A stretch of 64,000 nt of DNA, taken from Croceicoccus pelagius. Lineage in GTDB: Bacteria > Pseudomonadota > Alphaproteobacteria > Sphingomonadales > Sphingomonadaceae. The notes below the pieces were generated by a model. It was not told the origin of the DNA and ran no database searches. It saw nothing but the letters and a program-made list of their open reading frames with translations. Position numbers and translations under genes: made by a program. The DNA lies in the NCBI RefSeq assembly GCF_001661915.1, contig NZ_LYWY01000040.1, positions 124,001 to 188,000 on the forward strand, in the 5' to 3' direction. This document shows, piece after piece, positions 1 through 64,000 of this stretch. How positions within the stretch are numbered: position 1 is the stretch's first letter; each line of letters starts with the position of its first letter.

Positions 1-21
1 CCCGTCGCGCGAGCAATTCGC

Positions 22-47
22 GGTCGGGTACCGATCCCGACCTTTTT
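22..47 (+). terminator. Rho-independent terminator or leader attenuator
   Basis: A 7-bp GC-rich stem (GGTCGGG/CCCGACC) is followed directly by five T. It either ends a gene left of the window or sits in the leader of the receptor that starts 38 bases downstream. That spacing leaves almost no room for a separate promoter, so attenuation is possible. Confidence 0.65.
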
Positions 48-85
48 ATCCGGTCGGGACACATTGCGAAGGGACTACATTCACA

Positions 86-3052
86 ATGAAGACTAGCACG
101 ATCATGAAGCGCGCCCTTGTGGGCACCGCGCTGTCGGCGATCACGCTGACCACCATGGCTGCGCCTGCTTTCGCCCAGGACGACGAATCCGATGCACCGA
201 TGGCCAACACCATCGTCGTCACCGGTTCGCGTATCCAGAGCACGGATTTCGAAACCGTTGCTCCGGTCCAGGTCATCGATGAGCAGTCGATCGAAGCCAC
301 CGGTGCGGTGAACATCCAGGAAACGCTGCTCCGCAACCCGGTTTTCGGTACGCCGACCCTGTCGCGTACGAACACTTCGTTCTCCACCAGCGCAACGGGC
401 ATCTCGACCATCGACCTGCGTAACCTCGGTGTTAACCGCACCCTGGTCCTCGTCGACGGCCGCCGCTTCGTTTCGGGTCTCCCCGGTTCGTCCGCGGTCG
501 ACCTCAACGCCATCCCGACCGCGCTCATCGAACGCGTCGACATCCTGACCTCGGGTTCGGGTTCGGCAATTTACGGTTCGGACGCTGTCGCCGGTGTTGT
601 CAACTTCATCACGAAGAAGGACTTCGAAGGCGTCCAGGCAGAAGCTTCGGCCGGTATCACCGAAGCGGGCGACTCGGAAGAGTACACCCTCGGCCTGCTG
701 GTTGGCGGCAACTTCGCCGACGGCCGCGGTAACGCCACGGTTCACGCAGGTTACACGTACGAAGGCGAAGCCTTCCTGCGCAACCACAAGACCGAAGCCG
801 GCCCGTCCGAGCAGGACAGCCTCTCGGAACTGTTCTTCGGCGGTGACTACCAGACCCCGGTCGAGCCGTTCCTGTCGAGCTACTCGCCGTTCGGCACCTA
901 CTTCACCGACAACTATGCGTTCACGTATGCGCCCGCCGGTGTCCTGCAGCCCTGCACGACCACCAACGGCACGTCGTGCTCGAGCGCACTTGGTACCGGT
1001 ACGGGTCCGACGGGCTTCAACCGCACCTTCTATCGTTACCTCGCCGCCCCGACCGAACGTTTCTCGCTGTCGCTGAACGCGAACTACGAACTGTCGGAAT
1101 CGGCCAACGTCTTCGTTCAGGGCACCTATGCCTCGACGAGCGTGAACTCGAACATCGAACCGTTCCCGCTTGCTTCGGAAGATATCTGGGGCGACGGCCA
1201 GATGCCGATCGAAACCTATCTTCCCGATGGTACGATCTTCCGCAACCCGTACGTTCCCGACGCGATCTACAACGACGCATCGGACACCAATGGCGACGGC
1301 CTGCGCGATCTGTTCTTCACGAAGCGTCTGACCGACTTCGGTCCGCGTGCTTCGTCGGCGGATCGTGACACCTTCCGCATCGTCACCGGTGTGAACGGCG
1401 AATTCGGTTCGGCGTGGAACTACGAAGTCTTCTTCAACTACGGACGCACCAAGCAGACCCAGCTGGGCAACGGCCAGATCAACACGCCGAATGCCCGTCT
1501 TGCTGCCCAGATCGTTCCGGACGGCAACGGCGGCTACATGTGCGCCGATCCCGACGCGGTTGCACAGGGCTGTGTTCCGACCAACTGGTTTGGCCAGAAC
1601 TCGATCACCGGCGACTCGCTTGCATACCTCGCGGCTCCGACTACCTTCAACGCGAAGGTCAGCCAGATCCAGACCGGTGCATTCGTTGGCGGCGATCTGT
1701 TCTCGCTCTACGAAGGTGCCGACCCGATCCAGGTCACTGCCGGCGTCGAATACCGCAAGGAAAAGTCGTCCGACATCTGGGACGTCCTTTCGCAGCGCGG
1801 TCTGAACGCAGGTAACGCCCTTCCCCCGACGAGCGGTTCGTTCGACGTCAAGGAAATCTACGGTGAAATCAAGGTCCCGCTCGTGCAGGACAGCTTCATC
1901 TATGATGCCTCGGTTCGTGCGGCAGCCCGCTACTCGGACTACAGCACCGTTGGTGGCACCTTCAGCTGGAACGCTGGCGGTGAGATCGCTCCGGTTCGCG
2001 ACATTCGCTTCCGTGCGATGTACGCCGAAACCGTCCGCGCTCCGAACATCAGCGAACTGTACTCGGGCCTGAGCCAGACCTTCCCGACGCTGACCGACCC
2101 CTGCTCCGCCGTGAGCCAGGACGGTTCGGCCCTCGCCCAGAACTGCTTCGCCGATCCTGGCGTCCAGGCGAACGCTGCGCTTAACGGCGGCGTGTTCACC
2201 CTGAACGGCACTTCGGACACGCAGGGCGTGACCGGCTTCGACGGTGGTAACCCGGATCTTTCGGAAGAAAAGGGCAAGACCTTCACTGCCGGTGTGGTCA
2301 TCGCACCGACCTCGATCGATGCGCTCCGCAACATGAGCCTGTCGGTTGACTACTACAACGTGAAGATCAGCGACGCGATCGTTCTGACCCCGCGCCAGTT
2401 CATCCTGAACCAGTGCTATCAGAGCGGCCAGAACGACTTCTGTCAGTTCGTCACGCGTCGTCCGACCGCCATCGGTCCGTACTCGGCCGGTTCGCTTGAT
2501 GAAGTGAACACCGGTCCGACGAACTCGGGTGGTTACAAGGCCGAAGGTATCGACGTGAAGTTCGCCTACCGCACCGACCTGCCGTTCCTCGGCGAAGATG
2601 CGGGCCTGAACTTCACGCTGAACTACTCGCACCTGCTCGACGGTTACCTGATCCCGCTGACGGCTCAGCCGGAAAGCAAGGACCCGTTCGTGGGTGAAGT
2701 CGGTGCTTCGAAGGATCGCTTCACGGCACAGGCATTCCTGGACTTCGGCAACGTCAGCTTCGCGGCAACCGGCACCTACTTTGGTCCGGCTTACCTCGAT
2801 GACCAGCTGACCGGCGTTGGCAAGGGTGACGAAGGCTACGAAGACTACCGTTGGCACGACGAGTTCTATCTCGACCTGCAGACGCGCTTCAAGGTCGCCG
2901 ATCGCTACGAGTTCTTCGTCGGCGTCGACAACGTCCTCGACAACGATCCCGTCTATGCCGGTGGTCTCGTGACCACGGGTATGGAAACCGACACCGGAAC
3001 CTACGATCCGCTGGGTCGCCGGTTCTACGCAGGTGCCAAGTTCACCCTGTAA
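86..3052 (+). CDS. TonB-dependent receptor (988 aa)
   Basis: This is an outer-membrane, TonB/ExbBD-energised uptake channel. The N-terminus is a Sec signal peptide (about residues 1-30, ending PAFAQ). A TonB-box-like stretch follows (NTIVVTGSR), then a plug with the typical LRNLGVNRTLVLVDGRR and YGSDAVAGVVNF motifs, then a long beta-barrel ending in an aromatic strand (RFYAGAKFTL). At 988 residues it belongs to the large sphingomonad receptors, whose substrates are often sugars, peptides or plant aromatics. Nothing here fixes the ligand. A strong terminator follows, and the convergent neighbours are two sulfotransferases. No sigma/anti-sigma pair adjoins it. The ATG start puts the signal peptide at the very N-terminus. 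Confidence 0.93.
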   Translation: MKTSTIMKRALVGTALSAITLTTMAAPAFAQDDESDAPMANTIVVTGSRIQSTDFETVAPVQVIDEQSIEATGAVNIQETLLRNPVFGTPTLSRTNTSFSTSATGISTIDLRNLGVNRTLVLVDGRRFVSGLPGSSAVDLNAIPTALIERVDILTSGSGSAIYGSDAVAGVVNFITKKDFEGVQAEASAGITEAGDSEEYTLGLLVGGNFADGRGNATVHAGYTYEGEAFLRNHKTEAGPSEQDSLSELFFGGDYQTPVEPFLSSYSPFGTYFTDNYAFTYAPAGVLQPCTTTNGTSCSSALGTGTGPTGFNRTFYRYLAAPTERFSLSLNANYELSESANVFVQGTYASTSVNSNIEPFPLASEDIWGDGQMPIETYLPDGTIFRNPYVPDAIYNDASDTNGDGLRDLFFTKRLTDFGPRASSADRDTFRIVTGVNGEFGSAWNYEVFFNYGRTKQTQLGNGQINTPNARLAAQIVPDGNGGYMCADPDAVAQGCVPTNWFGQNSITGDSLAYLAAPTTFNAKVSQIQTGAFVGGDLFSLYEGADPIQVTAGVEYRKEKSSDIWDVLSQRGLNAGNALPPTSGSFDVKEIYGEIKVPLVQDSFIYDASVRAAARYSDYSTVGGTFSWNAGGEIAPVRDIRFRAMYAETVRAPNISELYSGLSQTFPTLTDPCSAVSQDGSALAQNCFADPGVQANAALNGGVFTLNGTSDTQGVTGFDGGNPDLSEEKGKTFTAGVVIAPTSIDALRNMSLSVDYYNVKISDAIVLTPRQFILNQCYQSGQNDFCQFVTRRPTAIGPYSAGSLDEVNTGPTNSGGYKAEGIDVKFAYRTDLPFLGEDAGLNFTLNYSHLLDGYLIPLTAQPESKDPFVGEVGASKDRFTAQAFLDFGNVSFAATGTYFGPAYLDDQLTGVGKGDEGYEDYRWHDEFYLDLQTRFKVADRYEFFVGVDNVLDNDPVYAGGLVTTGMETDTGTYDPLGRRFYAGAKFTL

Positions 3053-3076
3053 GATCGGTCACAACCGGAAAACGGA

Positions 3077-3106
3077 AAGGGCGGGGAGCAATCCCCGCCC
3101 TTTTCT
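3077..3106 (+). terminator. Rho-independent terminator of the first receptor gene
   Basis: A perfect 11-bp stem (AAGGGCGGGGA/TCCCCGCCCTT) with a GCAA loop runs into TTTTCTT, 25 bases after the receptor stop codon. Confidence 0.92.
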
Positions 3107-3207
3107 TATGCACTTCGTCAGCGGCACAGCCCCCTGCCCCGCACGATGCGCACAAAATAGGGCGCCGGAAGCAGTTTGCGACGCCCTTCGTTCTGACTGG
3201 TCGGGAA

Positions 3208-4788
3208 TCAACCCTCGGCGAGCGACCCCAGCGCCTCGCGCAGCGGATCGAGCCACTTCGAATAGGGCTTCCACACTGCCATGCCGTCGCGGTTCAGCGG
3301 GCGACGCACCTGCTCGCTACTAGGCGTGCGGACCGATCGTTCGAGCTTGTGATATTCGAGCACCGCAGGATCCCATTCGACGCCCACATGGTCCAGCGCA
3401 GCGCGCAAGATCGGCTCCGGCTCCTCGATCAAATGGGTATAATCGATGTGGTGGACCAGCCCCGGCGCGGCCTCGTCGAAGTGCGCCATGTAGTCGACGT
3501 AATCGACATAAGTGCGCCCGATATGCTCCAGCGCGAATGACGATGAGTGCGCGTCGGTGAACGACTGCGTGAAGTTGGCAAAACAGCAGTCCATCGCCGG
3601 GCGGCGGATGTCGATGATCTTCGCCTGCGGCAGGATGCGGCGGATCAGGAACACGTTGCTCCAGTTGTGGGGCAGCTTGTCGATGAAAAACGGATTCGCG
3701 CTCTGCCGGTGCAGGGCCGCGCGGCGCAGATAGTCCTGTCCCATCGCCTGCGCCTGGTGGTCCGTGAGCGAAGCGACGAGCTGCGGCACCGTCATCTTCT
3801 GCCGCATCGTCGCCGCCTCCAGCATTGCACGAAGGATCGCTGGCACGTACTGCAATTCGCCCACGGCCTCGATCTGGTGGTGCGAGCCGAGCATCTGTTC
3901 GAGCAAGGTGGAACCCGAACGGGGCAGCGACACGATGAAGACCGGCGTCACGTCGCCAACCGGTGCATCGGGGAACGCGGCAATACACTGTGCCGTCGCG
4001 ATCTGGCGGGTCTGGGCCACTTCCTCGCGCAATTCGGCCGCGTCATAACCGATGCTTTCCGCGCGCAGCCAGTTGCCCTTTTCGTAGTGGGCAAAGGCCC
4101 CTTCGTAGTCGCTTCGTTCGTGCAGTGCGCGAGCCAGCGCGAAATGGACCGAGGCGGCATTTCGATCCTCGCGCGCGTGGGCGACGAGGCGCTTTAGCTG
4201 CATGACCTCGTCGTCGGTCAGCACCTTCTTGCGGATCGAGGCCAGCGCCCACCACGCATCGCCAGCGCCTTCTGCCAGGGCTATGGCCTTGCGGAAAGTC
4301 TCCACTGCCTCGTCAACTCGCCCGGCGGCGCGCAAGTTGTGGCCCAGCGCGATCTGGTGCTGTGGATTCTTCGGATCTGCTGCCGCCAGTTCCTGCTGCA
4401 GTTCCAACGCTTCGTCGCTGCGGCCGATCTTGGTCAGCACGCCGCTGTAGAGCGTGCGGAAGTTGTCTTCCCCGCCCTGCTCGATCGCCTTTTCCAGAAG
4501 CGCCAGCGCCTCCGGCACCTTTTCGCGGCGCAGGAGCACGGTGATGAACGCACTGCGCAGTTCGGGCGTGTCGTACCCTGTCGCCAGCGCCTTGCGCATG
4601 AAATGTTCGGCCTGCCCCAGGGCGCCGATCATCGCGGCAGTCTGGCCCAGCATGGCCAGCCCGCGGGGTTCGTCCTTGTGCTGGCGCAGGTGCGCCATGA
4701 TCGCCTGCGCGGCTTGTTCGGGGCGCTGTTCGTCCAGCAACGCCTGCGCCTGTGCAAGGCCGGGGAATGCGGCAACGCTTGCCATCAT
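3208..4788 (-). CDS. TPR-sulfotransferase fusion protein (526 aa)
   Basis: The first 260 or so residues are tetratricopeptide-like helical repeats (for example LGQAEHFMRKALATGY and GRVDEAVETFRKAIA). Residues 280-520 form a Sulfotransfer_3-type domain with the PAPS-binding loop VSLPRSGSTLLEQM (about 286-299), a FIDKLPHNW motif (about 368) and the second phosphate-binding region IIDIRRPAMDCCFANFTQSF (391-410). The serine usual in that second motif appears as alanine. No signal peptide is seen, so it is probably cytosolic. It would transfer sulfate from PAPS to an unidentified acceptor, and TPRs suggest a peptide or protein partner. Its ATG overlaps the preceding gene's stop (ATGA at 4785-4788), so the two are translationally coupled. 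Confidence 0.88.
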   Translation of the reverse strand: MMASVAAFPGLAQAQALLDEQRPEQAAQAIMAHLRQHKDEPRGLAMLGQTAAMIGALGQAEHFMRKALATGYDTPELRSAFITVLLRREKVPEALALLEKAIEQGGEDNFRTLYSGVLTKIGRSDEALELQQELAAADPKNPQHQIALGHNLRAAGRVDEAVETFRKAIALAEGAGDAWWALASIRKKVLTDDEVMQLKRLVAHAREDRNAASVHFALARALHERSDYEGAFAHYEKGNWLRAESIGYDAAELREEVAQTRQIATAQCIAAFPDAPVGDVTPVFIVSLPRSGSTLLEQMLGSHHQIEAVGELQYVPAILRAMLEAATMRQKMTVPQLVASLTDHQAQAMGQDYLRRAALHRQSANPFFIDKLPHNWSNVFLIRRILPQAKIIDIRRPAMDCCFANFTQSFTDAHSSSFALEHIGRTYVDYVDYMAHFDEAAPGLVHHIDYTHLIEEPEPILRAALDHVGVEWDPAVLEYHKLERSVRTPSSEQVRRPLNRDGMAVWKPYSKWLDPLREALGSLAEG

Positions 4789-5576
4789 GCTTCTCCGTAA
4801 CCGAGCAGGTGGCGAAGGCCGGGAACGTGGTAATCGACCAACGCCTTGTGACGCGCAGACAATTCATCAGGTAAATCGAGGCCGATACCTGTCAGGTTCT
4901 CGCGCGCGGTGCCACTGTTTTCAGGGGCCGAACCGACGGCGACACGTTCGCGCCAGTCTTCGGGCAGCGCCAGGCCGGAGGCGTCGAACAGACTTTCGAA
5001 GAAGCCTTCGGCCCGCTTGCTGGCAAGGTCGCCCACGGCCTCGCGCAAGTCCTCGAACCGGATGGGGTAGCAGCGCGCACCCAGCCAGGCGGCGGCGTTC
5101 ATTTCGTAGATGTCGCGCAAGCTCGGCGCCTTTCCAGGCAGGCCGAAGATCATCATCGTGATCAGTTCGTCCGCGCTCAGCTTGCCGCCCTTGATATGGT
5201 CGAGATTGCCGGAAAACTGGTCCGACACGAAGAACCGCGCGCGGGCGAGCACCCAATCATAGGGGTCGCGGTAAAGCAGGATGCGGCGCGCCGGCGCGGT
5301 CTCTATCGCCGAGGCATCGGCGAGAAACAGGTGCCCCCAGCTCAGCATCGGGTTGGCCGGGTCGAAGGCCTTCAGGTGCTGCTGCATGTTGGCCCACTGG
5401 ATGAAGTCGGCCTTGTACTGCTGCTCCACCGGAACGAACATCCGCATGATGTTGCGCAGCAGGTGGCTCCCGCTCTTGGGAACCGAATTGAGGAAGACCG
5501 GCACTTCCAGCCGGGTCTGTTCGAAGCGCCCGTTCGCCTCGTCGAGGTTGTCGGATTTCACCCAGATGCTGGCCAT
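4785..5576 (-). CDS. Sulfotransferase family protein (263 aa)
   Basis: A single-domain sulfotransferase. The PAPS 5'-phosphosulfate-binding loop is visible as FLNSVPKSGSHLLRNIMRM (residues about 28-46), and ILLYRDPYDWV near residue 100 fits the 3'-phosphate-binding RDP region. I chose the ATG at 5576 (MASIWVKSDN) over an upstream ATG at 5645, because the purine-rich AGAGAGA lies just before it and the upstream extension overlaps a terminator hairpin. The substrate is unknown. It is coupled to the TPR-sulfotransferase by a 4-base overlap, so the two probably work on the same acceptor or in sequence. Both lie between TonB receptor genes. Confidence 0.85.
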   Translation of the reverse strand: MASIWVKSDNLDEANGRFEQTRLEVPVFLNSVPKSGSHLLRNIMRMFVPVEQQYKADFIQWANMQQHLKAFDPANPMLSWGHLFLADASAIETAPARRILLYRDPYDWVLARARFFVSDQFSGNLDHIKGGKLSADELITMMIFGLPGKAPSLRDIYEMNAAAWLGARCYPIRFEDLREAVGDLASKRAEGFFESLFDASGLALPEDWRERVAVGSAPENSGTARENLTGIGLDLPDELSARHKALVDYHVPGLRHLLGYGEA

Positions 5577-5624
5577 GGTCTCTCTTTGAAAAATGTTCGG
5601 GGGATTTGCCTGCCCCGGATAGCA

Positions 5625-5656
5625 AACCGGGCGACATGTCGCCATGCCGCCCGGTT
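5625..5656 (-). terminator. Hairpin terminator between receptor and sulfotransferase genes
   Basis: Read on the minus strand, AACCGGGCG pairs with CGCCCGGTT (9 bp), with a second inner palindrome (GACATGTC) and a short T-tract. It follows the receptor gene ending at 5688 and lies only about 50 bases before the sulfotransferase start, so sulfotransferase expression may depend on read-through. Confidence 0.6.
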
Positions 5657-5687
5657 CTTGTTCAGCAGTCGTGTTCTGACGCGAAGA

Positions 5688-8600
5688 TCAGAACTTGGCC
5701 GCCACGTTGATGAACGCGCGGCGTCCGACCAAGCTGTATTGCGAGGCGGCGACGACCGGGCCGATCATCGATATCTGGCCACCGTTCAGCACCGACACGC
5801 GCGGCGGGCGGGTGTTGAACAGGTTGTTTACGCCCAGCGTGATGTCGAACGCATCGTCCACCGTCGCCGTTACAGAGGCGTTGTGATAGAACGTCGTCGG
5901 CGTCGTGAGATCCGGGCAGTAACGACCGTAGATCGTAGAATCGATACACGTGTCGCCACCGTAGTCGTCCTTAAAATCCGAGACGTTAGACGTGCTGCCG
6001 ATCAGGTTGATACCATAGAAGAAGCTGAGATTCCCCGGCGTGTTCCAGTTCGCGCGGAAGTCGGCAACCCATTTGGGCGAGCCCGCCTCTCCGTTGTCCG
6101 ACTGCAGGGGTGAACCCGGCAGAAGACGCGTATCGTCCTTGATCTGGTACGTTGCATCGGCGGTAAACGACAGGGTTCCGGCACTGCCGAGATCCTGGCG
6201 AACGTCGAGTGCGAAATCGAGGCCGGTGTTACGCTGCGTCGCGATGTTCACGAATTTGTCGTAGACGACCGAGATATTGTCCGCGTTTGCAGTCTGGCCG
6301 CGTTCGAACAGCGAGCAGAGCGGATCGTTCGGGAAGTTTTCCGAATCATAGCAGCCGAACAGGATGTTCGACGCACCCAGCTGCGCGATTTCGCCCTTAA
6401 CCTTGATGTCGAAGTAGTCGACAGAAAGGCTGACACGCGTCCCGGCCGGCATCTGCGGGGTAAGAACACCGCCGACGACGAAGGCGCGTGACGTTTCCGA
6501 TTCCAGCTGGCCGAGACCACCGCTCGACACGCCCGTTGCCGTAACGCCAGCACCCAGGTGCGTAGGCGGGACGCCGTCGGCCGCGCAGTTGTCTGCCACG
6601 CGCTGGGAGATCGCACCGGTGGCAAGGGCATTGCCCCATTGGCGGCACGGGTCGGCACGCTGGCTGACCGAGAAGGTCTCGTCCGCCAGGAACTGTTCGA
6701 ACAGCGCCGGTGCACGGAACGAAGTGCCATAGGAACCGCGGAAGCGGAGCCAGTCGGTCGTCGCCCAATTGAGACCCAGCTTGTAGGTGAAGTTGCCGTT
6801 GTCGGAATCGCTCACGCCGTCCGATTTGCGGGTCGCCTTCACATTGGTCAGGCGGCCAGCAGCCGAAAGGGTCAGTTCCTCGAAGAACGGACGGTCGGCC
6901 AGGATCGGGACGTTGATTTCCGCAAAGGCTTCGGTCGTCAGCGACTTGCCCGCCGTGATACCCGAAGTGGAGGTACCCCATGCGTTACCCGAACGGGTGA
7001 TCTCGCCCGGGATGTCATTGATCTTGTCTTCACGCGCGTTGACGCCGAACGCAACGCCCAGCGGGCCTGCAGGCAGATCGAACAGCTCGCCCGAAAGCGA
7101 TGCTTCGACGGTCTTCTGCGTGTAGGTCGTCTGGCCTTCTTCCCAGTCGAACAGGAAGTCGATTTGTTCGGGGGTCAGCTGACCTGCAAGGAAATAAGGG
7201 TCGGTCCACGGAATATCGACGCAGTTCTTCCCGCCGACCGGAGTGACAGTACCAACGCACGAACCGAGCAGGCCAAAGCCCTGATAGTAACCGATGTCGT
7301 ACGAATCCTGCAGGATCTGCTGAGTGCGGTACTTGCCCTTCGACCGCGAATACTGACCGTAGATTTCATAACGCCAGCGGTTATCGGCGAAATCGCCGCG
7401 CAGCCCCGCAACGCCGCGGTAGTAGTCGACCTTCTGGCTCGAATCCGACTGGTCGGTGATGGCGGTCGGGCTGATGTAATTGATACCCTGCCAGCCGTCG
7501 CCCCAGGTGTTCCAGTAGTTGCCTGCGCCCGTCGAATAGAGGTCGCCGGTGTAGCCAAAGTTCCAGAACTGGCGCCAACCGTTCTGATAGGTCTCGCGGC
7601 GGTTGAACAGGAACTCACCGAACAGTTCGACCGAATCCGAAATTTCATACGATGCGTCCGCATATGCGGTGTAGAGATCGGTTTCCGGAATGATCGTCTG
7701 CTGTTCGACGAACGGATGGTAGCTATTCAGGACGGCCTGCGAAGCAGTGTCATATCCAACCGGGTACCACCCTGCCGGAGTGCCGAAGTCACCGCTGCCA
7801 AAAGCGGGCGTGCCAAATCCCGGAACGCCCAGCGTCTCACCCGGATACTGGTACTGCATCAGCACGGTCGCGCCGTTGGGCGACGTGTTCGTGCCATCGG
7901 GCAGATAGAGGTTGTCGACGAGGTTGTAGGTCCACACGTGGCCCCAGGGAAGGTCTTCGCACTTGTAGTTGCCGGTGCGCGGATCGATAAGATCGGCACG
8001 GCTGCCGTCTTCGCGGAACGTGTAGGCTTCCGGACATGCCAGGTAACCGCGATCGCCGCGCTTCAACTCGTTGGTATGCGAATAGTCACCCGCGATCAGG
8101 ATGTGGCCGCGATCGAAGGTTTTGCCGAAGATGCCGCTGAGGCGGTAGTCCTCACCACCGCCTTCGAGCGGGACCGACGAGCTGAAGTTCAGCTCGACAC
8201 CGTCGGTGTCGGTCTTGGTGATGATGTTGACGACGCCGGCGACCGCATCCGAACCATAGACCGACGAAGCGCCCGTCTTGAGGATCTGCACGTTCTGGGC
8301 CAGCGACTGCGGCAGAACGTTGAGGTCGAAGGACGACACGCCGCCACGGGTACCGGCCGGACCGGCACGGCGGCCGTTCAGCAGGACGAGCGTACGGTTC
8401 GGGCCAAGGCCGCGAAGGTCGATCGTCTGGGCACCAGGACCGCCGCTCGTCACGAAGTTGGACGAGATCGCAGCGGTGATCTGGGTGGAGCCTGCCGCGA
8501 TGGGCGAGCTCTGCAGAGTGGAGGCGAGGTCGAGCTTGCCTTCACGGCGTGCGACTTCCGGTTCGATCACGGTGATCGGATCCGGGCTGTTGAATTCGTT

Positions 8601-8771
8601 GATGCCGCCAATGCGCGAACCGGTCACGACAATGACCCCGTCGCTTGCCTGGGCGTCTTCGACAGTTTCTTCCACGTCTTGGGCAAGTGCTGCAGAGGGC
8701 AGGCCCATCGCGATACCTGCCATGGCCACAGGATATAGCGCGCTCGATCCGAGCAGGCTGAGTTTTTTCAT
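5688..8771 (-). CDS. TonB-dependent receptor (1027 aa), left member of divergent pair
   Basis: The signal peptide (MKKLSLLGSSALYPVAMAG..., ending SAALAQ) is followed by a TonB-box-like GVIVVTGSRIGG. The plug has LRGLGPNRTLVLLNGRR and YGSDAVAGVVNI, and the C-terminal barrel ends GRRAFINVAAKF. Its sequence is strikingly similar to the divergent receptor at 9208: shared NSPDP, AAGSTQIT, SSNFVT, GPAGTRG and the C-terminal GVNNLFNT-type strand. The two are therefore paralogues from a local duplication. The ligand is unknown. It is transcribed toward the sulfotransferase pair, with a hairpin terminator between. A GGGGACTGAAAA stretch precedes the ATG. Confidence 0.93.
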   Translation of the reverse strand: MKKLSLLGSSALYPVAMAGIAMGLPSAALAQDVEETVEDAQASDGVIVVTGSRIGGINEFNSPDPITVIEPEVARREGKLDLASTLQSSPIAAGSTQITAAISSNFVTSGGPGAQTIDLRGLGPNRTLVLLNGRRAGPAGTRGGVSSFDLNVLPQSLAQNVQILKTGASSVYGSDAVAGVVNIITKTDTDGVELNFSSSVPLEGGGEDYRLSGIFGKTFDRGHILIAGDYSHTNELKRGDRGYLACPEAYTFREDGSRADLIDPRTGNYKCEDLPWGHVWTYNLVDNLYLPDGTNTSPNGATVLMQYQYPGETLGVPGFGTPAFGSGDFGTPAGWYPVGYDTASQAVLNSYHPFVEQQTIIPETDLYTAYADASYEISDSVELFGEFLFNRRETYQNGWRQFWNFGYTGDLYSTGAGNYWNTWGDGWQGINYISPTAITDQSDSSQKVDYYRGVAGLRGDFADNRWRYEIYGQYSRSKGKYRTQQILQDSYDIGYYQGFGLLGSCVGTVTPVGGKNCVDIPWTDPYFLAGQLTPEQIDFLFDWEEGQTTYTQKTVEASLSGELFDLPAGPLGVAFGVNAREDKINDIPGEITRSGNAWGTSTSGITAGKSLTTEAFAEINVPILADRPFFEELTLSAAGRLTNVKATRKSDGVSDSDNGNFTYKLGLNWATTDWLRFRGSYGTSFRAPALFEQFLADETFSVSQRADPCRQWGNALATGAISQRVADNCAADGVPPTHLGAGVTATGVSSGGLGQLESETSRAFVVGGVLTPQMPAGTRVSLSVDYFDIKVKGEIAQLGASNILFGCYDSENFPNDPLCSLFERGQTANADNISVVYDKFVNIATQRNTGLDFALDVRQDLGSAGTLSFTADATYQIKDDTRLLPGSPLQSDNGEAGSPKWVADFRANWNTPGNLSFFYGINLIGSTSNVSDFKDDYGGDTCIDSTIYGRYCPDLTTPTTFYHNASVTATVDDAFDITLGVNNLFNTRPPRVSVLNGGQISMIGPVVAASQYSLVGRRAFINVAAKF

Positions 8772-8854
8772 TTTTCAGTCCCCGTTAGGTTCACGAAACA
8801 AACGCCATCGCAATCCCGTGCAAGACGAACGTTTCATTTCCAACTAAATCGTCG

Positions 8855-8870
8855 TGCAACACGCGTTGCA
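8855..8870. promoter_or_regulatory. Palindrome TGCAAC-N4-GTTGCA, candidate operator
   Basis: A perfect 6-bp inverted repeat with a 4-bp centre lies 84 bases upstream of the minus-strand receptor start. The shape is like LacI/GalR-type sites, but no regulator gene is in the window. Confidence 0.4.
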
Positions 8871-9029
8871 AGTGCGAATGGATAAAAAAGGGCCTCGGGC
8901 AATGACTTGTGCCCCATAGGCAACACCAACGAGGAGAATTGATGGCAAATTGCTGCGATTGCGCCAGTTGGATGTGATCGTTCCCACTGGAAATGGCGCG
9001 CCTGACGGCAAGCCGATTAACATATTTCA

Positions 9030-9053
9030 ATCGTGTTGCGATTCGGACACGAT
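9030..9053. promoter_or_regulatory. Inverted repeat ATCGTGT-N10-ACACGAT, candidate operator
   Basis: Perfect 7-bp arms lie about 155 bases upstream of the plus-strand receptor. The arms are too far apart for a tight hairpin without a loop, so this is more like a dimeric protein-binding site than a terminator. Confidence 0.35.
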
Positions 9054-9207
9054 CGTTAGGGAATATCGTTTGTAACGTAACTAGTTTCTCGCTTTCGGCC
9101 CGTTAAAGCGGAATACCTGCAACCAAGGTGCGCTCGTCATGTCGCTTGTGCCGGCGCGCTGTTGGGACCGGGGTGTGACCACCTCGCAAGCGTAGGGACT
9201 GAATTCC

Positions 9208-12200
9208 ATGCTCAAGCACGATACGGCGCGGCGCGCCCTGTCCGCCACGACCGCTCTTACCGGCTTTGCCGCAATTTCACTGTCGATGATCGCCACCCCC
9301 GCCTTCGCCCAGGCCGAAGAGAGCGAAGAGGAAATCCTCGACATCACCACGCCGCAGGCTGCTGAAGAAGACGGCGCCATCGTCGTCGTCGGTTCGCGCC
9401 TTCGTCGTACCGAATTCAACAGCCCCGATCCGATCCAGATCATCTCTCCGGAACTGGGCATCAAGAAGGGTCAGGCCGACGCTGCCGACCTTCTGCAGAA
9501 CTCGCCTCTGGCGGCCGGTTCGACCCAGATCACTTCGACGCTTTCGTCGAACTTCGTCACCGACGGCGGTGTCGGCGCACAGACGCTGTCGCTGCGCGGC
9601 CTCGGCGCCAACCGCACGCTCGTTCTGCTGAACGGCCGCCGTGCCGGTCCGGCCGGTACCCGCGGCGCGGTCTCCTCGTTCGACCTCAACGTCCTGCCGA
9701 TCTCTATCATCTCGGACGTCGAAATCCTGAAGACCGGCGCATCGTCGATCTACGGATCGGACGCGGTTGCCGGCGTGGTGAACATCAAGACCCGCCAGGA
9801 CCTCGACGGCTTCGACGTGTCGCTGTTCGCATCGCCCACCGAAGACGGCGGCGGCGAATCGTACCAGACCAGCCTTGCCTGGGGTAAGGTGTTCGACCGC
9901 GGCCACATCATGTTTGCCGGCGATTACTACCGCCGCAACGAACTGGAACGCCGCGACCGCGACTACCTGTCGTGCGACGAGGACTACATCGTCAACGAAG
10001 CTGGCCAGCGTGCCGACATCACCGATCCGCGCACCGGCCAGCCGTACTGCAACGGCACGATCGGCAACCTGATCTTCACCTACGACTACATCGGTCTGGT
10101 TGGGGGCGCGTTCGGTATCCCGACGCCGAGCAACCTGTTCACGCCGGGCGGTCAGGCCATCCAGATCATTCAGCCGGACCGTGGTGGCGATCGCCTGGGC
10201 GAATTCCTGCCCGCGCTTTCGCCTGCGACGCAGTTGTTCCAGTTCAGCGCGCCGTCGAACTACTTCCCCGTCAACTTCGACGGTCCGTCGACCGGCCTGC
10301 TGAACCTTTATCCCGAGGCTGAACAGAAGGAATCGGTCATCCCGAAGACCGACCGCTACACGCTCTATGCGAACGGCGCCTACGAGATCACCGACAACGT
10401 CGAGCTCTACGGCGAAGCGCTCTACAACAAGCGCAAGACCCACGTCGACGCATCGCGCCAACTCTTCCCGACGATGTACACCGGCTACTCGGCCCTTCCG
10501 TACTTCTTCGGTGACAGCGAAGCGCTCTTCTCGGGCGACCCGCTGAACGACGAATTCGAGGGCGAAGTCCTGCTGCAGCCGATTATCGTGACCGACAAGT
10601 TCGATCAGGACATCGAGGTCGACTACTATCGCGGCGTTCTCGGCGCGCGTGGCGACTACGGCAGCATGATCCCGAACTGGAGCTGGGACATTTATGGCCA
10701 GTTCAGCCGTTCGGACGGCAGCTATACCAGCGACATCATCTTCAACGATGCGTACGAAACGCTGAACTACCGCACGCAGTTGTGCGAAGGCACCGTGACT
10801 TCGGTTCGCGGCGTGCCCTGCGTCGACATCGATGTGACCAGCCCCGAAACGCTGGCCGGCAACTTCACGCCCGAAGAGGAAGCCTTCCTGTTCGGCCGCG
10901 ACACCGGCACGACCCGCTACGACCAGTGGAGCACCGAGTTCTTTACCTCGGGCGACCTGTTCAAGCTTCCGGGCGGCATGTCGCAGCTTGGTGTCGGCGT
11001 CCAGTTCCGCCGAGACGAGATCACCGACACGCCCGGACCGGCAACGCTGGCCGGCAACTCGTGGGGCCTGACCAGCGCGGGCATCACCGCCGGCAAGTCG
11101 GACACCTACGAAGCGTTCGGCGAACTCGAACTGCCGATCTTCGGCGGCGTGCCCTTCGTGGAAGACTTCACGATCAACCTTGCAGGCCGCTTCACCCGCG
11201 TCGATGCCGAACGTTCGTCGGATGGCGCGAGCGACAGCGACGAGGACTTCACCTACAAGATCGGCGCCAATTGGCAGGTCACCGACTGGCTGCGTTTCCG
11301 CGGCTCGTACGGCACCTCATTCCGTACGCCGGCCCTGTACGAACAGTTCCTGCAGGACCAGACCGGCTTCCTCGACCAGCTTTCGGTCGACCCCTGCATC
11401 CGCTGGGGTACGGGCCTTGCCAACGGTGCGGTCACGCAGCGCCTGGCAGACAACTGCGCCGCAGCGGGCGTTCCGGCCGATTACAACGGCGTCGGGTCGA
11501 GCGCGCAGACGATCTCGGGCGGCGGTATCGGTGTCCTCGACTCCGAAACCTCGCGCGCATGGTCGGGTTCGGTCATCCTGACCCCGCAGCTGTGGAGCGG
11601 ATCGGACTTCAGCCTTGCGGTCGACTACATCGACATCAAGGTTAAGGGCGAAGTCACCCAGCTGGGTGCCGGCAACATCGTGTCCTCGTGCTATAACTCG
11701 GAGTTCTACCCGAACGATCCGCTTTGCGACCAGTTCGTTCGCGACAGCGATCCGAACAGCACATCGTTCAACAACATCCTCACGATCCGCAACCCGTACC
11801 TGAACATCGACAGCCAGCGTAACCGCGCCGTCGACGTCACGCTCCAGTTCTCGCAGGACCTGGGCAACATGGGCGAACTGGGCCTCCTGGCGCAGATGAC
11901 GTGGCAGCTTGAGGACAAGTTCGGCCTGTTCGACAACACGATCAGCGACGACAACGGCGAAGTGGGCGATCCGAAGTGGGTCGGCGACTTTGCAGTGTCG
12001 TGGGCCCGCAAGGCCGTGACCGTGCTGTGGAGCATGGACGTCATCGGCAAGACCTCGGACAAGGAAGACGTGCTCGACACTTACGGCACGCTCTGCCCGC
12101 GCAGCGGCTTCCGCGGCGGCAACGTATGCCCGGACTATACGCTGGGCACGACGTTCTACCACAATGCCTCGGTCAACCTCGAAGTCGCCAGCGACTTCGA

Positions 12201-12357
12201 TCTGACGCTGGGCGTGGCCAACATCTTCGACACCGCACCGCCGCGTGCGTCGAGCGTGTTCTCCACGATCAGCCACATCGGTCAGGCACCGACCATCGGC
12301 ACTTACTACGACTACCTCGGCCGCCGCGCGTTCGTTCGCGCCCGGGCGCGGTTCTGA
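9208..12357 (+). CDS. TonB-dependent receptor (1049 aa), right member of divergent pair
   Basis: The signal peptide ends TPAFAQ at about residue 35. An acidic linker (AEESEEEILDI) and a TonB-box-like GAIVVVGSRL follow. The plug carries LRGLGANRTLVLLNGRR and YGSDAVAGVVNI. The barrel ends LGRRAFVRARARF. Long stretches match the receptor at 5688-8771, including WLRFRGSYGTSFR, so the pair arose by duplication. The substrate cannot be read from sequence. Divergence between the two lies mostly in the loops of the middle barrel (residues about 220-480 here), where ligand specificity usually resides. Confidence 0.93.
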   Translation: MLKHDTARRALSATTALTGFAAISLSMIATPAFAQAEESEEEILDITTPQAAEEDGAIVVVGSRLRRTEFNSPDPIQIISPELGIKKGQADAADLLQNSPLAAGSTQITSTLSSNFVTDGGVGAQTLSLRGLGANRTLVLLNGRRAGPAGTRGAVSSFDLNVLPISIISDVEILKTGASSIYGSDAVAGVVNIKTRQDLDGFDVSLFASPTEDGGGESYQTSLAWGKVFDRGHIMFAGDYYRRNELERRDRDYLSCDEDYIVNEAGQRADITDPRTGQPYCNGTIGNLIFTYDYIGLVGGAFGIPTPSNLFTPGGQAIQIIQPDRGGDRLGEFLPALSPATQLFQFSAPSNYFPVNFDGPSTGLLNLYPEAEQKESVIPKTDRYTLYANGAYEITDNVELYGEALYNKRKTHVDASRQLFPTMYTGYSALPYFFGDSEALFSGDPLNDEFEGEVLLQPIIVTDKFDQDIEVDYYRGVLGARGDYGSMIPNWSWDIYGQFSRSDGSYTSDIIFNDAYETLNYRTQLCEGTVTSVRGVPCVDIDVTSPETLAGNFTPEEEAFLFGRDTGTTRYDQWSTEFFTSGDLFKLPGGMSQLGVGVQFRRDEITDTPGPATLAGNSWGLTSAGITAGKSDTYEAFGELELPIFGGVPFVEDFTINLAGRFTRVDAERSSDGASDSDEDFTYKIGANWQVTDWLRFRGSYGTSFRTPALYEQFLQDQTGFLDQLSVDPCIRWGTGLANGAVTQRLADNCAAAGVPADYNGVGSSAQTISGGGIGVLDSETSRAWSGSVILTPQLWSGSDFSLAVDYIDIKVKGEVTQLGAGNIVSSCYNSEFYPNDPLCDQFVRDSDPNSTSFNNILTIRNPYLNIDSQRNRAVDVTLQFSQDLGNMGELGLLAQMTWQLEDKFGLFDNTISDDNGEVGDPKWVGDFAVSWARKAVTVLWSMDVIGKTSDKEDVLDTYGTLCPRSGFRGGNVCPDYTLGTTFYHNASVNLEVASDFDLTLGVANIFDTAPPRASSVFSTISHIGQAPTIGTYYDYLGRRAFVRARARF

Positions 12358-12386
12358 TCCTTCAAGATCAGGTAAGCCAAAAAGAA

Positions 12387-12414
12387 AGGGCCCCGGGAAA
12401 CCGGGGCCCTTTTT
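12387..12414. terminator. Bidirectional terminator between receptor and clpB
   Basis: The stem AGGGCCCCGG/CCGGGGCCCT has a short GAAA loop. It is followed by TTTTT on the plus strand and by TTTCTTTTT on the minus strand, so it can serve both convergent genes. Confidence 0.9.
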
Positions 12415-12436
12415 CGTTGCAGGTTGAAAAGAGGGT

Positions 12437-15016
<2,580 letters not shown>

Positions 15017-15044
15017 CGCTGATCCTTCCCTGAGTACCGACTTC

Positions 15045-15072
15045 AGATAGTGTTGCAATTTTACAACACAAG
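15045..15072 (-). promoter_or_regulatory. RpoH (sigma-32)-like heat-shock promoter of clpB
   Basis: On the minus strand CTTG, 18 bases, then CTATCT fits the alphaproteobacterial RpoH pattern (CTTG-N17/18-CYTATNT). The spacer is itself an inverted repeat (TGTTG...CAACA, 15051-15068), which may be an additional operator. ClpB is a classic RpoH target and rpoH lies at 52631. Confidence 0.6.
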
Positions 15073-15215
15073 GACTGACCGCACGAAATTTTGCCTATTG
15101 ATCGTGCGCCATCTTCACCCGTGCCCGAAACATAGGATCAAGCCGGCGCAATGCAATTGATGCAGAACAACCCGCGGGTTAGACCACGCAATACGCAGTC
15201 GAGAGGAGCGCGAGA

Positions 15216-15518
15216 ATGTCGGTAGGCGGAACCTACGAAGTCACCACCAAGACCCCGATGGGCGACCAGTCGGGCACGTTCACGGTCGTTCCGGGCGATA
15301 ACGGCAAGACCTTTGCCGGGAAGTTCACCGGCCCGATGGGCTCGATCGATATCGAGGACGGGGTGATCGACGGCAACGACCTGACATTCAAGGTCACGAT
15401 GACCGCGCCCATGCCGATGACGATCGACGGCAAGGCGACCGTCGATGGCGAAGCGATCAATGGCGAGATGACCACACCCTTCGGCGCGATGGCGATGACC
15501 GGCAAGCGCATGGGCTAA
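15216..15518 (+). CDS. Small conserved-looking protein of unknown function (100 aa)
   Basis: I do not recognise a named family. The protein alternates hydrophobic and polar residues with repeated GxxxG turns and T/K/D strands (YEVTTKTPMGDQSGTFTV, FAGKFTGPMGSIDI, INGEMTTPFGAMAMTG). This suggests a small all-beta fold made of three similar hairpins, each carrying a TPMG, TGPMG or TPFGAM turn. There is no signal peptide or membrane segment. A GAGAGGAG ribosome site precedes the ATG and a strong terminator follows, so it is a real monocistronic gene. Internal threefold similarity suggests a repeated strand-turn-strand unit. Confidence 0.8.
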   Translation: MSVGGTYEVTTKTPMGDQSGTFTVVPGDNGKTFAGKFTGPMGSIDIEDGVIDGNDLTFKVTMTAPMPMTIDGKATVDGEAINGEMTTPFGAMAMTGKRMG

Positions 15519-15535
15519 GCCCGCGGACCATATGC

Positions 15536-15577
15536 AAAAAAGGGGCCGCAGGTTGAATGCCTGCGGCCCCTTTTTTG
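15536..15577. terminator. Bidirectional terminator between small gene and gatB
   Basis: The 11-bp stem GGGGCCGCAGG/CCTGCGGCCCC is flanked by six A on the left and six T on the right, so it works in both directions. Confidence 0.93.
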
Positions 15578-15603
15578 CGTGCCTTTCGGGCGAAGCGTCC
15601 GAA

Positions 15604-17094
15604 TCAGCCCAGCTTCGCCTTCAGGATTTCGTTGACGACGGCCGGGTTACCCTGCCCCTTCATGGCCTTCATCGTCTGGCCGACGAAGAAGCCGAAGAGC
15701 TTGTCCTTGCCGCCGCGATATTCCTCGACCTTGTCGGCATTGCTCGCAAGAACCTCGTCCACCACCGCTTCGATCGCGCCGGTGTCGCTGTTCTGCTTGA
15801 GGCCTTCGGTCTCGGCGATTTCCTCCGGTTCGCGGCCGGTCTTGAGGACGATCTCGTAGATCTCCTTTGCCTGACCGCCCGAAACGGTACCCGCAGCCGA
15901 AAGGGCGATGATGCCCGCATTGGCAGCGGTCGTGTCGTTCGCCTCGTCCGCGTCCTCGGTCGCGTTCTTCACGCCTGGCGCGACCGAGAGAACCCAGTTC
16001 GCGACTTGCGTGGCAACATCGCTTTCGGACTTGCCGACTTTTGCAGCCGTCGCGGCAAGGATCGCCTCGTAACGCTGGTACACGTCAACGTCGGCGGTCA
16101 GCTGTCCGGCATTATAGGCTGAAAGGCCCAGCTCGTTCTCGTACCGGTGCCGCTTGGCATCGGGCAGTTCGGGCAAGGATTCTCGGCATTCGGCGATGAA
16201 GGCATCGTCGAGTTCGAGCGGCAGCAGGTCCGGATCGGGGAAGTAGCGATAGTCGTGCGCGTCTTCCTTCGAACGCATCGTGCGCGTCGTGCCGGTGTCG
16301 GGGTCGAACAAACGGGTTTCCTGGTCCACCGTGCCGCCGTTCTCGATCACGTCGACCTGGCGGTTCGCCTCGTACTCGATGACCTGCATGACGAAGCGGA
16401 CCGAGTTCACGTTCTTCGTTTCGGTACGCGTGCCGAACTCGTCACCCGGCTTGCGCACGGACACGTTGACGTCGGCGCGCATGGAGCCTTCCTCCATGTT
16501 GCCGTCGCACGATCCGACATAGCGCAGGATCGAACGCAGCTTGCGCACATAGGCACCGGCCTCTGCTGGCGAACGCATGTCGGGCTTCGACACGATTTCC
16601 ATCAGCGCTACGCCGGAACGGTTGAGATCGACGTAGCTCATCGTCGGGTGCTGATCGTGCATCAGCTTGCCCGCGTCCTGTTCGACGTGAATGCGTTCGA
16701 CACCGATTCGCTTGGTGTTCTCGGGGTCCTTGTCGTCCAGCGCGATGTCCAGATACCCCTCACCCACCAGCGGGTGGTAGAGCTGGCTGATCTGGTAGCC
16801 CTGCGGAAGATCGGCGTAGAAGTAGTTCTTGCGGTCGAACCGGCTCCACTTGTTGATCTGCGCGTCGATGGCCATGCCGGTGCGGACGGCCTGACGGATG
16901 CACTCGCGGTTGGGCACGGGCAGCATGCCCGGCATCGCGGCGTCCACAAGGCTGACCTGCGTGTTCGGTTCGGCACCGAAAGCGGTGGCGGCGCCCGAAA
17001 ACAGCTTGGCCTTCGAAGTGACCTGCGCGTGAACCTCGAGGCCGATCACGACCTCCCATTCGCCCGTCGCGCCCTGGATACGATATTCGCTCAT
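15604..17094 (-). CDS. gatB: Asp/Glu-tRNA amidotransferase subunit B (496 aa)
   Basis: GatB activates the misacylated Glu-tRNA(Gln)/Asp-tRNA(Asn) so that ammonia from GatA can form Gln-/Asn-tRNA. The N-terminus [19 protein letters not shown] is the family signature. The cradle core contains [19 protein letters not shown]. The C-terminal helical and YqeY-like tail (about residues 350-496) ends [16 protein letters not shown] start at 17094, where the ATG shares one base with the gatA stop (TGATG), over an ATG four codons upstream, because family members begin at this point. It is the last gene of the FKBP-gatC-gatA-gatB group. Confidence 0.96.
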
Positions 17095-18581
17095 CACTTC
17101 CACCATGCTTCGGGCTTGGCCGTGAACCCGGCGCGCTGTTCGATTGCGAGACCGGCGTTCAGAACGCCCTGCTCGTCAAAGGCCTTGCCGATGATCTGCA
17201 GGCCAAGCGGCAGGCCCTCGCTGTTGAGGCCCGCGGGCACGCTCATCGCCGGAAGGCCCGCCAGCGAGGCTGGCACGGCGAAGACGTCGTTGAGATACAT
17301 CGACAGCGGATCGCTTGTCTTGTCGCCAAGCGCGAAGGCCGCGCTGGGGCACGTCGGGGCGAGGATCACATCGCACTGCGACCATGCCTGTTCGAAGTCG
17401 CGGGCGATCAGCGCGCGGACCTTCTGGGCCTGGTTGTAGTAGGCGTCGTAGAAACCGGCCGACAGCACGTAAGTGCCGATCATGATGCGGCGCTTCACCT
17501 CTGGTCCGAAGCCGTCGGCGCGGGTCGCGGCGTACATGTCCTGCAGGCCTGCCCCTTCGGGCAGGTCGCGAAGGCCGTAACGCACGCCGTCATAGCGCGC
17601 GAGGTTCGACGAAGCCTCGGCAGGCGCGATGATGTAGTAGGCGGGAAGCGCATACTTCGTATGCGGCAGCGAGATATCGACAACCTCTGCGCCTGCATCC
17701 TTCAGCCACGCGATACCGTCGTCCCACGACTTCAGGATTTCGGGGTCCATCCCGTCCATCCGGTATTCGCGCGGAATGCCGACCTTCTTGCCCTTCATGT
17801 CGGGGTTGAGGCCCGCTTCCCACTCGGGAACCGGCAGATTAAGCGAGGTCGAATCCTTCGGGTCGAAGCCCGCCATCGCTTCCAGCATGATCGCGCAGTC
17901 GGTGACGTCGCGCGCCATCGGGCCTGCCTGGTCGAGCGAGGAGGCGAAGGCCACCACCCCCCAGCGCGAGCAACGACCGTATGTCGGTTTGATGCCCGAA
18001 ATGCCGGTAAAGGCCGCGGGCTGACGGATCGAGCCGCCGGTGTCTGTGCCGGTCGCTGCCGGGCACAGCCGCGCCGCCACGGCAGATGACGAACCACCCG
18101 ACGAACCGCCGGGGGCAAGGTCCGCGTTGCCGCCATCCTTGCGGCGCCACGGGCTGATCACGTTGCCGAAATAGCTCGTCTCGTTCGACGAACCCATGGC
18201 GAACTGGTCGAGGTTCAGCTTGCCCAGCATGCCTGCTCCGGCATCCCACAGCTTCTGCGACACGGTCGATTCGTACTGCGGAACAAAGCCTTCCAGCATG
18301 TGGCTGGCCGCCGTGGTCTGCACGCCGTTGGTGGCGAACAGGTCCTTCATGCCGATCGGCACGCCGCCCATCTTGCCAAGGTCCTGGCCCTTGGCACGCT
18401 TGGCATCGACGGCCTGTGCGGCCTCGACCGCCTTTTCCGGCGTCGCGACGATGAAGGCGTTGAGCTGGCTGGCCGCGGCGACATTGGCGTTGAACGCTTC
18501 TGCCACTTCGACGGCGGTGAAATCGCCGCCTGCAACACCCGTGCGGATGGCAGCGACGGTGAGTTCGGTAAGTTCGGTCAT
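17094..18581 (-). CDS. gatA: Asp/Glu-tRNA amidotransferase subunit A (495 aa)
   Basis: GatA is the glutaminase/amidase subunit that delivers ammonia to GatB. The amidase-signature triad is visible: Lys in GMKDLFAT, the cis-Ser in [13 protein letters not shown], and the nucleophile Ser in [14 protein letters not shown]. Length is normal for GatA. It is coupled to gatB by a one-base overlap. The gap to gatC (118 bases) holds two palindromic elements. The start is ATG ([15 protein letters not shown]). Confidence 0.96.
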
Positions 18582-18587
18582 TCTACG

Positions 18588-18617
18588 TCATTCCCGCGAA
18601 TGCGGAAATCCAGAGCG
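18588..18617. repeat. REP-like palindromic element in the gatC-gatA gap
   Basis: GTCATTCCCGCGAATGCGG, a TTCCCGC/GCGGAA imperfect inverted repeat, resembles the dispersed intergenic repeats with TCATTCCCGCG-type cores seen in many bacterial genomes. Only one copy is in the window, so the repeat status is inferred. Confidence 0.4.
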
Positions 18618-18680
18618 GTAGGTCGCCCAGATTCCTGTTTCCGGATTCCCGATCGGTCGCTGCTGCGCAGATGTCGGGGA

Positions 18681-18710
18681 TGATCGAATGTTGCACGCAT
18701 CATTCGATCA
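18681..18710. repeat. Perfect 10-bp inverted repeat spanning the gatC stop codon
   Basis: TGATCGAATG and CATTCGATCA are separated by 10 bases. The gatC stop codon lies in the hairpin. There is no T-tract, so it is not a simple terminator. It could stabilise or process the gatCAB message. Confidence 0.6.
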
Positions 18711-19002
18711 CCTTGGGCACGCCAAAGAAACCGTGTTCCGGCGCGGGAGCGTTGGCGAGGACCTTGTCGCGCACGCCGCCGCCAGTCAGCGGATCGGCAT
18801 CGACGACATCATCTCGCAGGCGGAGCGTGTTGGGGATGACGGCCGTCATCGGCTCTACACCGGTGACGTCGACTTCACCCAGTTGCTCCACCCAGCCCAG
18901 GATCTGGTTGAGTTCAGGGACCATCGCGTCGCACGCCGCGTCATCCATCCGGATGCGTGCGAGCGAGGCGATCTTGGCGACCGTTGCTTTATCGACAGAC
19001 AT
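18700..19002 (-). CDS. gatC: Asp/Glu-tRNA amidotransferase subunit C (100 aa)
   Basis: GatC is the small subunit that clamps GatA to GatB. It shows the family pattern: [14 protein letters not shown], then [22 protein letters not shown], then LRDDVV, and the C-terminal [19 protein letters not shown] start at the ATG at 19002, because this gives the usual length near 100 residues. The longer upstream frame runs through the FKBP gene. A single-gene gap and shared strand place it in the FKBP-gat operon. Confidence 0.95.
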
Positions 19003-19075
19003 GGCGCGCGGGTTAGCGCGCGCCCGTGCCCTTGCCAAGCGGGAGAGTGGGCCTTCACCCCTCTCCCACGCAAAT

Positions 19076-19612
19076 TTATTCGGCTTGGGCGCCTTCGGGG
19101 GCACCGGGCATGCCGGGCATGCCGCCGGGCATTCCGGGCATGCCGCCCATCTGCTGCATCTGGCGCTGCATTTCCTCAAGCTGCGCCTGGGTGCGGAAGT
19201 CGATCAGTTCGACCGTGAAATAAAGGTCGCTGTTCGGCGGGATCGTGCCGCGGGTCTGCGCGCCGTAGCCGAGCTGCGAGGGAATGAAGACCTCGTAGCG
19301 GCCGCCCTTCTGCATCTTGACCAGCGCTTCGGTGAAGCCGGGGACGACGCCGTTCACGGGGAAAGGCACGCGCTCACCCGAATCGAAGACCGTGCCGTCG
19401 GCAAGACGGCCTTCGTAGTTGACGAGGACGATGTCCTCTTCAGCCGGGCTGGGCCCTTCGCCGGCCGACAGGGTGTCGACGGTAACACCCTTGTAGCTGG
19501 TGGCCCAGGCGGCGCCGGCGGCCAGCAGGATCGCGACGATCACGCCCAGCCACAGCTTGCCGAGAATGCCCTTGCCGATCGGCTGCAGGGGAACGCGGGT
19601 GACTTCGGCCAT
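19076..19612 (-). CDS. Membrane-anchored FKBP-type peptidyl-prolyl isomerase (178 aa)
   Basis: The protein has a single N-terminal transmembrane helix ([20 protein letters not shown], about residues 17-36), which would place the catalytic part in the periplasm. The FKBP domain (about 60-140) shows [36 protein letters not shown] and PSQLGYGAQ...[14 protein letters not shown]. The tail is unusual: a Gln/Met helix followed by GMPGMPGG repeats. It would speed proline isomerisation during envelope protein folding. It is the first gene before gatCAB, 73 bases from gatC, and probably shares its transcript. Confidence 0.92.
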
Positions 19613-19664
19613 GATCGTCCTCTTCGATTCGCCCCACGCGGGCGGTTAGGCAGGTATCGGGCAG

Positions 19665-19700
19665 CAAAAAGGGCGCCCGACAGGTGTCAGGCGCCCCTTT
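19665..19700 (-). terminator. Terminator of rpsU
   Basis: On the minus strand the stem GGGCGCC/GGCGCCC is followed by CTTTTTGCTG. It lies between rpsU and the FKBP gene and separates the two transcripts. Confidence 0.8.
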
Positions 19701-19760
19701 GGCTCAAGCAGAGGGGCGCGGCAAGTGCCTTTGCGCCCGCAAAGCTATCAACGACCGTTC

Positions 19761-19967
19761 TTAACGAACGCCGTCGCGTTCCATGCGCTTGCGCTCCAGC
19801 TTGCGAGCGCGACGAACGGCAGCGGCCTTTTCACGGGCGCGCTTCTCGCTCGGCTTCTCGTAGTGGCGGCGCAGCTTCATTTCGCGATACACACCTTCCC
19901 GCTGCAGCTTCTTCTTGAGAGCGCGGAGGGCTTGGTCGACATTGTTATCGCGAACCATGATCTGCAT
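19761..19967 (-). CDS. rpsU: 30S ribosomal protein S21 (68 aa)
   Basis: S21 helps translation initiation on the small subunit. The sequence [20 protein letters not shown], the [14 protein letters not shown] core and the highly basic C-terminus ([17 protein letters not shown]) match alphaproteobacterial S21 in length and content. The start is MQIMVRDNN, as in relatives. It is monocistronic with its own terminator. Confidence 0.97.
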
Positions 19968-20049
19968 AAAAAGCTTCTACCTCAATTCGGTTGTGGCGGC
20001 GGCAGGCCGGACAGATGGCTGCCGCACGCAGTAAATAAAAATGCAAGAA

Positions 20050-20088
20050 GGCCGAATCCCCTCAACGTGAATCGGGGCGGAATCGGCC
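20050..20088. repeat. Long hairpin upstream of crcB
   Basis: The outer arms are GGCCGA/TCGGCC and the inner arms CCCC/GGGG. There is no T-tract. It lies in the divergent rpsU-crcB gap (19968-20212), where I see no gene and no recognisable fluoride riboswitch. Confidence 0.35.
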
Positions 20089-20212
20089 AGACCGGCGGCG
20101 CGGCTACCAGCGATAGCTGTGAAAAGCAAGCGCGCAGGCCCTTTCGAACGTTGCCTAGATACCACAGTAAGGTACCCTTTCGCAAATCGCACCGGCCTTG
20201 TAGGGAGCGCCG

Positions 20213-20629
20213 ATGATCCTTCCCAATGCCCTGCCTGCATCTCTTATGGTCGCCCTTGGCGGCGGAACGGGTGCCCTGCTGCGCTTCCACCTCGGGCGCG
20301 TCGTGGGCAAGCTGTTCCCTGTTGCGGCCACTGCATTCCCGTGGGCGACACTGACCGCAAATGTCGTCGGTTCGCTGTGCATGGGCCTGCTGGCGGGGTG
20401 GCTGGCACGTCATGGCAGCGATGAAGGCATCGGGGCCGAAGGCTGGCGCCTGTTGCTTGGCGTGGGCCTTCTGGGCGGGTTCACGACGTTTTCGTCGTTC
20501 AGCCTCGAACTCGTGCTCCTTTGGGAGCGCGGGGCGCCGGGGCTTGCCTTTACCTATGCGCTTGTCTCGCTGGCCGCGGGCGTTGCCGGTCTTTTCCTCG
20601 GCCTTACAATTATGAGGATCGCGGCATGA
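20213..20629 (+). CDS. crcB: Fluoride channel CrcB/Fluc (138 aa)
   Basis: CrcB is a small inner-membrane channel that exports fluoride as a dual-topology dimer. The four hydrophobic segments are visible, with the family motifs GGGTGALLRFHLGR near the N-terminus, FPWATLTANVVGS in segment 2, and GLLGGFTTFSSFSLE in segment 3 with the Phe/Ser/Thr pore residues. Length is typical. Its TGA overlaps the ATG of the next gene. It heads a five-gene operon joined by overlaps. Relatives are often found beside rluC-type genes in sphingomonads. Confidence 0.94.
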   Translation: MILPNALPASLMVALGGGTGALLRFHLGRVVGKLFPVAATAFPWATLTANVVGSLCMGLLAGWLARHGSDEGIGAEGWRLLLGVGLLGGFTTFSSFSLELVLLWERGAPGLAFTYALVSLAAGVAGLFLGLTIMRIAA

Positions 20630-21903
20630 GCGATAACGAATCCGAAGTCCGCCAGTTCATCGTGGGTCGCGACGACGACGGCGTGCGCCTCGACCGCTGG
20701 TTCAAGCGGCACCTGCCGCAAATCGGCTTTGCCACGATCAGCCGCTGGGCCCGTACCGGCCAGATTCGCGTCGACGGCAAGCGCGCCAAGCCCGAGGACC
20801 GGCTGGAACCGGGCCAGCAGATCCGCGTCCCGCCCGGCGGCGCGACGCCGCAGAACGCACCGCGCCAGCGCGTGCCGCTGACCGAGGAGGAGCTGGAACA
20901 GGCCGATGCCATGCTGCTCCACCGCGACCGTGCGGCGATCGTGCTCAACAAGCCTCCGGGTCTTGCGACACAGGGTGGCACCGGCACGAACGTCCATGTC
21001 GACCGCCTGCTCGACGCCTACGTCAATTCCGAACGCGACCCGCGCCCACGCCTCGTCCACCGGCTGGACAAGGACACCTCCGGCGTCCTGCTGACGGCGG
21101 CGACGCCGGGCAGCGCCGCGTTCTTCTCCAAGCGGTTCTCGGGCCGTTCGGCGAAGAAGATCTACTGGGCGCTGGTCGTCGGCGTTCCCGACATCGCGGC
21201 GGGCACGATCGACCTGCCGCTGGCGAAACAGCCGGGGACGGGCGGCGAGAAGATGATGCCGGACGACGAAGGGCAGCCCGCGAAGACCCGCTACCGTGTG
21301 GTCGACCGTGCAGGGAACCGGGCCGCATGGGTCGAACTGGAACCACTGACGGGCCGCACGCACCAGCTGCGCGTCCACCTTGCCGCGATCGGACACCCCA
21401 TCGTGGGCGACGGCAAGTACGGCGGTCAGACAGCGTTCCTGACCGGTTCGATCAGTCGCAAGATGCACCTGCACGCGCGCCGCCTGATCATCGACCACCC
21501 CGATGGCGTGCCGCTGGACGTGACCGCGTCGCTGCCCGAACACTTCGCGGCAAGCATGGAGCAACTCGGCTTCGACGAGGGGATGAGCGATGCCGAGCCG
21601 GAAACCGGCCTGCCGCCGTTGACGCGCGAGGACAAGAAGCAGGCCGCCAAGCGCCATGCCAAGGACGTGCGCAAGGCCCGCCGTGGCGAGCGCCGGACCC
21701 GAACGACCTCTGCCCCGCGCAGCAAGAGTGGGGGAAAGTCGGCTGGCGGCAAGCCGGGCGGTGCAAAATCGGGTAAGGCAGGGGCCAAGGGCGGACAGCG
21801 CGGCAAACCGCGTGGCGCCGGACCAGCCGGCAAGGCGCCCGCGAAAAGGGGGCCTGCGAAAAACGGGCCTGCCAGCAAGGGACCGGGGAAAGGGCGTAAG
21901 TGA
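20626..21903 (+). CDS. RluC/RluD-family pseudouridine synthase with basic tail (425 aa)
   Basis: The enzyme isomerises uridines in 23S rRNA. It begins with an S4-type RNA-binding domain (LDRWFKRHLPQIGFATISRW...RTGQIRVDGKRAKPEDRL). The catalytic HRLDKDTSGVLL motif (catalytic Asp) follows, and then LEPLTGRTHQLRVHLAAIGHPIVGDGKYG. After about residue 320 comes a roughly 100-residue Lys/Arg/Gly/Ala tail not needed for catalysis, with PAKRGPAKNGPASKGPGKGRK at the end. The ATG at 20626 overlaps the crcB stop (ATGA), which decides the start over a longer frame. By position and pattern it is closest to RluC, but the exact uridine targets are not determinable here. Confidence 0.92.
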   Translation: MSDNESEVRQFIVGRDDDGVRLDRWFKRHLPQIGFATISRWARTGQIRVDGKRAKPEDRLEPGQQIRVPPGGATPQNAPRQRVPLTEEELEQADAMLLHRDRAAIVLNKPPGLATQGGTGTNVHVDRLLDAYVNSERDPRPRLVHRLDKDTSGVLLTAATPGSAAFFSKRFSGRSAKKIYWALVVGVPDIAAGTIDLPLAKQPGTGGEKMMPDDEGQPAKTRYRVVDRAGNRAAWVELEPLTGRTHQLRVHLAAIGHPIVGDGKYGGQTAFLTGSISRKMHLHARRLIIDHPDGVPLDVTASLPEHFAASMEQLGFDEGMSDAEPETGLPPLTREDKKQAAKRHAKDVRKARRGERRTRTTSAPRSKSGGKSAGGKPGGAKSGKAGAKGGQRGKPRGAGPAGKAPAKRGPAKNGPASKGPGKGRK

Positions 21904-22556
21904 GGCGACTGGCGATCTTCGACTGTGACGGCACTCTCGTCGACGGGCAGGCCAATGTCTGCGTCGCGATGGAAGAGGCCTTCGAAGCGTCGGGTCGCAC
22001 GCCCCCGCCCCGTCCGCTGATCCGCCGCGCGGTGGGCCTGTCGTTGCCACAGGCGATGGCGATGCTGCTGCCCGAAAGCACGGCGGAAGAGCAGGATGCG
22101 CTGGCTGAGCGCTATCGCCTCGCGTTTCGCAGCCACCGCGAGGCGGGCAAGGTCTACGAACCTCTGTTCGAGGGGATGGAAGAGCTGCTGCGCCACTTGC
22201 ACGCAGCAGGCTGGACGCTGGCGGTGGCCACCGGCAAGTCGGACCGGGGGCTAGCTCACTGCCTTGCCGAACACGGCATCACCGAACTTTTCGCCAGTCT
22301 GCAGACCGCGGATCGGCATCCGTCGAAACCACACCCCTCGATGATCGAGCAGGTGCTGTTCGAAACCGACCATACGGCCGATCAGGCGGTGATGATCGGC
22401 GACACCACGTTCGACATGGTCATGGCCGAGGCGGCGAAAGTCCGCCCCATCGGCGTTGACTGGGGCTATCACGGCGCGGACGAACTGGTTGCCAGCGGCG
22501 CGATCGGCGTTGCCTGCGACATCGACGAACTGCGCCGGATGCTGGAAGCCGAATGA
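21900..22556 (+). CDS. HAD-family hydrolase, phosphoglycolate-phosphatase-like (218 aa)
   Basis: A haloacid-dehalogenase superfamily phosphatase. Motif I is IFDCDGTLVDG at the N-terminus, motif II is the VATGKS region, motif III is the Lys in HPSKPHPSM, and motif IV is VMIGDTTFDM. An alpha-helical cap (residues about 18-85) makes it subfamily IA, like Gph. The substrate is unproven. The start is GTG at 21900, overlapping the previous stop as GTGA. In the crcB operon it sits between rRNA modification and ATP synthase assembly genes, which gives no clear functional hint. Confidence 0.88.
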   Translation: MRRLAIFDCDGTLVDGQANVCVAMEEAFEASGRTPPPRPLIRRAVGLSLPQAMAMLLPESTAEEQDALAERYRLAFRSHREAGKVYEPLFEGMEELLRHLHAAGWTLAVATGKSDRGLAHCLAEHGITELFASLQTADRHPSKPHPSMIEQVLFETDHTADQAVMIGDTTFDMVMAEAAKVRPIGVDWGYHGADELVASGAIGVACDIDELRRMLEAE

Positions 22557-22777
22557 GCAAGACACGTGATCCTGCCGCCGCCAAGTGGGCCGCGATACAG
22601 GCGATCCGCGTTTCCGGCATCGTGATCTTCATCTACGGCGTGGCCGCGGCCGGCGGGAAAGCGCCGTGGTTCAGCGGCGCGCCGACCGAATGGGCCTGGG
22701 CCCTTGCCCTCGTCGGGGCAGCCGATGCCTTCCTGATGCCCCTCCTCCTCGCCCGCCTGTGGAGCAGCGACAGATAA
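22553..22777 (+). CDS. Small two-helix membrane protein of unknown function (74 aa)
   Basis: I do not recognise a named family. It has two hydrophobic segments (GIVIFIYGVAAAG, about 22-34, and WALALVGAADAFLMPLLLARLW, about 48-70) with a short Pro/Trp loop between. ATG overlaps the preceding TGA and its TAA overlaps the next ATG (TAATG), so it is translated within the operon. Position next to the ATP12 gene is seen in sphingomonads, which suggests an inner-membrane accessory role, but that is inference. Confidence 0.78.
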   Translation: MSKTRDPAAAKWAAIQAIRVSGIVIFIYGVAAAGGKAPWFSGAPTEWAWALALVGAADAFLMPLLLARLWSSDR

Positions 22778-23472
22778 TGAAACGCTTCTACAAGGAAGTG
22801 ACCACCGCCCCGGTTGAGGGTGGCTGGCAGGTCTTTCTCGATGGCCGCGCCATGAAAACGCAGGGCGGCAAGCCGCAGGTCTTGCCTGCCAAGGCGCTGG
22901 CCGAAGTGCTGGCCGCCGAATGGCGCGCTCAGGGCGAGGACCTGGACCCCGCCACTTTCCCGATGCGCGACATGGTCGACTATGGCCTCGACCGCGTCGC
23001 CGAAAACCCGGCCGAGGCGATCGACGCGATCGTCCCTTATGGCGACACCGACACGCTCTGCTACCGCGCCGACGAAGGCGATTCCCTGCGTCAGCGTCAG
23101 GACGAAGCGTGGGAACCCATGCTGGCCGCGGTCGAGGACGAACATGGCGTCACGTTCGCCCGTGCGGGCGGCGTGCTCCATGCCCCGCATCCCGAAGAGA
23201 CGCTGCCGAAACTGCGCGCCCACCTCGAGACGATGGATCCGCTGACGCTGGTCGCGCTGCAGAACATGGCGGCGCTCGCCAGTTCGCTGTGCGTCGCGCT
23301 GGCCGCGCTCAAGCCCGATGCCGACATCGACGACCTGTTCGGTCGCGCCAATCTGGAAGAAGACTGGCAGGCCAAGCAGTGGGGCTGGGACAATGACGCC
23401 CTTGCCCGCCGCGATGCGCGGCTGGCAGGTTTCAGGCTGGCGGCGAAACTCGCGCAGCTGGTGCGCGAATAG
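22777..23472 (+). CDS. ATP12 family F1-ATPase assembly chaperone (231 aa)
   Basis: ATP12 binds the alpha subunit of F1-ATPase and helps form the alpha/beta ring. The protein starts MKRFYKEVTTAPVEGGWQVF, the usual ATP12 beginning, with LDGRAMKTQGGKP, MRDMVDYGLDR and DTDTLCYRAD, the last near the conserved centre. The C-terminal helices contain LEEDWQAKQWGWDNDA. Length is normal for bacterial ATP12. It is the last gene of the crcB operon. The next gene is convergent, only four bases away. Confidence 0.93.
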   Translation: MKRFYKEVTTAPVEGGWQVFLDGRAMKTQGGKPQVLPAKALAEVLAAEWRAQGEDLDPATFPMRDMVDYGLDRVAENPAEAIDAIVPYGDTDTLCYRADEGDSLRQRQDEAWEPMLAAVEDEHGVTFARAGGVLHAPHPEETLPKLRAHLETMDPLTLVALQNMAALASSLCVALAALKPDADIDDLFGRANLEEDWQAKQWGWDNDALARRDARLAGFRLAAKLAQLVRE

Positions 23473-23476
23473 AACC

Positions 23477-24067
23477 CTAGCCGGTTACCCAGGCGGCGAC
23501 TTCGCCCGCCACGGCATTGGCGGCATCGTTCAGCGCAGGGGCCACGAACGCCGCCTCTGCCGGAAGCCCGTCCACCCGGTTCACGAACCGGCGCTGGCGC
23601 ACTTTGCCGTCGGGCGAGACCGCGACCGCATCATAGATGATCGACACGGATGAAGAGCGCGCGTCATACCCTGCTTCGATGATACGGCCATAGAGCCGCG
23701 TACGCACGGCTACGCCCGGGTCCTCGCCGCTGATGACAAGGCGGCCGGTGCTGGCGCGGATCGTTTCGGCCAGGAGGTTCTGGAACAGGCGCGCCGGTCG
23801 GTCGACGTATGTCGCGTCCTTGAGGTAGGCGATGCCTGAATCGCTGACCTGAACCGGCACGCGATTGACGTCGAGACGGTCCTCGACCTCGGGCTCGAAC
23901 ACCATGATCGCATCGGTCACTTCGCCGGACGCACCCGTGCCGGCGGGGGCCATGGTGGTGGGGCTGAAGGTGATTAGCTGTTCGGGCACTTCGGTCTTGG
24001 GGCCGATGCTGACGCAGCCTGCCAGCAGCGCGAAAAGCGCCAGCGGGGCCATGATCTTGCGGGTCAT
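23477..24067 (-). CDS. ABC-type transport auxiliary lipoprotein, Mla/Pqi type (196 aa)
   Basis: A lipoprotein signal is clear: MTRKIMAPLALFALLAGC with the lipobox LAGC. The following LITFSPTT...AMVFEPEVEDRLDVNRVPVQ and IRASTGRLVIS are typical of the PqiC/YmbA-like auxiliary lipoproteins that anchor MCE transporters to the outer membrane. The start at 24067 is supported by GGAGA upstream. It is the last gene of the operon mlaE-mlaF-mlaD-lipoprotein, and likely links the MCE protein to the outer leaflet for lipid movement. Confidence 0.88.
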   Translation of the reverse strand: MTRKIMAPLALFALLAGCVSIGPKTEVPEQLITFSPTTMAPAGTGASGEVTDAIMVFEPEVEDRLDVNRVPVQVSDSGIAYLKDATYVDRPARLFQNLLAETIRASTGRLVISGEDPGVAVRTRLYGRIIEAGYDARSSSVSIIYDAVAVSPDGKVRQRRFVNRVDGLPAEAAFVAPALNDAANAVAGEVAAWVTG

Positions 24068-24081
24068 CTGGTGGTCTCCGT

Positions 24082-25020
24082 TCACGGCTCGTAATCGGGC
24101 AAGGCCGGACCGCCGATCAAGCCGCCTGCGCCCTTGTCGTCGATCTGTTCGGTGATGTTGCGAAGCGCGCGCGTGGTGGTGCGCAGATCGCGGATCGCAG
24201 CTTCGGCGGCAGGGATCGTCGATTCCGACAGCTGCTGCGCCGCCGGACGCGCGTCCTTCAGCGTGCCTTCAAGCTCGTTCGCCGCGCGTTCCGCCGCGGT
24301 CAGCGTATCGCGCATCTGGTCGGCCAGCGAAGCGCCCTCGCCGTTGATCAGCTGGTCGGTCGACGCCGCGACCTTCTGGAATTCGGCAAGCGTCATGTTT
24401 GCCTGCCGCAGCGTTGCCTGAAGCTCGGCCATCGTCGCCTCGACCTTGGGGGTCGCGTCGGCAAGGTCGCGCGTCATGCGATTGGTGTTTGCGAGGATAC
24501 CCTCGATCGATTCCTGGTTCTTGTCGGACAGCACCATGGTCAAACGCTCGGTCAGCGTTGCCAGCCGCTCCATCAAAAGCGGCGCATTGGCCAGCAGTTC
24601 GCCCAGCCCGCTTCGCTTGGTCGGGATGACGGGCACGCCTTCAGGCCCGATCTTGGTAAGCAGCGGCGCGTCCTTGTCGGTGCCTTCCAGCTGGATCGTC
24701 GACACGCCGGTGAAACTGCCCTGGATGTAGGCCGTGGTCAGCGTCGTCACGGGCACGTCGGACTCGATGGAAATGCGCACCCGCACGAATTGCGGATCCT
24801 TGGTCCACAGCTCGATCCTCTTCACCTGCCCCACCGGAACGCCGGTAAAGGCCACTTCGGATCCGCGGGCAAGGCCGCTGACCGACTGCTTGAAGAAGAT
24901 GTCGTATTCCGACTGCGAACCTTCGTTGAGGCGCGCGATCCAGATGATGAATGCCGCCAGAATCGCCAGCAGCGCCAGCGTTACCGCACCCACCCAGAGA
25001 TGATTTGCCCGCGTTTCCAT
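24082..25020 (-). CDS. mlaD: MCE-domain lipid transport protein MlaD (312 aa)
   Basis: The N-terminal transmembrane anchor (HLWVGAVTLALLAILAAFIIW) is followed by a single MCE domain (about residues 40-125: FFKQSVSGLARGSEVAFTGV ... VRISIESDVPV, with the QLEGTDKDAP loop). The rest is a long helix with A/E/L/T repeats. It would form a hexameric ring that passes phospholipid between the permease and the outer membrane. It lies 9 bases downstream of mlaF on the same strand. The direction of lipid flow cannot be judged from sequence. Confidence 0.93.
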   Translation of the reverse strand: METRANHLWVGAVTLALLAILAAFIIWIARLNEGSQSEYDIFFKQSVSGLARGSEVAFTGVPVGQVKRIELWTKDPQFVRVRISIESDVPVTTLTTAYIQGSFTGVSTIQLEGTDKDAPLLTKIGPEGVPVIPTKRSGLGELLANAPLLMERLATLTERLTMVLSDKNQESIEGILANTNRMTRDLADATPKVEATMAELQATLRQANMTLAEFQKVAASTDQLINGEGASLADQMRDTLTAAERAANELEGTLKDARPAAQQLSESTIPAAEAAIRDLRTTTRALRNITEQIDDKGAGGLIGGPALPDYEP

Positions 25021-25029
25021 GCGCCCCGT

Positions 25030-25917
25030 CTATGCCCCGCCCTTGCTGTCTTTGTCCATTGTGCCGCTCATCGAACGGGTATGGGTCGCCTCGGCCGCGC
25101 GTCCGCGCGGGCCGTTGAAGTATTCCTGTATCCACGGGTGATCGGTGGCCAGAAGCTCCGGTATCGTACCCACGGCAATCACCTTCTTGTCCGCCAGCAC
25201 GGCCACCCGGTCGCAGATGGCGTGCAGCGTATCGAGATCGTGCGTGATCAGGAAAACGGTAAGTCCCAGCGTCTCGGCAAGTTCCCGCGTAAGGCGATCG
25301 AAGGCCGCCGCGCCGATCGGATCGAGGCCTGCGGTCGGCTCGTCCAGAAACAGGAGTTCGGGGTCGAGCGCCAATGCACGGGCAAGGCCTGCGCGCTTTT
25401 TCATGCCTCCCGAAAGCTCTGACGGATACTTGCTCGTCGCTTCCTCGGGCAGGCCTGACAGGCGCACCTTGTAGCGGGCGATTTCCTGCCGCAGTTCGTT
25501 CGACAGTTCGGGATAGAACTGTTTGAGCGGCACTTCGACGTTTTCCGCCACGGTCAGCGTGGAAAACAGCGCGCCGCCCTGAAACAAGACGCCCCAGCGC
25601 GAACGAATATCGATGTCGCCGTCTTCCTCGGCATCGGTGATCGACTGGCCGAGCACCTCGATGCTGCCCTCGGACGGGACTTGAAGACCGATGATCGAGC
25701 GCATCAGGACCGACTTGCCGGTGCCCGAACCGCCGACGACGCCCAGGATCTCGCCGCGCTTTACCTTGAGCGAGAGATTGTCGTGGACCACCTGTTCCCC
25801 GAAGCGGTTGGTGATCCCCTCGACCACGATGGGGTATTCGCCGGTGAATTCGGGAGGAGTCGACTGCGCCTCGCTCTCGGCCTGCTCGATCAGCTCTTCT
25901 GCGCGTTCCGATCCCAT
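25030..25917 (-). CDS. mlaF: ABC transporter ATP-binding protein MlaF (295 aa)
   Basis: ATPase of the Mla-type lipid transporter. Walker A is GGSGTGKS, the signature is LSGGMKKRAGLARALAL, Walker B is LLFLDEPTAGLDP, and the switch His follows in FLITHDLDTL. An N-terminal acidic extension (SERAEELIEQAESEAQSTPP) precedes the fold, and a short GRAAEATHTRSMSGT tail follows. I chose the ATG at 25917 because it shares one base with the mlaE stop (TGATG). The earlier in-frame start would lie inside mlaE. Confidence 0.95.
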   Translation of the reverse strand: MGSERAEELIEQAESEAQSTPPEFTGEYPIVVEGITNRFGEQVVHDNLSLKVKRGEILGVVGGSGTGKSVLMRSIIGLQVPSEGSIEVLGQSITDAEEDGDIDIRSRWGVLFQGGALFSTLTVAENVEVPLKQFYPELSNELRQEIARYKVRLSGLPEEATSKYPSELSGGMKKRAGLARALALDPELLFLDEPTAGLDPIGAAAFDRLTRELAETLGLTVFLITHDLDTLHAICDRVAVLADKKVIAVGTIPELLATDHPWIQEYFNGPRGRAAEATHTRSMSGTMDKDSKGGA

Positions 25918-27023
25918 CAGGCCCACCCGATTTCGGTGAAGAACACGGCGAAGAAGGCGTCGAGCACGATGACCATGAAGATCGCCTGCACCACGGCCAG
26001 CGTCGTGCGAAGCCCCACTTCCTCGGCATTGCCGGATACCTGCATCCCCTGATAACACCCGCTCATCGCGACGATCAGGCCAAACACTGGCGCCTTGACG
26101 AGACCCACGTAAAGGTCGGTCATCGGAACGACTTCACGGATGCGCGACAGGAACGTCCAGAACGGAATGTCGAGCGCGAAATTGGCGATGAAGGCGCCGC
26201 CCACGATGGCGATGACGGCCGAGTAGAAACCGAGCAGCGGCATCATCAGCACCGCGGCCAGCACGCGCGGAACGACCAGCCGTTCCATGGGCGACACGCC
26301 GATGGTGCGCATCGCATCGACCTCTTCGGTCAGCTTCATCGTGCCGATCTGCGCGGCAAAGGCGCTGCCCGAACGGCCCGCGACCATGATCGCCGTCATC
26401 AGCACGCCCAGTTCGCGCATCGTCAGGCGGCCCGTCAGGTTGATCGTGTAGATCTCGGCCCCGAACTGCTGCAACTGCACCGCGCCCTGCTGCGCGACGA
26501 CGATGCCGATGAGGAAGCTCATCAACCCGATAATGCCAAGCGAAGACACGCCGACAAGTTCGATCTGGCGGATCACCGCCAGCATCGGGAAACGGCGGGG
26601 ATGACGGACCAGCGCGCCGAAGGCGGCGATGGTAAGCCCGAGAAATCCGACCATGTCCTTCATGCCGACCAGCATCCCGCTGACCTTGATGCCCACGGCC
26701 TCGGGCACGCGTTCGAGCAGGCGGGAACGGGGCGGCGTGATCGCGGCGGTGTTCTCCGCAGCCTTCACCGCCTCGATCAGGCGGGTCGCCTTGTCGCTGG
26801 CGCCACGAACCTCGGCATCCATTCGCATGGCAGAGCGCCAGACGGTCCACGCGCCGACGGTGTCGATCGCCGTGATCCCGGCAATGTCGATCGCGGCAAT
26901 GTCGTCAAGTTCGCGAAGGCGCGTGTCCAGCGGGGCGATACCGGCCACGGTAAGCGGCCCGCTGACCCGCAGAACGGGGCCACCTTCCCCCTCAACCAGT
27001 TCAAAATCCGCCCATTCGCGCAT
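25917..27023 (-). CDS. mlaE: MlaE permease fused to N-terminal STAS (MlaB-like) domain (368 aa)
   Basis: Residues about 1-95 are a STAS domain ([20 protein letters not shown] ... [19 protein letters not shown]), corresponding to the free MlaB protein of enterobacteria. Residues about 120-368 are the MlaE permease with [43 protein letters not shown] and a hydrophobic C-terminus. The product is the inner-membrane half of a retrograde or anterograde phospholipid transporter. The ATG at 27023 is preferred over 27035, since GAGG lies 7 bases before it. It starts the mla operon, and no separate mlaC is seen. Confidence 0.93.
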
Positions 27024-27147
27024 GACAGGCCTCATGGGCGAAAAAGGCCCGCCCTACAAGCGCCTGTGCATGACCCTGTCCCGAGTGAGGGCAATTGCGG
27101 CGCGCAGCCTCTTGCCCATCACCTGTGGCGCTGGCAAAGGCCGAGCC

Positions 27148-29883
27148 ATGAGCGAGACCAGCAATACGAATGCCGAAACCGGCAGCGATACGCAGATGGC
27201 CAAGACCTTCGACCCGGCCGGGATCGAGGCAAAGTGGTACGCCCATTGGGAAAGCGAAGGGCTGTTCCGCCCCGAACGTCCCGATGCAGCCCCCTTCACG
27301 ATCGTGAACCCGCCGCCGAACGTCACCGGCAGCCTCCACATCGGCCACGCGCTGGACAACACGCTTCAGGACATCGTGATCCGTTATGAACGCATGCGCG
27401 GCAAGGACGCGCTGTGGGTCGTGGGGACCGACCATGCGGGCATCGCGACGCAGATGGTGGTGGAGCGCAACCTGAACTCGCAAGGGATCAAGCGCACCGA
27501 CATGACGCGTGAGCAGTTCCTTGACCATGTCTGGGAATGGAAGGGCCAGTCGGGCGGTACGATCACGCGCCAGCTGCGACGTCTGGGCTGTTCGATGGAC
27601 TGGAGCCGCGAACAGTTCACGATGGACCCGCACTTCACGAAGGCCGTGCTCAAGGTCTTCGTCGACCTCTACAACAAGGGCCTGATCTACCGCGACAAGC
27701 GGCTGGTGAACTGGGACCCTGCGCTCAAGACCGCGATCTCCGACCTCGAGGTCGAAACCCGCGAGGTCCAGGGCGGCTTCTGGCACTTCAAGTACCCGCT
27801 GGCCGATGGCGTGCGCCTAGATAACGGTCAGGACTACATCGAGGTCGCCACGACGCGTCCCGAGACGATGCTGGCCGACATGGCCGTGGCGGTTCACCCT
27901 GACGACGATCGCTACAAGTCGGTCATCGGCAAGGACATCCTCCAGCCGATCACGGGCCGCCGTTTCAAGGTCGTCGCCGACGAACACGCCGATCCCGAAC
28001 TGGGTTCGGGCGCGGTGAAGATCACGCCGGGGCACGACTTCAACGACTTCGACGTGGGCAAGCGCGCCGGCATCGCGCCGGGCGAAATGCTCAACATGCT
28101 CGATGGCGATGCGCGCGTGGTGCAGACAGCAGACGGGCTGATCCCGGAAAACTACCTCGGCCAGGACCGGTTCGAGGCGCGCGACATGGTCGTGGCCGAA
28201 ATGAAGGCGCTGGGCTTCCTAATCCCTCATGTCGTGAAGGACAAAGAGGGCAACGAGACCGAACACGACGCCGAACCGCGCACGATCCAGACGCCCTATG
28301 GCGACCGTGGCGGCGTGGTCATCGAACCGTGGCTGACCGACCAGTGGTACGTCGATGCAGAGACTCTGGCGCAGCCGCCGATGCAGGCGGTGCGCGACGG
28401 GCGTATCGAGATCGTGCCCAAGACCTGGGAGAAGACCTTCTTCAACTGGATGGAAAACATCCAGCCGTGGTGCGTCTCACGCCAGCTGTGGTGGGGCCAC
28501 CAGATTCCGGCGTGGTATGCCGAAGACGGCGAAGTCTTCGTCGCCGAAAGCGAGGAAGAAGCGCAGGCGCTTGCCGGCAACAAGTCGCTGACCCGCGACC
28601 CCGACGTGCTCGACACGTGGTTCTCCTCCGCGCTCTGGCCTTTCGCCACGCTCGGCTGGCCCGACGATACGGCGCTTGTGAAAAAGCACTACCCGAACGA
28701 CCTGCTCGTCTCCGGCTTCGACATACTGTTCTTCTGGGATGCGCGCATGGCGATGCAGGGGATGGAGTTCATGGGCAAGGTTCCGTGGAAAAAGCTCTAT
28801 CTCCACGGCCTCGTCCGCGCGGCGGACGGCGCGAAGATGTCGAAGTCCAAGGGCAACGTCGTCGACCCGCTGGGCCTGATCGACCAGTACGGCGCGGATG
28901 CGCTGCGCTTCTTCATGGCCGCCATGGAAAGCCAGGGCCGCGACGTGAAGATGGATGAAAAGCGCGTCGAGGGTTACCGCAACTTCGCCACGAAGCTGTG
29001 GAACGCGGCTCGCTTCTGCCAGTCGAATGGCATCGGCGCGTCGGAAACGCTGGCCGCTCCTGCTGCGAACAGCGCGGTCAACAAGTGGATCGTTGGCGAA
29101 GTCGTCGAAACCGCGGCGGCGCTGGATCAGGCGATGGCCGACCTGCGCTTCGACGCGGCGGCGAACACGATCTACCACTTCGTCTGGGACCAGTTCTGCG
29201 ACTGGTACATCGAACTGGTGAAGGGCAACTTCGACGACGAGACGAAGGCCGTCGCTGGCTGGGTGCTCGACCAGATCCTCGTCATGCTGCACCCGTTCAT
29301 GCCGTTCATCACCGAAGAACTGTGGCACGCGCAGGCCGCCGCTTCGGGCACGCAGCGCCCCTACGAACTGATCGTCGCCAAGTGGCCTGAACCGGACGCC
29401 AGCATCGATGCGGACGCCAAGGCCGAGGTCGAGTGGCTGATCGCGCTGACCTCTGCGTTGCGCACCGCGAAGAACGAACTGGGCCTCGCGCCGGGCGCCA
29501 AGCTTGAGGCTTGGCTGACCAGCACGGCAGGACCGGCCCACGGCATCATCGAGCGCAACTTCCCCGCGATCGACCGCGTGGCGCGGCTTTCCGCCGTCCA
29601 CTTCGGTGAAGCACCGGCAGGGGCCGCGATGCAGGTGAACGTGGGCAATGACATCTTTGTCGTCCCGCTCGAAGGCCTGATCGACGTGGAGGCCGAAAAG
29701 GCCCGCCTCACCAAGGCGCGCGAGACTTCGATGAAGGAGGCCAAGTCGCTCGAAGGTCGCCTTTCGAACCCCAAGTTCGTCGAAAAGGCCAAGCCCGAAG
29801 CGGTCGAAAAGGCCCGCGCCGACCACGCGCATCATGCCGCCGAAGTCGAACGGCTGGGCGCGGCGCTGGCACGGCTGGGTTAA
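27148..29883 (+). CDS. valS: Valyl-tRNA synthetase (911 aa)
   Basis: Class I aminoacyl-tRNA synthetase that charges tRNA(Val). HIGH-type motif [17 protein letters not shown] and KMSKS motif [13 protein letters not shown] are present. The CP1 editing domain ([17 protein letters not shown]) lies between, and the C-terminal coiled-coil ([20 protein letters not shown]) is normal for ValS. Length fits the family. The upstream reading frame extends over 170 codons antisense to mlaE and is not real. I chose the ATG at 27148; the in-frame MAKTFDP start 16 codons later is possible. Confidence 0.97.
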
Positions 29884-29889
29884 AGGCAG

Positions 29890-30624
29890 ATGTCTCTCAC
29901 GCTCGCCACCGACGATACGGGCGGGCCGGAGATTTTCGCCTCGCTGCAAGGCGAAGGGCCGTCGGTCGGGCGGCCCGTCGCTTTCGTGCGGCTGTCGCGG
30001 TGCAACCTTGCCTGCCAGTGGTGCGACACGGCCTATACGTGGCGCTTCGAAGGCGACAATCGCCCGCACCGGGACCGTGTCGCGTTCGAGCGCAAGGCCA
30101 ATCAGGTCACGCTGGACGAGGCCGAAGTGGCGGAACGCATCGCCGCGCTGGGGCAGGACCGGCTTGTCATCACCGGCGGTGAACCGCTGCTTCAGGGTTC
30201 GGCGCTGGCGAAGATGCTGGAATACCTGCCCGACATCCAGGTCGAGATCGAGACCAACGGCACGGTAAAGCCCCCTGCCCGCCTCGACGTGCGGGTGGAC
30301 CAGTACAATGTCAGCCCCAAGCTGGCGCATAGCGGCAACCCTGCGGAACTGGCGCTCATCCCCGAGATGCTGAATTTCTGGGCCGACGACCCGCGCGCTT
30401 TCCTGAAGTTCGTGGTGGCCGAGCCGACCGACCTCGACGAAGTCATGGCGCTGATCGAAAGGCACCGCCACCCCAGGGCCCGCGTCTATGTCATGCCCGA
30501 AGGCACCGACAGCAAGACCCTGCGAGAGCGCGAGAAATGGCTGTCAGCCGCAGCGCTGGAGTGTGGTTTGAGGATGACGGACCGACTCCATATCCACCTT
30601 TATGGCGATACGCGGGGGACTTGA
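29890..30624 (+). CDS. queE: 7-carboxy-7-deazaguanine synthase QueE (244 aa)
   Basis: Radical-SAM enzyme of queuosine (7-deazaguanine) biosynthesis that converts 6-carboxytetrahydropterin to CDG. The cysteine motif C38-N-L-A-C42-Q-W-C45 coordinates the 4Fe-4S cluster. IFASLQGEGPSVGRP at the start and VITGGEPLLQ in the middle are QueE signatures. Length is normal. It follows valS by 6 bases and may be cotranscribed. No other queuosine gene is in the window. Confidence 0.92.
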   Translation: MSLTLATDDTGGPEIFASLQGEGPSVGRPVAFVRLSRCNLACQWCDTAYTWRFEGDNRPHRDRVAFERKANQVTLDEAEVAERIAALGQDRLVITGGEPLLQGSALAKMLEYLPDIQVEIETNGTVKPPARLDVRVDQYNVSPKLAHSGNPAELALIPEMLNFWADDPRAFLKFVVAEPTDLDEVMALIERHRHPRARVYVMPEGTDSKTLREREKWLSAAALECGLRMTDRLHIHLYGDTRGT

Positions 30625-30731
30625 TGGCGCCAACTGTCTGCTGACCATCCGATTGCGAAAATTCGACCAGAAGCGCCAACAGCGACCTGGGCCACATTAA
30701 AGGTCAGCCACTTTTATTGGGTGGAAATGGA

Positions 30732-31256
30732 ATGAGCGCGGATTTTCTGATTGACAATTTGCGGGTAACGGACCTGCCGTCTGTGCTTTCGATCCAGTCC
30801 GAGAGTTATCCGGGATACCTTGTCGAGAGTCGGCAGGTTTTTCTCAGCCGTCTTTCGTTGAAAAACTCCTGCTGTCTGGCAGCAAGGGAAGGCGAGTTAT
30901 TGCTTGGCTACATGATAGCCCATGGCTGGCAGGCAGATGATCCCCCTCCTTTGGGAATTGTGGTCGAGATGGCCGAGCAAAGCGATGTGCTGTTCATCCA
31001 TGACCTTGCTGTCTCAAACTCTGGGCGAGGCAGGGGTATCGGCAAAAAGCTTGTAGAGCACGCGTTCGATTGCGCGCGCAGCAAGGGTATGACGGTCGCT
31101 CAACTAGTCGCCGTCGAGGGTGCGACTCGCTATTGGCGCGGCCTCGGCTTCACAGAGGCACAAACTGCAGGCAATTTACGCGCGAAAGTCCGGGAGTACG
31201 GTGCAGATGCCCGATGGATGTCGCGCCTAATCCCAGCCGGTAGCACCAACAGCTAG
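30732..31256 (+). CDS. GNAT-family N-acetyltransferase (174 aa)
   Basis: Single-domain acetyltransferase. The acetyl-CoA-binding motif is FIHDLAVSNSGRGRGIGKKL (R/Q-x-x-G-x-G/A), with the preceding strand LLLGYMIAH and the C-terminal ATRYWRGLGFTEAQT. The sequence is clearly more AT-rich than its neighbours and uses codons such as TTA and TTG, so recent acquisition is possible. I start at the ATG at 30732 with GGGTGG upstream; an ATG five codons earlier is the alternative. The acceptor is unknown. It precedes a putative lasso-like precursor by 324 bases on the same strand, and acetylated lasso peptides (albusnodin type) exist, so a tailoring role is conceivable but unproven. Confidence 0.85.
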   Translation: MSADFLIDNLRVTDLPSVLSIQSESYPGYLVESRQVFLSRLSLKNSCCLAAREGELLLGYMIAHGWQADDPPPLGIVVEMAEQSDVLFIHDLAVSNSGRGRGIGKKLVEHAFDCARSKGMTVAQLVAVEGATRYWRGLGFTEAQTAGNLRAKVREYGADARWMSRLIPAGSTNS

Positions 31257-31580
31257 AAAGGTCAGGTCAGGTCCGCCTCCCGCCCCATAACAGGCAGCAT
31301 TCAGCAACGCGAATTCAGCTCTCCTACACGCCCTGATGCCGCCACGATGCGCGCCGTTCTTTGCCATCGTCGGTCGAAGGCAACCTGTCATCCTGACCGG
31401 TCGCGCCGAACACCAGCATTTCCGGCGGTTTCACGCTGAGACGCAGGGTTACAGGGTGTCATCTTTGTCACCCATGCCCGTTGCCTCGCGATCATTAGAG
31501 ACGTTTCAGCTTTGCTCACCCCTCGCAAAGAGGTATCGTTGGCCTAGCCCCTTCTGTGTAACCGGATGGAATTGCAGCAA
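31257..31580 (+). other. Gene-free leader region before the peptide gene
   Basis: No convincing gene is seen in these 324 bases. There are two inverted repeats: GGGTGTC/GTCACCC near 31457 (one mismatch) and CTTTGC-N9-GCAAAG at 31510-31530. A possible promoter (TTGCTC, 16 bases, TATCGT) overlaps the second repeat, which could therefore act as an operator for the peptide gene. Confidence 0.4.
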
Positions 31581-31721
31581 ATGAACGATACAGGTTCTTC
31601 GGCAGAAACGCGGACCCGCAAGTGGGTGCGGCCGAAGCTCAATCACGTGGGCACGCTGCGCGACGTGGGGTCTATCGTGAAACGACCCGGATTCGACACC
31701 CGGAACAATCACGGATCGTAA
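31581..31721 (+). CDS. Putative lasso-like RiPP precursor peptide (46 aa)
   Basis: A short gene immediately before an asparagine-synthetase-like cyclase. The leader resembles RRE-recognised lasso leaders, YxxPxLxxxG: here W15-V-R-P18-K-L20-N-H-V-G24, followed by TLRDVG. The C-terminal part is G30-S-I-V-K-R-P-G-F-D39-T-R-N-N-H-G-S46. If the core begins at S31, Asp39 is at position 9, the acceptor position of a 9-membered macrolactam ring. The usual Thr at leader position -2 is absent, so cleavage and ring size are uncertain. The ribosome site is weak (GCAGCAA). Sequence composition is Arg/Lys/Asn-rich, unlike an ordinary protein start. It could also be a non-lasso modified peptide or a decaying relic. 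Confidence 0.55.
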   Translation: MNDTGSSAETRTRKWVRPKLNHVGTLRDVGSIVKRPGFDTRNNHGS

Positions 31722-31727
31722 CGACGC

Positions 31728-31740
31728 GCCCGTGACGGGC
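31728..31740 (+). promoter_or_regulatory. Small hairpin between precursor and cyclase genes
   Basis: GCCCG-TGA-CGGGC lies in the 28-base gap. Proteobacterial lasso clusters often have such an intergenic hairpin, which keeps precursor expression above that of the enzymes. Here it is short and could also be chance. Confidence 0.35.
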
Positions 31741-31749
31741 CTTGCCTGA

Positions 31750-33645
31750 ATGATCGCGCTGCACCTTCGCTGGGGCGATGCCCCGCCGCCTCGCGACCGT
31801 TTCTCCCAGGCTCTATCATCAGCGCGCCATACGCTCGCCCGATCGGTGACGATCGGCAACGCCGTTCTTGCAATCTCGACGCTGGGCGACACACCGGCGG
31901 CGAGCGCCGTGAAGCTGCGTGATGGAAGCGTCCTGCTGTTCGACGGGCACCTCGACGACCGGGCGGCGTTGGCCCGTTCGCTCGGCGTCCATGCGGCGGA
32001 CGATGCGACGCTCTATGGCGAGGCGTATCTCAAGCATCTGGACGAAGTCGACGCCCGTATCTGCGGCCAGTACGCAGCGCTTATCGTGGCGCCATCGGGC
32101 CAGATCGTGAGGCTGGCCAGAAGCCCGCTTCGCGCACCTCCGCTGCATTATTGGCAAAGCGATGACGAACTGATCGTCGGCTCGGCACCGCGCCTGCTTT
32201 TCGCCACGGGCCGGGTGCCGCGCGTGCTGGACGACCAGAAGATCGCCGACAGCCTGGTCCTCAACTACAACGAGGAACGGCGCAGCTGGTTCGCCGGCAT
32301 CCGGCGCGTACCGATCGGCACGATCTGCCATTTCTCTCGCGGGTGGGAGCAAAGCCGCCGCTTCCACGATCTTGCCAGCCTTCCCCCGACGCTACTTGGA
32401 TCGACCGGGGAATACGTCGGACAGGGACGGGCCATGCTGGAAGACGCGGTCAGATCCTCGCTGGGCGGTTTTGCAAGGCCAGCGATCAGCCTGTCGGGAG
32501 GGCTCGATTCGCAGGCTGTCGCCGCCTTCACGGCCGAAGCACTTCCCGTGGGAGGGCAGATAAAGGGCTTCACGAGCATCCCCGACAGCCCTGTTTCATC
32601 GGACGCTCTCACCAACGAACTGCCCTATGCGAAGGCACTTGGCCGAATGTATCCGCAACTGGACGTCGAGGGCGTCCTGTCGGGAGAGCTCTGGTTCGAT
32701 TACCGGCTGGACGAAATCTTCGAATTTGCCGGCGTCGTGCCGCGCAATACCGCCAACCTGCACTGGAACCACCGCATCTGGGAAAAGGCCAGCACCGAGG
32801 GGCACGACGTGATCTTCACGGGAAGCGCGGGTAACTTGGGCTTCAGCCTCGACGGTCTCTGGGGCTTCGGCGAATGGGTGCGGACTGGCCAATGGGGCCG
32901 CTTGCTGCGCGAGACGAGGCTCGCCAAGGCGCCCGGACAGACTCTCCTGCGCGCGCTCTATGCTCGAGTCGTCGCGCCGCGCCTGCCGGAACCGGCGTGG
33001 TCCGCCATGCAGAAGCTGGCGGGGCGCCAGCACGCCGATCCTTTCGCCACGTGGTCGCCGATCGATCCCAAGTGGGCTAAGGAGATGGACGTGGCTGACC
33101 GCGCCGAGGCGATGGGGCACGACATGCTCTTCCGCTTCCCCTCAGAGGTTTCGGCCTACCGCCGCGATTTCGGCGGGGGCGAAGCTGGCGACATCGACCA
33201 GGCGTTCCTGCAGATCCACGGTATGCCCGAACGCGATCCGCTGGCCTACCGCCCCCTTGTAGAGTTCTGCCACTCGATCCCGGTGGAACAGTTTATCGAA
33301 GGCGGCGAAACGAGGCTGCTCGCCCGCCGCATTTTGACAGGTAAAGTGCCTGAGGAAGTCCGCACCGAGCAACGCCGCGGCGTGCAGGCCAGCGACTGGC
33401 GGCAGCGGCTTGCGCGCGCGAAGGCGGCCCTCTCCCGCGAACTCGCCGATCTTCAGCGGGACGAGGTGATCACAGGACGCATCGCCATCGCGGACCTGAA
33501 GCGCACGCTCGATAGCTGGGACGACAGCGCGCCTGCCGACCCCGTGGTCGACAGCCGCCTGTCACTCGCCATGCCGCGAGCGATCGCCACCGCCCGCTTC
33601 ATCCGGTGGGCCGGGCGCAGCGAAGCACCCGGGCCCGCGGACTGA
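31750..33645 (+). CDS. Asparagine-synthetase-like enzyme, putative lasso cyclase (631 aa)
   Basis: The protein has the two-part asparagine synthetase B layout. The N-terminal glutaminase-like region (1-200) shows DGSVLLFDGHLDDRAALARS and ARICGQYAALI, but no catalytic Cys at residue 2 (it begins MIALHLRW). It therefore cannot use glutamine in the normal way, which is typical of lasso cyclases (McjC type). The ATP-pyrophosphatase domain follows, with SGGLDS at 249-254 (PP-loop), and continues to about residue 560. Such enzymes adenylate an Asp/Glu side chain to form an isopeptide ring. It follows the short peptide gene by 28 bases. No protease/RRE (B), ABC exporter (D) or isopeptidase gene lies nearby. 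It may instead be an orphan asparagine synthetase relative with another substrate. Confidence 0.7.
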   Translation: MIALHLRWGDAPPPRDRFSQALSSARHTLARSVTIGNAVLAISTLGDTPAASAVKLRDGSVLLFDGHLDDRAALARSLGVHAADDATLYGEAYLKHLDEVDARICGQYAALIVAPSGQIVRLARSPLRAPPLHYWQSDDELIVGSAPRLLFATGRVPRVLDDQKIADSLVLNYNEERRSWFAGIRRVPIGTICHFSRGWEQSRRFHDLASLPPTLLGSTGEYVGQGRAMLEDAVRSSLGGFARPAISLSGGLDSQAVAAFTAEALPVGGQIKGFTSIPDSPVSSDALTNELPYAKALGRMYPQLDVEGVLSGELWFDYRLDEIFEFAGVVPRNTANLHWNHRIWEKASTEGHDVIFTGSAGNLGFSLDGLWGFGEWVRTGQWGRLLRETRLAKAPGQTLLRALYARVVAPRLPEPAWSAMQKLAGRQHADPFATWSPIDPKWAKEMDVADRAEAMGHDMLFRFPSEVSAYRRDFGGGEAGDIDQAFLQIHGMPERDPLAYRPLVEFCHSIPVEQFIEGGETRLLARRILTGKVPEEVRTEQRRGVQASDWRQRLARAKAALSRELADLQRDEVITGRIAIADLKRTLDSWDDSAPADPVVDSRLSLAMPRAIATARFIRWAGRSEAPGPAD

Positions 33646-33654
33646 CGCCACCGA

Positions 33655-35835
33655 TCAGCGGTGCTGCGCGCGCCAGCGGGTGACGATGCGCTCGACAGCT
33701 TCTTCCTCGCCGCCGGTTTCGTTCCACAGCTCGCTGAAGCTCGGATCTTCGGATGCCGGGCGCTTGCGTTCTTCAAGGTCGTCGAAGGTCACGCGCATCG
33801 GGATCGCCGTACCCTCGCCGCAGACGATGCATTCGCGGTTGCGAAGCGCCGGGATCGTGTCGAGGAATCCGCGCGCGCCTTCGGGCATGGCAGCCTTCAC
33901 GAAGTCCTGGTCGCGTTCGTTGTTGAGACGCATCGAAAGGATCGTGCCGCACTGGGAAAGCACGCCTTCGGCCAGGTCCGACGGACGCTGCGTGATGAGG
34001 CCCAGCGAGATACCGTACTTACGGCCTTCCTTGGCAATACGCGAAAGGATGCGGCCCACGCTCGACCTGTCGGCGTTCTTCTCGTTCGGCACGTAACGGT
34101 GCGCTTCTTCGCAGACCAGCAGGATCGGGCGCGTCTTTTCGTCACGGCCCCAGATCGCGAAGTCGAACACCATGCGCGACAGCAGAGCGACCACGGTGCT
34201 GGTGATTTCAGACGGCACGCCCGACACGTCGACGATCGAGATCGGCGAACCGTTGCCCGGCAGGCGGAACAGGCGCTGGATGACTTCCTGCATCGTGTCG
34301 GCGACCAGCATGCCGGAGAACATGAACTGGTAGCGCGGGTCGGCCTTGATCTCGTCGATCTTGGTCTTGACGCGAAGGAACGGCGCGGTGTTCGTCGCCT
34401 TGTCTAGCTTGCCCATCTCGTCCTGGATCGCACCGGTCAGGTCCGACAACAGATAGGGTATGGGCGAATCGACGGTGAGGCGGCTCATGCCTTCGGCCAT
34501 GCGGTTCTTCGAACGCGCCTTCAGCAGACACTTCGACAGGATGTCCATGTCGGCCTGGCGGTCGGTGCCTTCGTTCGTGATGAAGACTTCGCAGTGTTCC
34601 TCGAAGTTCATCAGCCAGTACGGCACCTTGAGGTTGCCGACGTCGAAAATCTGGCCCGTTCCGCGGAAGGCGGCCGAATATTCGCCGTGAGGGTCGACCA
34701 TCAGGATGTGACCCTCAGGCGCGGCTTCGCAGATGCGGTGCAGGATCAGCGCGGCGCTGGTCGACTTACCGGTACCGGTCGAACCCAGCAACGCGAAGTG
34801 CTTGCCCAGCATGGCATCGATGTAGAGTCCGGCGCGGATTTCCTTGGTCGGGAAGACCTTGCCGATCTGGATGTTGGAACGCCCGTCAGAGGCATAGACC
34901 TGCGCGAGGTCGGCGTTGGTCGCGGCAAATACTTCGGCGCCCGGCACCGGGTAGTGCGTGATACCGCGCGTGAAGTTGCGGATGCGGCCGGTCAGCTTCT
35001 CTTCCGAACCTTCGCCGAGAAAGTCGATTTCCGCGATGATCTCGCCGGTTGCGCGGTCCAGCGTCTGGGTGCGGACCGACGCGAGCAGCCAGACTTTGCC
35101 GACGCGGACCTTGATCTGCGAACCCACAAGGCCGGCAAGCTGCACCGACGGATCGGCATCCTGCTGACATTCGACAAGGCGCTGTGCGCTGAGGCGGGCC
35201 TGCGACGAAGAACCGGCGATCTGCAGCACTTCACCGATGGCCTTGTGCGATTCGGAACGGCGGCTTTCGGGCTCTTCCTCGTCGTGCGAGACGGCTTGCT
35301 CTTCAACCTCGGGCTCAGGTTCCGGAACGCGGGCGACAGGCGGAGATACGGGCGCTGCAGGCGGGTCAATCGGACGTCCGTCCATGGTGACATCGCGCGC
35401 AGGTACATCGCTGATGGGTGCGAACTCACTCGGCGGCGCGGGCGGCGCGACGGGGCGATCCACGGGCGCTTCGGCCCCGACCGGATCTGGCGCCGCTTCG
35501 GCAGCAGGTGCGGGGGTTTGCGGCGGGGCAGGCGGCGAGACGGGGCGACCGCCGCCGAAACCGGACGGCGGTGCGCCTGCGCCAAAGCCCGAAGGCGGCG
35601 CGCCTGCACCGAAATTATTGGCGCCAAACCCGCTCGGCGGTGCGGGCGGTTCGATGCTGGGCGGCGGCATGTCGGGCGGCGATGCGAAGCGGGCCTCGCC
35701 AACGGGCTTAGGAGCCTGTGCCTGCTGGGCGGCGTCCTTCTCGTCACTGATCGAACGACGTTCGCCGGGTCCTACCCGTTCGAACGGCTTGCGAAAGGGG
35801 TGACCACCCGGAAACCTGCTGCCCATATCGTTCAT
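33655..35835 (-). CDS. HerA-type (DUF87) ATP-binding protein with disordered N-terminus (726 aa)
   Basis: Residues 1-210 are low-complexity and Pro/Gly/Ala-rich, with repeats of the form APPSGFGAG. The HerA-like barrel follows, then a P-loop ATPase with Walker A LGSTGTGKSTSAALI (about residue 350), Walker B LLVCEEAHRYVPNE and the SLGLITQRPSDLAEGVLSQC sensor region. HerA-type enzymes are hexameric DNA translocases, and in archaea partner with NurA. No NurA-like nuclease or SIR2 partner is adjacent, so this is not an evident defence pair. A GAGG site lies before the ATG. Its 3' end faces the cyclase gene. Confidence 0.87.
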   Translation of the reverse strand: MNDMGSRFPGGHPFRKPFERVGPGERRSISDEKDAAQQAQAPKPVGEARFASPPDMPPPSIEPPAPPSGFGANNFGAGAPPSGFGAGAPPSGFGGGRPVSPPAPPQTPAPAAEAAPDPVGAEAPVDRPVAPPAPPSEFAPISDVPARDVTMDGRPIDPPAAPVSPPVARVPEPEPEVEEQAVSHDEEEPESRRSESHKAIGEVLQIAGSSSQARLSAQRLVECQQDADPSVQLAGLVGSQIKVRVGKVWLLASVRTQTLDRATGEIIAEIDFLGEGSEEKLTGRIRNFTRGITHYPVPGAEVFAATNADLAQVYASDGRSNIQIGKVFPTKEIRAGLYIDAMLGKHFALLGSTGTGKSTSAALILHRICEAAPEGHILMVDPHGEYSAAFRGTGQIFDVGNLKVPYWLMNFEEHCEVFITNEGTDRQADMDILSKCLLKARSKNRMAEGMSRLTVDSPIPYLLSDLTGAIQDEMGKLDKATNTAPFLRVKTKIDEIKADPRYQFMFSGMLVADTMQEVIQRLFRLPGNGSPISIVDVSGVPSEITSTVVALLSRMVFDFAIWGRDEKTRPILLVCEEAHRYVPNEKNADRSSVGRILSRIAKEGRKYGISLGLITQRPSDLAEGVLSQCGTILSMRLNNERDQDFVKAAMPEGARGFLDTIPALRNRECIVCGEGTAIPMRVTFDDLEERKRPASEDPSFSELWNETGGEEEAVERIVTRWRAQHR

Positions 35836-35941
35836 GAACGCGCCTCATATGCCATCGTGCGAGATTTATCCTCGCGCAGGCATCCTAGGGCGACAGGGTT
35901 AACAGGCCGCTAAATTCGCGCCCCGACTTGATAAGGCCGGA

Positions 35942-36724
35942 TCAGCCGTTGGCGAACAGGCGGCCCGCGATCCAGCCCATCGAGACCGACAGGATCACCG
36001 CGATCAGCCCGTAGATCACTGGATCATCCTGGCTGTAGACTTCGACCGAGCGTTCGAAACCGCGCTTGGCGACGACGATGTCGCTGGTGGCAGATGCAAC
36101 GACGCGGCCCTTTGCAAGCGCGAAAGTCTCCGCCGTGTAATTGCCGGTAATCACGCTCGACGGCAGGGGAATGCGCGCCTGGTAGAGCACGCCCTGGCTG
36201 ATCGTGACGCCGCTTTCGTCCTGGCGATAAAGACCGCTCGACACGCGCTTGTCGACGAGGCCGCGCGCGAAATGGTCCTGCTGCTGCTGATCGATCCCGC
36301 CGATGGGCGACAATTGCAGCCAGTCGAGCCCCAGTTCGTAGATCGCGCGGGTCTTTTCATCGGTAATGTCGTCAAGCGGGCGCGAAGAAGCGAGAGCATA
36401 GAACGACGGCGCAGAGCGGAACGATGCGCTGTCAGCGTTGATCCACATGCCCAGCCGGCGACGCTTTTCGCGCAAGGTGATCGGCTGGCTCGGCCCCTTG
36501 AGCACGACGATGACGTCGTAGCTCGCACTCTCGCTCGCCCGAGTGCCGTCGGGCTGAAGCACCGCGCCGTAGAGCAGCAGGTCGGCCCCGGTGAAGCCCT
36601 GCCGCACGACGACTTCGTGCTGCGAAACTTCGGGCACGAGGATAGGATCGCGCTGCGCCGTTGTGCAGGCGAAGATGCCCAGAAGGGCCGAGATGCGAAG
36701 GACAAGGCGGCCGCGCCGCGTCAT
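35942..36724 (-). CDS. TIGR02186 family protein, periplasmic with C-terminal anchor (260 aa)
   Basis: The N-terminal hydrophobic stretch (LRISALLGIFACTTA) is a signal. The body is beta-rich (SQHEVVVRQGFTGADLLLYGAVLQ, YDVIVVLKGPSQPI, MWINADSASFRSAPSFYALA), matching alphaproteobacterial TIGR02186 proteins. The C-terminal VIYGLIAVILSVSMGWIAGRL is a transmembrane segment. Function is unknown in the family. Its ATG overlaps the stop of the TauE/SafE gene (ATGA at 36721-36724). This pairing is a conserved arrangement in alphaproteobacteria, suggesting joint work in transport of sulfur compounds or related anions. Confidence 0.85.
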   Translation of the reverse strand: MTRRGRLVLRISALLGIFACTTAQRDPILVPEVSQHEVVVRQGFTGADLLLYGAVLQPDGTRASESASYDVIVVLKGPSQPITLREKRRRLGMWINADSASFRSAPSFYALASSRPLDDITDEKTRAIYELGLDWLQLSPIGGIDQQQQDHFARGLVDKRVSSGLYRQDESGVTISQGVLYQARIPLPSSVITGNYTAETFALAKGRVVASATSDIVVAKRGFERSVEVYSQDDPVIYGLIAVILSVSMGWIAGRLFANG

Positions 36725-37638
36725 AGCGGGACTACCGTGAAGATTTCCTCCGGACGGTAGGTCAGCCCCACCGCCATGCGGATCGCGATCATGAGGACGA
36801 GCATGGCAAGGATGAAGCGCAGCAGTTCGGGCCGCACGTCCGAGGCAAAGCGCGCCCCGATCTGCGCGCCCGAAACCGAACCCAGAAGCAATAACGCGGC
36901 CAGCACGGCATCGACGGCATTGGTGGTCAGCGCGTGCATCATGGTCGTCGCGATCGTCGTGAACAGAATCTGGAACAGCGACGTGCCGACCACGACATTC
37001 GCGCTCATCCCCAAAACGTAGAGCATCGCTGGCACGAGCAGGAAGCCGCCGCCGATGCCCATCAGCATCGTCAGCGTGCCGACCGCCATGCCCAGAAGCA
37101 GCGGCGCGAGCGGCGAGATATAGAGACCCGAGCGATAGAACCGCCAGCGCAGCGGCAGGTTGGCGACAAGCGGGTGGTGGCGGCGCTTCACCGGCGTCTT
37201 GCCAAGCTTTGCCAGCCGCCCGCTGAACAATTCTGGTATCGCCTCGCGCGCCATGATCACGCCGACGCTGCCCAGCACGACGACATAGAGCACGCTGATC
37301 GCGACATCGATCTGGCCCAGGGCGGTCAGCAGCTTGAACAGCAGCGCGCCGATGCCGGTGCCGATGACCCCGCCCGCGACCATGACCGCACCGATCTGGA
37401 AATCGATGCCGCCGCGCTTGTGCTGGTAGATCGCGCCCGAAACGCTGGCACCCGTCACCTGCGTTGCAGCAGAAGCCGCGGCGACAGTTGGCGGGATGCC
37501 ATAGAAGATCAGAAGCGGCGTCGTCAGGAACCCGCCGCCGACGCCGAACATGCCGGAGAGCAGACCCGTCACCCCGCCCAGAAGGACGATGACGAGGCCG
37601 TTGACCGAAAGGTTGGCGATGGGAAGGTAGACGTCCAT
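36721..37638 (-). CDS. TauE/SafE family membrane transporter (305 aa)
   Basis: Multi-spanning permease of the sulfite exporter TauE/SafE family. The N-terminal motif LLGGVTGLLSGMFGVGGGFL and the repeated inverted motif LTMLMGIGGGFLLVPAMLYV around residue 210 are the two homologous halves. SAATQVTGASVSGAIYQHKRG between them is typical. Substrates in the family are sulfite, sulfoacetate and other organosulfonates; which one applies here cannot be told. I chose the ATG at 37638 (MDVYLPIANLSVNG) with GGGAAG close upstream. Next gene in the same direction is TIGR02186. Confidence 0.9.
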   Translation of the reverse strand: MDVYLPIANLSVNGLVIVLLGGVTGLLSGMFGVGGGFLTTPLLIFYGIPPTVAAASAATQVTGASVSGAIYQHKRGGIDFQIGAVMVAGGVIGTGIGALLFKLLTALGQIDVAISVLYVVVLGSVGVIMAREAIPELFSGRLAKLGKTPVKRRHHPLVANLPLRWRFYRSGLYISPLAPLLLGMAVGTLTMLMGIGGGFLLVPAMLYVLGMSANVVVGTSLFQILFTTIATTMMHALTTNAVDAVLAALLLLGSVSGAQIGARFASDVRPELLRFILAMLVLMIAIRMAVGLTYRPEEIFTVVPL

Positions 37639-37740
37639 GACTTCCCGGCGGTTAGGCTGATCGCACAGTAATGCAAGAATCTTGGGCCGCTGTCTGCCCA
37701 TAGAGGCCGGTTCTGCCCCGATCGTTCGTGAAAAACCCGG

Positions 37741-38838
37741 TCAGAACCCTGCCGAAACGGTAAGGACCGGCCCCGAATCGGGTTCGGCGCGCCCGGCAAT
37801 CCTCTGTCGCCAGTCGAGCCCTGCGCGCGCAAACAACCCACCGCCGAGCGGAAAGCGTGCCGCGACAGTCGGGCCGACGTCGAGCCGCTCCACGCCCTTC
37901 TGCGCCCCGCCCCATGAGCCAAGGCCAGCCTCGATACGAAAGTTTTCAGGCCCGCTTGCCTCGGCCACCACGCGAAGCTGGCCATCGGCGAAAGGGGTGT
38001 CCCCCTTCCCGCCGACATAGCCGACTTGCGCATATACCTCGGCCCGCGCGCCGAGCGGGAGCTGGATCGGAGGCGGCCCGATGACGGCCATCGCGGCAGG
38101 CCGGACGCGGGTCTCGCCGGTCCGCAAACGGGGATCGCCTTCGTAGCGCAGGACCCTCCCTTCGGCGAGGAGGTCCACTGGCAGGGTTCGTACCGGACGC
38201 ACGGCAATGCCTGCCGCGGCCTCGTGTTCGGGATCGCCGGACAGGACCGTCGTGACGCGCAAGTAGGCGCGCGGATCGAAGCTGCTTTCGGGCGCGATGC
38301 GATAGCGCAGGATCGCACCCGCTTGGCTGCCGCCATATGTGCCCGACCCGACCAGCGCGGCGCTGGGCGATGCGCTGTCGCGCCAGAGCACCCATGTATC
38401 GGCGGACCAGCGCCGCGATGCACGCACCTGTGCCGGAACCGCGCCGAACGGCACCGGCGCGGGCGGCGGCGTGACTTCGCGAACGACAGCCGCAGGAGGC
38501 GCGGGCGGCAGGGGCGTGGATGGATCGGACATCGGAACTGGCCCGGCCATGCGCAGCGCGATCGGCGCAGGCGGGGCAGTGAATGCCGGCGCGGGGTGCA
38601 GTGGTTCGGGCGGAGCCCTCTTCTCGGTTACAGGTGCTGGCGCGGACTTAGGGGTAGCTTCGCTCGCCATCCTCGCGGGGGCAGGCTCCGGCTCGACGCG
38701 CCCGACTACGGTCGGCGGCAGGGGCAGCGGCGCTTCGAGCAGGGCATCGACCGGCCCGAACGCCCTTGCCGCGACCCAGAGCAACAATACGCCCGCCAAG
38801 GCGAAAAGCGGCTGTCCTCGTCGCGGCATCACGCTCAT
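37741..38838 (-). CDS. NfrA-like C-terminal domain protein, membrane-anchored (365 aa)
   Basis: An N-terminal transmembrane helix (LFALAGVLLLWVAARAFG) is followed by a Pro/Ala/Glu-rich linker of about 110 residues. The C-terminal 220 residues look like beta-strands of an outer-membrane barrel or barrel-like domain: WVLWRDSASPSAALVGSGTY, GGSQAGAILRYRIA, AYLRVTTVL and the final GPVLTVSAGF. This resembles the C-terminal region of NfrA (phage N4 adsorption protein A). The identification is by context and pattern rather than a strong motif. It overlaps the glycosyltransferase stop (ATGA), so the two are one unit, probably for secretion of a glycan. Confidence 0.6.
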   Translation of the reverse strand: MSVMPRRGQPLFALAGVLLLWVAARAFGPVDALLEAPLPLPPTVVGRVEPEPAPARMASEATPKSAPAPVTEKRAPPEPLHPAPAFTAPPAPIALRMAGPVPMSDPSTPLPPAPPAAVVREVTPPPAPVPFGAVPAQVRASRRWSADTWVLWRDSASPSAALVGSGTYGGSQAGAILRYRIAPESSFDPRAYLRVTTVLSGDPEHEAAAGIAVRPVRTLPVDLLAEGRVLRYEGDPRLRTGETRVRPAAMAVIGPPPIQLPLGARAEVYAQVGYVGGKGDTPFADGQLRVVAEASGPENFRIEAGLGSWGGAQKGVERLDVGPTVAARFPLGGGLFARAGLDWRQRIAGRAEPDSGPVLTVSAGF

Positions 38839-40289
38839 GCCGCCTGCGCCTCACCCTGCTGCACCCCGTCCTGCTGCGCATCTAGATGCGGGTGCCGGTC
38901 ATGCTCGGTCTTGTCCCAACGCGCAGGTTCGCCCCGCAGCGTCCTGATGTAGCGGAATACCGCGATGCGCGTGGCGATGATGGCGATGACATTGCCTACG
39001 GGGATGCGCAGCACCGCGGGCAGGGCCTCGCCCCAGCCGTATTCGCGGCCCACGACGACGGCGCGGACAACGGATCTCCACGCGAAAGTCGCGGTCGTCG
39101 CGATCAGCACCCAGTAGACCAGGACCGGCAGGCGTCCGGCGGGATACCAGCCCATGGCGTCGGCCAGCCAGAGAATGCCGGAAATCACAACGAGCAGGTA
39201 TGCGGCCGACAGCACCAGGGCGGCCAGCGGCCCACGCCGGTCGCGCAGCCGCATCCACAGTTCAACAGGCTTCGCGTTCCATCCCAGCTGGTCCCAGCCG
39301 TCGAAGGCAATGCCATGCACCCAGCGTGCTTTCTGACGCACCGCAGTTGACAGCGTGCCTGGAAAATAGGCCCGCGTCGCGACCAGCGACCCGTCGCGGG
39401 CCCGTACGCGCAGGAACTGTCCTCCCTTGCTCCCCAGCCAGTCGCCGCGTCGCCCGATCAGCATGCCAAGCTCGTAATCCTCGGTCATCGCCGCCGGATC
39501 GAACGGTTCGCCCAGCTGGTCTCCGCTGCGCTGCTTCGCCACGTATTCCAGCGCGTCGCGCCCGAAAGCGCAGCCGACTCCGGCAGCCGGCAGACCCGCG
39601 CCAAGACGGTCGCGCACGACCATCTCGCGTGCGTGAGCATCGGTGAACTCGTCGGCGTAGTGATTGCCGACCCAAGGAGAATCGGCCTGAAGTTCGGGAC
39701 GAACCGGGACCTGCACGAAATCGGCGTCGTCCAGAGCGCGATCGATCAGCGTCAGCGCGTCGGGATGAACGAGATCTTCTGCATCGTGGAGCAAGACGGC
39801 ACGGAACCGCGTGCCGGTTCGCGCCTCGTCCTCCTGCATCGCGCGGTAAAGGCGGTTGAGACACTGGCCCTTCGTCGTCGGACCCGGCACTTCGTTGACG
39901 ACGATGGTGACACGCGGATCGCCGCCGCCGCCCGCTTCCATCGCGGCGCGGGTCTCGGGATCGTTGACGTAGCACCCGGCATAGACCCGCAGGTTCCGGT
40001 GCGGCCATCGCGCCAGTGTCGCGCGGAGCATCGGGGCGATCACTTTCGCCTCGCGCCATGCGGGGACGAAGAGCGCGATCGGCGCGCTCAGTTCCTCGCG
40101 AGCCGGTTCCCGAAGCCGCGGCGAGCGCGCCTTGCCGGTCAGGAGCAACCAGAACCAGACGAGATCGACCAGCAGTTCATCGAGCGCACCGAGCACGAAC
40201 CAGAACCCTGCAAACAGCAACAGTTCAAGGCGCACGCCTTCCAGCAATGTGAAGAGCGGGACTACCAGTCCCTGGGCTGCGACCCCCAT
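38835..40289 (-). CDS. NfrB-like family 2 glycosyltransferase (484 aa)
   Basis: Inner-membrane glycosyltransferase related to phage N4 adsorption protein B. An N-terminal helix pair (LELLLFAGFWFVLGALDELLVDLVWFW) precedes the GT2 core: IALFVPAWREAKVI, a DAED motif in LLHDAEDLVHPDAL, TEDYELG, and QKARWVHGIAFDGWDQLGW (the QxxRW motif). Three more transmembrane segments follow. Compared with the enterobacterial NfrB it is short and lacks the extra C-terminal region that binds cyclic di-GMP. Substrate is unknown. Its stop overlaps the start of the NfrA-like gene. Confidence 0.85.
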   Translation of the reverse strand: MGVAAQGLVVPLFTLLEGVRLELLLFAGFWFVLGALDELLVDLVWFWLLLTGKARSPRLREPAREELSAPIALFVPAWREAKVIAPMLRATLARWPHRNLRVYAGCYVNDPETRAAMEAGGGGDPRVTIVVNEVPGPTTKGQCLNRLYRAMQEDEARTGTRFRAVLLHDAEDLVHPDALTLIDRALDDADFVQVPVRPELQADSPWVGNHYADEFTDAHAREMVVRDRLGAGLPAAGVGCAFGRDALEYVAKQRSGDQLGEPFDPAAMTEDYELGMLIGRRGDWLGSKGGQFLRVRARDGSLVATRAYFPGTLSTAVRQKARWVHGIAFDGWDQLGWNAKPVELWMRLRDRRGPLAALVLSAAYLLVVISGILWLADAMGWYPAGRLPVLVYWVLIATTATFAWRSVVRAVVVGREYGWGEALPAVLRIPVGNVIAIIATRIAVFRYIRTLRGEPARWDKTEHDRHPHLDAQQDGVQQGEAQAA

Positions 40290-40467
40290 TTAACCCCCGT
40301 TATACGCACCGCGTTCCATTCGATGCGCGACTTAAGTCCATAAGGGGGGCCTGGGCGGCTTGCAACCGGTGGCAAATTGGGGAAAAGGGTGGCCCTATGA
40401 CCGAGGCGAACCTTATCCCCATCCGCGTGACTGTTTCCGCCCTTCCGGCCAGCGCGGAGGCAAAGGC

Positions 40468-41682
40468 ATGAAAACCGCGGCAAAATCGATTCACATGACC
40501 TTGAAGGCCTTCTTCGACAACGAGGCGGCCTCGGGCATCATCCTCATCTTCGTGGCCATCCTGGCGATGATCGTGGCCAATTCGGGCCTCGCGCACCAGT
40601 ATCACGACCTGTTCCATGACCGCCTGCCCTGGACGCCGATCCCCAAGCTCTACAATCTGCACTTGTGGATCAACGACGGTCTGATGGCGATCTTCTTCTT
40701 CGTCGTCGGGCTTGAGATCAAGCGCGAGGTCGTGGACGGCGCCTTGTCCGATCCGCAGGCCCGCCGCCTTCCCGTCATCGCGGCAATCGCGGGCATGGCC
40801 GCACCGGCGCTGGTCTTCATGGCCATCGTCATGGGCGAGAACGCACCCGAACTGCACCGCGGCTGGGCCATTCCGGCCGCGACGGACATCGCGTTCGCGA
40901 TGGGCGTGATGGGCCTTCTGGGCAACCGCGTCCCCGCCTCGCTGCGGCTGTTCCTGCTGACCGTCGCCATCGTCGACGACCTTGGCGCGGTGACGATCAT
41001 CGCGCTGTTCTACACCGCCAATCTCAAGCTGATGTGGCTGATCGCATCGCTGGGCGTGCTGGCGGTCATGATCGGGCTCAACCGGTTCCGCGTCGACCGC
41101 TGGTGGGCCTATGCCCTGCTTTCACTGCTTCTGTGGTTCACCGTGCTCAATTCGGGCGTTCACGCGACCATCGCGGGCGTGCTGGCGGCCTTCACCATTC
41201 CGATGCGTCTCGACAGCCATGGCGACAGCCTGCTGCTGCGCTTCGAACATGCGCTGCTTCCGTGGAACGCCTATCTGGTCGTTCCCCTGTTCGGTTTTGC
41301 CAACGCGGGCGTCGCGCTTGCGGGCATCGGCCTTTCCGCCGTTCTCGATCCGCTGCCGCTGGCTATCGCGGGTGGTCTTGTCATCGGCAAGCAGGTGGGC
41401 ATCTTCGCGGCCATCATGGGTGCCAACAAGCTGAAGCTGGCGCCCAAGCCGCCGGGCGCAACGTGGACCCAGATCTGGGGCGTAGCCATCCTGTGCGGCA
41501 TCGGCTTCACGATGAGCCTTTTCATCGGCGCACTCGCCTTCCCGGGTTATCCGCTTCTGATCGAGGAAGCGAAGATAGGCGTGCTGCTCGGCTCGCTGAT
41601 CTCGGCCCTGCTCGGCTTTGCGGTCCTGCGCTTTGCGAAGGGCAAGGACGACGAGGACGAGGCAGCGCCCGCCGCGGCCTGA
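40468..41682 (+). CDS. nhaA: Na+/H+ antiporter NhaA (404 aa)
   Basis: NhaA exchanges two protons for one sodium ion, protecting from salt and alkaline pH. About twelve transmembrane segments are visible. The signature FFFVVGLEIKREVVDG is followed by RGWAIPAATDIAFAMGVM, then FLLTVAIVDDLGAVTIIALFY, which holds the two essential adjacent Asp residues. GGAGG lies 7 bases before the ATG at 40468, which decides the start over a longer frame. A strong terminator follows. Confidence 0.96.
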   Translation: MKTAAKSIHMTLKAFFDNEAASGIILIFVAILAMIVANSGLAHQYHDLFHDRLPWTPIPKLYNLHLWINDGLMAIFFFVVGLEIKREVVDGALSDPQARRLPVIAAIAGMAAPALVFMAIVMGENAPELHRGWAIPAATDIAFAMGVMGLLGNRVPASLRLFLLTVAIVDDLGAVTIIALFYTANLKLMWLIASLGVLAVMIGLNRFRVDRWWAYALLSLLLWFTVLNSGVHATIAGVLAAFTIPMRLDSHGDSLLLRFEHALLPWNAYLVVPLFGFANAGVALAGIGLSAVLDPLPLAIAGGLVIGKQVGIFAAIMGANKLKLAPKPPGATWTQIWGVAILCGIGFTMSLFIGALAFPGYPLLIEEAKIGVLLGSLISALLGFAVLRFAKGKDDEDEAAPAAA

Positions 41683-41701
41683 TCGCTCCTCAAGCCAATA
41701 T

Positions 41702-41740
41702 AAAAAGGGCGCGCGTTCATCCCAACGCGCGCCCTTTTTC
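41702..41740. terminator. Bidirectional terminator between nhaA and gloA
   Basis: AAAAAGGGCGCGCGTT pairs with AACGCGCGCCCTTTTT around a short loop. It serves both convergent genes. Confidence 0.93.
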
Positions 41741-41760
41741 TTGGTGGTGCCGGGACTGCC

Positions 41761-42195
41761 TTACCAGCTGCCGGTGTTCTCCATGCTCGCCCACGGTTCC
41801 TGCGGCGGCAGGTGGCCGTCCTGCAGCAGTTCTACCGAAATGCCGTCAGGCGTCTTTACGAAGGCCATGTGCCCGTCGCGCGGCGGACGGTGGACGGTGT
41901 GTCCCGCATCCATGATCGCCTGGCACGTCGCGTAGATGTCGTCGACCCTGTAGGCGAGGTGCCCGAAATTGCGGCCGCCGTCGTATTTCTCTGGCGCGCT
42001 GCCGTCTTCGGCGGGCCAGTTGTAGGTCAGCTCGACCTCGGCGTCCTCCTGCCCCGGAGGGGCGAGGAAGATTAGCGTGAAGCGCCCTTTCTCACTTTCC
42101 ATGCGGCGGGTTTCTTCCAGCCCGATGAGCTTGAAGAAGGCGATGGTGGCATCCGGGTCGGTGACGCGGATCATCGTGTGCAGATACTTGGTCAT
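41761..42195 (-). CDS. gloA: Lactoylglutathione lyase, glyoxalase I (144 aa)
   Basis: Glyoxalase I isomerises the hemithioacetal of methylglyoxal and glutathione. Its metal ligands appear in the paired beta-alpha-beta-beta-beta modules: LHTMIRVTDPDATIAFF, VELTYNWPAED, FGHLAYRVDDIYATCQ and DGISVELLQ. The start at the ATG at 42195 (MTKYLHTMIR) is chosen because GAGG lies 4 bases upstream and family proteins begin here. It is monocistronic between two terminators. Confidence 0.93.
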   Translation of the reverse strand: MTKYLHTMIRVTDPDATIAFFKLIGLEETRRMESEKGRFTLIFLAPPGQEDAEVELTYNWPAEDGSAPEKYDGGRNFGHLAYRVDDIYATCQAIMDAGHTVHRPPRDGHMAFVKTPDGISVELLQDGHLPPQEPWASMENTGSW

Positions 42196-42240
42196 GCCCT
42201 CAAAGGTAGGCGGACCTTGGCGGGGCACAAGCGCCAAAAC

Positions 42241-42275
42241 GCAAAACGGCCCGCACTCGGTGAAGAGTGCGGACC
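42241..42275 (-). terminator. Terminator of the TorF-type gene
   Basis: On the minus strand CCGCACTC pairs with GAGTGCGG (8 bp, extended past a mismatch), followed by GTTTTGCGTTTTGG. Confidence 0.75.
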
Positions 42276-42323
42276 GCCCTGCGAAATCAGGCCGTCCGGC
42301 GCGGGTGCGCCGAACGCGTGAAA

Positions 42324-43049
42324 TCAGAAGCTTGCCGAGAGGCTGGCGACGATGGTGTCGTCGATGCCGTGCACGTCGGGACCTTCGACGCCGATGTACG
42401 ACAGGCCGAGGTCGAGACCCATGAAGCCGACCGAACCGCCGACCGACCAGTCGAAAGCCGTGCCGTCAGCCGACGGAGCGAGAACGCCGTCAGTGTAGCC
42501 GAGGTGGCCCGTGAACGAGACGGGGGTTTCGGGGATGCCGAAGCCGACGTCGGTGTACAGGTACAGGTTGTCCTGGTCGCCAAGAGCAGCCTGGTCGAAG
42601 GCGTAAGCGACGCCGACGGTCACTTCGGCCGGGCCGACAGCGCCGGTCACCGAGGCGTAGGGCTCAAGGTAGTCGCTGGCGAAGTCATCGACATCCGAAG
42701 CATTGGGGTAGATGTAGTAGAGCATGCCGACGTCGAACGACAGGCTGTCGGTCAGCGCGGCGCTGTAACCTGCATAGAGGTCAAGCTCGGTGCTGCCGAA
42801 GTCGCCGTCTTCAAGCGACGATGCCCACGCACCGACGTAAAAGCCGCTCGAGTGGCCGATGTCGACGCCGCCCTGCACTGCGAAATCCTCGTCCGAGAAC
42901 GAGACGCCGCGGAAGCGGTAGTCGCTGACCATCGCGACGTTGGCCGAAACCGAGATGTCGCTCTCGTCCTGGGCCATCGCCGGAGCGGCGGTCAGAGCGG
43001 TACCAGCGAGAACGGTGGCAGCGAAAAGGCTGCGGAAAGAAACGGTCAT
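42324..43049 (-). CDS. TorF family putative porin (241 aa)
   Basis: Secreted outer-membrane beta-barrel protein (TIGR02001 type). The signal peptide ends TAAPAMAQ. Next comes SANVAMVSDYRFRGVSFSD, the family hallmark, then repeated amphipathic strands (DLYAGYSAAL, FDVGMLYYIYPN, LYLYTDVGFGIPE) and a C-terminal strand ending in Phe (VASLSASF). Length is typical. No ligand is known. It is monocistronic with its own terminator, and lies divergent from the metallophosphatase. Confidence 0.88.
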   Translation of the reverse strand: MTVSFRSLFAATVLAGTALTAAPAMAQDESDISVSANVAMVSDYRFRGVSFSDEDFAVQGGVDIGHSSGFYVGAWASSLEDGDFGSTELDLYAGYSAALTDSLSFDVGMLYYIYPNASDVDDFASDYLEPYASVTGAVGPAEVTVGVAYAFDQAALGDQDNLYLYTDVGFGIPETPVSFTGHLGYTDGVLAPSADGTAFDWSVGGSVGFMGLDLGLSYIGVEGPDVHGIDDTIVASLSASF

Positions 43050-43329
43050 AATATATCCCTCATTGTTTCAAGGACCCTCTCCCCTTGAAACACCTCCACC
43101 GAAACAACGTTCGTTGCGCGCTTCTGTGCAAGTGCGTAATAAAACTGCTTTGGATTGCTGCACCGCACAAGTCCAATCGTACCGTTCCGTGAATTCGGAT
43201 GATATTGTGTTGATTTTCTGCAACGGTGTCGTTGCCGCATCGCAACCGCCGCTAGCGCTGCGATACGGCAAAACTTGAGATCGCACCTCGCCTGCCATAA
43301 GTGGCGGTTCCCCGCCCCAGGAAGTGATA

Positions 43330-44133
43330 TTGCCCCGCGTGTTCAAATCGATCGGCAGCCTGCTCGGCCTGAAGCGTCCGGATGGCGGCGGCGCTTCGCT
43401 GCGTCCCCGGCTGCCAGAGGGCCGGCGCATCTATGCCATCGGCGACATCCATGGCCGGCTGGACCTTTTCGAGCAGATGGTCGCGCAAATCGAGGCTGAC
43501 GACACAAATCGCGGCGATGCCGATACGCTTGTCATCCTGCTGGGTGATCTCGTCGATCGCGGGGCCGACAGCGCCGGCGTCATCGCCGCAGCGCGCGCCT
43601 GGCAGAAGACGCGACCGGTCAGGATGCTGATGGGCAATCACGAGGAAATGTTCCTGCGCTCGTTGAACGAGGAAGCGGCGATGCGCCAGTTCCTGCGCGT
43701 CGGCGGGCGGGAAACGGTGTTGAGCTTCGGCCTGACGCGCGAGGAATATCGCACCCTTTCGCATGATCATGTCATCGCCCGGATGCGCGAGCTCGTCCCC
43801 GCCGATGTCGTGGCATGGCTGCAATCGGCCGAGGACATCATCGCCGAGGGCGACTATGTCTTCGCCCATGCAGGGATCGACCCTGCCGCCGCGATCGACG
43901 CGCAATCGCCCTCCGATCTTCGCTGGATCCGCGAACCTTTCCTCAGCCACGGGGAGAAAATGGCCGTGTGCGTCGTTCACGGCCATACGATCCGCGATGA
44001 GGTGGAAATACGCCGTGTTTCGGGCTGGCCCAACCGCATCGGCATCGACACCGGCGCCTTCCGGACGGGGCGGCTGACCGCGCTCGGCTTGCAGGGAAGC
44101 GAGCGGTGGGTCATGGAAGCGTCGCAAGACTGA
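43330..44133 (+). CDS. Metallophosphoesterase, bis(PNPase)/PP2A-like phosphatase (267 aa)
   Basis: A calcineurin-type metallophosphoesterase. Metal-binding motifs are IGDIHGRLDLFEQM, ILLGDLVDRGADSAG, LMGNHEEMFL, FAHAGIDPA and VCVVHGHTIRD, in the proper order. This is the Ser/Thr phosphatase (PrpA/ApaH-like) arrangement. The target may be a protein or a small phosphate ester. The start is uncertain: AGGAAG lies 5 bases before TTG at 43330, which I prefer to GTG at 43324 (no spacing) or GTG at 43339. Confidence 0.87.
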   Translation: MPRVFKSIGSLLGLKRPDGGGASLRPRLPEGRRIYAIGDIHGRLDLFEQMVAQIEADDTNRGDADTLVILLGDLVDRGADSAGVIAAARAWQKTRPVRMLMGNHEEMFLRSLNEEAAMRQFLRVGGRETVLSFGLTREEYRTLSHDHVIARMRELVPADVVAWLQSAEDIIAEGDYVFAHAGIDPAAAIDAQSPSDLRWIREPFLSHGEKMAVCVVHGHTIRDEVEIRRVSGWPNRIGIDTGAFRTGRLTALGLQGSERWVMEASQD

Positions 44134-44215
44134 CCTAATCCGCCCCCATTAGGGCGCAGACCAATCCTGCCGCGATCACAGCGCGGCCTCAGATATCCTT
44201 TGCGGAGGCAATTGC

Positions 44216-45526
44216 ATGAAGATCGCGATGGTGGGCTCAGGCTATGTCGGCCTCGTGTCCGGCGCGTGTTTCGCGGATTTTGGTCACGATGTCGTGTGCA
44301 TCGACAATGATCCGAAGAAGATCGAGGCGCTCGAAAAGGGGGTCATGCCGATCTACGAGCCCGGCCTTGCGGACCTTGTCGAGACGAACGTGCGTGGCGG
44401 GCGCCTGTCGTTCTCCAACGATCTCGGCTCCGCGATCGAAGGCGCGCAGGCGATCTTCATCGCCGTCGGAACGCCCAGCCGCCGCGGCGACGGCCATGCC
44501 GACCTCACCTATGTCTACCAGGTCGCAAAGGAAATCGGCGAGAAGCTGTCCGGCCCCGCGGTGATCGTCACCAAGTCGACCGTACCCGTCGGCACCGGCG
44601 ACGAGGTCGAGCGCATCCTGTCGGAAAGCGGCACGCCGCACAAATTTGCCGTCGTCTCGAACCCGGAATTCCTGCGCGAAGGCGCAGCCATCGGCGATTT
44701 CAAGCGCCCCGACCGCATCGTCATCGGCGCCGAGGACGACTTTGGCCGCGAAGTCATGAGCGAGGTCTATCGTCCGCTGTTCCTGAACCGTGCGCCGATC
44801 CTGTTCACCGGCCGCCGGACAAGCGAACTGATCAAGTACGCGGGCAACGCCTTCCTCGCCACCAAGATCACCTTCATCAACGAAATGGCGGACCTTTGCG
44901 AAAAGGTCGGTGCCGACGTCCAGGACGTGGCGCGTGGCATCGGGCTCGACAACCGCATCGGCGCGAAGTTTCTGCACGCAGGGCCCGGCTATGGCGGCTC
45001 ATGCTTTCCCAAGGACACGCTTGCCCTCTTGAAGACGGCGGAGGACTTCGACAGCCCGGTCCGCATTGTCGAGGCCGTGGTCAAGGTGAACGAGGCCCGC
45101 AAGCGTGCGATGGGCCGCAAGGTCATCGAGGCGCTGGGCGGTTCGGCCGAGGCGCGCGGCAGGAAAGTCGCGATGCTGGGCCTGACCTTCAAGCCGAACA
45201 CCGACGACATGCGTGATTCGCCCGCGATTGCCGTGGCGCAGGCGCTGGACGATGCCGGTGCTATCGTGGCGGCCTACGACCCCGAGGGCATGGAACTGGC
45301 CAAGCCGCTGATGCCCTGGGTCGAGATGAAGGCAAACGCATACGAAGCGATCGACGGGGCCGACGCCATCGTCATCGTGACCGAGTGGGACGCATTCCGC
45401 GCGCTTGACCTGAATCGCGTGAAATCGATCGCCAACACCCCGCTGATGGTGGACCTGCGTAACGTCTACGATCCGGCGGACATGGCCGAAAAGGGCTTCA
45501 CCTACATCGGCGTCGGGCGCGGCTGA
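44216..45526 (+). CDS. UDP-glucose 6-dehydrogenase (436 aa)
   Basis: Oxidises UDP-glucose to UDP-glucuronate, a precursor of acidic polysaccharides. The N-terminal NAD-binding motif is MKIAMVGSGYVGLVSGACFA. The catalytic Cys is in HAGPGYGGSCFPKDTLALL. LTFKPNTDDMRDSPAI and the C-terminal Rossmann domain follow. Full length. No other sugar-nucleotide gene lies next to it; the next gene downstream is a convergent beta-helix protein that may act on polysaccharide. Confidence 0.95.
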   Translation: MKIAMVGSGYVGLVSGACFADFGHDVVCIDNDPKKIEALEKGVMPIYEPGLADLVETNVRGGRLSFSNDLGSAIEGAQAIFIAVGTPSRRGDGHADLTYVYQVAKEIGEKLSGPAVIVTKSTVPVGTGDEVERILSESGTPHKFAVVSNPEFLREGAAIGDFKRPDRIVIGAEDDFGREVMSEVYRPLFLNRAPILFTGRRTSELIKYAGNAFLATKITFINEMADLCEKVGADVQDVARGIGLDNRIGAKFLHAGPGYGGSCFPKDTLALLKTAEDFDSPVRIVEAVVKVNEARKRAMGRKVIEALGGSAEARGRKVAMLGLTFKPNTDDMRDSPAIAVAQALDDAGAIVAAYDPEGMELAKPLMPWVEMKANAYEAIDGADAIVIVTEWDAFRALDLNRVKSIANTPLMVDLRNVYDPADMAEKGFTYIGVGRG

Positions 45527-45538
45527 CCGCGCGCCGAA

Positions 45539-47434
45539 CTAGTCGACAAGCCCGGAGCGCACGTTCGCCTTGCCGAACCGCTGGGCCGTGACCGGTCCGG
45601 CGGCATCGACCAGCTTGCGCGCGCCGCCCTGCCCTTCGACCGCGTCGTCGCCGATGCCGGTCAGGCCGAACGAACTGTCGGACGTTGCCGCGTCGAGCGA
45701 TACGCCCGCGTTCCAGGCACCTTTCGGGCCAGAAACCATCGGGGCCACCGTGCTTTGCGCCACGCCCTTCAGTTCGACCGCGCTGCGCCCACCGCCGCCG
45801 CTGCGTCGCACGAGCGGGGTGAGGTGCAGGAGCTTCGAATTTTCCGCGCTGACGCCGACGTCGAAGTCGCGGCAGGCAAGTCCGCGTACCTGCACGCCGG
45901 ACGACCGCGTAATCCGTATCCCCCGCGTTCCGCCCCGCTTGCTGGAAATGAAATCGCCGCCGTCGATTGTCACCATGCCGGCGCAGTTTTCGACCACGAT
46001 ACCGTCACCGCCGCCCGCCATCGCGCCATAGTTGCCACGCGCCTGAATGCCAGCGCCCTCGTTCAGATTGCGAAAGGTGAGGCAAGCGGTCCTCACAGCA
46101 TCGAGGATGCAGTCGTTCACCCGCACGTCCTGATGCGCGGAATAGGCACCGATCGTGTGGCCCTGCCGGTCGGCCCCGTCGACGTAAATGCCAAACTCGA
46201 GCTGGCTCATCTCGAACTTCTCGACCCAGGTGTCGCCGATATAGCCATACAGATACATGCCCACCCGGCTGGCATCGCCCGCGCTGCCCCCTGCGGTGGA
46301 GCAGTGTTCGACAGATAGGCTGGCGTTCGCTCCGATGAAGCCGAAACTTGGCGAATGGCCACCGATGCAGAACGCGGTGTAGAAATCGGGTGCGCCGCCC
46401 CCGCCCGCCTTGGGCCGGACACCTCCGCACCGCAGCAGCGTGCAGGCAACCGTCGCATCGACCTTGTAGTGGATCGGGCTGCCGAAATCGAAGCAGTCCT
46501 CGATCCGGCTTTCGTACCAGCCCGCAATGTTCCAACCGGGCACCGCGTCTTCACGCCTGCCGCTGGATGCCGTGCGGATCGCCCCATCGCGCACCGTGTT
46601 GATGCCCGATACATTCAGCCTGCGCGCACAGGACAGCACCTTGGACCGTTCGCCCGTGCCAAGCTGCACGACCGGACTGCTGGCCGTGGCAGGCCCTGCA
46701 AGGATGATCCGCGTGCCGCCCGCCCCTTCCGCGCTTCCGCGAGAGCCGACGACCATGCGGTGCGACCGGTCGAGCATGACCGTTCGCGAAACGGTATAGT
46801 CGCGCGGGCCCAGCCGGGCGACGTGGAAGATGCGATGGCAGGTCTCGATCGCATCGGCATCGGTGCCGAACCAGTCGACCCAGCCTTCGGGCGTCGCCTT
46901 GGGGTCGATGGCGATCGAGGCGCTGTCATAGCCGAAGAACACCTGCCGTCCGGGCGCAGCGTCGATGCCGGCTGCAAATTCGATCCTTCCGCCAGAACGC
47001 TCGATCCGTGCGCCGGGCATGAAGCGCACCGGCTGTGTAAAGCGAACGTCGCCGCCAAGCCGGTAGGTGCCCGCAGGCACGACCATCGGCAGGTCGGACG
47101 CGGCGGCGGCGCGGAAAAAGGCGGACAGATCGATCTGCGATTCTCCCTCGCGCACTTTCGCCCGTTCGGCAAAGGGGACAAAGTCCATGACCGTCGGTGT
47201 GTCGTCGAGAACGTCGGCAACCGTGCGCGCCATGGCGCCCGCCTTCCCGCGCACCCACGCGACCAGGCCTGCGCCGCGGCCCGGCCCGGGCTGGGCCAGC
47301 GCCTGCGACAATTCGCTTTCGTTGATCGGCGTCACCGGGCTGGCCTGTGTGCCGGCGACCATGCTGCTGCTCTGCGCAAGCGCGGCGGGGATGCCCGCGG
47401 CACCGGCAGAGGCGAGGAAGGATCTGCGTTTCAT
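45539..47434 (-). CDS. Tat-exported right-handed beta-helix protein (630 aa)
   Basis: The N-terminus MKRRSFLASAGAAGIPAALA is a twin-arginine signal, so the folded protein goes to the periplasm or outside. The body is rich in short repeated strands with N, G and S turns, for example VENCAGMVTIDGGDF and VQVRGLACRDFDVGVSAENS, the pattern of pectate-lyase or polysaccharide-binding beta-helices. No catalytic residues can be identified with confidence. The earlier ATG (47560) would put 42 residues ahead of the RR motif. It is convergent with UDP-glucose dehydrogenase, so a role in polysaccharide processing is plausible but inferred. Confidence 0.8.
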   Translation of the reverse strand: MKRRSFLASAGAAGIPAALAQSSSMVAGTQASPVTPINESELSQALAQPGPGRGAGLVAWVRGKAGAMARTVADVLDDTPTVMDFVPFAERAKVREGESQIDLSAFFRAAAASDLPMVVPAGTYRLGGDVRFTQPVRFMPGARIERSGGRIEFAAGIDAAPGRQVFFGYDSASIAIDPKATPEGWVDWFGTDADAIETCHRIFHVARLGPRDYTVSRTVMLDRSHRMVVGSRGSAEGAGGTRIILAGPATASSPVVQLGTGERSKVLSCARRLNVSGINTVRDGAIRTASSGRREDAVPGWNIAGWYESRIEDCFDFGSPIHYKVDATVACTLLRCGGVRPKAGGGGAPDFYTAFCIGGHSPSFGFIGANASLSVEHCSTAGGSAGDASRVGMYLYGYIGDTWVEKFEMSQLEFGIYVDGADRQGHTIGAYSAHQDVRVNDCILDAVRTACLTFRNLNEGAGIQARGNYGAMAGGGDGIVVENCAGMVTIDGGDFISSKRGGTRGIRITRSSGVQVRGLACRDFDVGVSAENSKLLHLTPLVRRSGGGGRSAVELKGVAQSTVAPMVSGPKGAWNAGVSLDAATSDSSFGLTGIGDDAVEGQGGARKLVDAAGPVTAQRFGKANVRSGLVD

Positions 47435-47625
47435 GATGGCCATCCGGTTGCTTTGCGTGAAGGCCGGCGTCGGTCCGGCAACTAGGACAAGGGCTGACAG
47501 AGATGGGCCCAGCTGCCAACCCTGGCGCACGCGAACAGACGCCGCGCGGAACCGGGCCATCCTAGGCGCGGAACCTTGCGCTGGCCCGAACGGGCGGATC
47601 CGACAGGGTTCAGGTAATGGATAAT

Positions 47626-48071
47626 CGCACCGAGGGGCCTGTAAGCCGGGTTCTGTGACGTGGACGGTATGCCATTACGGCACCGTATCCCCGCCGGCAG
47701 CCATTCCTCTCGGCCCTGCGTTGCCGCAGGGCTCCAGCAGCCAACCCGGACGATCACGGGGCGAAACACCCCTGCCCTGCACCTTACGGTCGGGCGCGCC
47801 GTCCCTATTCGGCCTTGCTCCGGGTGGGGTTTGCCATGCAGCTTCCGTTGCCGGTCGCCCGGTGCGCTTTTACCGCACCCTTTCACCCTTGCCTGTGACC
47901 GCCATGCTCCGAAGAGATGGGGTCCATCGGCGGTCTGCTCTCTGTGGCACTGTCCCTTGACGGTCCGAAAACCGCCCGGCGGGCGTTACCCGCCACCCTT
48001 GTTTCGTGGAGCCCGGACTTTCCTCGGCACCCCCGTGGGAGGATGACGCGGCTGCCCGGCCCCCCGGTGCG
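47626..48071 (-). ncRNA. rnpB: RNase P RNA, class A
   Basis: The catalytic RNA that trims tRNA 5' ends. Universally conserved segments are visible on the minus strand: GAGGAAAGTCCGGGCTCC near the 5' side (P4 region), ACAGAGAGCAGACCGCC, GGTAAGGGTGAAA-like sequence, and ACAGAACCCGGCTTACAGGC near the 3' end. The ends are set by a perfect P1 helix, CGCACCG at the 5' end pairing with CGGTGCG at the 3' end. About 446 bases, normal for class A. It lies between a beta-helix gene and an amidase. Confidence 0.95.
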
Positions 48072-48076
48072 ATGTC

Positions 48077-48805
48077 CTATCTAGCGAGACCCCGGTCGCG
48101 TTCCAAGAGCAATCCGAACAGGATGGCGCGAACTTCGCCATCGACCTCGCCGTCGATGCGCACGGGGCGGAAGCGGCGCTGGAATGCCTTTACCGCCGCA
48201 TGGCCATCGGAAATGTCGTATCCGAAGCGTTCGAGCGCGAGGTAGAACGACCCGTCGTTGTCGAACGGGTCGCCCAGTTCCAGCTTTTCGGGACGGGCCA
48301 GTGCCAGCCGGTGTTCGGCCAGCCGCTCCCAGTCGAATTTCTCGCCCGGATCGTCCTTACGCTGCGGGGCGACGTCGGAATGGCCGACGACATTGGCGCG
48401 CGGGATGTCGTGACGCTTCACGATGTCGTTGAGGAGGCGCAGGAGGACCTGCATCTGCTCCTCGGGGAAGTCCTCGTAGCCATGGGTGTGGCCCGGATTG
48501 TCCAGCTCGATCCCGATGCTGGCCGAGTTCACGTCGGTATGCCCGCGCCAGTAGGAGCGCCCTGCGTGCCAGGCGCGTTTCTCTTCCTCGACCATCTGCA
48601 CGACCTTGCCCTCGCGGGTGATGCAGTAATGCGCGCTGACCTTGCTGTCGGGGTTGCACATCTTGTCGATGGCTTCGCGCACGTCCGGCATGTCGGTGTA
48701 GTGCAGCACGACCATTGTGATCGGCAGGTTGCGTTCGTCGAAATTGGGTGACGGGCAGGCCCAGTCGACGTCTACGCGCGGGCGGAACCGACGCCGTTCG
48801 GCCAT
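48077..48805 (-). CDS. N-acetylmuramoyl-L-alanine amidase, AmpD/AmiD type (242 aa)
   Basis: Zinc amidase that cleaves the bond between muramic acid and the peptide in peptidoglycan. An Amidase_2 domain shows MVVLHYTDM (His ligand), VSAHYCITREGKVVQMV, AWHAG and VVGHSDVAPQRKDDPG (His and Asp ligands). The C-terminal part (FYLALERFGYDISDGHAAVK) resembles a peptidoglycan-binding domain of the PG_binding_1 type. No signal peptide is seen, so cytosolic recycling is likely. I start at 48805 (MAERRRF); MPDP at 48817 would overlap chpT by 8 bases. It follows chpT. Confidence 0.85.
   Translation of the reverse strand: MAERRRFRPRVDVDWACPSPNFDERNLPITMVVLHYTDMPDVREAIDKMCNPDSKVSAHYCITREGKVVQMVEEEKRAWHAGRSYWRGHTDVNSASIGIELDNPGHTHGYEDFPEEQMQVLLRLLNDIVKRHDIPRANVVGHSDVAPQRKDDPGEKFDWERLAEHRLALARPEKLELGDPFDNDGSFYLALERFGYDISDGHAAVKAFQRRFRPVRIDGEVDGEVRAILFGLLLERDRGLAR
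48078..48106 (-). promoter_or_regulatory. Promoter of rnpB
   Basis: TTGGAA, 17 bases, TAGATA on the minus strand is a near-ideal housekeeping promoter. The transcript start falls at the 5' end of the P1 helix. The whole promoter lies within the last codons of the upstream amidase gene. Confidence 0.75.
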
Positions 48806-48809
48806 GGGA

Positions 48810-49448
48810 TCAGGCATGAGGCAGAACCGCACCAAGGACGAGGGCATTATCGCTTTTCGCGTGCTGCACCCCTCCGCCGCAATCGGTTGCGACCAGCCGA
48901 ACCAGTTCGGCAGGCGCGGTATGCGCATTGAGATCATTCATAGCGATGTCCCCATCCAGTGCCCGACCCACGTCCGCATCGAAGGCGATCCGCGTGCCTT
49001 CGGATCGGATGGCGATTTCGTGCGCGCTGCCGCTGTCCTCGACCGCGATGGTCACCGTGCCGCCGCGCGGCAGCGCCTCGATCGCGAGCAGCGCGAAATT
49101 GAGCAGGACCTTGACCGCCGCCTTGGGCAGCCCTTCGACCCCGATGGTCCACTTCACCTCGATGTCGCGGCCTTCCGCGGCCAGCGCATCGACCAGTTCG
49201 GTAAGGTCGTTGATGGGAAGCTGGGCATCGAACCCGCCGGCCGCGCCGAACGCGAGGCGGAAGAACCGCAGCTTCGTCGCGGTGCGCCGTGCGCCCTGGG
49301 CCAGCAGTTCGATGCACTGTTCGCGCATCGCCGGATCGGTTTCGTCGGCCAGAAGCTCGATCCCGTTCGACATGCCGCCAACGGGCGACAGCAGGTCGTG
49401 GCAAAGGCGCGAACACATCAGGTTGGCCAGCTGGACCGGATCGCTCAT
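48810..49448 (-). CDS. chpT: Histidine phosphotransferase ChpT (212 aa)
   Basis: ChpT passes phosphate from the hybrid kinase CckA to CtrA and CpdR in the alphaproteobacterial cell-cycle relay. The dimerisation helix with the phospho-accepting His is in LMCSRLCHDLLSPVGGMSNG. The following degenerate kinase-like domain contains WTIGVEGLPKAAVKVLLNF and no ATP-binding motifs, as expected. Length is normal. The gene lies upstream of the amidase on the same strand. CckA and CtrA are not in this window. Confidence 0.9.
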   Translation of the reverse strand: MSDPVQLANLMCSRLCHDLLSPVGGMSNGIELLADETDPAMREQCIELLAQGARRTATKLRFFRLAFGAAGGFDAQLPINDLTELVDALAAEGRDIEVKWTIGVEGLPKAAVKVLLNFALLAIEALPRGGTVTIAVEDSGSAHEIAIRSEGTRIAFDADVGRALDGDIAMNDLNAHTAPAELVRLVATDCGGGVQHAKSDNALVLGAVLPHA

Positions 49449-49543
49449 CGCGCGATGCCCCCGTCGTCGGGATACCGAAAGCGATTGGGGTTGCGGCGCG
49501 AGGCGGATCGGATCGATGTCGTAATCATGTGGCGATATTCCAT
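49445..49543 (-). CDS. Possible 32-aa peptide overlapping the chpT start
   Basis: MEYRHMITTSIRSASRRNPN... ends exactly with TGA overlapping the chpT ATG. No ribosome site is visible. It may be a leader peptide for translational coupling or simply chance; the neighbourhood of chpT in relatives usually has a longer gene. Low confidence. Confidence 0.2.
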   Translation of the reverse strand: MEYRHMITTSIRSASRRNPNRFRYPDDGGIAR

Positions 49544-49658
49544 AGCGCCGCCATCGAGGCTAGGAAAGCCGGGTAAGGAAAGCCTTTTACCGGCTCTCAA
49601 CCATGTCCTGTGTACTATTGCCAGACAGGATCGCGGAACTTTCGGGGGGAAGATTTCG

Positions 49659-50072
49659 ATGCGCTTCAAGATTGCACTGGCGACTACGGCAGCCGCGTTC
49701 CTGCTTTCCGCATGTGGCGACAGCGCAGGGATGGAGAGCGAACGGCTCGACAACATGAACCTCACGCCCGAGCAGCGCGAAGTGGCGCAGGCCTTCGTCA
49801 TCGGCATGAAGAAGGACACAGGGATGCCCATGCTGTGCGGACGGGACTACGGGTTTGCGGGGTGTTACGCCAAGCGGGTGCAAATGCCCGTCAACCTCAA
49901 GCGCGCGCACATCGCCTACCTCTCCGATTATGCGGCGGCCGATAAGGATTACTACGCCTTCTTCGCGCGCATGAATGTCGGCGAGGAAGCGGCCTGGGAC
50001 CTGTTTCAAAGGTACGAGGCGGCGGAACAGCAGTGCTCTGCAGGGGCGATGGTGAAGCAGCTGCTCGACTAG
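49659..50072 (+). CDS. Small lipoprotein of unknown function (137 aa)
   Basis: A lipoprotein signal with lipobox LLSACG (residues about 15-20) is followed by a helical, Cys-containing body (NLTPEQREVAQAFVIGMKKD, LCGRDYGFAGCYAKRVQMPV, EAAEQQCSAGAMV). Four cysteines after the lipid cysteine could form two disulfides. Start at the ATG at 49659 has GGGGGGAAG upstream. No family name is recognised. A hairpin (GCCGGGTAA/TTTACCGGC, 49568-49594) lies in the upstream gap. Confidence 0.8.
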   Translation: MRFKIALATTAAAFLLSACGDSAGMESERLDNMNLTPEQREVAQAFVIGMKKDTGMPMLCGRDYGFAGCYAKRVQMPVNLKRAHIAYLSDYAAADKDYYAFFARMNVGEEAAWDLFQRYEAAEQQCSAGAMVKQLLD

Positions 50073-50185
50073 GCACAGCGGCAAGCGGTGCGCTGCTTGC
50101 GCCCAACCGAAAGTTTCCACTCTATATCAGATAGTTGTGCCTGAAATACCGCGCGACGAAGCGACGCAGCAATGCGCCCGGCAGT

Positions 50186-50210
50186 GGACCGATTTGCCTG
50201 CCCGTCCGTT
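50186..50210 (+). promoter_or_regulatory. EcfG-like general-stress promoter, candidate
   Basis: GGACC, 16 bases, CGTT differs by one base from the EcfG (general stress sigma factor) pattern GGAAC-N16/17-CGTT. It lies about 100 bases before the BON-domain gene, a type often in the stress regulon. Confidence 0.4.
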
Positions 50211-50307
50211 AATTGGATGTACACGCCCCGCAGGGGGCAACGGGCCCGGCAAACGCTGTCTGCCGCGCCCGATGAATTTCGAAAGGCAGCTTTCGAGGAG
50301 AACTACC

Positions 50308-51105
50308 ATGGCAGACCGTTATGAACGTCGCCCCCAGTACAATGACTATGAAACCCGTCAGGCCCAGCAGTTCGATGAACGCCCGATGAGCCAGGCAGGC
50401 GAAACCGCCACTTACGATCGCGACGACTATCGCGGGCAGTATGGCGGTTCCGATTACCGCAATGATGACCGCCGCACCGAAATGCGTCGCCAACGCGCCC
50501 GTGACGATTACCGGACGGATATTCGCGATTCCGACACCCAGACCGTCGGCTACACCGGCGACAGGTATCGCAATCGCGGTTCGGAATATGGCCGCTTCAC
50601 CAGCGAGAGTTACGGCGGACGCGATTACGCCTATTCGACCGACCCATACTATGCCGCAGGCTCGACCATGGGCTATCCGGGCGCAGCCGCAGGGTCCGGT
50701 TATGGACACGACTACCGCGATCATGGCTACGGCAACGAACGCGGCTTCTTCGAAAAGGCCGGTGACGAGATCGCGAGCTGGTTTGGCGATGACGATGCTG
50801 CCCGCCGCCGAGAGATGGACCACAGGGGCGTCGGCCCGCAAGGTTATACTCGCTCGGACGAGCGCATTCTGGAAGATGTCTGCGACCACCTGACGCAGGA
50901 CCGCTATATCGACGCAAGCGACATCACCGTGACGGTCAAGGACCGCGAAGTCACGCTTGACGGCACTGTTGACAGCAAGGGCGCCAAGCGCCGCGCAGAA
51001 GACCGCGCCGATTACGTGACCGGCGTCGGCCATGTGCAAAACAACCTGCGCGTGTCGAGCCGTGCGACGTACGAAACCACCGAACGCCAGGAAATGAACT
51101 CGTAA
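50308..51105 (+). CDS. BON-domain protein with Tyr/Arg/Asp-rich N-terminus (265 aa)
   Basis: The first 160 or so residues are low-complexity, unusually rich in Tyr, Arg, Asp and Gly (RYERRPQYNDYETRQAQ, YRGQYGGSDYRNDDRRTEM), probably disordered. Then GFFEKAGDEIASWFGDDDAA leads into a BON domain (about 190-255: ILEDVCDHLTQDRYIDASDI ... VTLDGTVDSKGAKRRAEDRA, then YVTGVGHVQNNLRVSS). BON domains bind phospholipid or peptidoglycan. GAGGAG lies 7 bases before the ATG at 50308. No signal peptide is seen. A candidate EcfG promoter upstream suggests a stress role. Confidence 0.87.
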   Translation: MADRYERRPQYNDYETRQAQQFDERPMSQAGETATYDRDDYRGQYGGSDYRNDDRRTEMRRQRARDDYRTDIRDSDTQTVGYTGDRYRNRGSEYGRFTSESYGGRDYAYSTDPYYAAGSTMGYPGAAAGSGYGHDYRDHGYGNERGFFEKAGDEIASWFGDDDAARRREMDHRGVGPQGYTRSDERILEDVCDHLTQDRYIDASDITVTVKDREVTLDGTVDSKGAKRRAEDRADYVTGVGHVQNNLRVSSRATYETTERQEMNS

Positions 51106-51130
51106 TTCGCGAGACATGACCAAGAACGAG

Positions 51131-51158
51131 AAGAGGTCCCTTTCGGGGCCTCTTTTCT
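51131..51158 (+). terminator. Terminator of the BON-domain gene
   Basis: The stem AAGAGGTCCC/GGGGCCTCTT with a TTTC loop is followed by TTCTT. It ends immediately at the end of the convergent JAMM gene. Confidence 0.85.
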
Positions 51159-51538
51159 TATGGGCAGAGCGGTTTGAACCCGTCCGCGCAGGCGCGCCAC
51201 CACCCGATGCGCCCACCCGCAGCGATGGCCCAGACCCGCCCGTCGCCTGCTGCCATCGCGCGATCGGTCGCAGACGGTTCGGCATAGCCGGTGGGATGCG
51301 AATGGTAATAGCCGAGAACCTGCAGCCCGCCCGCCCGCGCTGCCTTGTGCGCGGCGATGAGCGCAGAAGGATCGATCTCGAAATGACGCGCCGGTTCTGG
51401 GTGGACGTTGGCGCAGGGAACCGCATTCTCGATCCGCCCATCAATGCCCAGCAGGATGCCGCAGCACTCGTGCGGGTGCGCAGCTGCCGCTTCGGCCAGA
51501 ATGAGGTCGATCACCTCGCTTGCGACTTCGATGCCCAT
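51158..51538 (-). CDS. Stand-alone JAMM-type (M67/Mov34) metallopeptidase (126 aa)
   Basis: A small zinc isopeptidase fold. Its JAMM residues are Glu in HPHECCGILLG, and H-S-H-P in LGYYHSHPTGYAEPSATD, with the closing Ser/Asp. Relatives cleave ubiquitin-like or sulfur-carrier conjugates, or release sulfur carriers (ThiS/MoaD type). Short length, with no added domain, and no ubiquitin-like gene is adjacent. Start ATG is close to the rluD gene, transcribed the other way. Confidence 0.87.
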   Translation of the reverse strand: MGIEVASEVIDLILAEAAAAHPHECCGILLGIDGRIENAVPCANVHPEPARHFEIDPSALIAAHKAARAGGLQVLGYYHSHPTGYAEPSATDRAMAAGDGRVWAIAAGGRIGWWRACADGFKPLCP

Positions 51539-51555
51539 TACCCATCTAGCTAGCC

Positions 51556-52509
51556 ATGGGGGACGACAATGTCATTCGCGGCGTTATCGAGGACGGAGGG
51601 CAGCGGCTGGACAAGGCGCTGGCGGACCTGACCGACCTCTCGCGCGAACGCATCAAGGCACTGATCGGTGAAGGCCGTGTAACCGTCGGCAAGTCGCTGG
51701 CGAAAAGCACTTCGATGAAACCTGCTGCCGGAACCTCCTTCAAGATCGACGTGCCCGAGGCCGCGCCTGCCGAGGCAGTGGCGCAGGATATCCCGCTGAA
51801 CGTCGTATACGAGGATGACGACCTGATCGTCATCGACAAGCCCGCAGGCATGGTCGTCCACCCCGCTGCCGGCAACCCCAACGGCACGCTGGTCAACGCC
51901 CTGCTCCACCACTGCGCGGGGCAGCTCTCGGGCATCGGCGGCGTCGCGAGGCCCGGTATCGTACACCGCATCGACAAGGATACCTCGGGGCTTCTGGTGG
52001 TGGCCAAGAGCGATGTCGCCCACGAAGGGCTGGCGAAACAGTTTGCCGAACACTCTCTCGAACGCGCCTACAAGGCGGTGGTGAAAGGCCATCCATCGCC
52101 GGCTTCAGGCACGATCGCGGGGATGATCGGGCGCAGCGATCGCGACCGCAAGAAGATGGCGGTGCTGGACGACAATTCGAATCGGGGTAAGCGCGCGGTC
52201 ACGCATTTTTCGACGCTCGCCCGTCTCGACGGGGCGGCGCTGGTCGAATGCAGACTGGAAACCGGCAGAACCCACCAGATCCGCGTTCACATGTCATCAA
52301 TCGGCCATGCGCTAATCGGGGACCCTGTCTATGGACGACCCGATTCGCGCCTTCGCCCGCTTCTCCAGCGGCTTTCCTTTACCCGACAGGCGCTTCACGC
52401 GGCCATTCTTGGCTTCATTCATCCCGTGTCTGGCGATCGATTGCATTTTTCCAGCGACATACCGCCAGACATGCGGGAACTGATCGACGCTCTCGGTTTT
52501 AGAGATTGA
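51556..52509 (+). CDS. rluD: RluD-type 23S rRNA pseudouridine synthase (317 aa)
   Basis: Modifies uridines of 23S rRNA helix 69 in the family prototype. S4 domain: RLDKALADLTDLSRERIKAL. Catalytic motif: HRIDKDTSGLLVVAKS (Asp). The end shows ETGRTHQIRVHMSSIGHALI. Length fits RluD. It has no basic tail, unlike the second pseudouridine synthase at 20626. The two differ, so they are not recent copies. The start is an ATG at 51556. Confidence 0.9.
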   Translation: MGDDNVIRGVIEDGGQRLDKALADLTDLSRERIKALIGEGRVTVGKSLAKSTSMKPAAGTSFKIDVPEAAPAEAVAQDIPLNVVYEDDDLIVIDKPAGMVVHPAAGNPNGTLVNALLHHCAGQLSGIGGVARPGIVHRIDKDTSGLLVVAKSDVAHEGLAKQFAEHSLERAYKAVVKGHPSPASGTIAGMIGRSDRDRKKMAVLDDNSNRGKRAVTHFSTLARLDGAALVECRLETGRTHQIRVHMSSIGHALIGDPVYGRPDSRLRPLLQRLSFTRQALHAAILGFIHPVSGDRLHFSSDIPPDMRELIDALGFRD

Positions 52510-52630
52510 GAGAATGATCAACACTTCACATGCAAACGGGTCTATAAGGAAAAAACGTGACCTGCACGTGCGGATGCCCAGCAGGGGTCGGCAAAACGTA
52601 GGTCGACGGTAGAAAGGTTCGGTAAGAGAA

Positions 52631-53536
52631 GTGAGCACGACAACCAAGACCACCATCCCGGCACTCGGCGGAGAGCAGAGCCTCAACCGCTACCTGGCCG
52701 AGATCAAGAAATTCCCGGTGCTTAAGCCCGAGCAGGAATACATGCTCGCCAAGCGCTATCAGGAACACGAGGATCCCGAGGCCGCGGCCCAGCTCGTGAC
52801 GAGCCACCTGCGTCTCGTCGCCAAGATCGCCATGGGCTATCGCGGCTACGGCCTTCCCGTGTCCGACCTCATCTCCGAAGGCAATGTCGGCCTGATGCAG
52901 GGCGTGAAGAAGTTCGAGCCCGATCGCGGCTTCCGCCTCGCGACTTACGCGATGTGGTGGATCAAGGCTTCGATTCAGGAATACATCCTGCGTACGTGGA
53001 GCCTCGTGAAGATGGGCACTACTGCTGCCCAGAAGAAGCTGTTTTTCAACCTGCGCCGCATGAAAAAGAACCTCGAGGCTTTCGAGGACACCGACCTGCA
53101 CCCTGACGACGTCGCCAAGATCGCGACCGACCTCGGCGTGCCCGAGCAGGAGGTGGTCAACATGAACCGCCGCATGCTCATGGGCGGCGATGCCTCGCTC
53201 AACGTGTCGATGCGCAGCGACGAGGAAGGTTCGGGCCAGTGGCAGGACTGGCTGACCGACGATCGCCCGCTGCAGGACGAAACCGTCGCCGATGCCGAGG
53301 AAAAGCAGGTCCGCCACGACATGCTGGTTGAAGCGATGGACGTCCTGAACGACCGCGAAAAGCACATTCTGGCCGAGCGTCGCCTCAGCGAGAACCCGCA
53401 GACGCTGGAAGAGCTTTCGCAGGTTTACGACGTTAGCCGCGAACGCATCCGCCAGATCGAGGTGCGCGCCTTCGAAAAGGTGCAGAAGGCGATGCAGCGT
53501 ATCGTCGGCGAAAGGCTGATGCCCGCAAGCGCCTGA
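52631..53536 (+). CDS. rpoH: RNA polymerase sigma factor RpoH (301 aa)
   Basis: Heat-shock sigma factor. Region 2 shows LVTSHLRLVAKIAMGYRGYG, DLISEGNVGLMQGVKKFEPD and FRLATYAMWWIKASIQEYIL with the RpoH-box QKKLFFNLRRMKKNLEAFED after it. Region 4 carries LEELSQVYDVSRERIRQIEV. Start GTG at 52631 with GGTAAGAGAA upstream. The ORF length is normal for alphaproteobacterial RpoH. It can drive the CTTG-type promoter before clpB. Confidence 0.96.
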   Translation: MSTTTKTTIPALGGEQSLNRYLAEIKKFPVLKPEQEYMLAKRYQEHEDPEAAAQLVTSHLRLVAKIAMGYRGYGLPVSDLISEGNVGLMQGVKKFEPDRGFRLATYAMWWIKASIQEYILRTWSLVKMGTTAAQKKLFFNLRRMKKNLEAFEDTDLHPDDVAKIATDLGVPEQEVVNMNRRMLMGGDASLNVSMRSDEEGSGQWQDWLTDDRPLQDETVADAEEKQVRHDMLVEAMDVLNDREKHILAERRLSENPQTLEELSQVYDVSRERIRQIEVRAFEKVQKAMQRIVGERLMPASA

Positions 53537-53541
53537 TCGGC

Positions 53542-54021
53542 ATGGCAAACGCAAAATCGGGGCGGCGGCGATGGATGATCGCTGCCGCCCTTGTTGCGTC
53601 TGCCTTCTGGCCGCGCCTTTTCGATTTCGACAGACTGCCGTCAGAGGCGCCATCCGGCTTTCGCCAAGAGGCCCTGACGACCTTCTGGCTGATGCACGAC
53701 AATCCCGTCGAACAGGCCTGGTTCGGCTTGGCGGCGCAGAATTTCGTGCTCCACGACTGGCGGATCGAACCGGGCAGCTGCGAGGGGGGAAGCACGACCT
53801 GGCCGGCCTTGCGCGATGCACGCGTCACGCTGACCGTGCTGGGCCCGTGGGGCATACCCATCGCCCGCGATGCGATCACTTGCGGCGGCGCGGGATGGCA
53901 CCGCGACGCCGATTTCGTTGTCGAACCGCCCCCCTTGCCATCATCCCGACATGGCAATGGCGAAGAGACATCGGATCCGCCCACGCCACCGCCCTTGCCC
54001 CCTCCGCCACCAGCAGGCTGA
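53542..54021 (+). CDS. Secreted or membrane-anchored small protein of unknown function (159 aa)
   Basis: An N-terminal hydrophobic segment (WMIAAALVASAFWPRLF) suggests export or anchoring. The middle (LMHDNPVEQAWFGLAAQNFV, RVTLTVLGPWGIPIARDAITC) has no recognised domain, and the C-terminus is Pro-rich (DPPTPPPLPPPPPAG). It follows rpoH by 5 bases and may share its transcript. No named family recognised. Confidence 0.7.
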   Translation: MANAKSGRRRWMIAAALVASAFWPRLFDFDRLPSEAPSGFRQEALTTFWLMHDNPVEQAWFGLAAQNFVLHDWRIEPGSCEGGSTTWPALRDARVTLTVLGPWGIPIARDAITCGGAGWHRDADFVVEPPPLPSSRHGNGEETSDPPTPPPLPPPPPAG

Positions 54022-54064
54022 TGCAGGCCGGGAACCAGAGCGCGGTTGGCCGGTAAGACGTCTC

Positions 54065-55327
54065 ATGGACGGTTCTCTTTTTGGCATTTCCCCATACCAC
54101 GTTCTTCTCGCCGGTTGCGGGATCGTCATCATCCTTGCCTTCTGGATCCCGCGCTTTCTGCGGGATCGCGAACCATCTTCGTCAGGCCTGCTCATTCTCG
54201 GCGGGTTGGCCGTGTTCGGAATTCTGCCGGGCGTGCCCGAAGTGTTTTCTCCCATGGAAAGAACCGGCTTCTGGGAACTTGCGTCGGAATTTGCCGTCAT
54301 TGCGGCGCTGTTCGGCACGGGGATGCGGCTCGACCGGGTGATCGGCAAGGGCCTGTGGTCTCCGACGATAAGGCTTCTCGTGATCGCGATGCCGCTTTGC
54401 ATCGCCGCGGTCTTCACGCTTGGCTATATGCTCGGCCTCACGGCGGCTGGCGCGATCCTGCTCGCCGCGGTGCTCGCCCCGACCGACCCGGTCCTAGCCG
54501 CCGACGTACAGGTAGGCCCGCCGGGCGAGGGCGGCGAACATCCCATCCGATTTGCACTGACGACCGAGGCGGGCCTCAACGACGGCCTGGCCTTTCCTTT
54601 CGTCTACCTCGCGCTGTTCGTCGGGACGATGGGGCTCGACGTTGCCAGCTGGGGCTGGGAATGGTTCGGGTTCTACTTCGTTTACAAGATCGTAGTCGGC
54701 GTGCTCGCAGGGATCGGAGCGGGCTGGCTTCTGGGCAAGGTCATCTTCTCGTTCCCGAACCACAATCCGCTGTCGAGTTCGGGCAGCGGCGTCATCGCGC
54801 TGGCCGGCCTGCTGTTCACTTACGGGATCACCGAACTGATCGAAGGCTATGGCTTTATCGCGGCCTTCATCATGGGACTGACGCTTCGACGGGTAGAGGC
54901 GGAACATGAATATCATTCGCGCCTCCACGCCTTTTCCGTGGCGCTGGAAGACGGCGTCACCGCCATTCTTCTCGTCCTTTTCGGCGGGGCGCTGCCGGTT
55001 CTCCTTCCCTACCTGTCATGGCAACACGCGCTGATCGGCGTTGCGCTGGTGTTCCTGATCCGACCTGCGTTCGGGATGCTGTCGCTGATCGGAACGGAAA
55101 TGCCGTTGAAACACCGGGGCGTCGTGGCGTTTTACGGCGTACGCGGCATGGGTTCGATATATTACCTCGCCTATGCCGCCGGGACGCTGCAGTTCGTGAA
55201 CGAAGGGGATCTTTGGGCCGCGATCGCCTTCACCATCCTGCTGTCCACGCTGGTCCACGGGTTCAGTGCAGGATCCGTCGTCCACGCCGCGACGCGCGGC
55301 GAAGAGGCCGCGAAGGAGGCGAACTGA
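54065..55327 (+). CDS. CPA1-type cation:proton antiporter (420 aa)
   Basis: Inner-membrane Na+(K+)/H+ exchanger with about 12 hydrophobic segments. The ion-binding pair is in LLAAVLAPTDPVLAADVQVG and in RFALTTEAGLNDGLAFPFVY, typical of NhaP/CPA1. The GMGSIYYLAYAA motif lies near the C-terminus. It is full length. The start ATG at 54065 lies in the 3' flank of the preceding small gene. It is distinct from nhaA at 40468. Confidence 0.88.
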   Translation: MDGSLFGISPYHVLLAGCGIVIILAFWIPRFLRDREPSSSGLLILGGLAVFGILPGVPEVFSPMERTGFWELASEFAVIAALFGTGMRLDRVIGKGLWSPTIRLLVIAMPLCIAAVFTLGYMLGLTAAGAILLAAVLAPTDPVLAADVQVGPPGEGGEHPIRFALTTEAGLNDGLAFPFVYLALFVGTMGLDVASWGWEWFGFYFVYKIVVGVLAGIGAGWLLGKVIFSFPNHNPLSSSGSGVIALAGLLFTYGITELIEGYGFIAAFIMGLTLRRVEAEHEYHSRLHAFSVALEDGVTAILLVLFGGALPVLLPYLSWQHALIGVALVFLIRPAFGMLSLIGTEMPLKHRGVVAFYGVRGMGSIYYLAYAAGTLQFVNEGDLWAAIAFTILLSTLVHGFSAGSVVHAATRGEEAAKEAN

Positions 55328-55396
55328 CCGTGCCGAAGGATGCCCGGCGACGCGTGCGGCTTTGCATGAGGACAGCTGTTGGCTAGTAAGCCCCGC

Positions 55397-56092
55397 ATGG
55401 CCAAGGCAAAATCGCGCGGGCTGGGTGCGCGGCTCTTCATTTTTCTCGTAAAACTCTCCCTCGCGCTTGTCGTGTTCAGTGCAGCGTGGGTCCTGCTCTA
55501 TCGCATCGTGCCGGTTCCGGTGACGGCGACGATGCTGATGGACGAGAACGGCATCACCAAGGACTGGGAGCCGCTTTCCGACATAGACCGCAACATGGTC
55601 CGCGCCGCCATCGCGGCAGAGGACGGCAAGTTCTGCGAACACGCGGGCTTCGACCGCGAGGCGATCGAAAAGGCGATGCAGCGGAACGCTGAAGGCGGAC
55701 GCATCCGCGGCGGATCGACGATCAGTCAGCAGACGGCAAAGAACGTCTTCCTGTGGCAGGACGGCGGCTATTTCCGCAAAGGGCTGGAGGCATGGTTCAC
55801 TTTCCTGATCGAGAACCTTTGGGGTAAGCGGCGGATCATGGAAGTCTATCTCAACGTAGCCGAAACCGGCATCGGCACTTACGGGGTCGAGGCAGGGGCG
55901 ATGCGGTATTTCAACCATTCCGCCGACCGTCTGACGACGACCGAGGCGGCGCGCATGGCCGCCGCGCTACCGCTGCCCAAGAAACGGTCGGTCAAGAACC
56001 CATCGGGCTGGCTTGCCCGCCACGGCGACACGATTCGCGCGCGGATCGGCGTCGTCGCACGTGACGGCCTCGATTCCTGTGTCTACGAGTGA
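55397..56092 (+). CDS. mtgA: Monofunctional peptidoglycan glycosyltransferase (231 aa)
   Basis: Polymerises lipid II into glycan strands. One N-terminal transmembrane helix (LFIFLVKLSLALVVFSAAWV) is followed by the GT51 domain: AAIAAEDGKFCEHAGFD (catalytic Glu), GGSTISQQTAKNVFLWQD, FLIENLWGKRRIMEVYLNVAETG and YFNHSADRLTTTEAARMAA. It lacks a transpeptidase domain, as expected for MtgA. I chose the ATG at 55397; a TTG 6 codons earlier is possible. It precedes the CDF gene by 4 bases. Confidence 0.94.
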   Translation: MAKAKSRGLGARLFIFLVKLSLALVVFSAAWVLLYRIVPVPVTATMLMDENGITKDWEPLSDIDRNMVRAAIAAEDGKFCEHAGFDREAIEKAMQRNAEGGRIRGGSTISQQTAKNVFLWQDGGYFRKGLEAWFTFLIENLWGKRRIMEVYLNVAETGIGTYGVEAGAMRYFNHSADRLTTTEAARMAAALPLPKKRSVKNPSGWLARHGDTIRARIGVVARDGLDSCVYE

Positions 56093-56096
56093 CACC

Positions 56097-57029
56097 ATGG
56101 GCGCAGGACATCACCATTCGCACGGGCATGGGCATTCGCACGGGCACGATCACGGGCCGGCCGACTACGGCAAGGCCTTCGCGATCGGCGTTGCGCTCAA
56201 CACCGGCTTCGTCGTCATCGAGGCGCTGGCAGGTTTTCTCTACGGCTCGATGGCGCTGGTCGCCGATGCCGGGCACAACCTGTCCGATGTCCTCTCCCTG
56301 CTCATCGCCTGGGGCGCGAGCGCGCTGGCCAAGCGGCCGCCTTCGGCTCGGTTCACGTATGGCCTGAAGTCCAGCTCGATCCTTGCCGCGATGGCAAATG
56401 CCGCACTGCTGCTGGTCGCGCTGGGCGCGATCACGGTGGAAACGCTGCGCCGCCTGTTCGATCCCGCACCGGTAGAACCCGGCCCGATCATGATCGTGGC
56501 GGCCATCGGCATCGTTATCAACACGGTCACCGCGCTGATGTTCATGCGCGGGCGCAAGGGCGATCTCAACATCCGCGGCGCCTACCTGCACATGGTGGCC
56601 GATGCTGCCGTTTCGGCGGGCGTCGTCGTGGCCGGCCTGCTGATCTGGTTGACCGGCATGGCCTGGATCGATCCCGTCACCTCGCTCGTCATCGTCGCGA
56701 TCATCGCGGTGGGTACTTGGGGCCTTCTGAAGGACAGTGTGAAGATGGGGCTCCACGCCGTTCCCGACGGGATCAACGAGAATGCCGTGCGCGACGAACT
56801 GGCCGGAATGCCCGGCGTTGCCAGCGTCCACGATCTCCACATCTGGCCGATGAGCACAACCGAGACCGCGCTGACCGCGCATCTTGTCATGCCCGCGGGT
56901 CATCCGGGTGATGCGTTCCTGCACGAAGTGGCAGAGCGGCTGCACGACCGGTTCGGGATCGAACACGCAACAATCCAGCTCGAAATCGACGAGGAAGCCT
57001 GCGCGCTGCACCACGATCACGTGGTCTAG
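56097..57029 (+). CDS. Cation diffusion facilitator, probable zinc exporter (310 aa)
   Basis: Six transmembrane segments of the CDF family. The N-terminus is strongly His-rich (GHHHSHGHGHSHGHDHG), as in zinc-type CDFs. Metal-site residues are in LVADAGHNLSDVLSLLI and YLHMVADAAVSAGVVV. The C-terminal cytosolic domain ends with HDLHIWPMSTTETALTAHLV. Ends ACALHHDHVV. Zinc or cobalt is likely, but specificity is not certain. Confidence 0.92.
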   Translation: MGAGHHHSHGHGHSHGHDHGPADYGKAFAIGVALNTGFVVIEALAGFLYGSMALVADAGHNLSDVLSLLIAWGASALAKRPPSARFTYGLKSSSILAAMANAALLLVALGAITVETLRRLFDPAPVEPGPIMIVAAIGIVINTVTALMFMRGRKGDLNIRGAYLHMVADAAVSAGVVVAGLLIWLTGMAWIDPVTSLVIVAIIAVGTWGLLKDSVKMGLHAVPDGINENAVRDELAGMPGVASVHDLHIWPMSTTETALTAHLVMPAGHPGDAFLHEVAERLHDRFGIEHATIQLEIDEEACALHHDHVV

Positions 57030-57132
57030 TATTTAACGGTCATGACAAATCCTGCCATCATCTTGCGGCAGGTTTGCCACTAACGTAAGTTAATCCCCGT
57101 TCCGGCAGGCTTTTCCCGGAACAAGGGGGGAT

Positions 57133-57861
57133 ATGAAAAGCGACCGAATAAAAGACATCGCTATGCGTGTGGCTGTTGTCATGGGCATTATCGCATTGCT
57201 GCTCACGATTCTGGTGAATCTCGCATCGCTGCGCTGTTTCAATGCCATCTTCGATTCCGTCTGCCACGTATCCACCACGCGCAACGTCGTCGCCCTCACG
57301 TTTTCCGACGGTCCTGACGACGCCACCGTGAATGCCGTGCTGCCCGTTCTGGCCAGCCGCGATGCAAAGGCGACATTCTTCCTGTCGGGCCAGAAGATCG
57401 AAAACGCGATGCCCGCGACGAAACAGATCGTTGCCGCAGGGCACGAGTTGGGCAACCTCGCCTATTCGAACCAGGTGATGGAAGACCGCCCGCAAGAATT
57501 CCACAGGGCGGAAATCGCACAGACCGACAAACTACTGCGCGATGCCGGCGCTGAAAACCCGAACCTGTTCCGCCCGCCATTCGGCATACGGTCAGTGGGC
57601 CTGCTGTGGGAACTGCACTCGGCCGGTTACAAGCTGGTGATGTGGGACGTGTCGGATAACGGCAAGCGCGAGGCGCCGCCCGAATCGCTGGCCAACGCAA
57701 TCGTGGCGCAGGCAGCGCCGGGATCGATCATCATGCTCCACGCGCTCGACGCAGGCGACGACAACACGCGGGCAGCCCTGCCGCTCATTCTCGACGGCCT
57801 TGCCGAAAAGGGGCTGAAGGTCGTGACGGTCAGCGAGCTGTTGGAAGCCAAGGGCAAGTAG
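57133..57861 (+). CDS. Membrane-anchored polysaccharide deacetylase family protein with degenerate motifs (242 aa)
   Basis: An N-terminal helix (RVAVVMGIIALLLTILVNLA) anchors a NodB-fold domain. Motif 1 is TFSDGPD at 56-62; the usual TFDDGP has Asp where Ser58 sits, so the catalytic base is missing. Motif 2 is GHELGNLAYSN at 103-113; the two metal-binding His of the HxxxH pair appear as Leu109 and Asn113. Motif 3 RPPFG and the IIMLHALD His are kept. The protein is thus probably not a standard deacetylase and may be a binding or regulatory pseudo-enzyme. Length is otherwise normal. Confidence 0.85.
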   Translation: MKSDRIKDIAMRVAVVMGIIALLLTILVNLASLRCFNAIFDSVCHVSTTRNVVALTFSDGPDDATVNAVLPVLASRDAKATFFLSGQKIENAMPATKQIVAAGHELGNLAYSNQVMEDRPQEFHRAEIAQTDKLLRDAGAENPNLFRPPFGIRSVGLLWELHSAGYKLVMWDVSDNGKREAPPESLANAIVAQAAPGSIIMLHALDAGDDNTRAALPLILDGLAEKGLKVVTVSELLEAKGK

Positions 57862-57887
57862 ACCCTTTTTCCGGACTTCCAAATGCA

Positions 57888-57916
57888 AACGGCGCGCCCC
57901 GATGGGACGCGCCGTT
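57888..57916. terminator. Hairpin between deacetylase-like gene and clpX
   Basis: The stem AACGGCGCG/CGCGCCGTT with inner CCC/GGG lies between two convergent genes. The T-tracts on both sides are short, so it is a weak terminator. Confidence 0.55.
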
Positions 57917-57942
57917 CGTGTTTCAATAGATAGCGCCAGCGC

Positions 57943-59199
57943 TTAGGCGGCGGCTTCCTTGCCCTTGTGAACCTGTACGGGTTCCTTGCGGCCTTCAACC
58001 ACGTCCTTGTCGACGACGACTTCGGTAACGCCTTCCAGCGTCGGCAGGTCGAACATCGTGTCGAGCAGGATAGCCTCGACGATGGAACGCAATCCGCGTG
58101 CACCGGTCTTGCGCTTGATCGCCTTCTGGGCAACCGCTTCGAGCGCGTCGTCGGTGAAAGTCAGGACGACGTCCTCAAGCTCGAACAGCTTCTGGTACTG
58201 CTTGACCAGCGCGTTCTTCGGCTCGCTCAGGATCTTCACCAGAGCCGCGACGTCAAGGTCTTCCAGCGTGGCGATGACCGGCAGACGGCCGACGAATTCG
58301 GGGATCAGGCCGAACTTCAGAAGGTCCTCCGGCTCTGCCTTGACCAGCAATTCGCCGATCTGGCGCTTTTCGGGATCGGCGACATGCGCACCGAAACCGA
58401 TCGAACGCTTCTGCAGACGATCGGAGATCAGCTTTTCCAGCCCTGCGAACGCACCGCCGCAGATGAAAAGGATGTTCGTCGTATCGACCTGCAGGAATTC
58501 CTGCTGCGGATGCTTGCGCCCGCCCTGCGGTGGAACCGAGGCGGTGGTGCCTTCCATCAGCTTCAGCAGGGCCTGCTGCACGCCCTCGCCCGATACGTCG
58601 CGCGTGATCGAGGGATTTTCCGCCTTGCGCGTGATCTTGTCGATCTCGTCGATATAGACGATGCCGTGCTGCGCCTTCTCGACGTTATAGTCGGATGCCT
58701 GAAGCAGCTTCAGGATGATGTTCTCGACGTCCTCGCCCACGTAACCGGCTTCGGTCAGGGTCGTGGCGTCCGCCATCGTGAAGGGCACGTCGAAGGTGCG
58801 CGCCAGCGTCTGGGCCAGCAGCGTCTTGCCCGAACCGGTCGGACCGACGAGCAGGATGTTCGACTTCGCCAGTTCGACGTCGTTCGACTTTCCCGAGTGC
58901 TTAAGCCGCTTGTAGTGGTTGTGCACCGCGACCGAGAGCACGCGCTTCGCGCGGTCCTGGCCGATGACATAGTCGTTCAAGGTCGCGAAGATTTCCGACG
59001 GAGGCGGCACGCCGCCATCCTTCTTGCCGGCGATACCGGCCTTGGTTTCCTCGCGGATGATGTCGTTGCAAAGCTCGACGCATTCATCACAGATGAAGAC
59101 GGTCGGCCCCGCGATCAGCTTGCGCACCTCGTGCTGCGACTTGCCGCAGAAGCTGCAATAGAGAGTGCTCTTGCTGTCAGTTCCACTGACTTTGGTCAT
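57943..59199 (-). CDS. clpX: ATP-dependent protease ATPase subunit ClpX (418 aa)
   Basis: Unfolds substrates for ClpP. N-terminal zinc-binding domain with C4 motif ([12 protein letters not shown] ... [11 protein letters not shown]). AAA+ core with Walker [15 protein letters not shown], Walker [21 protein letters not shown] pore loop and the IGF loop RSIGFGAHV. Full length. It lies downstream of clpP on the same strand across a 200-base gap. No DnaK-type genes adjoin. Confidence 0.97.
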
Positions 59200-59401
59200 A
59201 TTCCATCCTGAAGCGCCCGGACTCGGGCGACTTTATCGAATTTACGCGCGCAGGGTCGAGAATCAACCACTACGCAAAAGTGCTCCGACACACGGTGCAT
59301 AACTGCAACGTCCTGTCGAAGCGGTTAATCATGTGAGGCGGCGCCCCTGCCCCATACGGGACAGATGGCGCAGCACTGCCATGCCGGAAGGTTAAGGCCG
59401 C

Positions 59402-60073
59402 TCAGCCTTCGCCGCTTTCGGCGTCGGTCCGGCTCACGAAGACCTTGTCGACCAGGCCGAATTCCTTGGCTTCGTCCGCTTCGAGGAACGTGTCGCGGTC
59501 CATGGCCTTCTCGATCGTGTCGAGGTCCTTGCCGGTGTACTTCACGTAAAGGTCGTTCATCCGGCGACGGATGCGCAGGATTTCGCGGGCCTGGATTTCG
59601 ATGTCCGACGCCATGCCGCGTGCACCGCCCGAGGGCTGGTGAATCATGATGCGCGCATTGGGAAGCGCGATGCGCATGCCCGGTTCGCCCGCGGCGAGAA
59701 GGAAGCTGCCCATCGATGCAGCCTGACCGATGCAAACGGTGGAAACGCGCGGCTTGATGTACTGCATGGTGTCATGGATCGCCATGCCCGCCGTGACGAC
59801 GCCGCCCGGCGAGTTGATGTACATCGAGATGTCCTTGGTGCTGTCCTCGGATTCGAGGAACAGCAGCTGCGCGACGATGAGCGAGGCCATGTTGTCTTCG
59901 ACCTGGCCGGTCACGAACACGATGCGTTCGCGCAGCAGGCGCGAGAAGATGTCGAAGCTGCGTTCGCCGCGGCTCGTCTGCTCGACGACGACGGGCACGA
60001 GAGCACCGGTTGCGGGATCGATTTCGAATTTGCCCTGGGCGGATTCGGAGCGGGTGCCAAACAGGTCGAGCAT
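59402..60073 (-). CDS. clpP: ATP-dependent Clp protease proteolytic subunit ClpP (223 aa)
   Basis: Serine protease tetradecamer. The Ser is in [14 protein letters not shown] and the His in [33 protein letters not shown] precedes. The C-terminus ends [10 protein letters not shown]-like ([12 protein letters not shown]). I start at 60073 because GAGG lies 7 bases before that ATG, while the ATG four codons upstream has no ribosome site. Upstream of clpX. Confidence 0.96.
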
Positions 60074-60177
60074 GGAGGTCCTCATGATGTTGCCAGCCCT
60101 ATGTCGCCACTCACCCCTGCTTGTTCAAGGGCATTAATCCTTGTCTGGATAAGTCGTATCAGGGCAGAAGGTTACAC

Positions 60178-61734
60178 ATGAAAGCATCCCCTTTTCGCAC
60201 TGCGCTGCCGCTTACCCTCGCCCTCCTCGCCGCCAGCCCCGCCGGCGCGCAGGAGCAGGCCCAGCCGGTCGTCGACCTCACGCCGACGCTGCGCGAAACC
60301 GCGGCGAAGTTGCAGGTACAGCGGATCGCGGCCTTCGATGATCGCGGGCCGCGTATCGGGGCGGTGATGATCCATGCCGACGATGTGGAAGCGCAAGTCG
60401 AAAAAGCTGCGCGCAGCGGTCTGCCGCTGGCCGGATACACGGTCATGGTGAAGGACAATATCGAGACCCGCGAATGGCCAACCACTGCGGGTAGCCTTGC
60501 ACTCGCCGAAAACATGACCGGGCGCGATGCCCCCATCGTCGCCCGCCTGCGCGCGGCAGGGGCCGTGATCGCGGGCAAGGCCAACTTGTCCGAATGGGCG
60601 AATTTCCGCTCCTCGAACTCGACCAGCGGGTGGAGCGCGGTGGGCGGGCAGACGCGCAATCCGCATATCCCATTCCGCAACCCCTGCGGCTCGTCATCGG
60701 GCAGCGCGGCGGCAGTGGCAGCTTTAATGACCTCGGTCGCACTCGGCACCGAAACCGACGGGTCGATTACCTGCCCCGCGAGCGTCAACGGCGTGGTCGG
60801 CTTCAAGCCCACGCTCGGCCTCGTCAGTCGCACGTATATCGTACCACTTTCGCATTCGCAGGATACCGCCGGACCGATCACGCAGACCGTAAGCGAGGCG
60901 GCCAGGGTCTTGACCGCGATTGCCGGTACCGACCCGCTGGATTCCGCAACGGCCGAGGCCGATTCGCGCAAAGTCGACTACGCCAGGGGCCTCGCCAGCG
61001 CCTCTCTCAAAGGCCTGCGCATCGGTGTCATGCGCAAGCAGGTGGGTGGGCGCGAGGACGTGGCCGAACTGTTCGAGGCCGCGCTGGTCGATATGGCAAA
61101 GGCCGGAGCCGTGCTGGTCGAAGTCGACTACGAACCGCAGGACGAGATGTTCGAGGACGAGTTTACTGTCCTGCTCTTCGAATTCCGCGAGGATCTGGAC
61201 GCATACTTGCGCGCCTCACCCGCCGATATCCCGGTTCGCAGCCTTGCCGACGTGATTCGCTTCAACAAGGCGCACGCGGACACCGAACTGCGCTGGTTCG
61301 GCCAGGATCTGATGGAACAGGCGCAAGGCACCGTCGACCGGCAGGCTTACGAAGAGGCGCGCGCCGATTCGCTGCGCATGGCCAAGGACGAAGGGGTCGA
61401 CCGGCTCCTCGCCGAATACGAGGTCGACATTCTCGTCGCGCCGACGATGGGCCCGGCCTGGTCGACCGACATCATCTATGGCGACAATTTCTCGGGCGAT
61501 ATCGGCATCGGCTCGATCGCCGCGATCGGCGGGACGCCGCACCTTACCGTGCCGATGGGCGCGATAGAAAAGCTGCCCGTCGGCCTGTCGTTCATGGGCG
61601 CGAAGTGGGACGATCTCGGCGTGCTGAAGGCAGGTGCGGCCTATGAGAAGGTGCGCAGTGCCGACCTCGCGACGGTGCGCTTCGCATCCGATCCGCGGTT
61701 CCTTGAAAAAGTTATGCGCCCGGCGGGGGACTAA
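60178..61734 (+). CDS. Secreted amidase-signature hydrolase (518 aa)
   Basis: A signal peptide ends SPAGAQ. The amidase-signature triad is present: Lys in MVKDNIETREW, cis-Ser in NPCGSSSGSAAAVAALM and nucleophile Ser in TETDGSITCPASVNG. KPTLGLVSRTYIVPLS and FMGAKWDDLGVLK are typical of the family. It differs from GatA in having a signal peptide and lacking gat neighbours. Likely periplasmic, cleaving an amide of unknown nature. A hairpin follows at 61763. Confidence 0.9.
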   Translation: MKASPFRTALPLTLALLAASPAGAQEQAQPVVDLTPTLRETAAKLQVQRIAAFDDRGPRIGAVMIHADDVEAQVEKAARSGLPLAGYTVMVKDNIETREWPTTAGSLALAENMTGRDAPIVARLRAAGAVIAGKANLSEWANFRSSNSTSGWSAVGGQTRNPHIPFRNPCGSSSGSAAAVAALMTSVALGTETDGSITCPASVNGVVGFKPTLGLVSRTYIVPLSHSQDTAGPITQTVSEAARVLTAIAGTDPLDSATAEADSRKVDYARGLASASLKGLRIGVMRKQVGGREDVAELFEAALVDMAKAGAVLVEVDYEPQDEMFEDEFTVLLFEFREDLDAYLRASPADIPVRSLADVIRFNKAHADTELRWFGQDLMEQAQGTVDRQAYEEARADSLRMAKDEGVDRLLAEYEVDILVAPTMGPAWSTDIIYGDNFSGDIGIGSIAAIGGTPHLTVPMGAIEKLPVGLSFMGAKWDDLGVLKAGAAYEKVRSADLATVRFASDPRFLEKVMRPAGD

Positions 61735-62164
61735 GCCGCCGGGCGCATACGCAAGGGTCGGTGATCATTGGGGTATCCCCAAAGATCAGGTCGCGACTCC
61801 GACCGTTGCGACAGCTGTATATCCTGCGCTTGCCGATTTCGTGGCAGTCACCGTCATCGCTTCCTGCTGGGCGGCGATGCCCGGCGGCGATCTACCGCGA
61901 TACGCTCCATCGTGGCTAGGTCGCGGACAAGCTGTTGTCCGTCGTGGTCGTGTGTGCCGGCAAGTGCCATGTGGGGGTGCAGTCCCTAGAATTCGTGGAG
62001 TTCGGTTCGTCTGTGAACCACGGAAAACCACGACTTTGCGGGCCGCGCAATTGGCCGGCGGGCGCTTGAGACACTCTGCGACAAAGCTCTACATCGCGCT
62101 TACGCCGGGGGGATTCCTGATACTCCGGCAGGGCATTTCCGCGTGTCCGGACTGCACAAAAAGA
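61735..62164. other. Gene-free, hairpin-rich stretch
   Basis: No convincing gene is seen. Besides the repeat at 61763, there are CCGCGA/TCGCGG at 61895-61926, GACAA/TTGTC at 61926-61939 and GGTTC/GAACC near 62003. I compared it with tmRNA, SRP and 6S features and found no match. A structured RNA on either strand is possible. Confidence 0.4.
61763..61787 (+). repeat. Inverted repeat after the amidase gene
   Basis: GATCATTGGGG-TAT-CCCCAAAGATC, 11-bp arms with one mismatch. There is no T-tract; it may be a weak terminator or an operator. Confidence 0.45.
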
Positions 62165-62200
62165 TAGGGCCGGGGAGAGCCTTGCGCTCTCCCCGGCCCT
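62157..62200 (-). terminator. Terminator of tig
   Basis: A 15-bp perfect stem (AGGGCCGGGGAGAGC/GCTCTCCCCGGCCCT) is followed on the minus strand by ATCTTTTTG. It lies 28 bases after the tig stop. Confidence 0.93.
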
Positions 62201-62228
62201 GTCGGCCTGTCGCGAATCGCGTGCCCGA

Positions 62229-63812
62229 TCAGTCGGCCTTGGCGGCCTTCTTGGCGGGAGCCTTCTTCGCAGCGGCCTTCTTTGCCGGTGCCTTCTTGGC
62301 AGGAGCCTTTTCGCCCTCTTCCTTGTCGGCGGCAGCCTTCTTGGCCGGAGCCTTCTTCGCCGGAGCCTTCTTGGCAGCGGGCTTTTCCTCCGCTGCGTCG
62401 TCGGTCTTGGCGTCGGCCTTCTTGGCGGCAGCCTTCTTCTTGGCCGGGGCCTTCTTGGCGGGCTTTGCTTCGGCCTCGGCGCCTTCTTCGGCTTCGATTG
62501 CGGCCTGCAGCTCTTCCTTGGTCACTTCACGTTCGGTCACTTCGGCCTTGTCGAACAGGAAGTCGACGACCTTGTCCTCGTAAAGCGGGGCCCGCAGCTG
62601 GGCAGCGGCCATCGGCTCGTTGCGGACATATTCCATGAACCGCTCACGGTCTTCCGGGCGATACTGCTGGGCAGCCTGCATCATCAGCATCTGCATTTCC
62701 TGGTTGGAAACCTCGACGCCGTTCTTCTGGCCGATTTCCGAAAGCAGCAGGCCAAGGCGCACGCGGCGCTCTGCAATGCGCTTGTAGTCGTCCTTCTCGG
62801 CCTCGATTTCCTTCATCGCGGCTTCGGGATCTTCCTCGCGGGCAGCTTCCTGCTCCAGCTGGGCCCAGATCTGCTGGAATTCGGCGTCCACCATGCTCGG
62901 CGGGACGGCGAAGTCGTGACCGTCGGCCAGGACGTCGAGTAGCGAGCGCTTCATCTGGGTGCGGGTAAGACCGGCGGTCTCCTGCTCCAGCTGGCCCTTC
63001 AGAAGCTCCTTGAGCTTGTCGAGGCTGTCGAGCCCGAGGTTGGTGGCGAATTCCTCGTCGACCTTGGTTTCGGTCGGCGACTTCACTTCCTTGACGGCGA
63101 TGTCGAAGGTCGCTTCCTTGCCCTTCAGGTTCTCGGCCGGATAGTCTTCGGGGAAGGTCACGGTGATGGTCTTTTCATCGCCGGTCTTCGCACCGACGAG
63201 CTGTTCCTCGAAGCCCGGGATGAAACGGCCCGAACCGATTTCCAGCGCCGCGTCCTCGGCCTTGCCGCCGTCGAATTCGACGCCGTCGAGCTTGCCGACG
63301 AAATCGATGATCAGCTGGTCGCCTTCGGCGGCCTTCTTGGTCTTTGCAGCCTTCTTGAAGGACTTCTGCTGACCGGCCAGCTGTTCCAGCGCCTCGTCGA
63401 CCTGTGCGTCAGTGACGGGAACGACCAGCTTTTCAAGCTTCAGACCGTCAAGCTCGGGCGCCTCGATTTCGGGCAGCACTTCGAGTTCGACGGTGACTTC
63501 GGCGTCCTTGCCCTGCTCGTAACTTTCGCCGAGCGTGACCGACGGCTGCATTGCGGGGCGCAGCTTGTTCTCGGTCATGACCTTGTCGACGCTTTCGCGG
63601 ACGGCCTTCTGGAGAGCGTCGGCGTGGATCGCCTCGCCGTGCATCTTCTTTACGAGATTCGCGGGAACCTTGCCCGGACGGAAGCCCGGCATGCGGACCT
63701 GCGGTGCGATACGCTTGATCTCGTCAGCGACGCGCGAATCGATCTCGGAAGCGGGAATGGTTACGGCGTAGGCACGGGCCAGGCCGTCGTTCTTGGTTTC
63801 GGAAATCTGCAT
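62229..63812 (-). CDS. tig: Trigger factor with long Lys/Ala tail (527 aa)
   Basis: Ribosome-bound folding chaperone. N-terminal ribosome-binding domain with the GFRPGKVP signature, FKBP-type prolyl isomerase domain around AAEGDQLIIDFVGKLDGVEF, then the helical C-domain (RVRLGLLLSEIGQKNG). After residue about 430 an unusual tail of nearly 100 residues repeats KKAPAKKA-type units with a histone-H1-like composition. Normal Tig ends near 430-450. Start ATG at 63812 with AGAAGGGAT upstream. The repeats are coded with varied synonymous codons, so they are not a recent DNA slippage. Confidence 0.95.
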   Translation of the reverse strand: MQISETKNDGLARAYAVTIPASEIDSRVADEIKRIAPQVRMPGFRPGKVPANLVKKMHGEAIHADALQKAVRESVDKVMTENKLRPAMQPSVTLGESYEQGKDAEVTVELEVLPEIEAPELDGLKLEKLVVPVTDAQVDEALEQLAGQQKSFKKAAKTKKAAEGDQLIIDFVGKLDGVEFDGGKAEDAALEIGSGRFIPGFEEQLVGAKTGDEKTITVTFPEDYPAENLKGKEATFDIAVKEVKSPTETKVDEEFATNLGLDSLDKLKELLKGQLEQETAGLTRTQMKRSLLDVLADGHDFAVPPSMVDAEFQQIWAQLEQEAAREEDPEAAMKEIEAEKDDYKRIAERRVRLGLLLSEIGQKNGVEVSNQEMQMLMMQAAQQYRPEDRERFMEYVRNEPMAAAQLRAPLYEDKVVDFLFDKAEVTEREVTKEELQAAIEAEEGAEAEAKPAKKAPAKKKAAAKKADAKTDDAAEEKPAAKKAPAKKAPAKKAAADKEEGEKAPAKKAPAKKAAAKKAPAKKAAKAD

Positions 63813-63897
63813 TGGTATCCCTTCTAAGGGTATCTCTCTCGTCTGGCGGTAGTCGGATCTGCCGCGTGGCTGGTCCGGGTCTACCGCCGTTTCGGTC

Positions 63898-63982
63898 TGG
63901 TGCGGGCGAAGGGACTCGAACCCCCACATCTTGCGATACCAGAACCTAAATCTGGCGCGTCTACCAGTTCCGCCACGCCCGC
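63898..63982 (-). tRNA. tRNA-Leu (anticodon UAG)
   Basis: A complete cloverleaf: acceptor GCGGGCG pairs with CGCCCGC, anticodon stem CCAGA/TCTGG with loop TTTAGGT (anticodon TAG), a long variable arm typical of leucine tRNA, and the T-loop GGTTCGAGTCC. A CCA end follows at 63898-63900. Confidence 0.95.
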
Positions 63983-64000
63983 GGCGACCTTCACCTGCCA

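Follow-up and report, generated by a model that had tools for sequence, protein, structure and literature searches.

The window, that is, the whole stretch of 64,000 nucleotides analysed (C34:124001-188000 of a 3.30 Mb Croceicoccus genome), contains a two-gene locus encoding a small precursor peptide (A) and a lasso-type cyclase (C), which probably functions as a satellite lasso locus, with the missing steps supplied in trans by a complete lasso-type cluster of the same contig, the hub. The locus is a new arrangement of known parts, and no publication on satellite loci was found among the matches listed, subscription papers being mostly outside the search. The precursor gene (31581-31721, + strand) encodes 46 amino acids and is followed, after a spacer of 28 bases (31722-31749), by the cyclase gene (31750-33645, + strand), which encodes a 631-amino-acid protein with an asparagine-synthetase fold and without the glutaminase cysteine. 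The PP-loop SGGLDS is at cyclase residues 249-254 (32494-32511, + strand), and the N-terminus is M-I-A, with no Cys at position 2; the AsnB of this genome starts MCGIAG. The open reading frames confirm the layout of the preliminary description: a 46-codon gene, 28 bases, and an SGGLDS enzyme lacking Cys2. An alternative in-frame ATG, 15 bases upstream of the precursor start, would lead to a 51-amino-acid form, and the 46-amino-acid start is favoured because 13 residues separate the start from the Trp in C. gelatinilyticus 1NDH52 (G178) and 14 do so here. The precursor shows a leader (M1-G30) and a predicted core (S31-S46; 31671-31718, + strand). The leader contains the recognition motif W15-x-x-P-x-L...G24 (31623-31652, + strand), of the YxxPxL type with Trp for Tyr and present as W15-V-R-P-K-L-N-H-V-G24, just as first described, and V29 is at position -2. 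No NCBIfam or Pfam model matched the satellite precursor.

The surroundings of the pair seem unremarkable. Six proteins encoded near it were scanned: radical SAM, GNAT, HerA-type, Alph_Pro_TM, TauE and MlaE proteins. The radical-SAM protein, named by eye, is presumably QueE, and a long neighbouring ORF, also named by eye, is taken to encode a valyl-tRNA synthetase. Genes for the RRE protein (B1) and the leader peptidase (B2) are absent beside A and C, and the only PF05402 and PF13471 matches of the genome are in the hub. Searches of the window by tblastn with the K, B2 and N proteins of the hub gave no match, and hub D gave only a 30% match to the ATPase next to MlaE. A complete cluster overlooked by ORF calling was rejected on these window searches (K, B2, N and D) and on a whole-genome search for B1. 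Elsewhere in the window, positions 47626-48067 (- strand) encode a bacterial RNase P RNA of class A (Rfam RF00010, 258 bits).

The satellite cyclase scores 102.8 bits against the NCBIfam lasso cyclase model NF033535, far under the curated cut-off of 525, and 71.1 bits against the asparagine synthase model TIGR01536 (cut-off 267); the AsnB of the genome, encoded elsewhere, scores 411 bits. The AlphaFold2 model of the cyclase shows a mean pLDDT of 88.6, and the solved folds nearest to it are TsnB9, beta-lactam synthetase, carbapenam synthetase and asparagine synthetase, with no solved lasso cyclase structure among the matches listed. Plasmid relatives amount to 26 records, each with less than 60% identity. 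An identity as asparagine synthetase was rejected on the lack of Cys2, the weak family score, the tree position and the presence of AsnB elsewhere in the genome. The enzyme shows neither the Cys2 nor the full-length AsnB match of glutamine-dependent asparagine synthetases, and the grouping with true asparagine synthetases that the preliminary description had named as evidence against a lasso reading does not appear in the tree, where one AsnB is the outgroup. The features of a PP-loop lasso cyclase homologous to asparagine synthetase are all present: the SGGLDS motif, the asparagine-synthetase fold, the absence of Cys2 and a position among cyclases of lasso-type clusters.

A window-type enzyme was found in three of the 14 Croceicoccus genomes: the window genome, C. 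gelatinilyticus 1NDH52 (cyclase 70% identical to the window enzyme) and C. ponticola GM-16 (G221; 53-55% identical). Both relatives retain a small gene immediately 5' of the cyclase gene, ...EWSRPELKVVGTLKDVGAIVRQPGFDTKNNHGS and ...AWTVPALKTVGTIRDVRAVPANPGSDGQGNQGS, an association beyond chance; a loss of the 46-amino-acid gene in relatives that keep the enzyme, named at the outset as evidence against the reading, is thus not observed. Similarity between the satellite precursors spans from the Trp to the C-terminus: the leader WxxPxLxxVGT[LI]xDV is kept in the three species, the core end PGFDT[RK]NNHGS is common to two of them and the third keeps Asp9 and the final GS, and the C-terminal Ser is present in all three. 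When the window ORFs of at least 130 amino acids were compared (E 1e-15) with the 15-16 kb flanking the pairs of G178 and G221, only the cyclase and its internal frames gave matches, so the precursor and the cyclase look like the whole unit. Between the window and G178, the NG86 method gives dN 0.215 and dS 1.64 for the cyclase (dN/dS about 0.13), and dN 0.414 and dS 2.10 for the precursor, a rough estimate from 45 codons, with dS values near saturation. A precursor profile shows 15 matches in 12 of the 14 Croceicoccus genomes (two in each satellite-bearing genome, one in each of nine others and none in two). These correspond to one per cyclase locus, save in G303, whose cyclase is broken and where a precursor was not found; nearly all of them came from the alignment behind the profile itself, and only the absence of extra matches is independent.

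The segment bearing A and C has about 2.19 kb (31473-33661), and 47 bases replace it at the same site in G298 (L174), one of five genomes examined. An intergenic block (31322-31478) is also found at the pair-less site, whole in G178 (L171) and as 31340-31472 in G298, with no match in L172, L173 and L175. The window site of G178 contains about 1.5 kb of other sequence, and the QueE-like and HerA genes of G119, G221 and G301 lie 1.5 to 3.3 kb apart, with no match to the pair in between. No repeats flanking the inserted segment were found. The slot between the QueE-like and HerA genes (window 30627-33654; L171-L175) is variable in Croceicoccus: here it contains a GNAT gene and the A-C pair, in G298 almost nothing beyond the conserved block, and in G178, G119, G221 and G301 other sequence.

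The hub is a complete lasso-type cluster (C34:295822-302420) which begins about 138 kb past the window pair and shows the gene order K-B1-B2-A-C-D-N: an HprK-like kinase, a PqqD-type RRE protein, a transglutaminase-like leader peptidase, a 44-amino-acid precursor, a cyclase (C34:297658-299520) 33% identical to the satellite cyclase, an ABC exporter and a nucleotidyltransferase. The NCBIfam lasso B2 model gives 72.6 bits for hub B2 (cut-off 33) and the PqqD model 60.7 bits for hub B1 (cut-off 23.4), whereas the kinase is a weak HprK-like match, under the family cut-offs. Each of the three satellite-bearing genomes contains one PF05402 match (B1) and one PF13471 match (B2), located in the hub each time, in searches that may miss diverged RREs or peptidases. 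The absence of a B protein noted in the preliminary description therefore holds for the locus and not for the genome, which has B1, B2 and an exporter in the hub about 138 kb away, and the trans-acting proteases suggested there gain support from the gene content of the three genomes. An RRE protein and a leader peptidase are thus encoded in each of the three cells, through the hub. The satellite and hub leaders, WVRPKLNHVGTLRDV and WVKPELKFVGTLRDV, are identical in 11 of 15 positions. Leader likeness is no proof of hub use, since L075, a cluster of the Asp clade, also has a GT..DV leader, and a leader common to satellite and hub alone was rejected. Of the eight Croceicoccus genomes whose hub belongs to the Gln8 clade (described below), three contain satellites, and none of the six without such a hub does, a weak association statistically. 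Twenty genomes, picked for having no B2 beside the cyclase (G135 has one about 6 kb away) and therefore not a survey of split clusters, all contain a B2 above the cut-off, a single one in 17. Among 15 B2 regions fetched, nine (L148, L150-L154 and L156-L158) have no B1 or cyclase match and represent split lasso clusters, the B1-A-C loci of their genomes being located elsewhere, five contain a cyclase and B1, and one contains B1 and K. From this gene distribution, remote action of B2 does not seem exceptional in the family.

In an alignment of 15 chosen precursors, the Trp, Pro, Leu and Val(-2) are invariant. Lasso precursors usually have Thr at -2. The YxxPxL leader motif is described in the available text of Duan et al., 2023 (PMC10368454), where Ile or Val at -2 is reported for Sphingomonadales lasso precursors; the missing Thr(-2), listed earlier as a departure from lasso precursors, is therefore not one. 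L071 has a Thr in the same column as Val(-2), which supports the register of the alignment. This register places the predicted cut after G30 and leads to a ring of nine residues, S31...D39. The codon of Asp39 (31695-31697, + strand), core position 9 and predicted ring acceptor, is at the same place in the three satellite precursors, and L075 (Sphingomonas sp. R647), an Asp-clade cluster with its own K and B1 and no B2 match within its 16 kb, shows SGGAQGGPD in the same register. The core S31-S46 and the nine-residue ring closed at Asp39, as first proposed, are consistent with this Asp in all three satellites and with the S1...D9 of L075. The precursors of the three species thus show an RRE-type leader (W15xxP18xL20, V29 at -2) and a short core, with an Asp in the 7-9 range (D9 in three of three) if the cut is after residue 30.

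In the proposed working of the satellite, hub B1 would bind the WxxPxL leader and hub B2 would cut the satellite precursor after G30. The satellite cyclase would then adenylate Asp39 and join it to the amine of S31, which would close a macrolactam ring of nine residues and leave a tail of seven that is probably threaded. The C-terminal Ser may be a substrate of the hub kinase, and the product may leave the cell through the hub exporter. Among paeninodin-type traits, the C-terminal Ser is present in the three satellite precursors, and a kinase-like gene is found only in the hub, under the family cut-offs. The reading of the pair as lasso-type precursor and cyclase is supported, at the level of sequence, by the precursor conservation and by the clade of lasso-type-cluster cyclases to which the enzyme belongs. 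The latter does not fit the new stripped-down RiPP class that had also been suggested.

Three other explanations were weighed. The pair might be the remnant of a once complete Asp-type cluster, decaying and without product: no B1, B2, K, D or N is at the locus, whereas other Asp-clade loci show B1 in 14 of 17 and B2 in 12 of 17 (short or cut contigs are among the three lacking B1), and the pair is present in only three of 14 Croceicoccus genomes. This is improbable, since the frames, the PP-loop and the loop residues are intact in three species, the cyclase dN is far below its dS, with the ratio given above, and the two genes stay paired in three different places; the decaying cluster of the preliminary description is therefore not supported. 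It is also unlikely, if slightly less so, that the pair uses another, unrecognised protease or keeps its leader and carries out a modification other than lasso formation. The lack of B2 beside the pair would fit this, and asparagine-synthetase-like RiPP enzymes can amidate or nitrilate C-termini, according to the available text of PMC13060819. Against it, no glutamine-derived ammonia is expected of an enzyme without Cys2, the leader combines the RRE motif with the distance to V(-2) seen in the hub, and most other members of the clade are located with B1 and B2.

The least probable of these explanations, and a very doubtful one, is that the satellite cyclase acts on the hub precursor, or on both precursors, with the 46-amino-acid peptide as a decoy, a competitor or a regulator of hub B1. 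A shared leader would permit competition for B1, but conservation extends to the last residues of the core, for which a decoy would have no need. The functional satellite served by the hub is the reading preferred here.

The satellite cyclase is not a recent copy of the hub cyclase, since a tree of 82 enzymes, with the AsnB of the genome as root, places the two in different clades. L089 and L090, named by eye and presumably a PurF-like and a GlmS-like protein, were left out of this tree as outgroups, and four fragments (two of L056 and two of L057) were left out for length. The three satellite cyclases are a clade of their own (support 1.0) inside an Asp group (0.916; 20 distinct members), where their placement has a support of only 0.11; the 10 precursors read in this group all have Asp at position 8 or 9. 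The hub cyclase belongs to a separate clade (0.999), and the node joining both groups shows only 0.60. A different, Asp8-type cluster is present in other Croceicoccus species (L048, L049, L050 and L056, of G290, G258, G300 and G302, respectively), with the leader W[TS]EPKLE.LDVDLS.V and the core GNN..xDGS, and no Gln8-clade hub was found in these four genomes.

The hub clade, in which core position 8 is mostly Gln, is the most unusual observation of this work and more surprising than the satellite locus. Its 35 cyclases gave 33 precursors, found with a profile built from 22 of them; L098, where a precursor was not found, and L125, which has Gln at 9, were omitted, and one of the two precursors of L109 was counted. 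Gln occupies position 8 in 28 of them, Glu in two, and Asp, Ser and Pro in one each, the last with Gln at 9. Positions 7-9 contain neither Asp nor Glu in 19 of the 33, and in 17 these residues are absent from the whole core; L118, one core of the latter kind, has B1 and B2 beside it. Ser is the last residue in 32 precursors and Thr in one, Val or Ile is at -2 in all 33, and Trp replaces Tyr in all 33, a biased count because the search profile was built from Trp-bearing examples. The loci of this set, mostly but not all with Gln8, are L003, L044, L046, L051-L055, L058, L099-L111, L118, L119, L124, L126-L130 and L133-L135. L109 (4700-5130) shows tandem Gln8-type precursors, GKPVPFRQ... and GKPVPVLQ..., before one cyclase.

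Eight cyclase columns show one conserved residue in the Asp clade and another in the Gln8 clade (297, 358, 393, 407, 515, 529, 537 and 546), of which 358, 537 and 546 are discussed here. The Asp clade has G358, V537 and Q546 in 95, 100 and 100% of 21 sequences, and the Gln8 clade mostly has Ala, Gln and His at the same positions (91, 85 and 88% of 33); the cyclase loop there mostly reads GxH instead of GxQ. In the satellite cyclase, the loop V537-W550 (33358-33399, + strand) contains the V537 and Q546 invariant in the 21 Asp-clade sequences. Position 358 aligns with GEGSDE of the genome's AsnB, and 537-546 spans the place of the AsnB catalytic lysine. A simple residue switch is opposed by the distribution, which is mainly one deep split and not repeated events; by L058 and L102, Glu8 members that retain Gln537 and His546; by L051 and L101, which have Gln8 with Trp and Pro at 546; and by L055 (Asp8), with Ile537 and Pro546. 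The hub core of the window genome, GSANPADQ, has Asp7 besides Gln8, so an ordinary seven-residue ring is possible there.

It can be suggested, tentatively and with less confidence than the satellite reading, that a shared K/B1/B2/D set serves two precursors with almost identical leaders and that the anciently diverged cyclases make different bonds: an Asp9 lactam in the satellite and a bond between the N-terminal amine and Gln8 in the hub clade. Conceivably, the latter would be a macro-amidine, formed by adenylation of the carboxamide and loss of water (-18.011 Da), or an amide, if ammonia is released instead (-17.027 Da). Activation of a Gln side chain is conceivable because PesC adenylates a carboxamide, as stated in the available text of PMC13060819. 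No publication with Gln as lasso ring acceptor was found among the matches listed, subscription papers being again mostly outside the search. If Gln8 is the ring acceptor, the asparagine-synthetase family gains a further bond-forming RiPP reaction, and, should processing in trans be real, a single protease set could widen its range of products by acquiring further pairs of precursor and cyclase. Genome-mining tools seek lasso clusters with an adjacent peptidase and with Asp or Glu at positions 7-9. Satellites, with no adjacent peptidase, and most hub-clade loci, with no such Asp or Glu, could escape them.

Among known systems, the bsf lasso cluster of Bradymonas sediminis (Duan et al., 2023; PMC10368454), in the text available, has the gene set of the hub (A, B1, B2, C, D, K and N) and a YxxPxL leader like that of the satellite, where Trp replaces Tyr; its leader removal needs both B1 and B2. 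All bsf genes are in one cluster and the ring acceptor is Asp8, whereas the satellite has A and C alone and Asp9, and the rest would be borrowed; the bsf kinase acts on Ser3 and not on a C-terminal Ser. Phosphorylation of the C-terminal Ser is known for paeninodin, according to the available text of PMC13352647. The cluster annotated as paeninodin-type on the Priestia plasmid pB2.3 (L095) shows a PP-loop and G, V and Q at the three compared positions, like the satellite, and shares the separate B1 and B2; it is, however, complete, and its cyclase branches outside the alphaproteobacterial clades described here. The PesC nitrile synthetase belongs to the same superfamily as the window enzyme and also acts on peptides; as far as the available text of PMC13060819 describes it, PesC transfers glutamine-derived ammonia onto the C-terminus, whereas the window enzyme has no glutaminase Cys.
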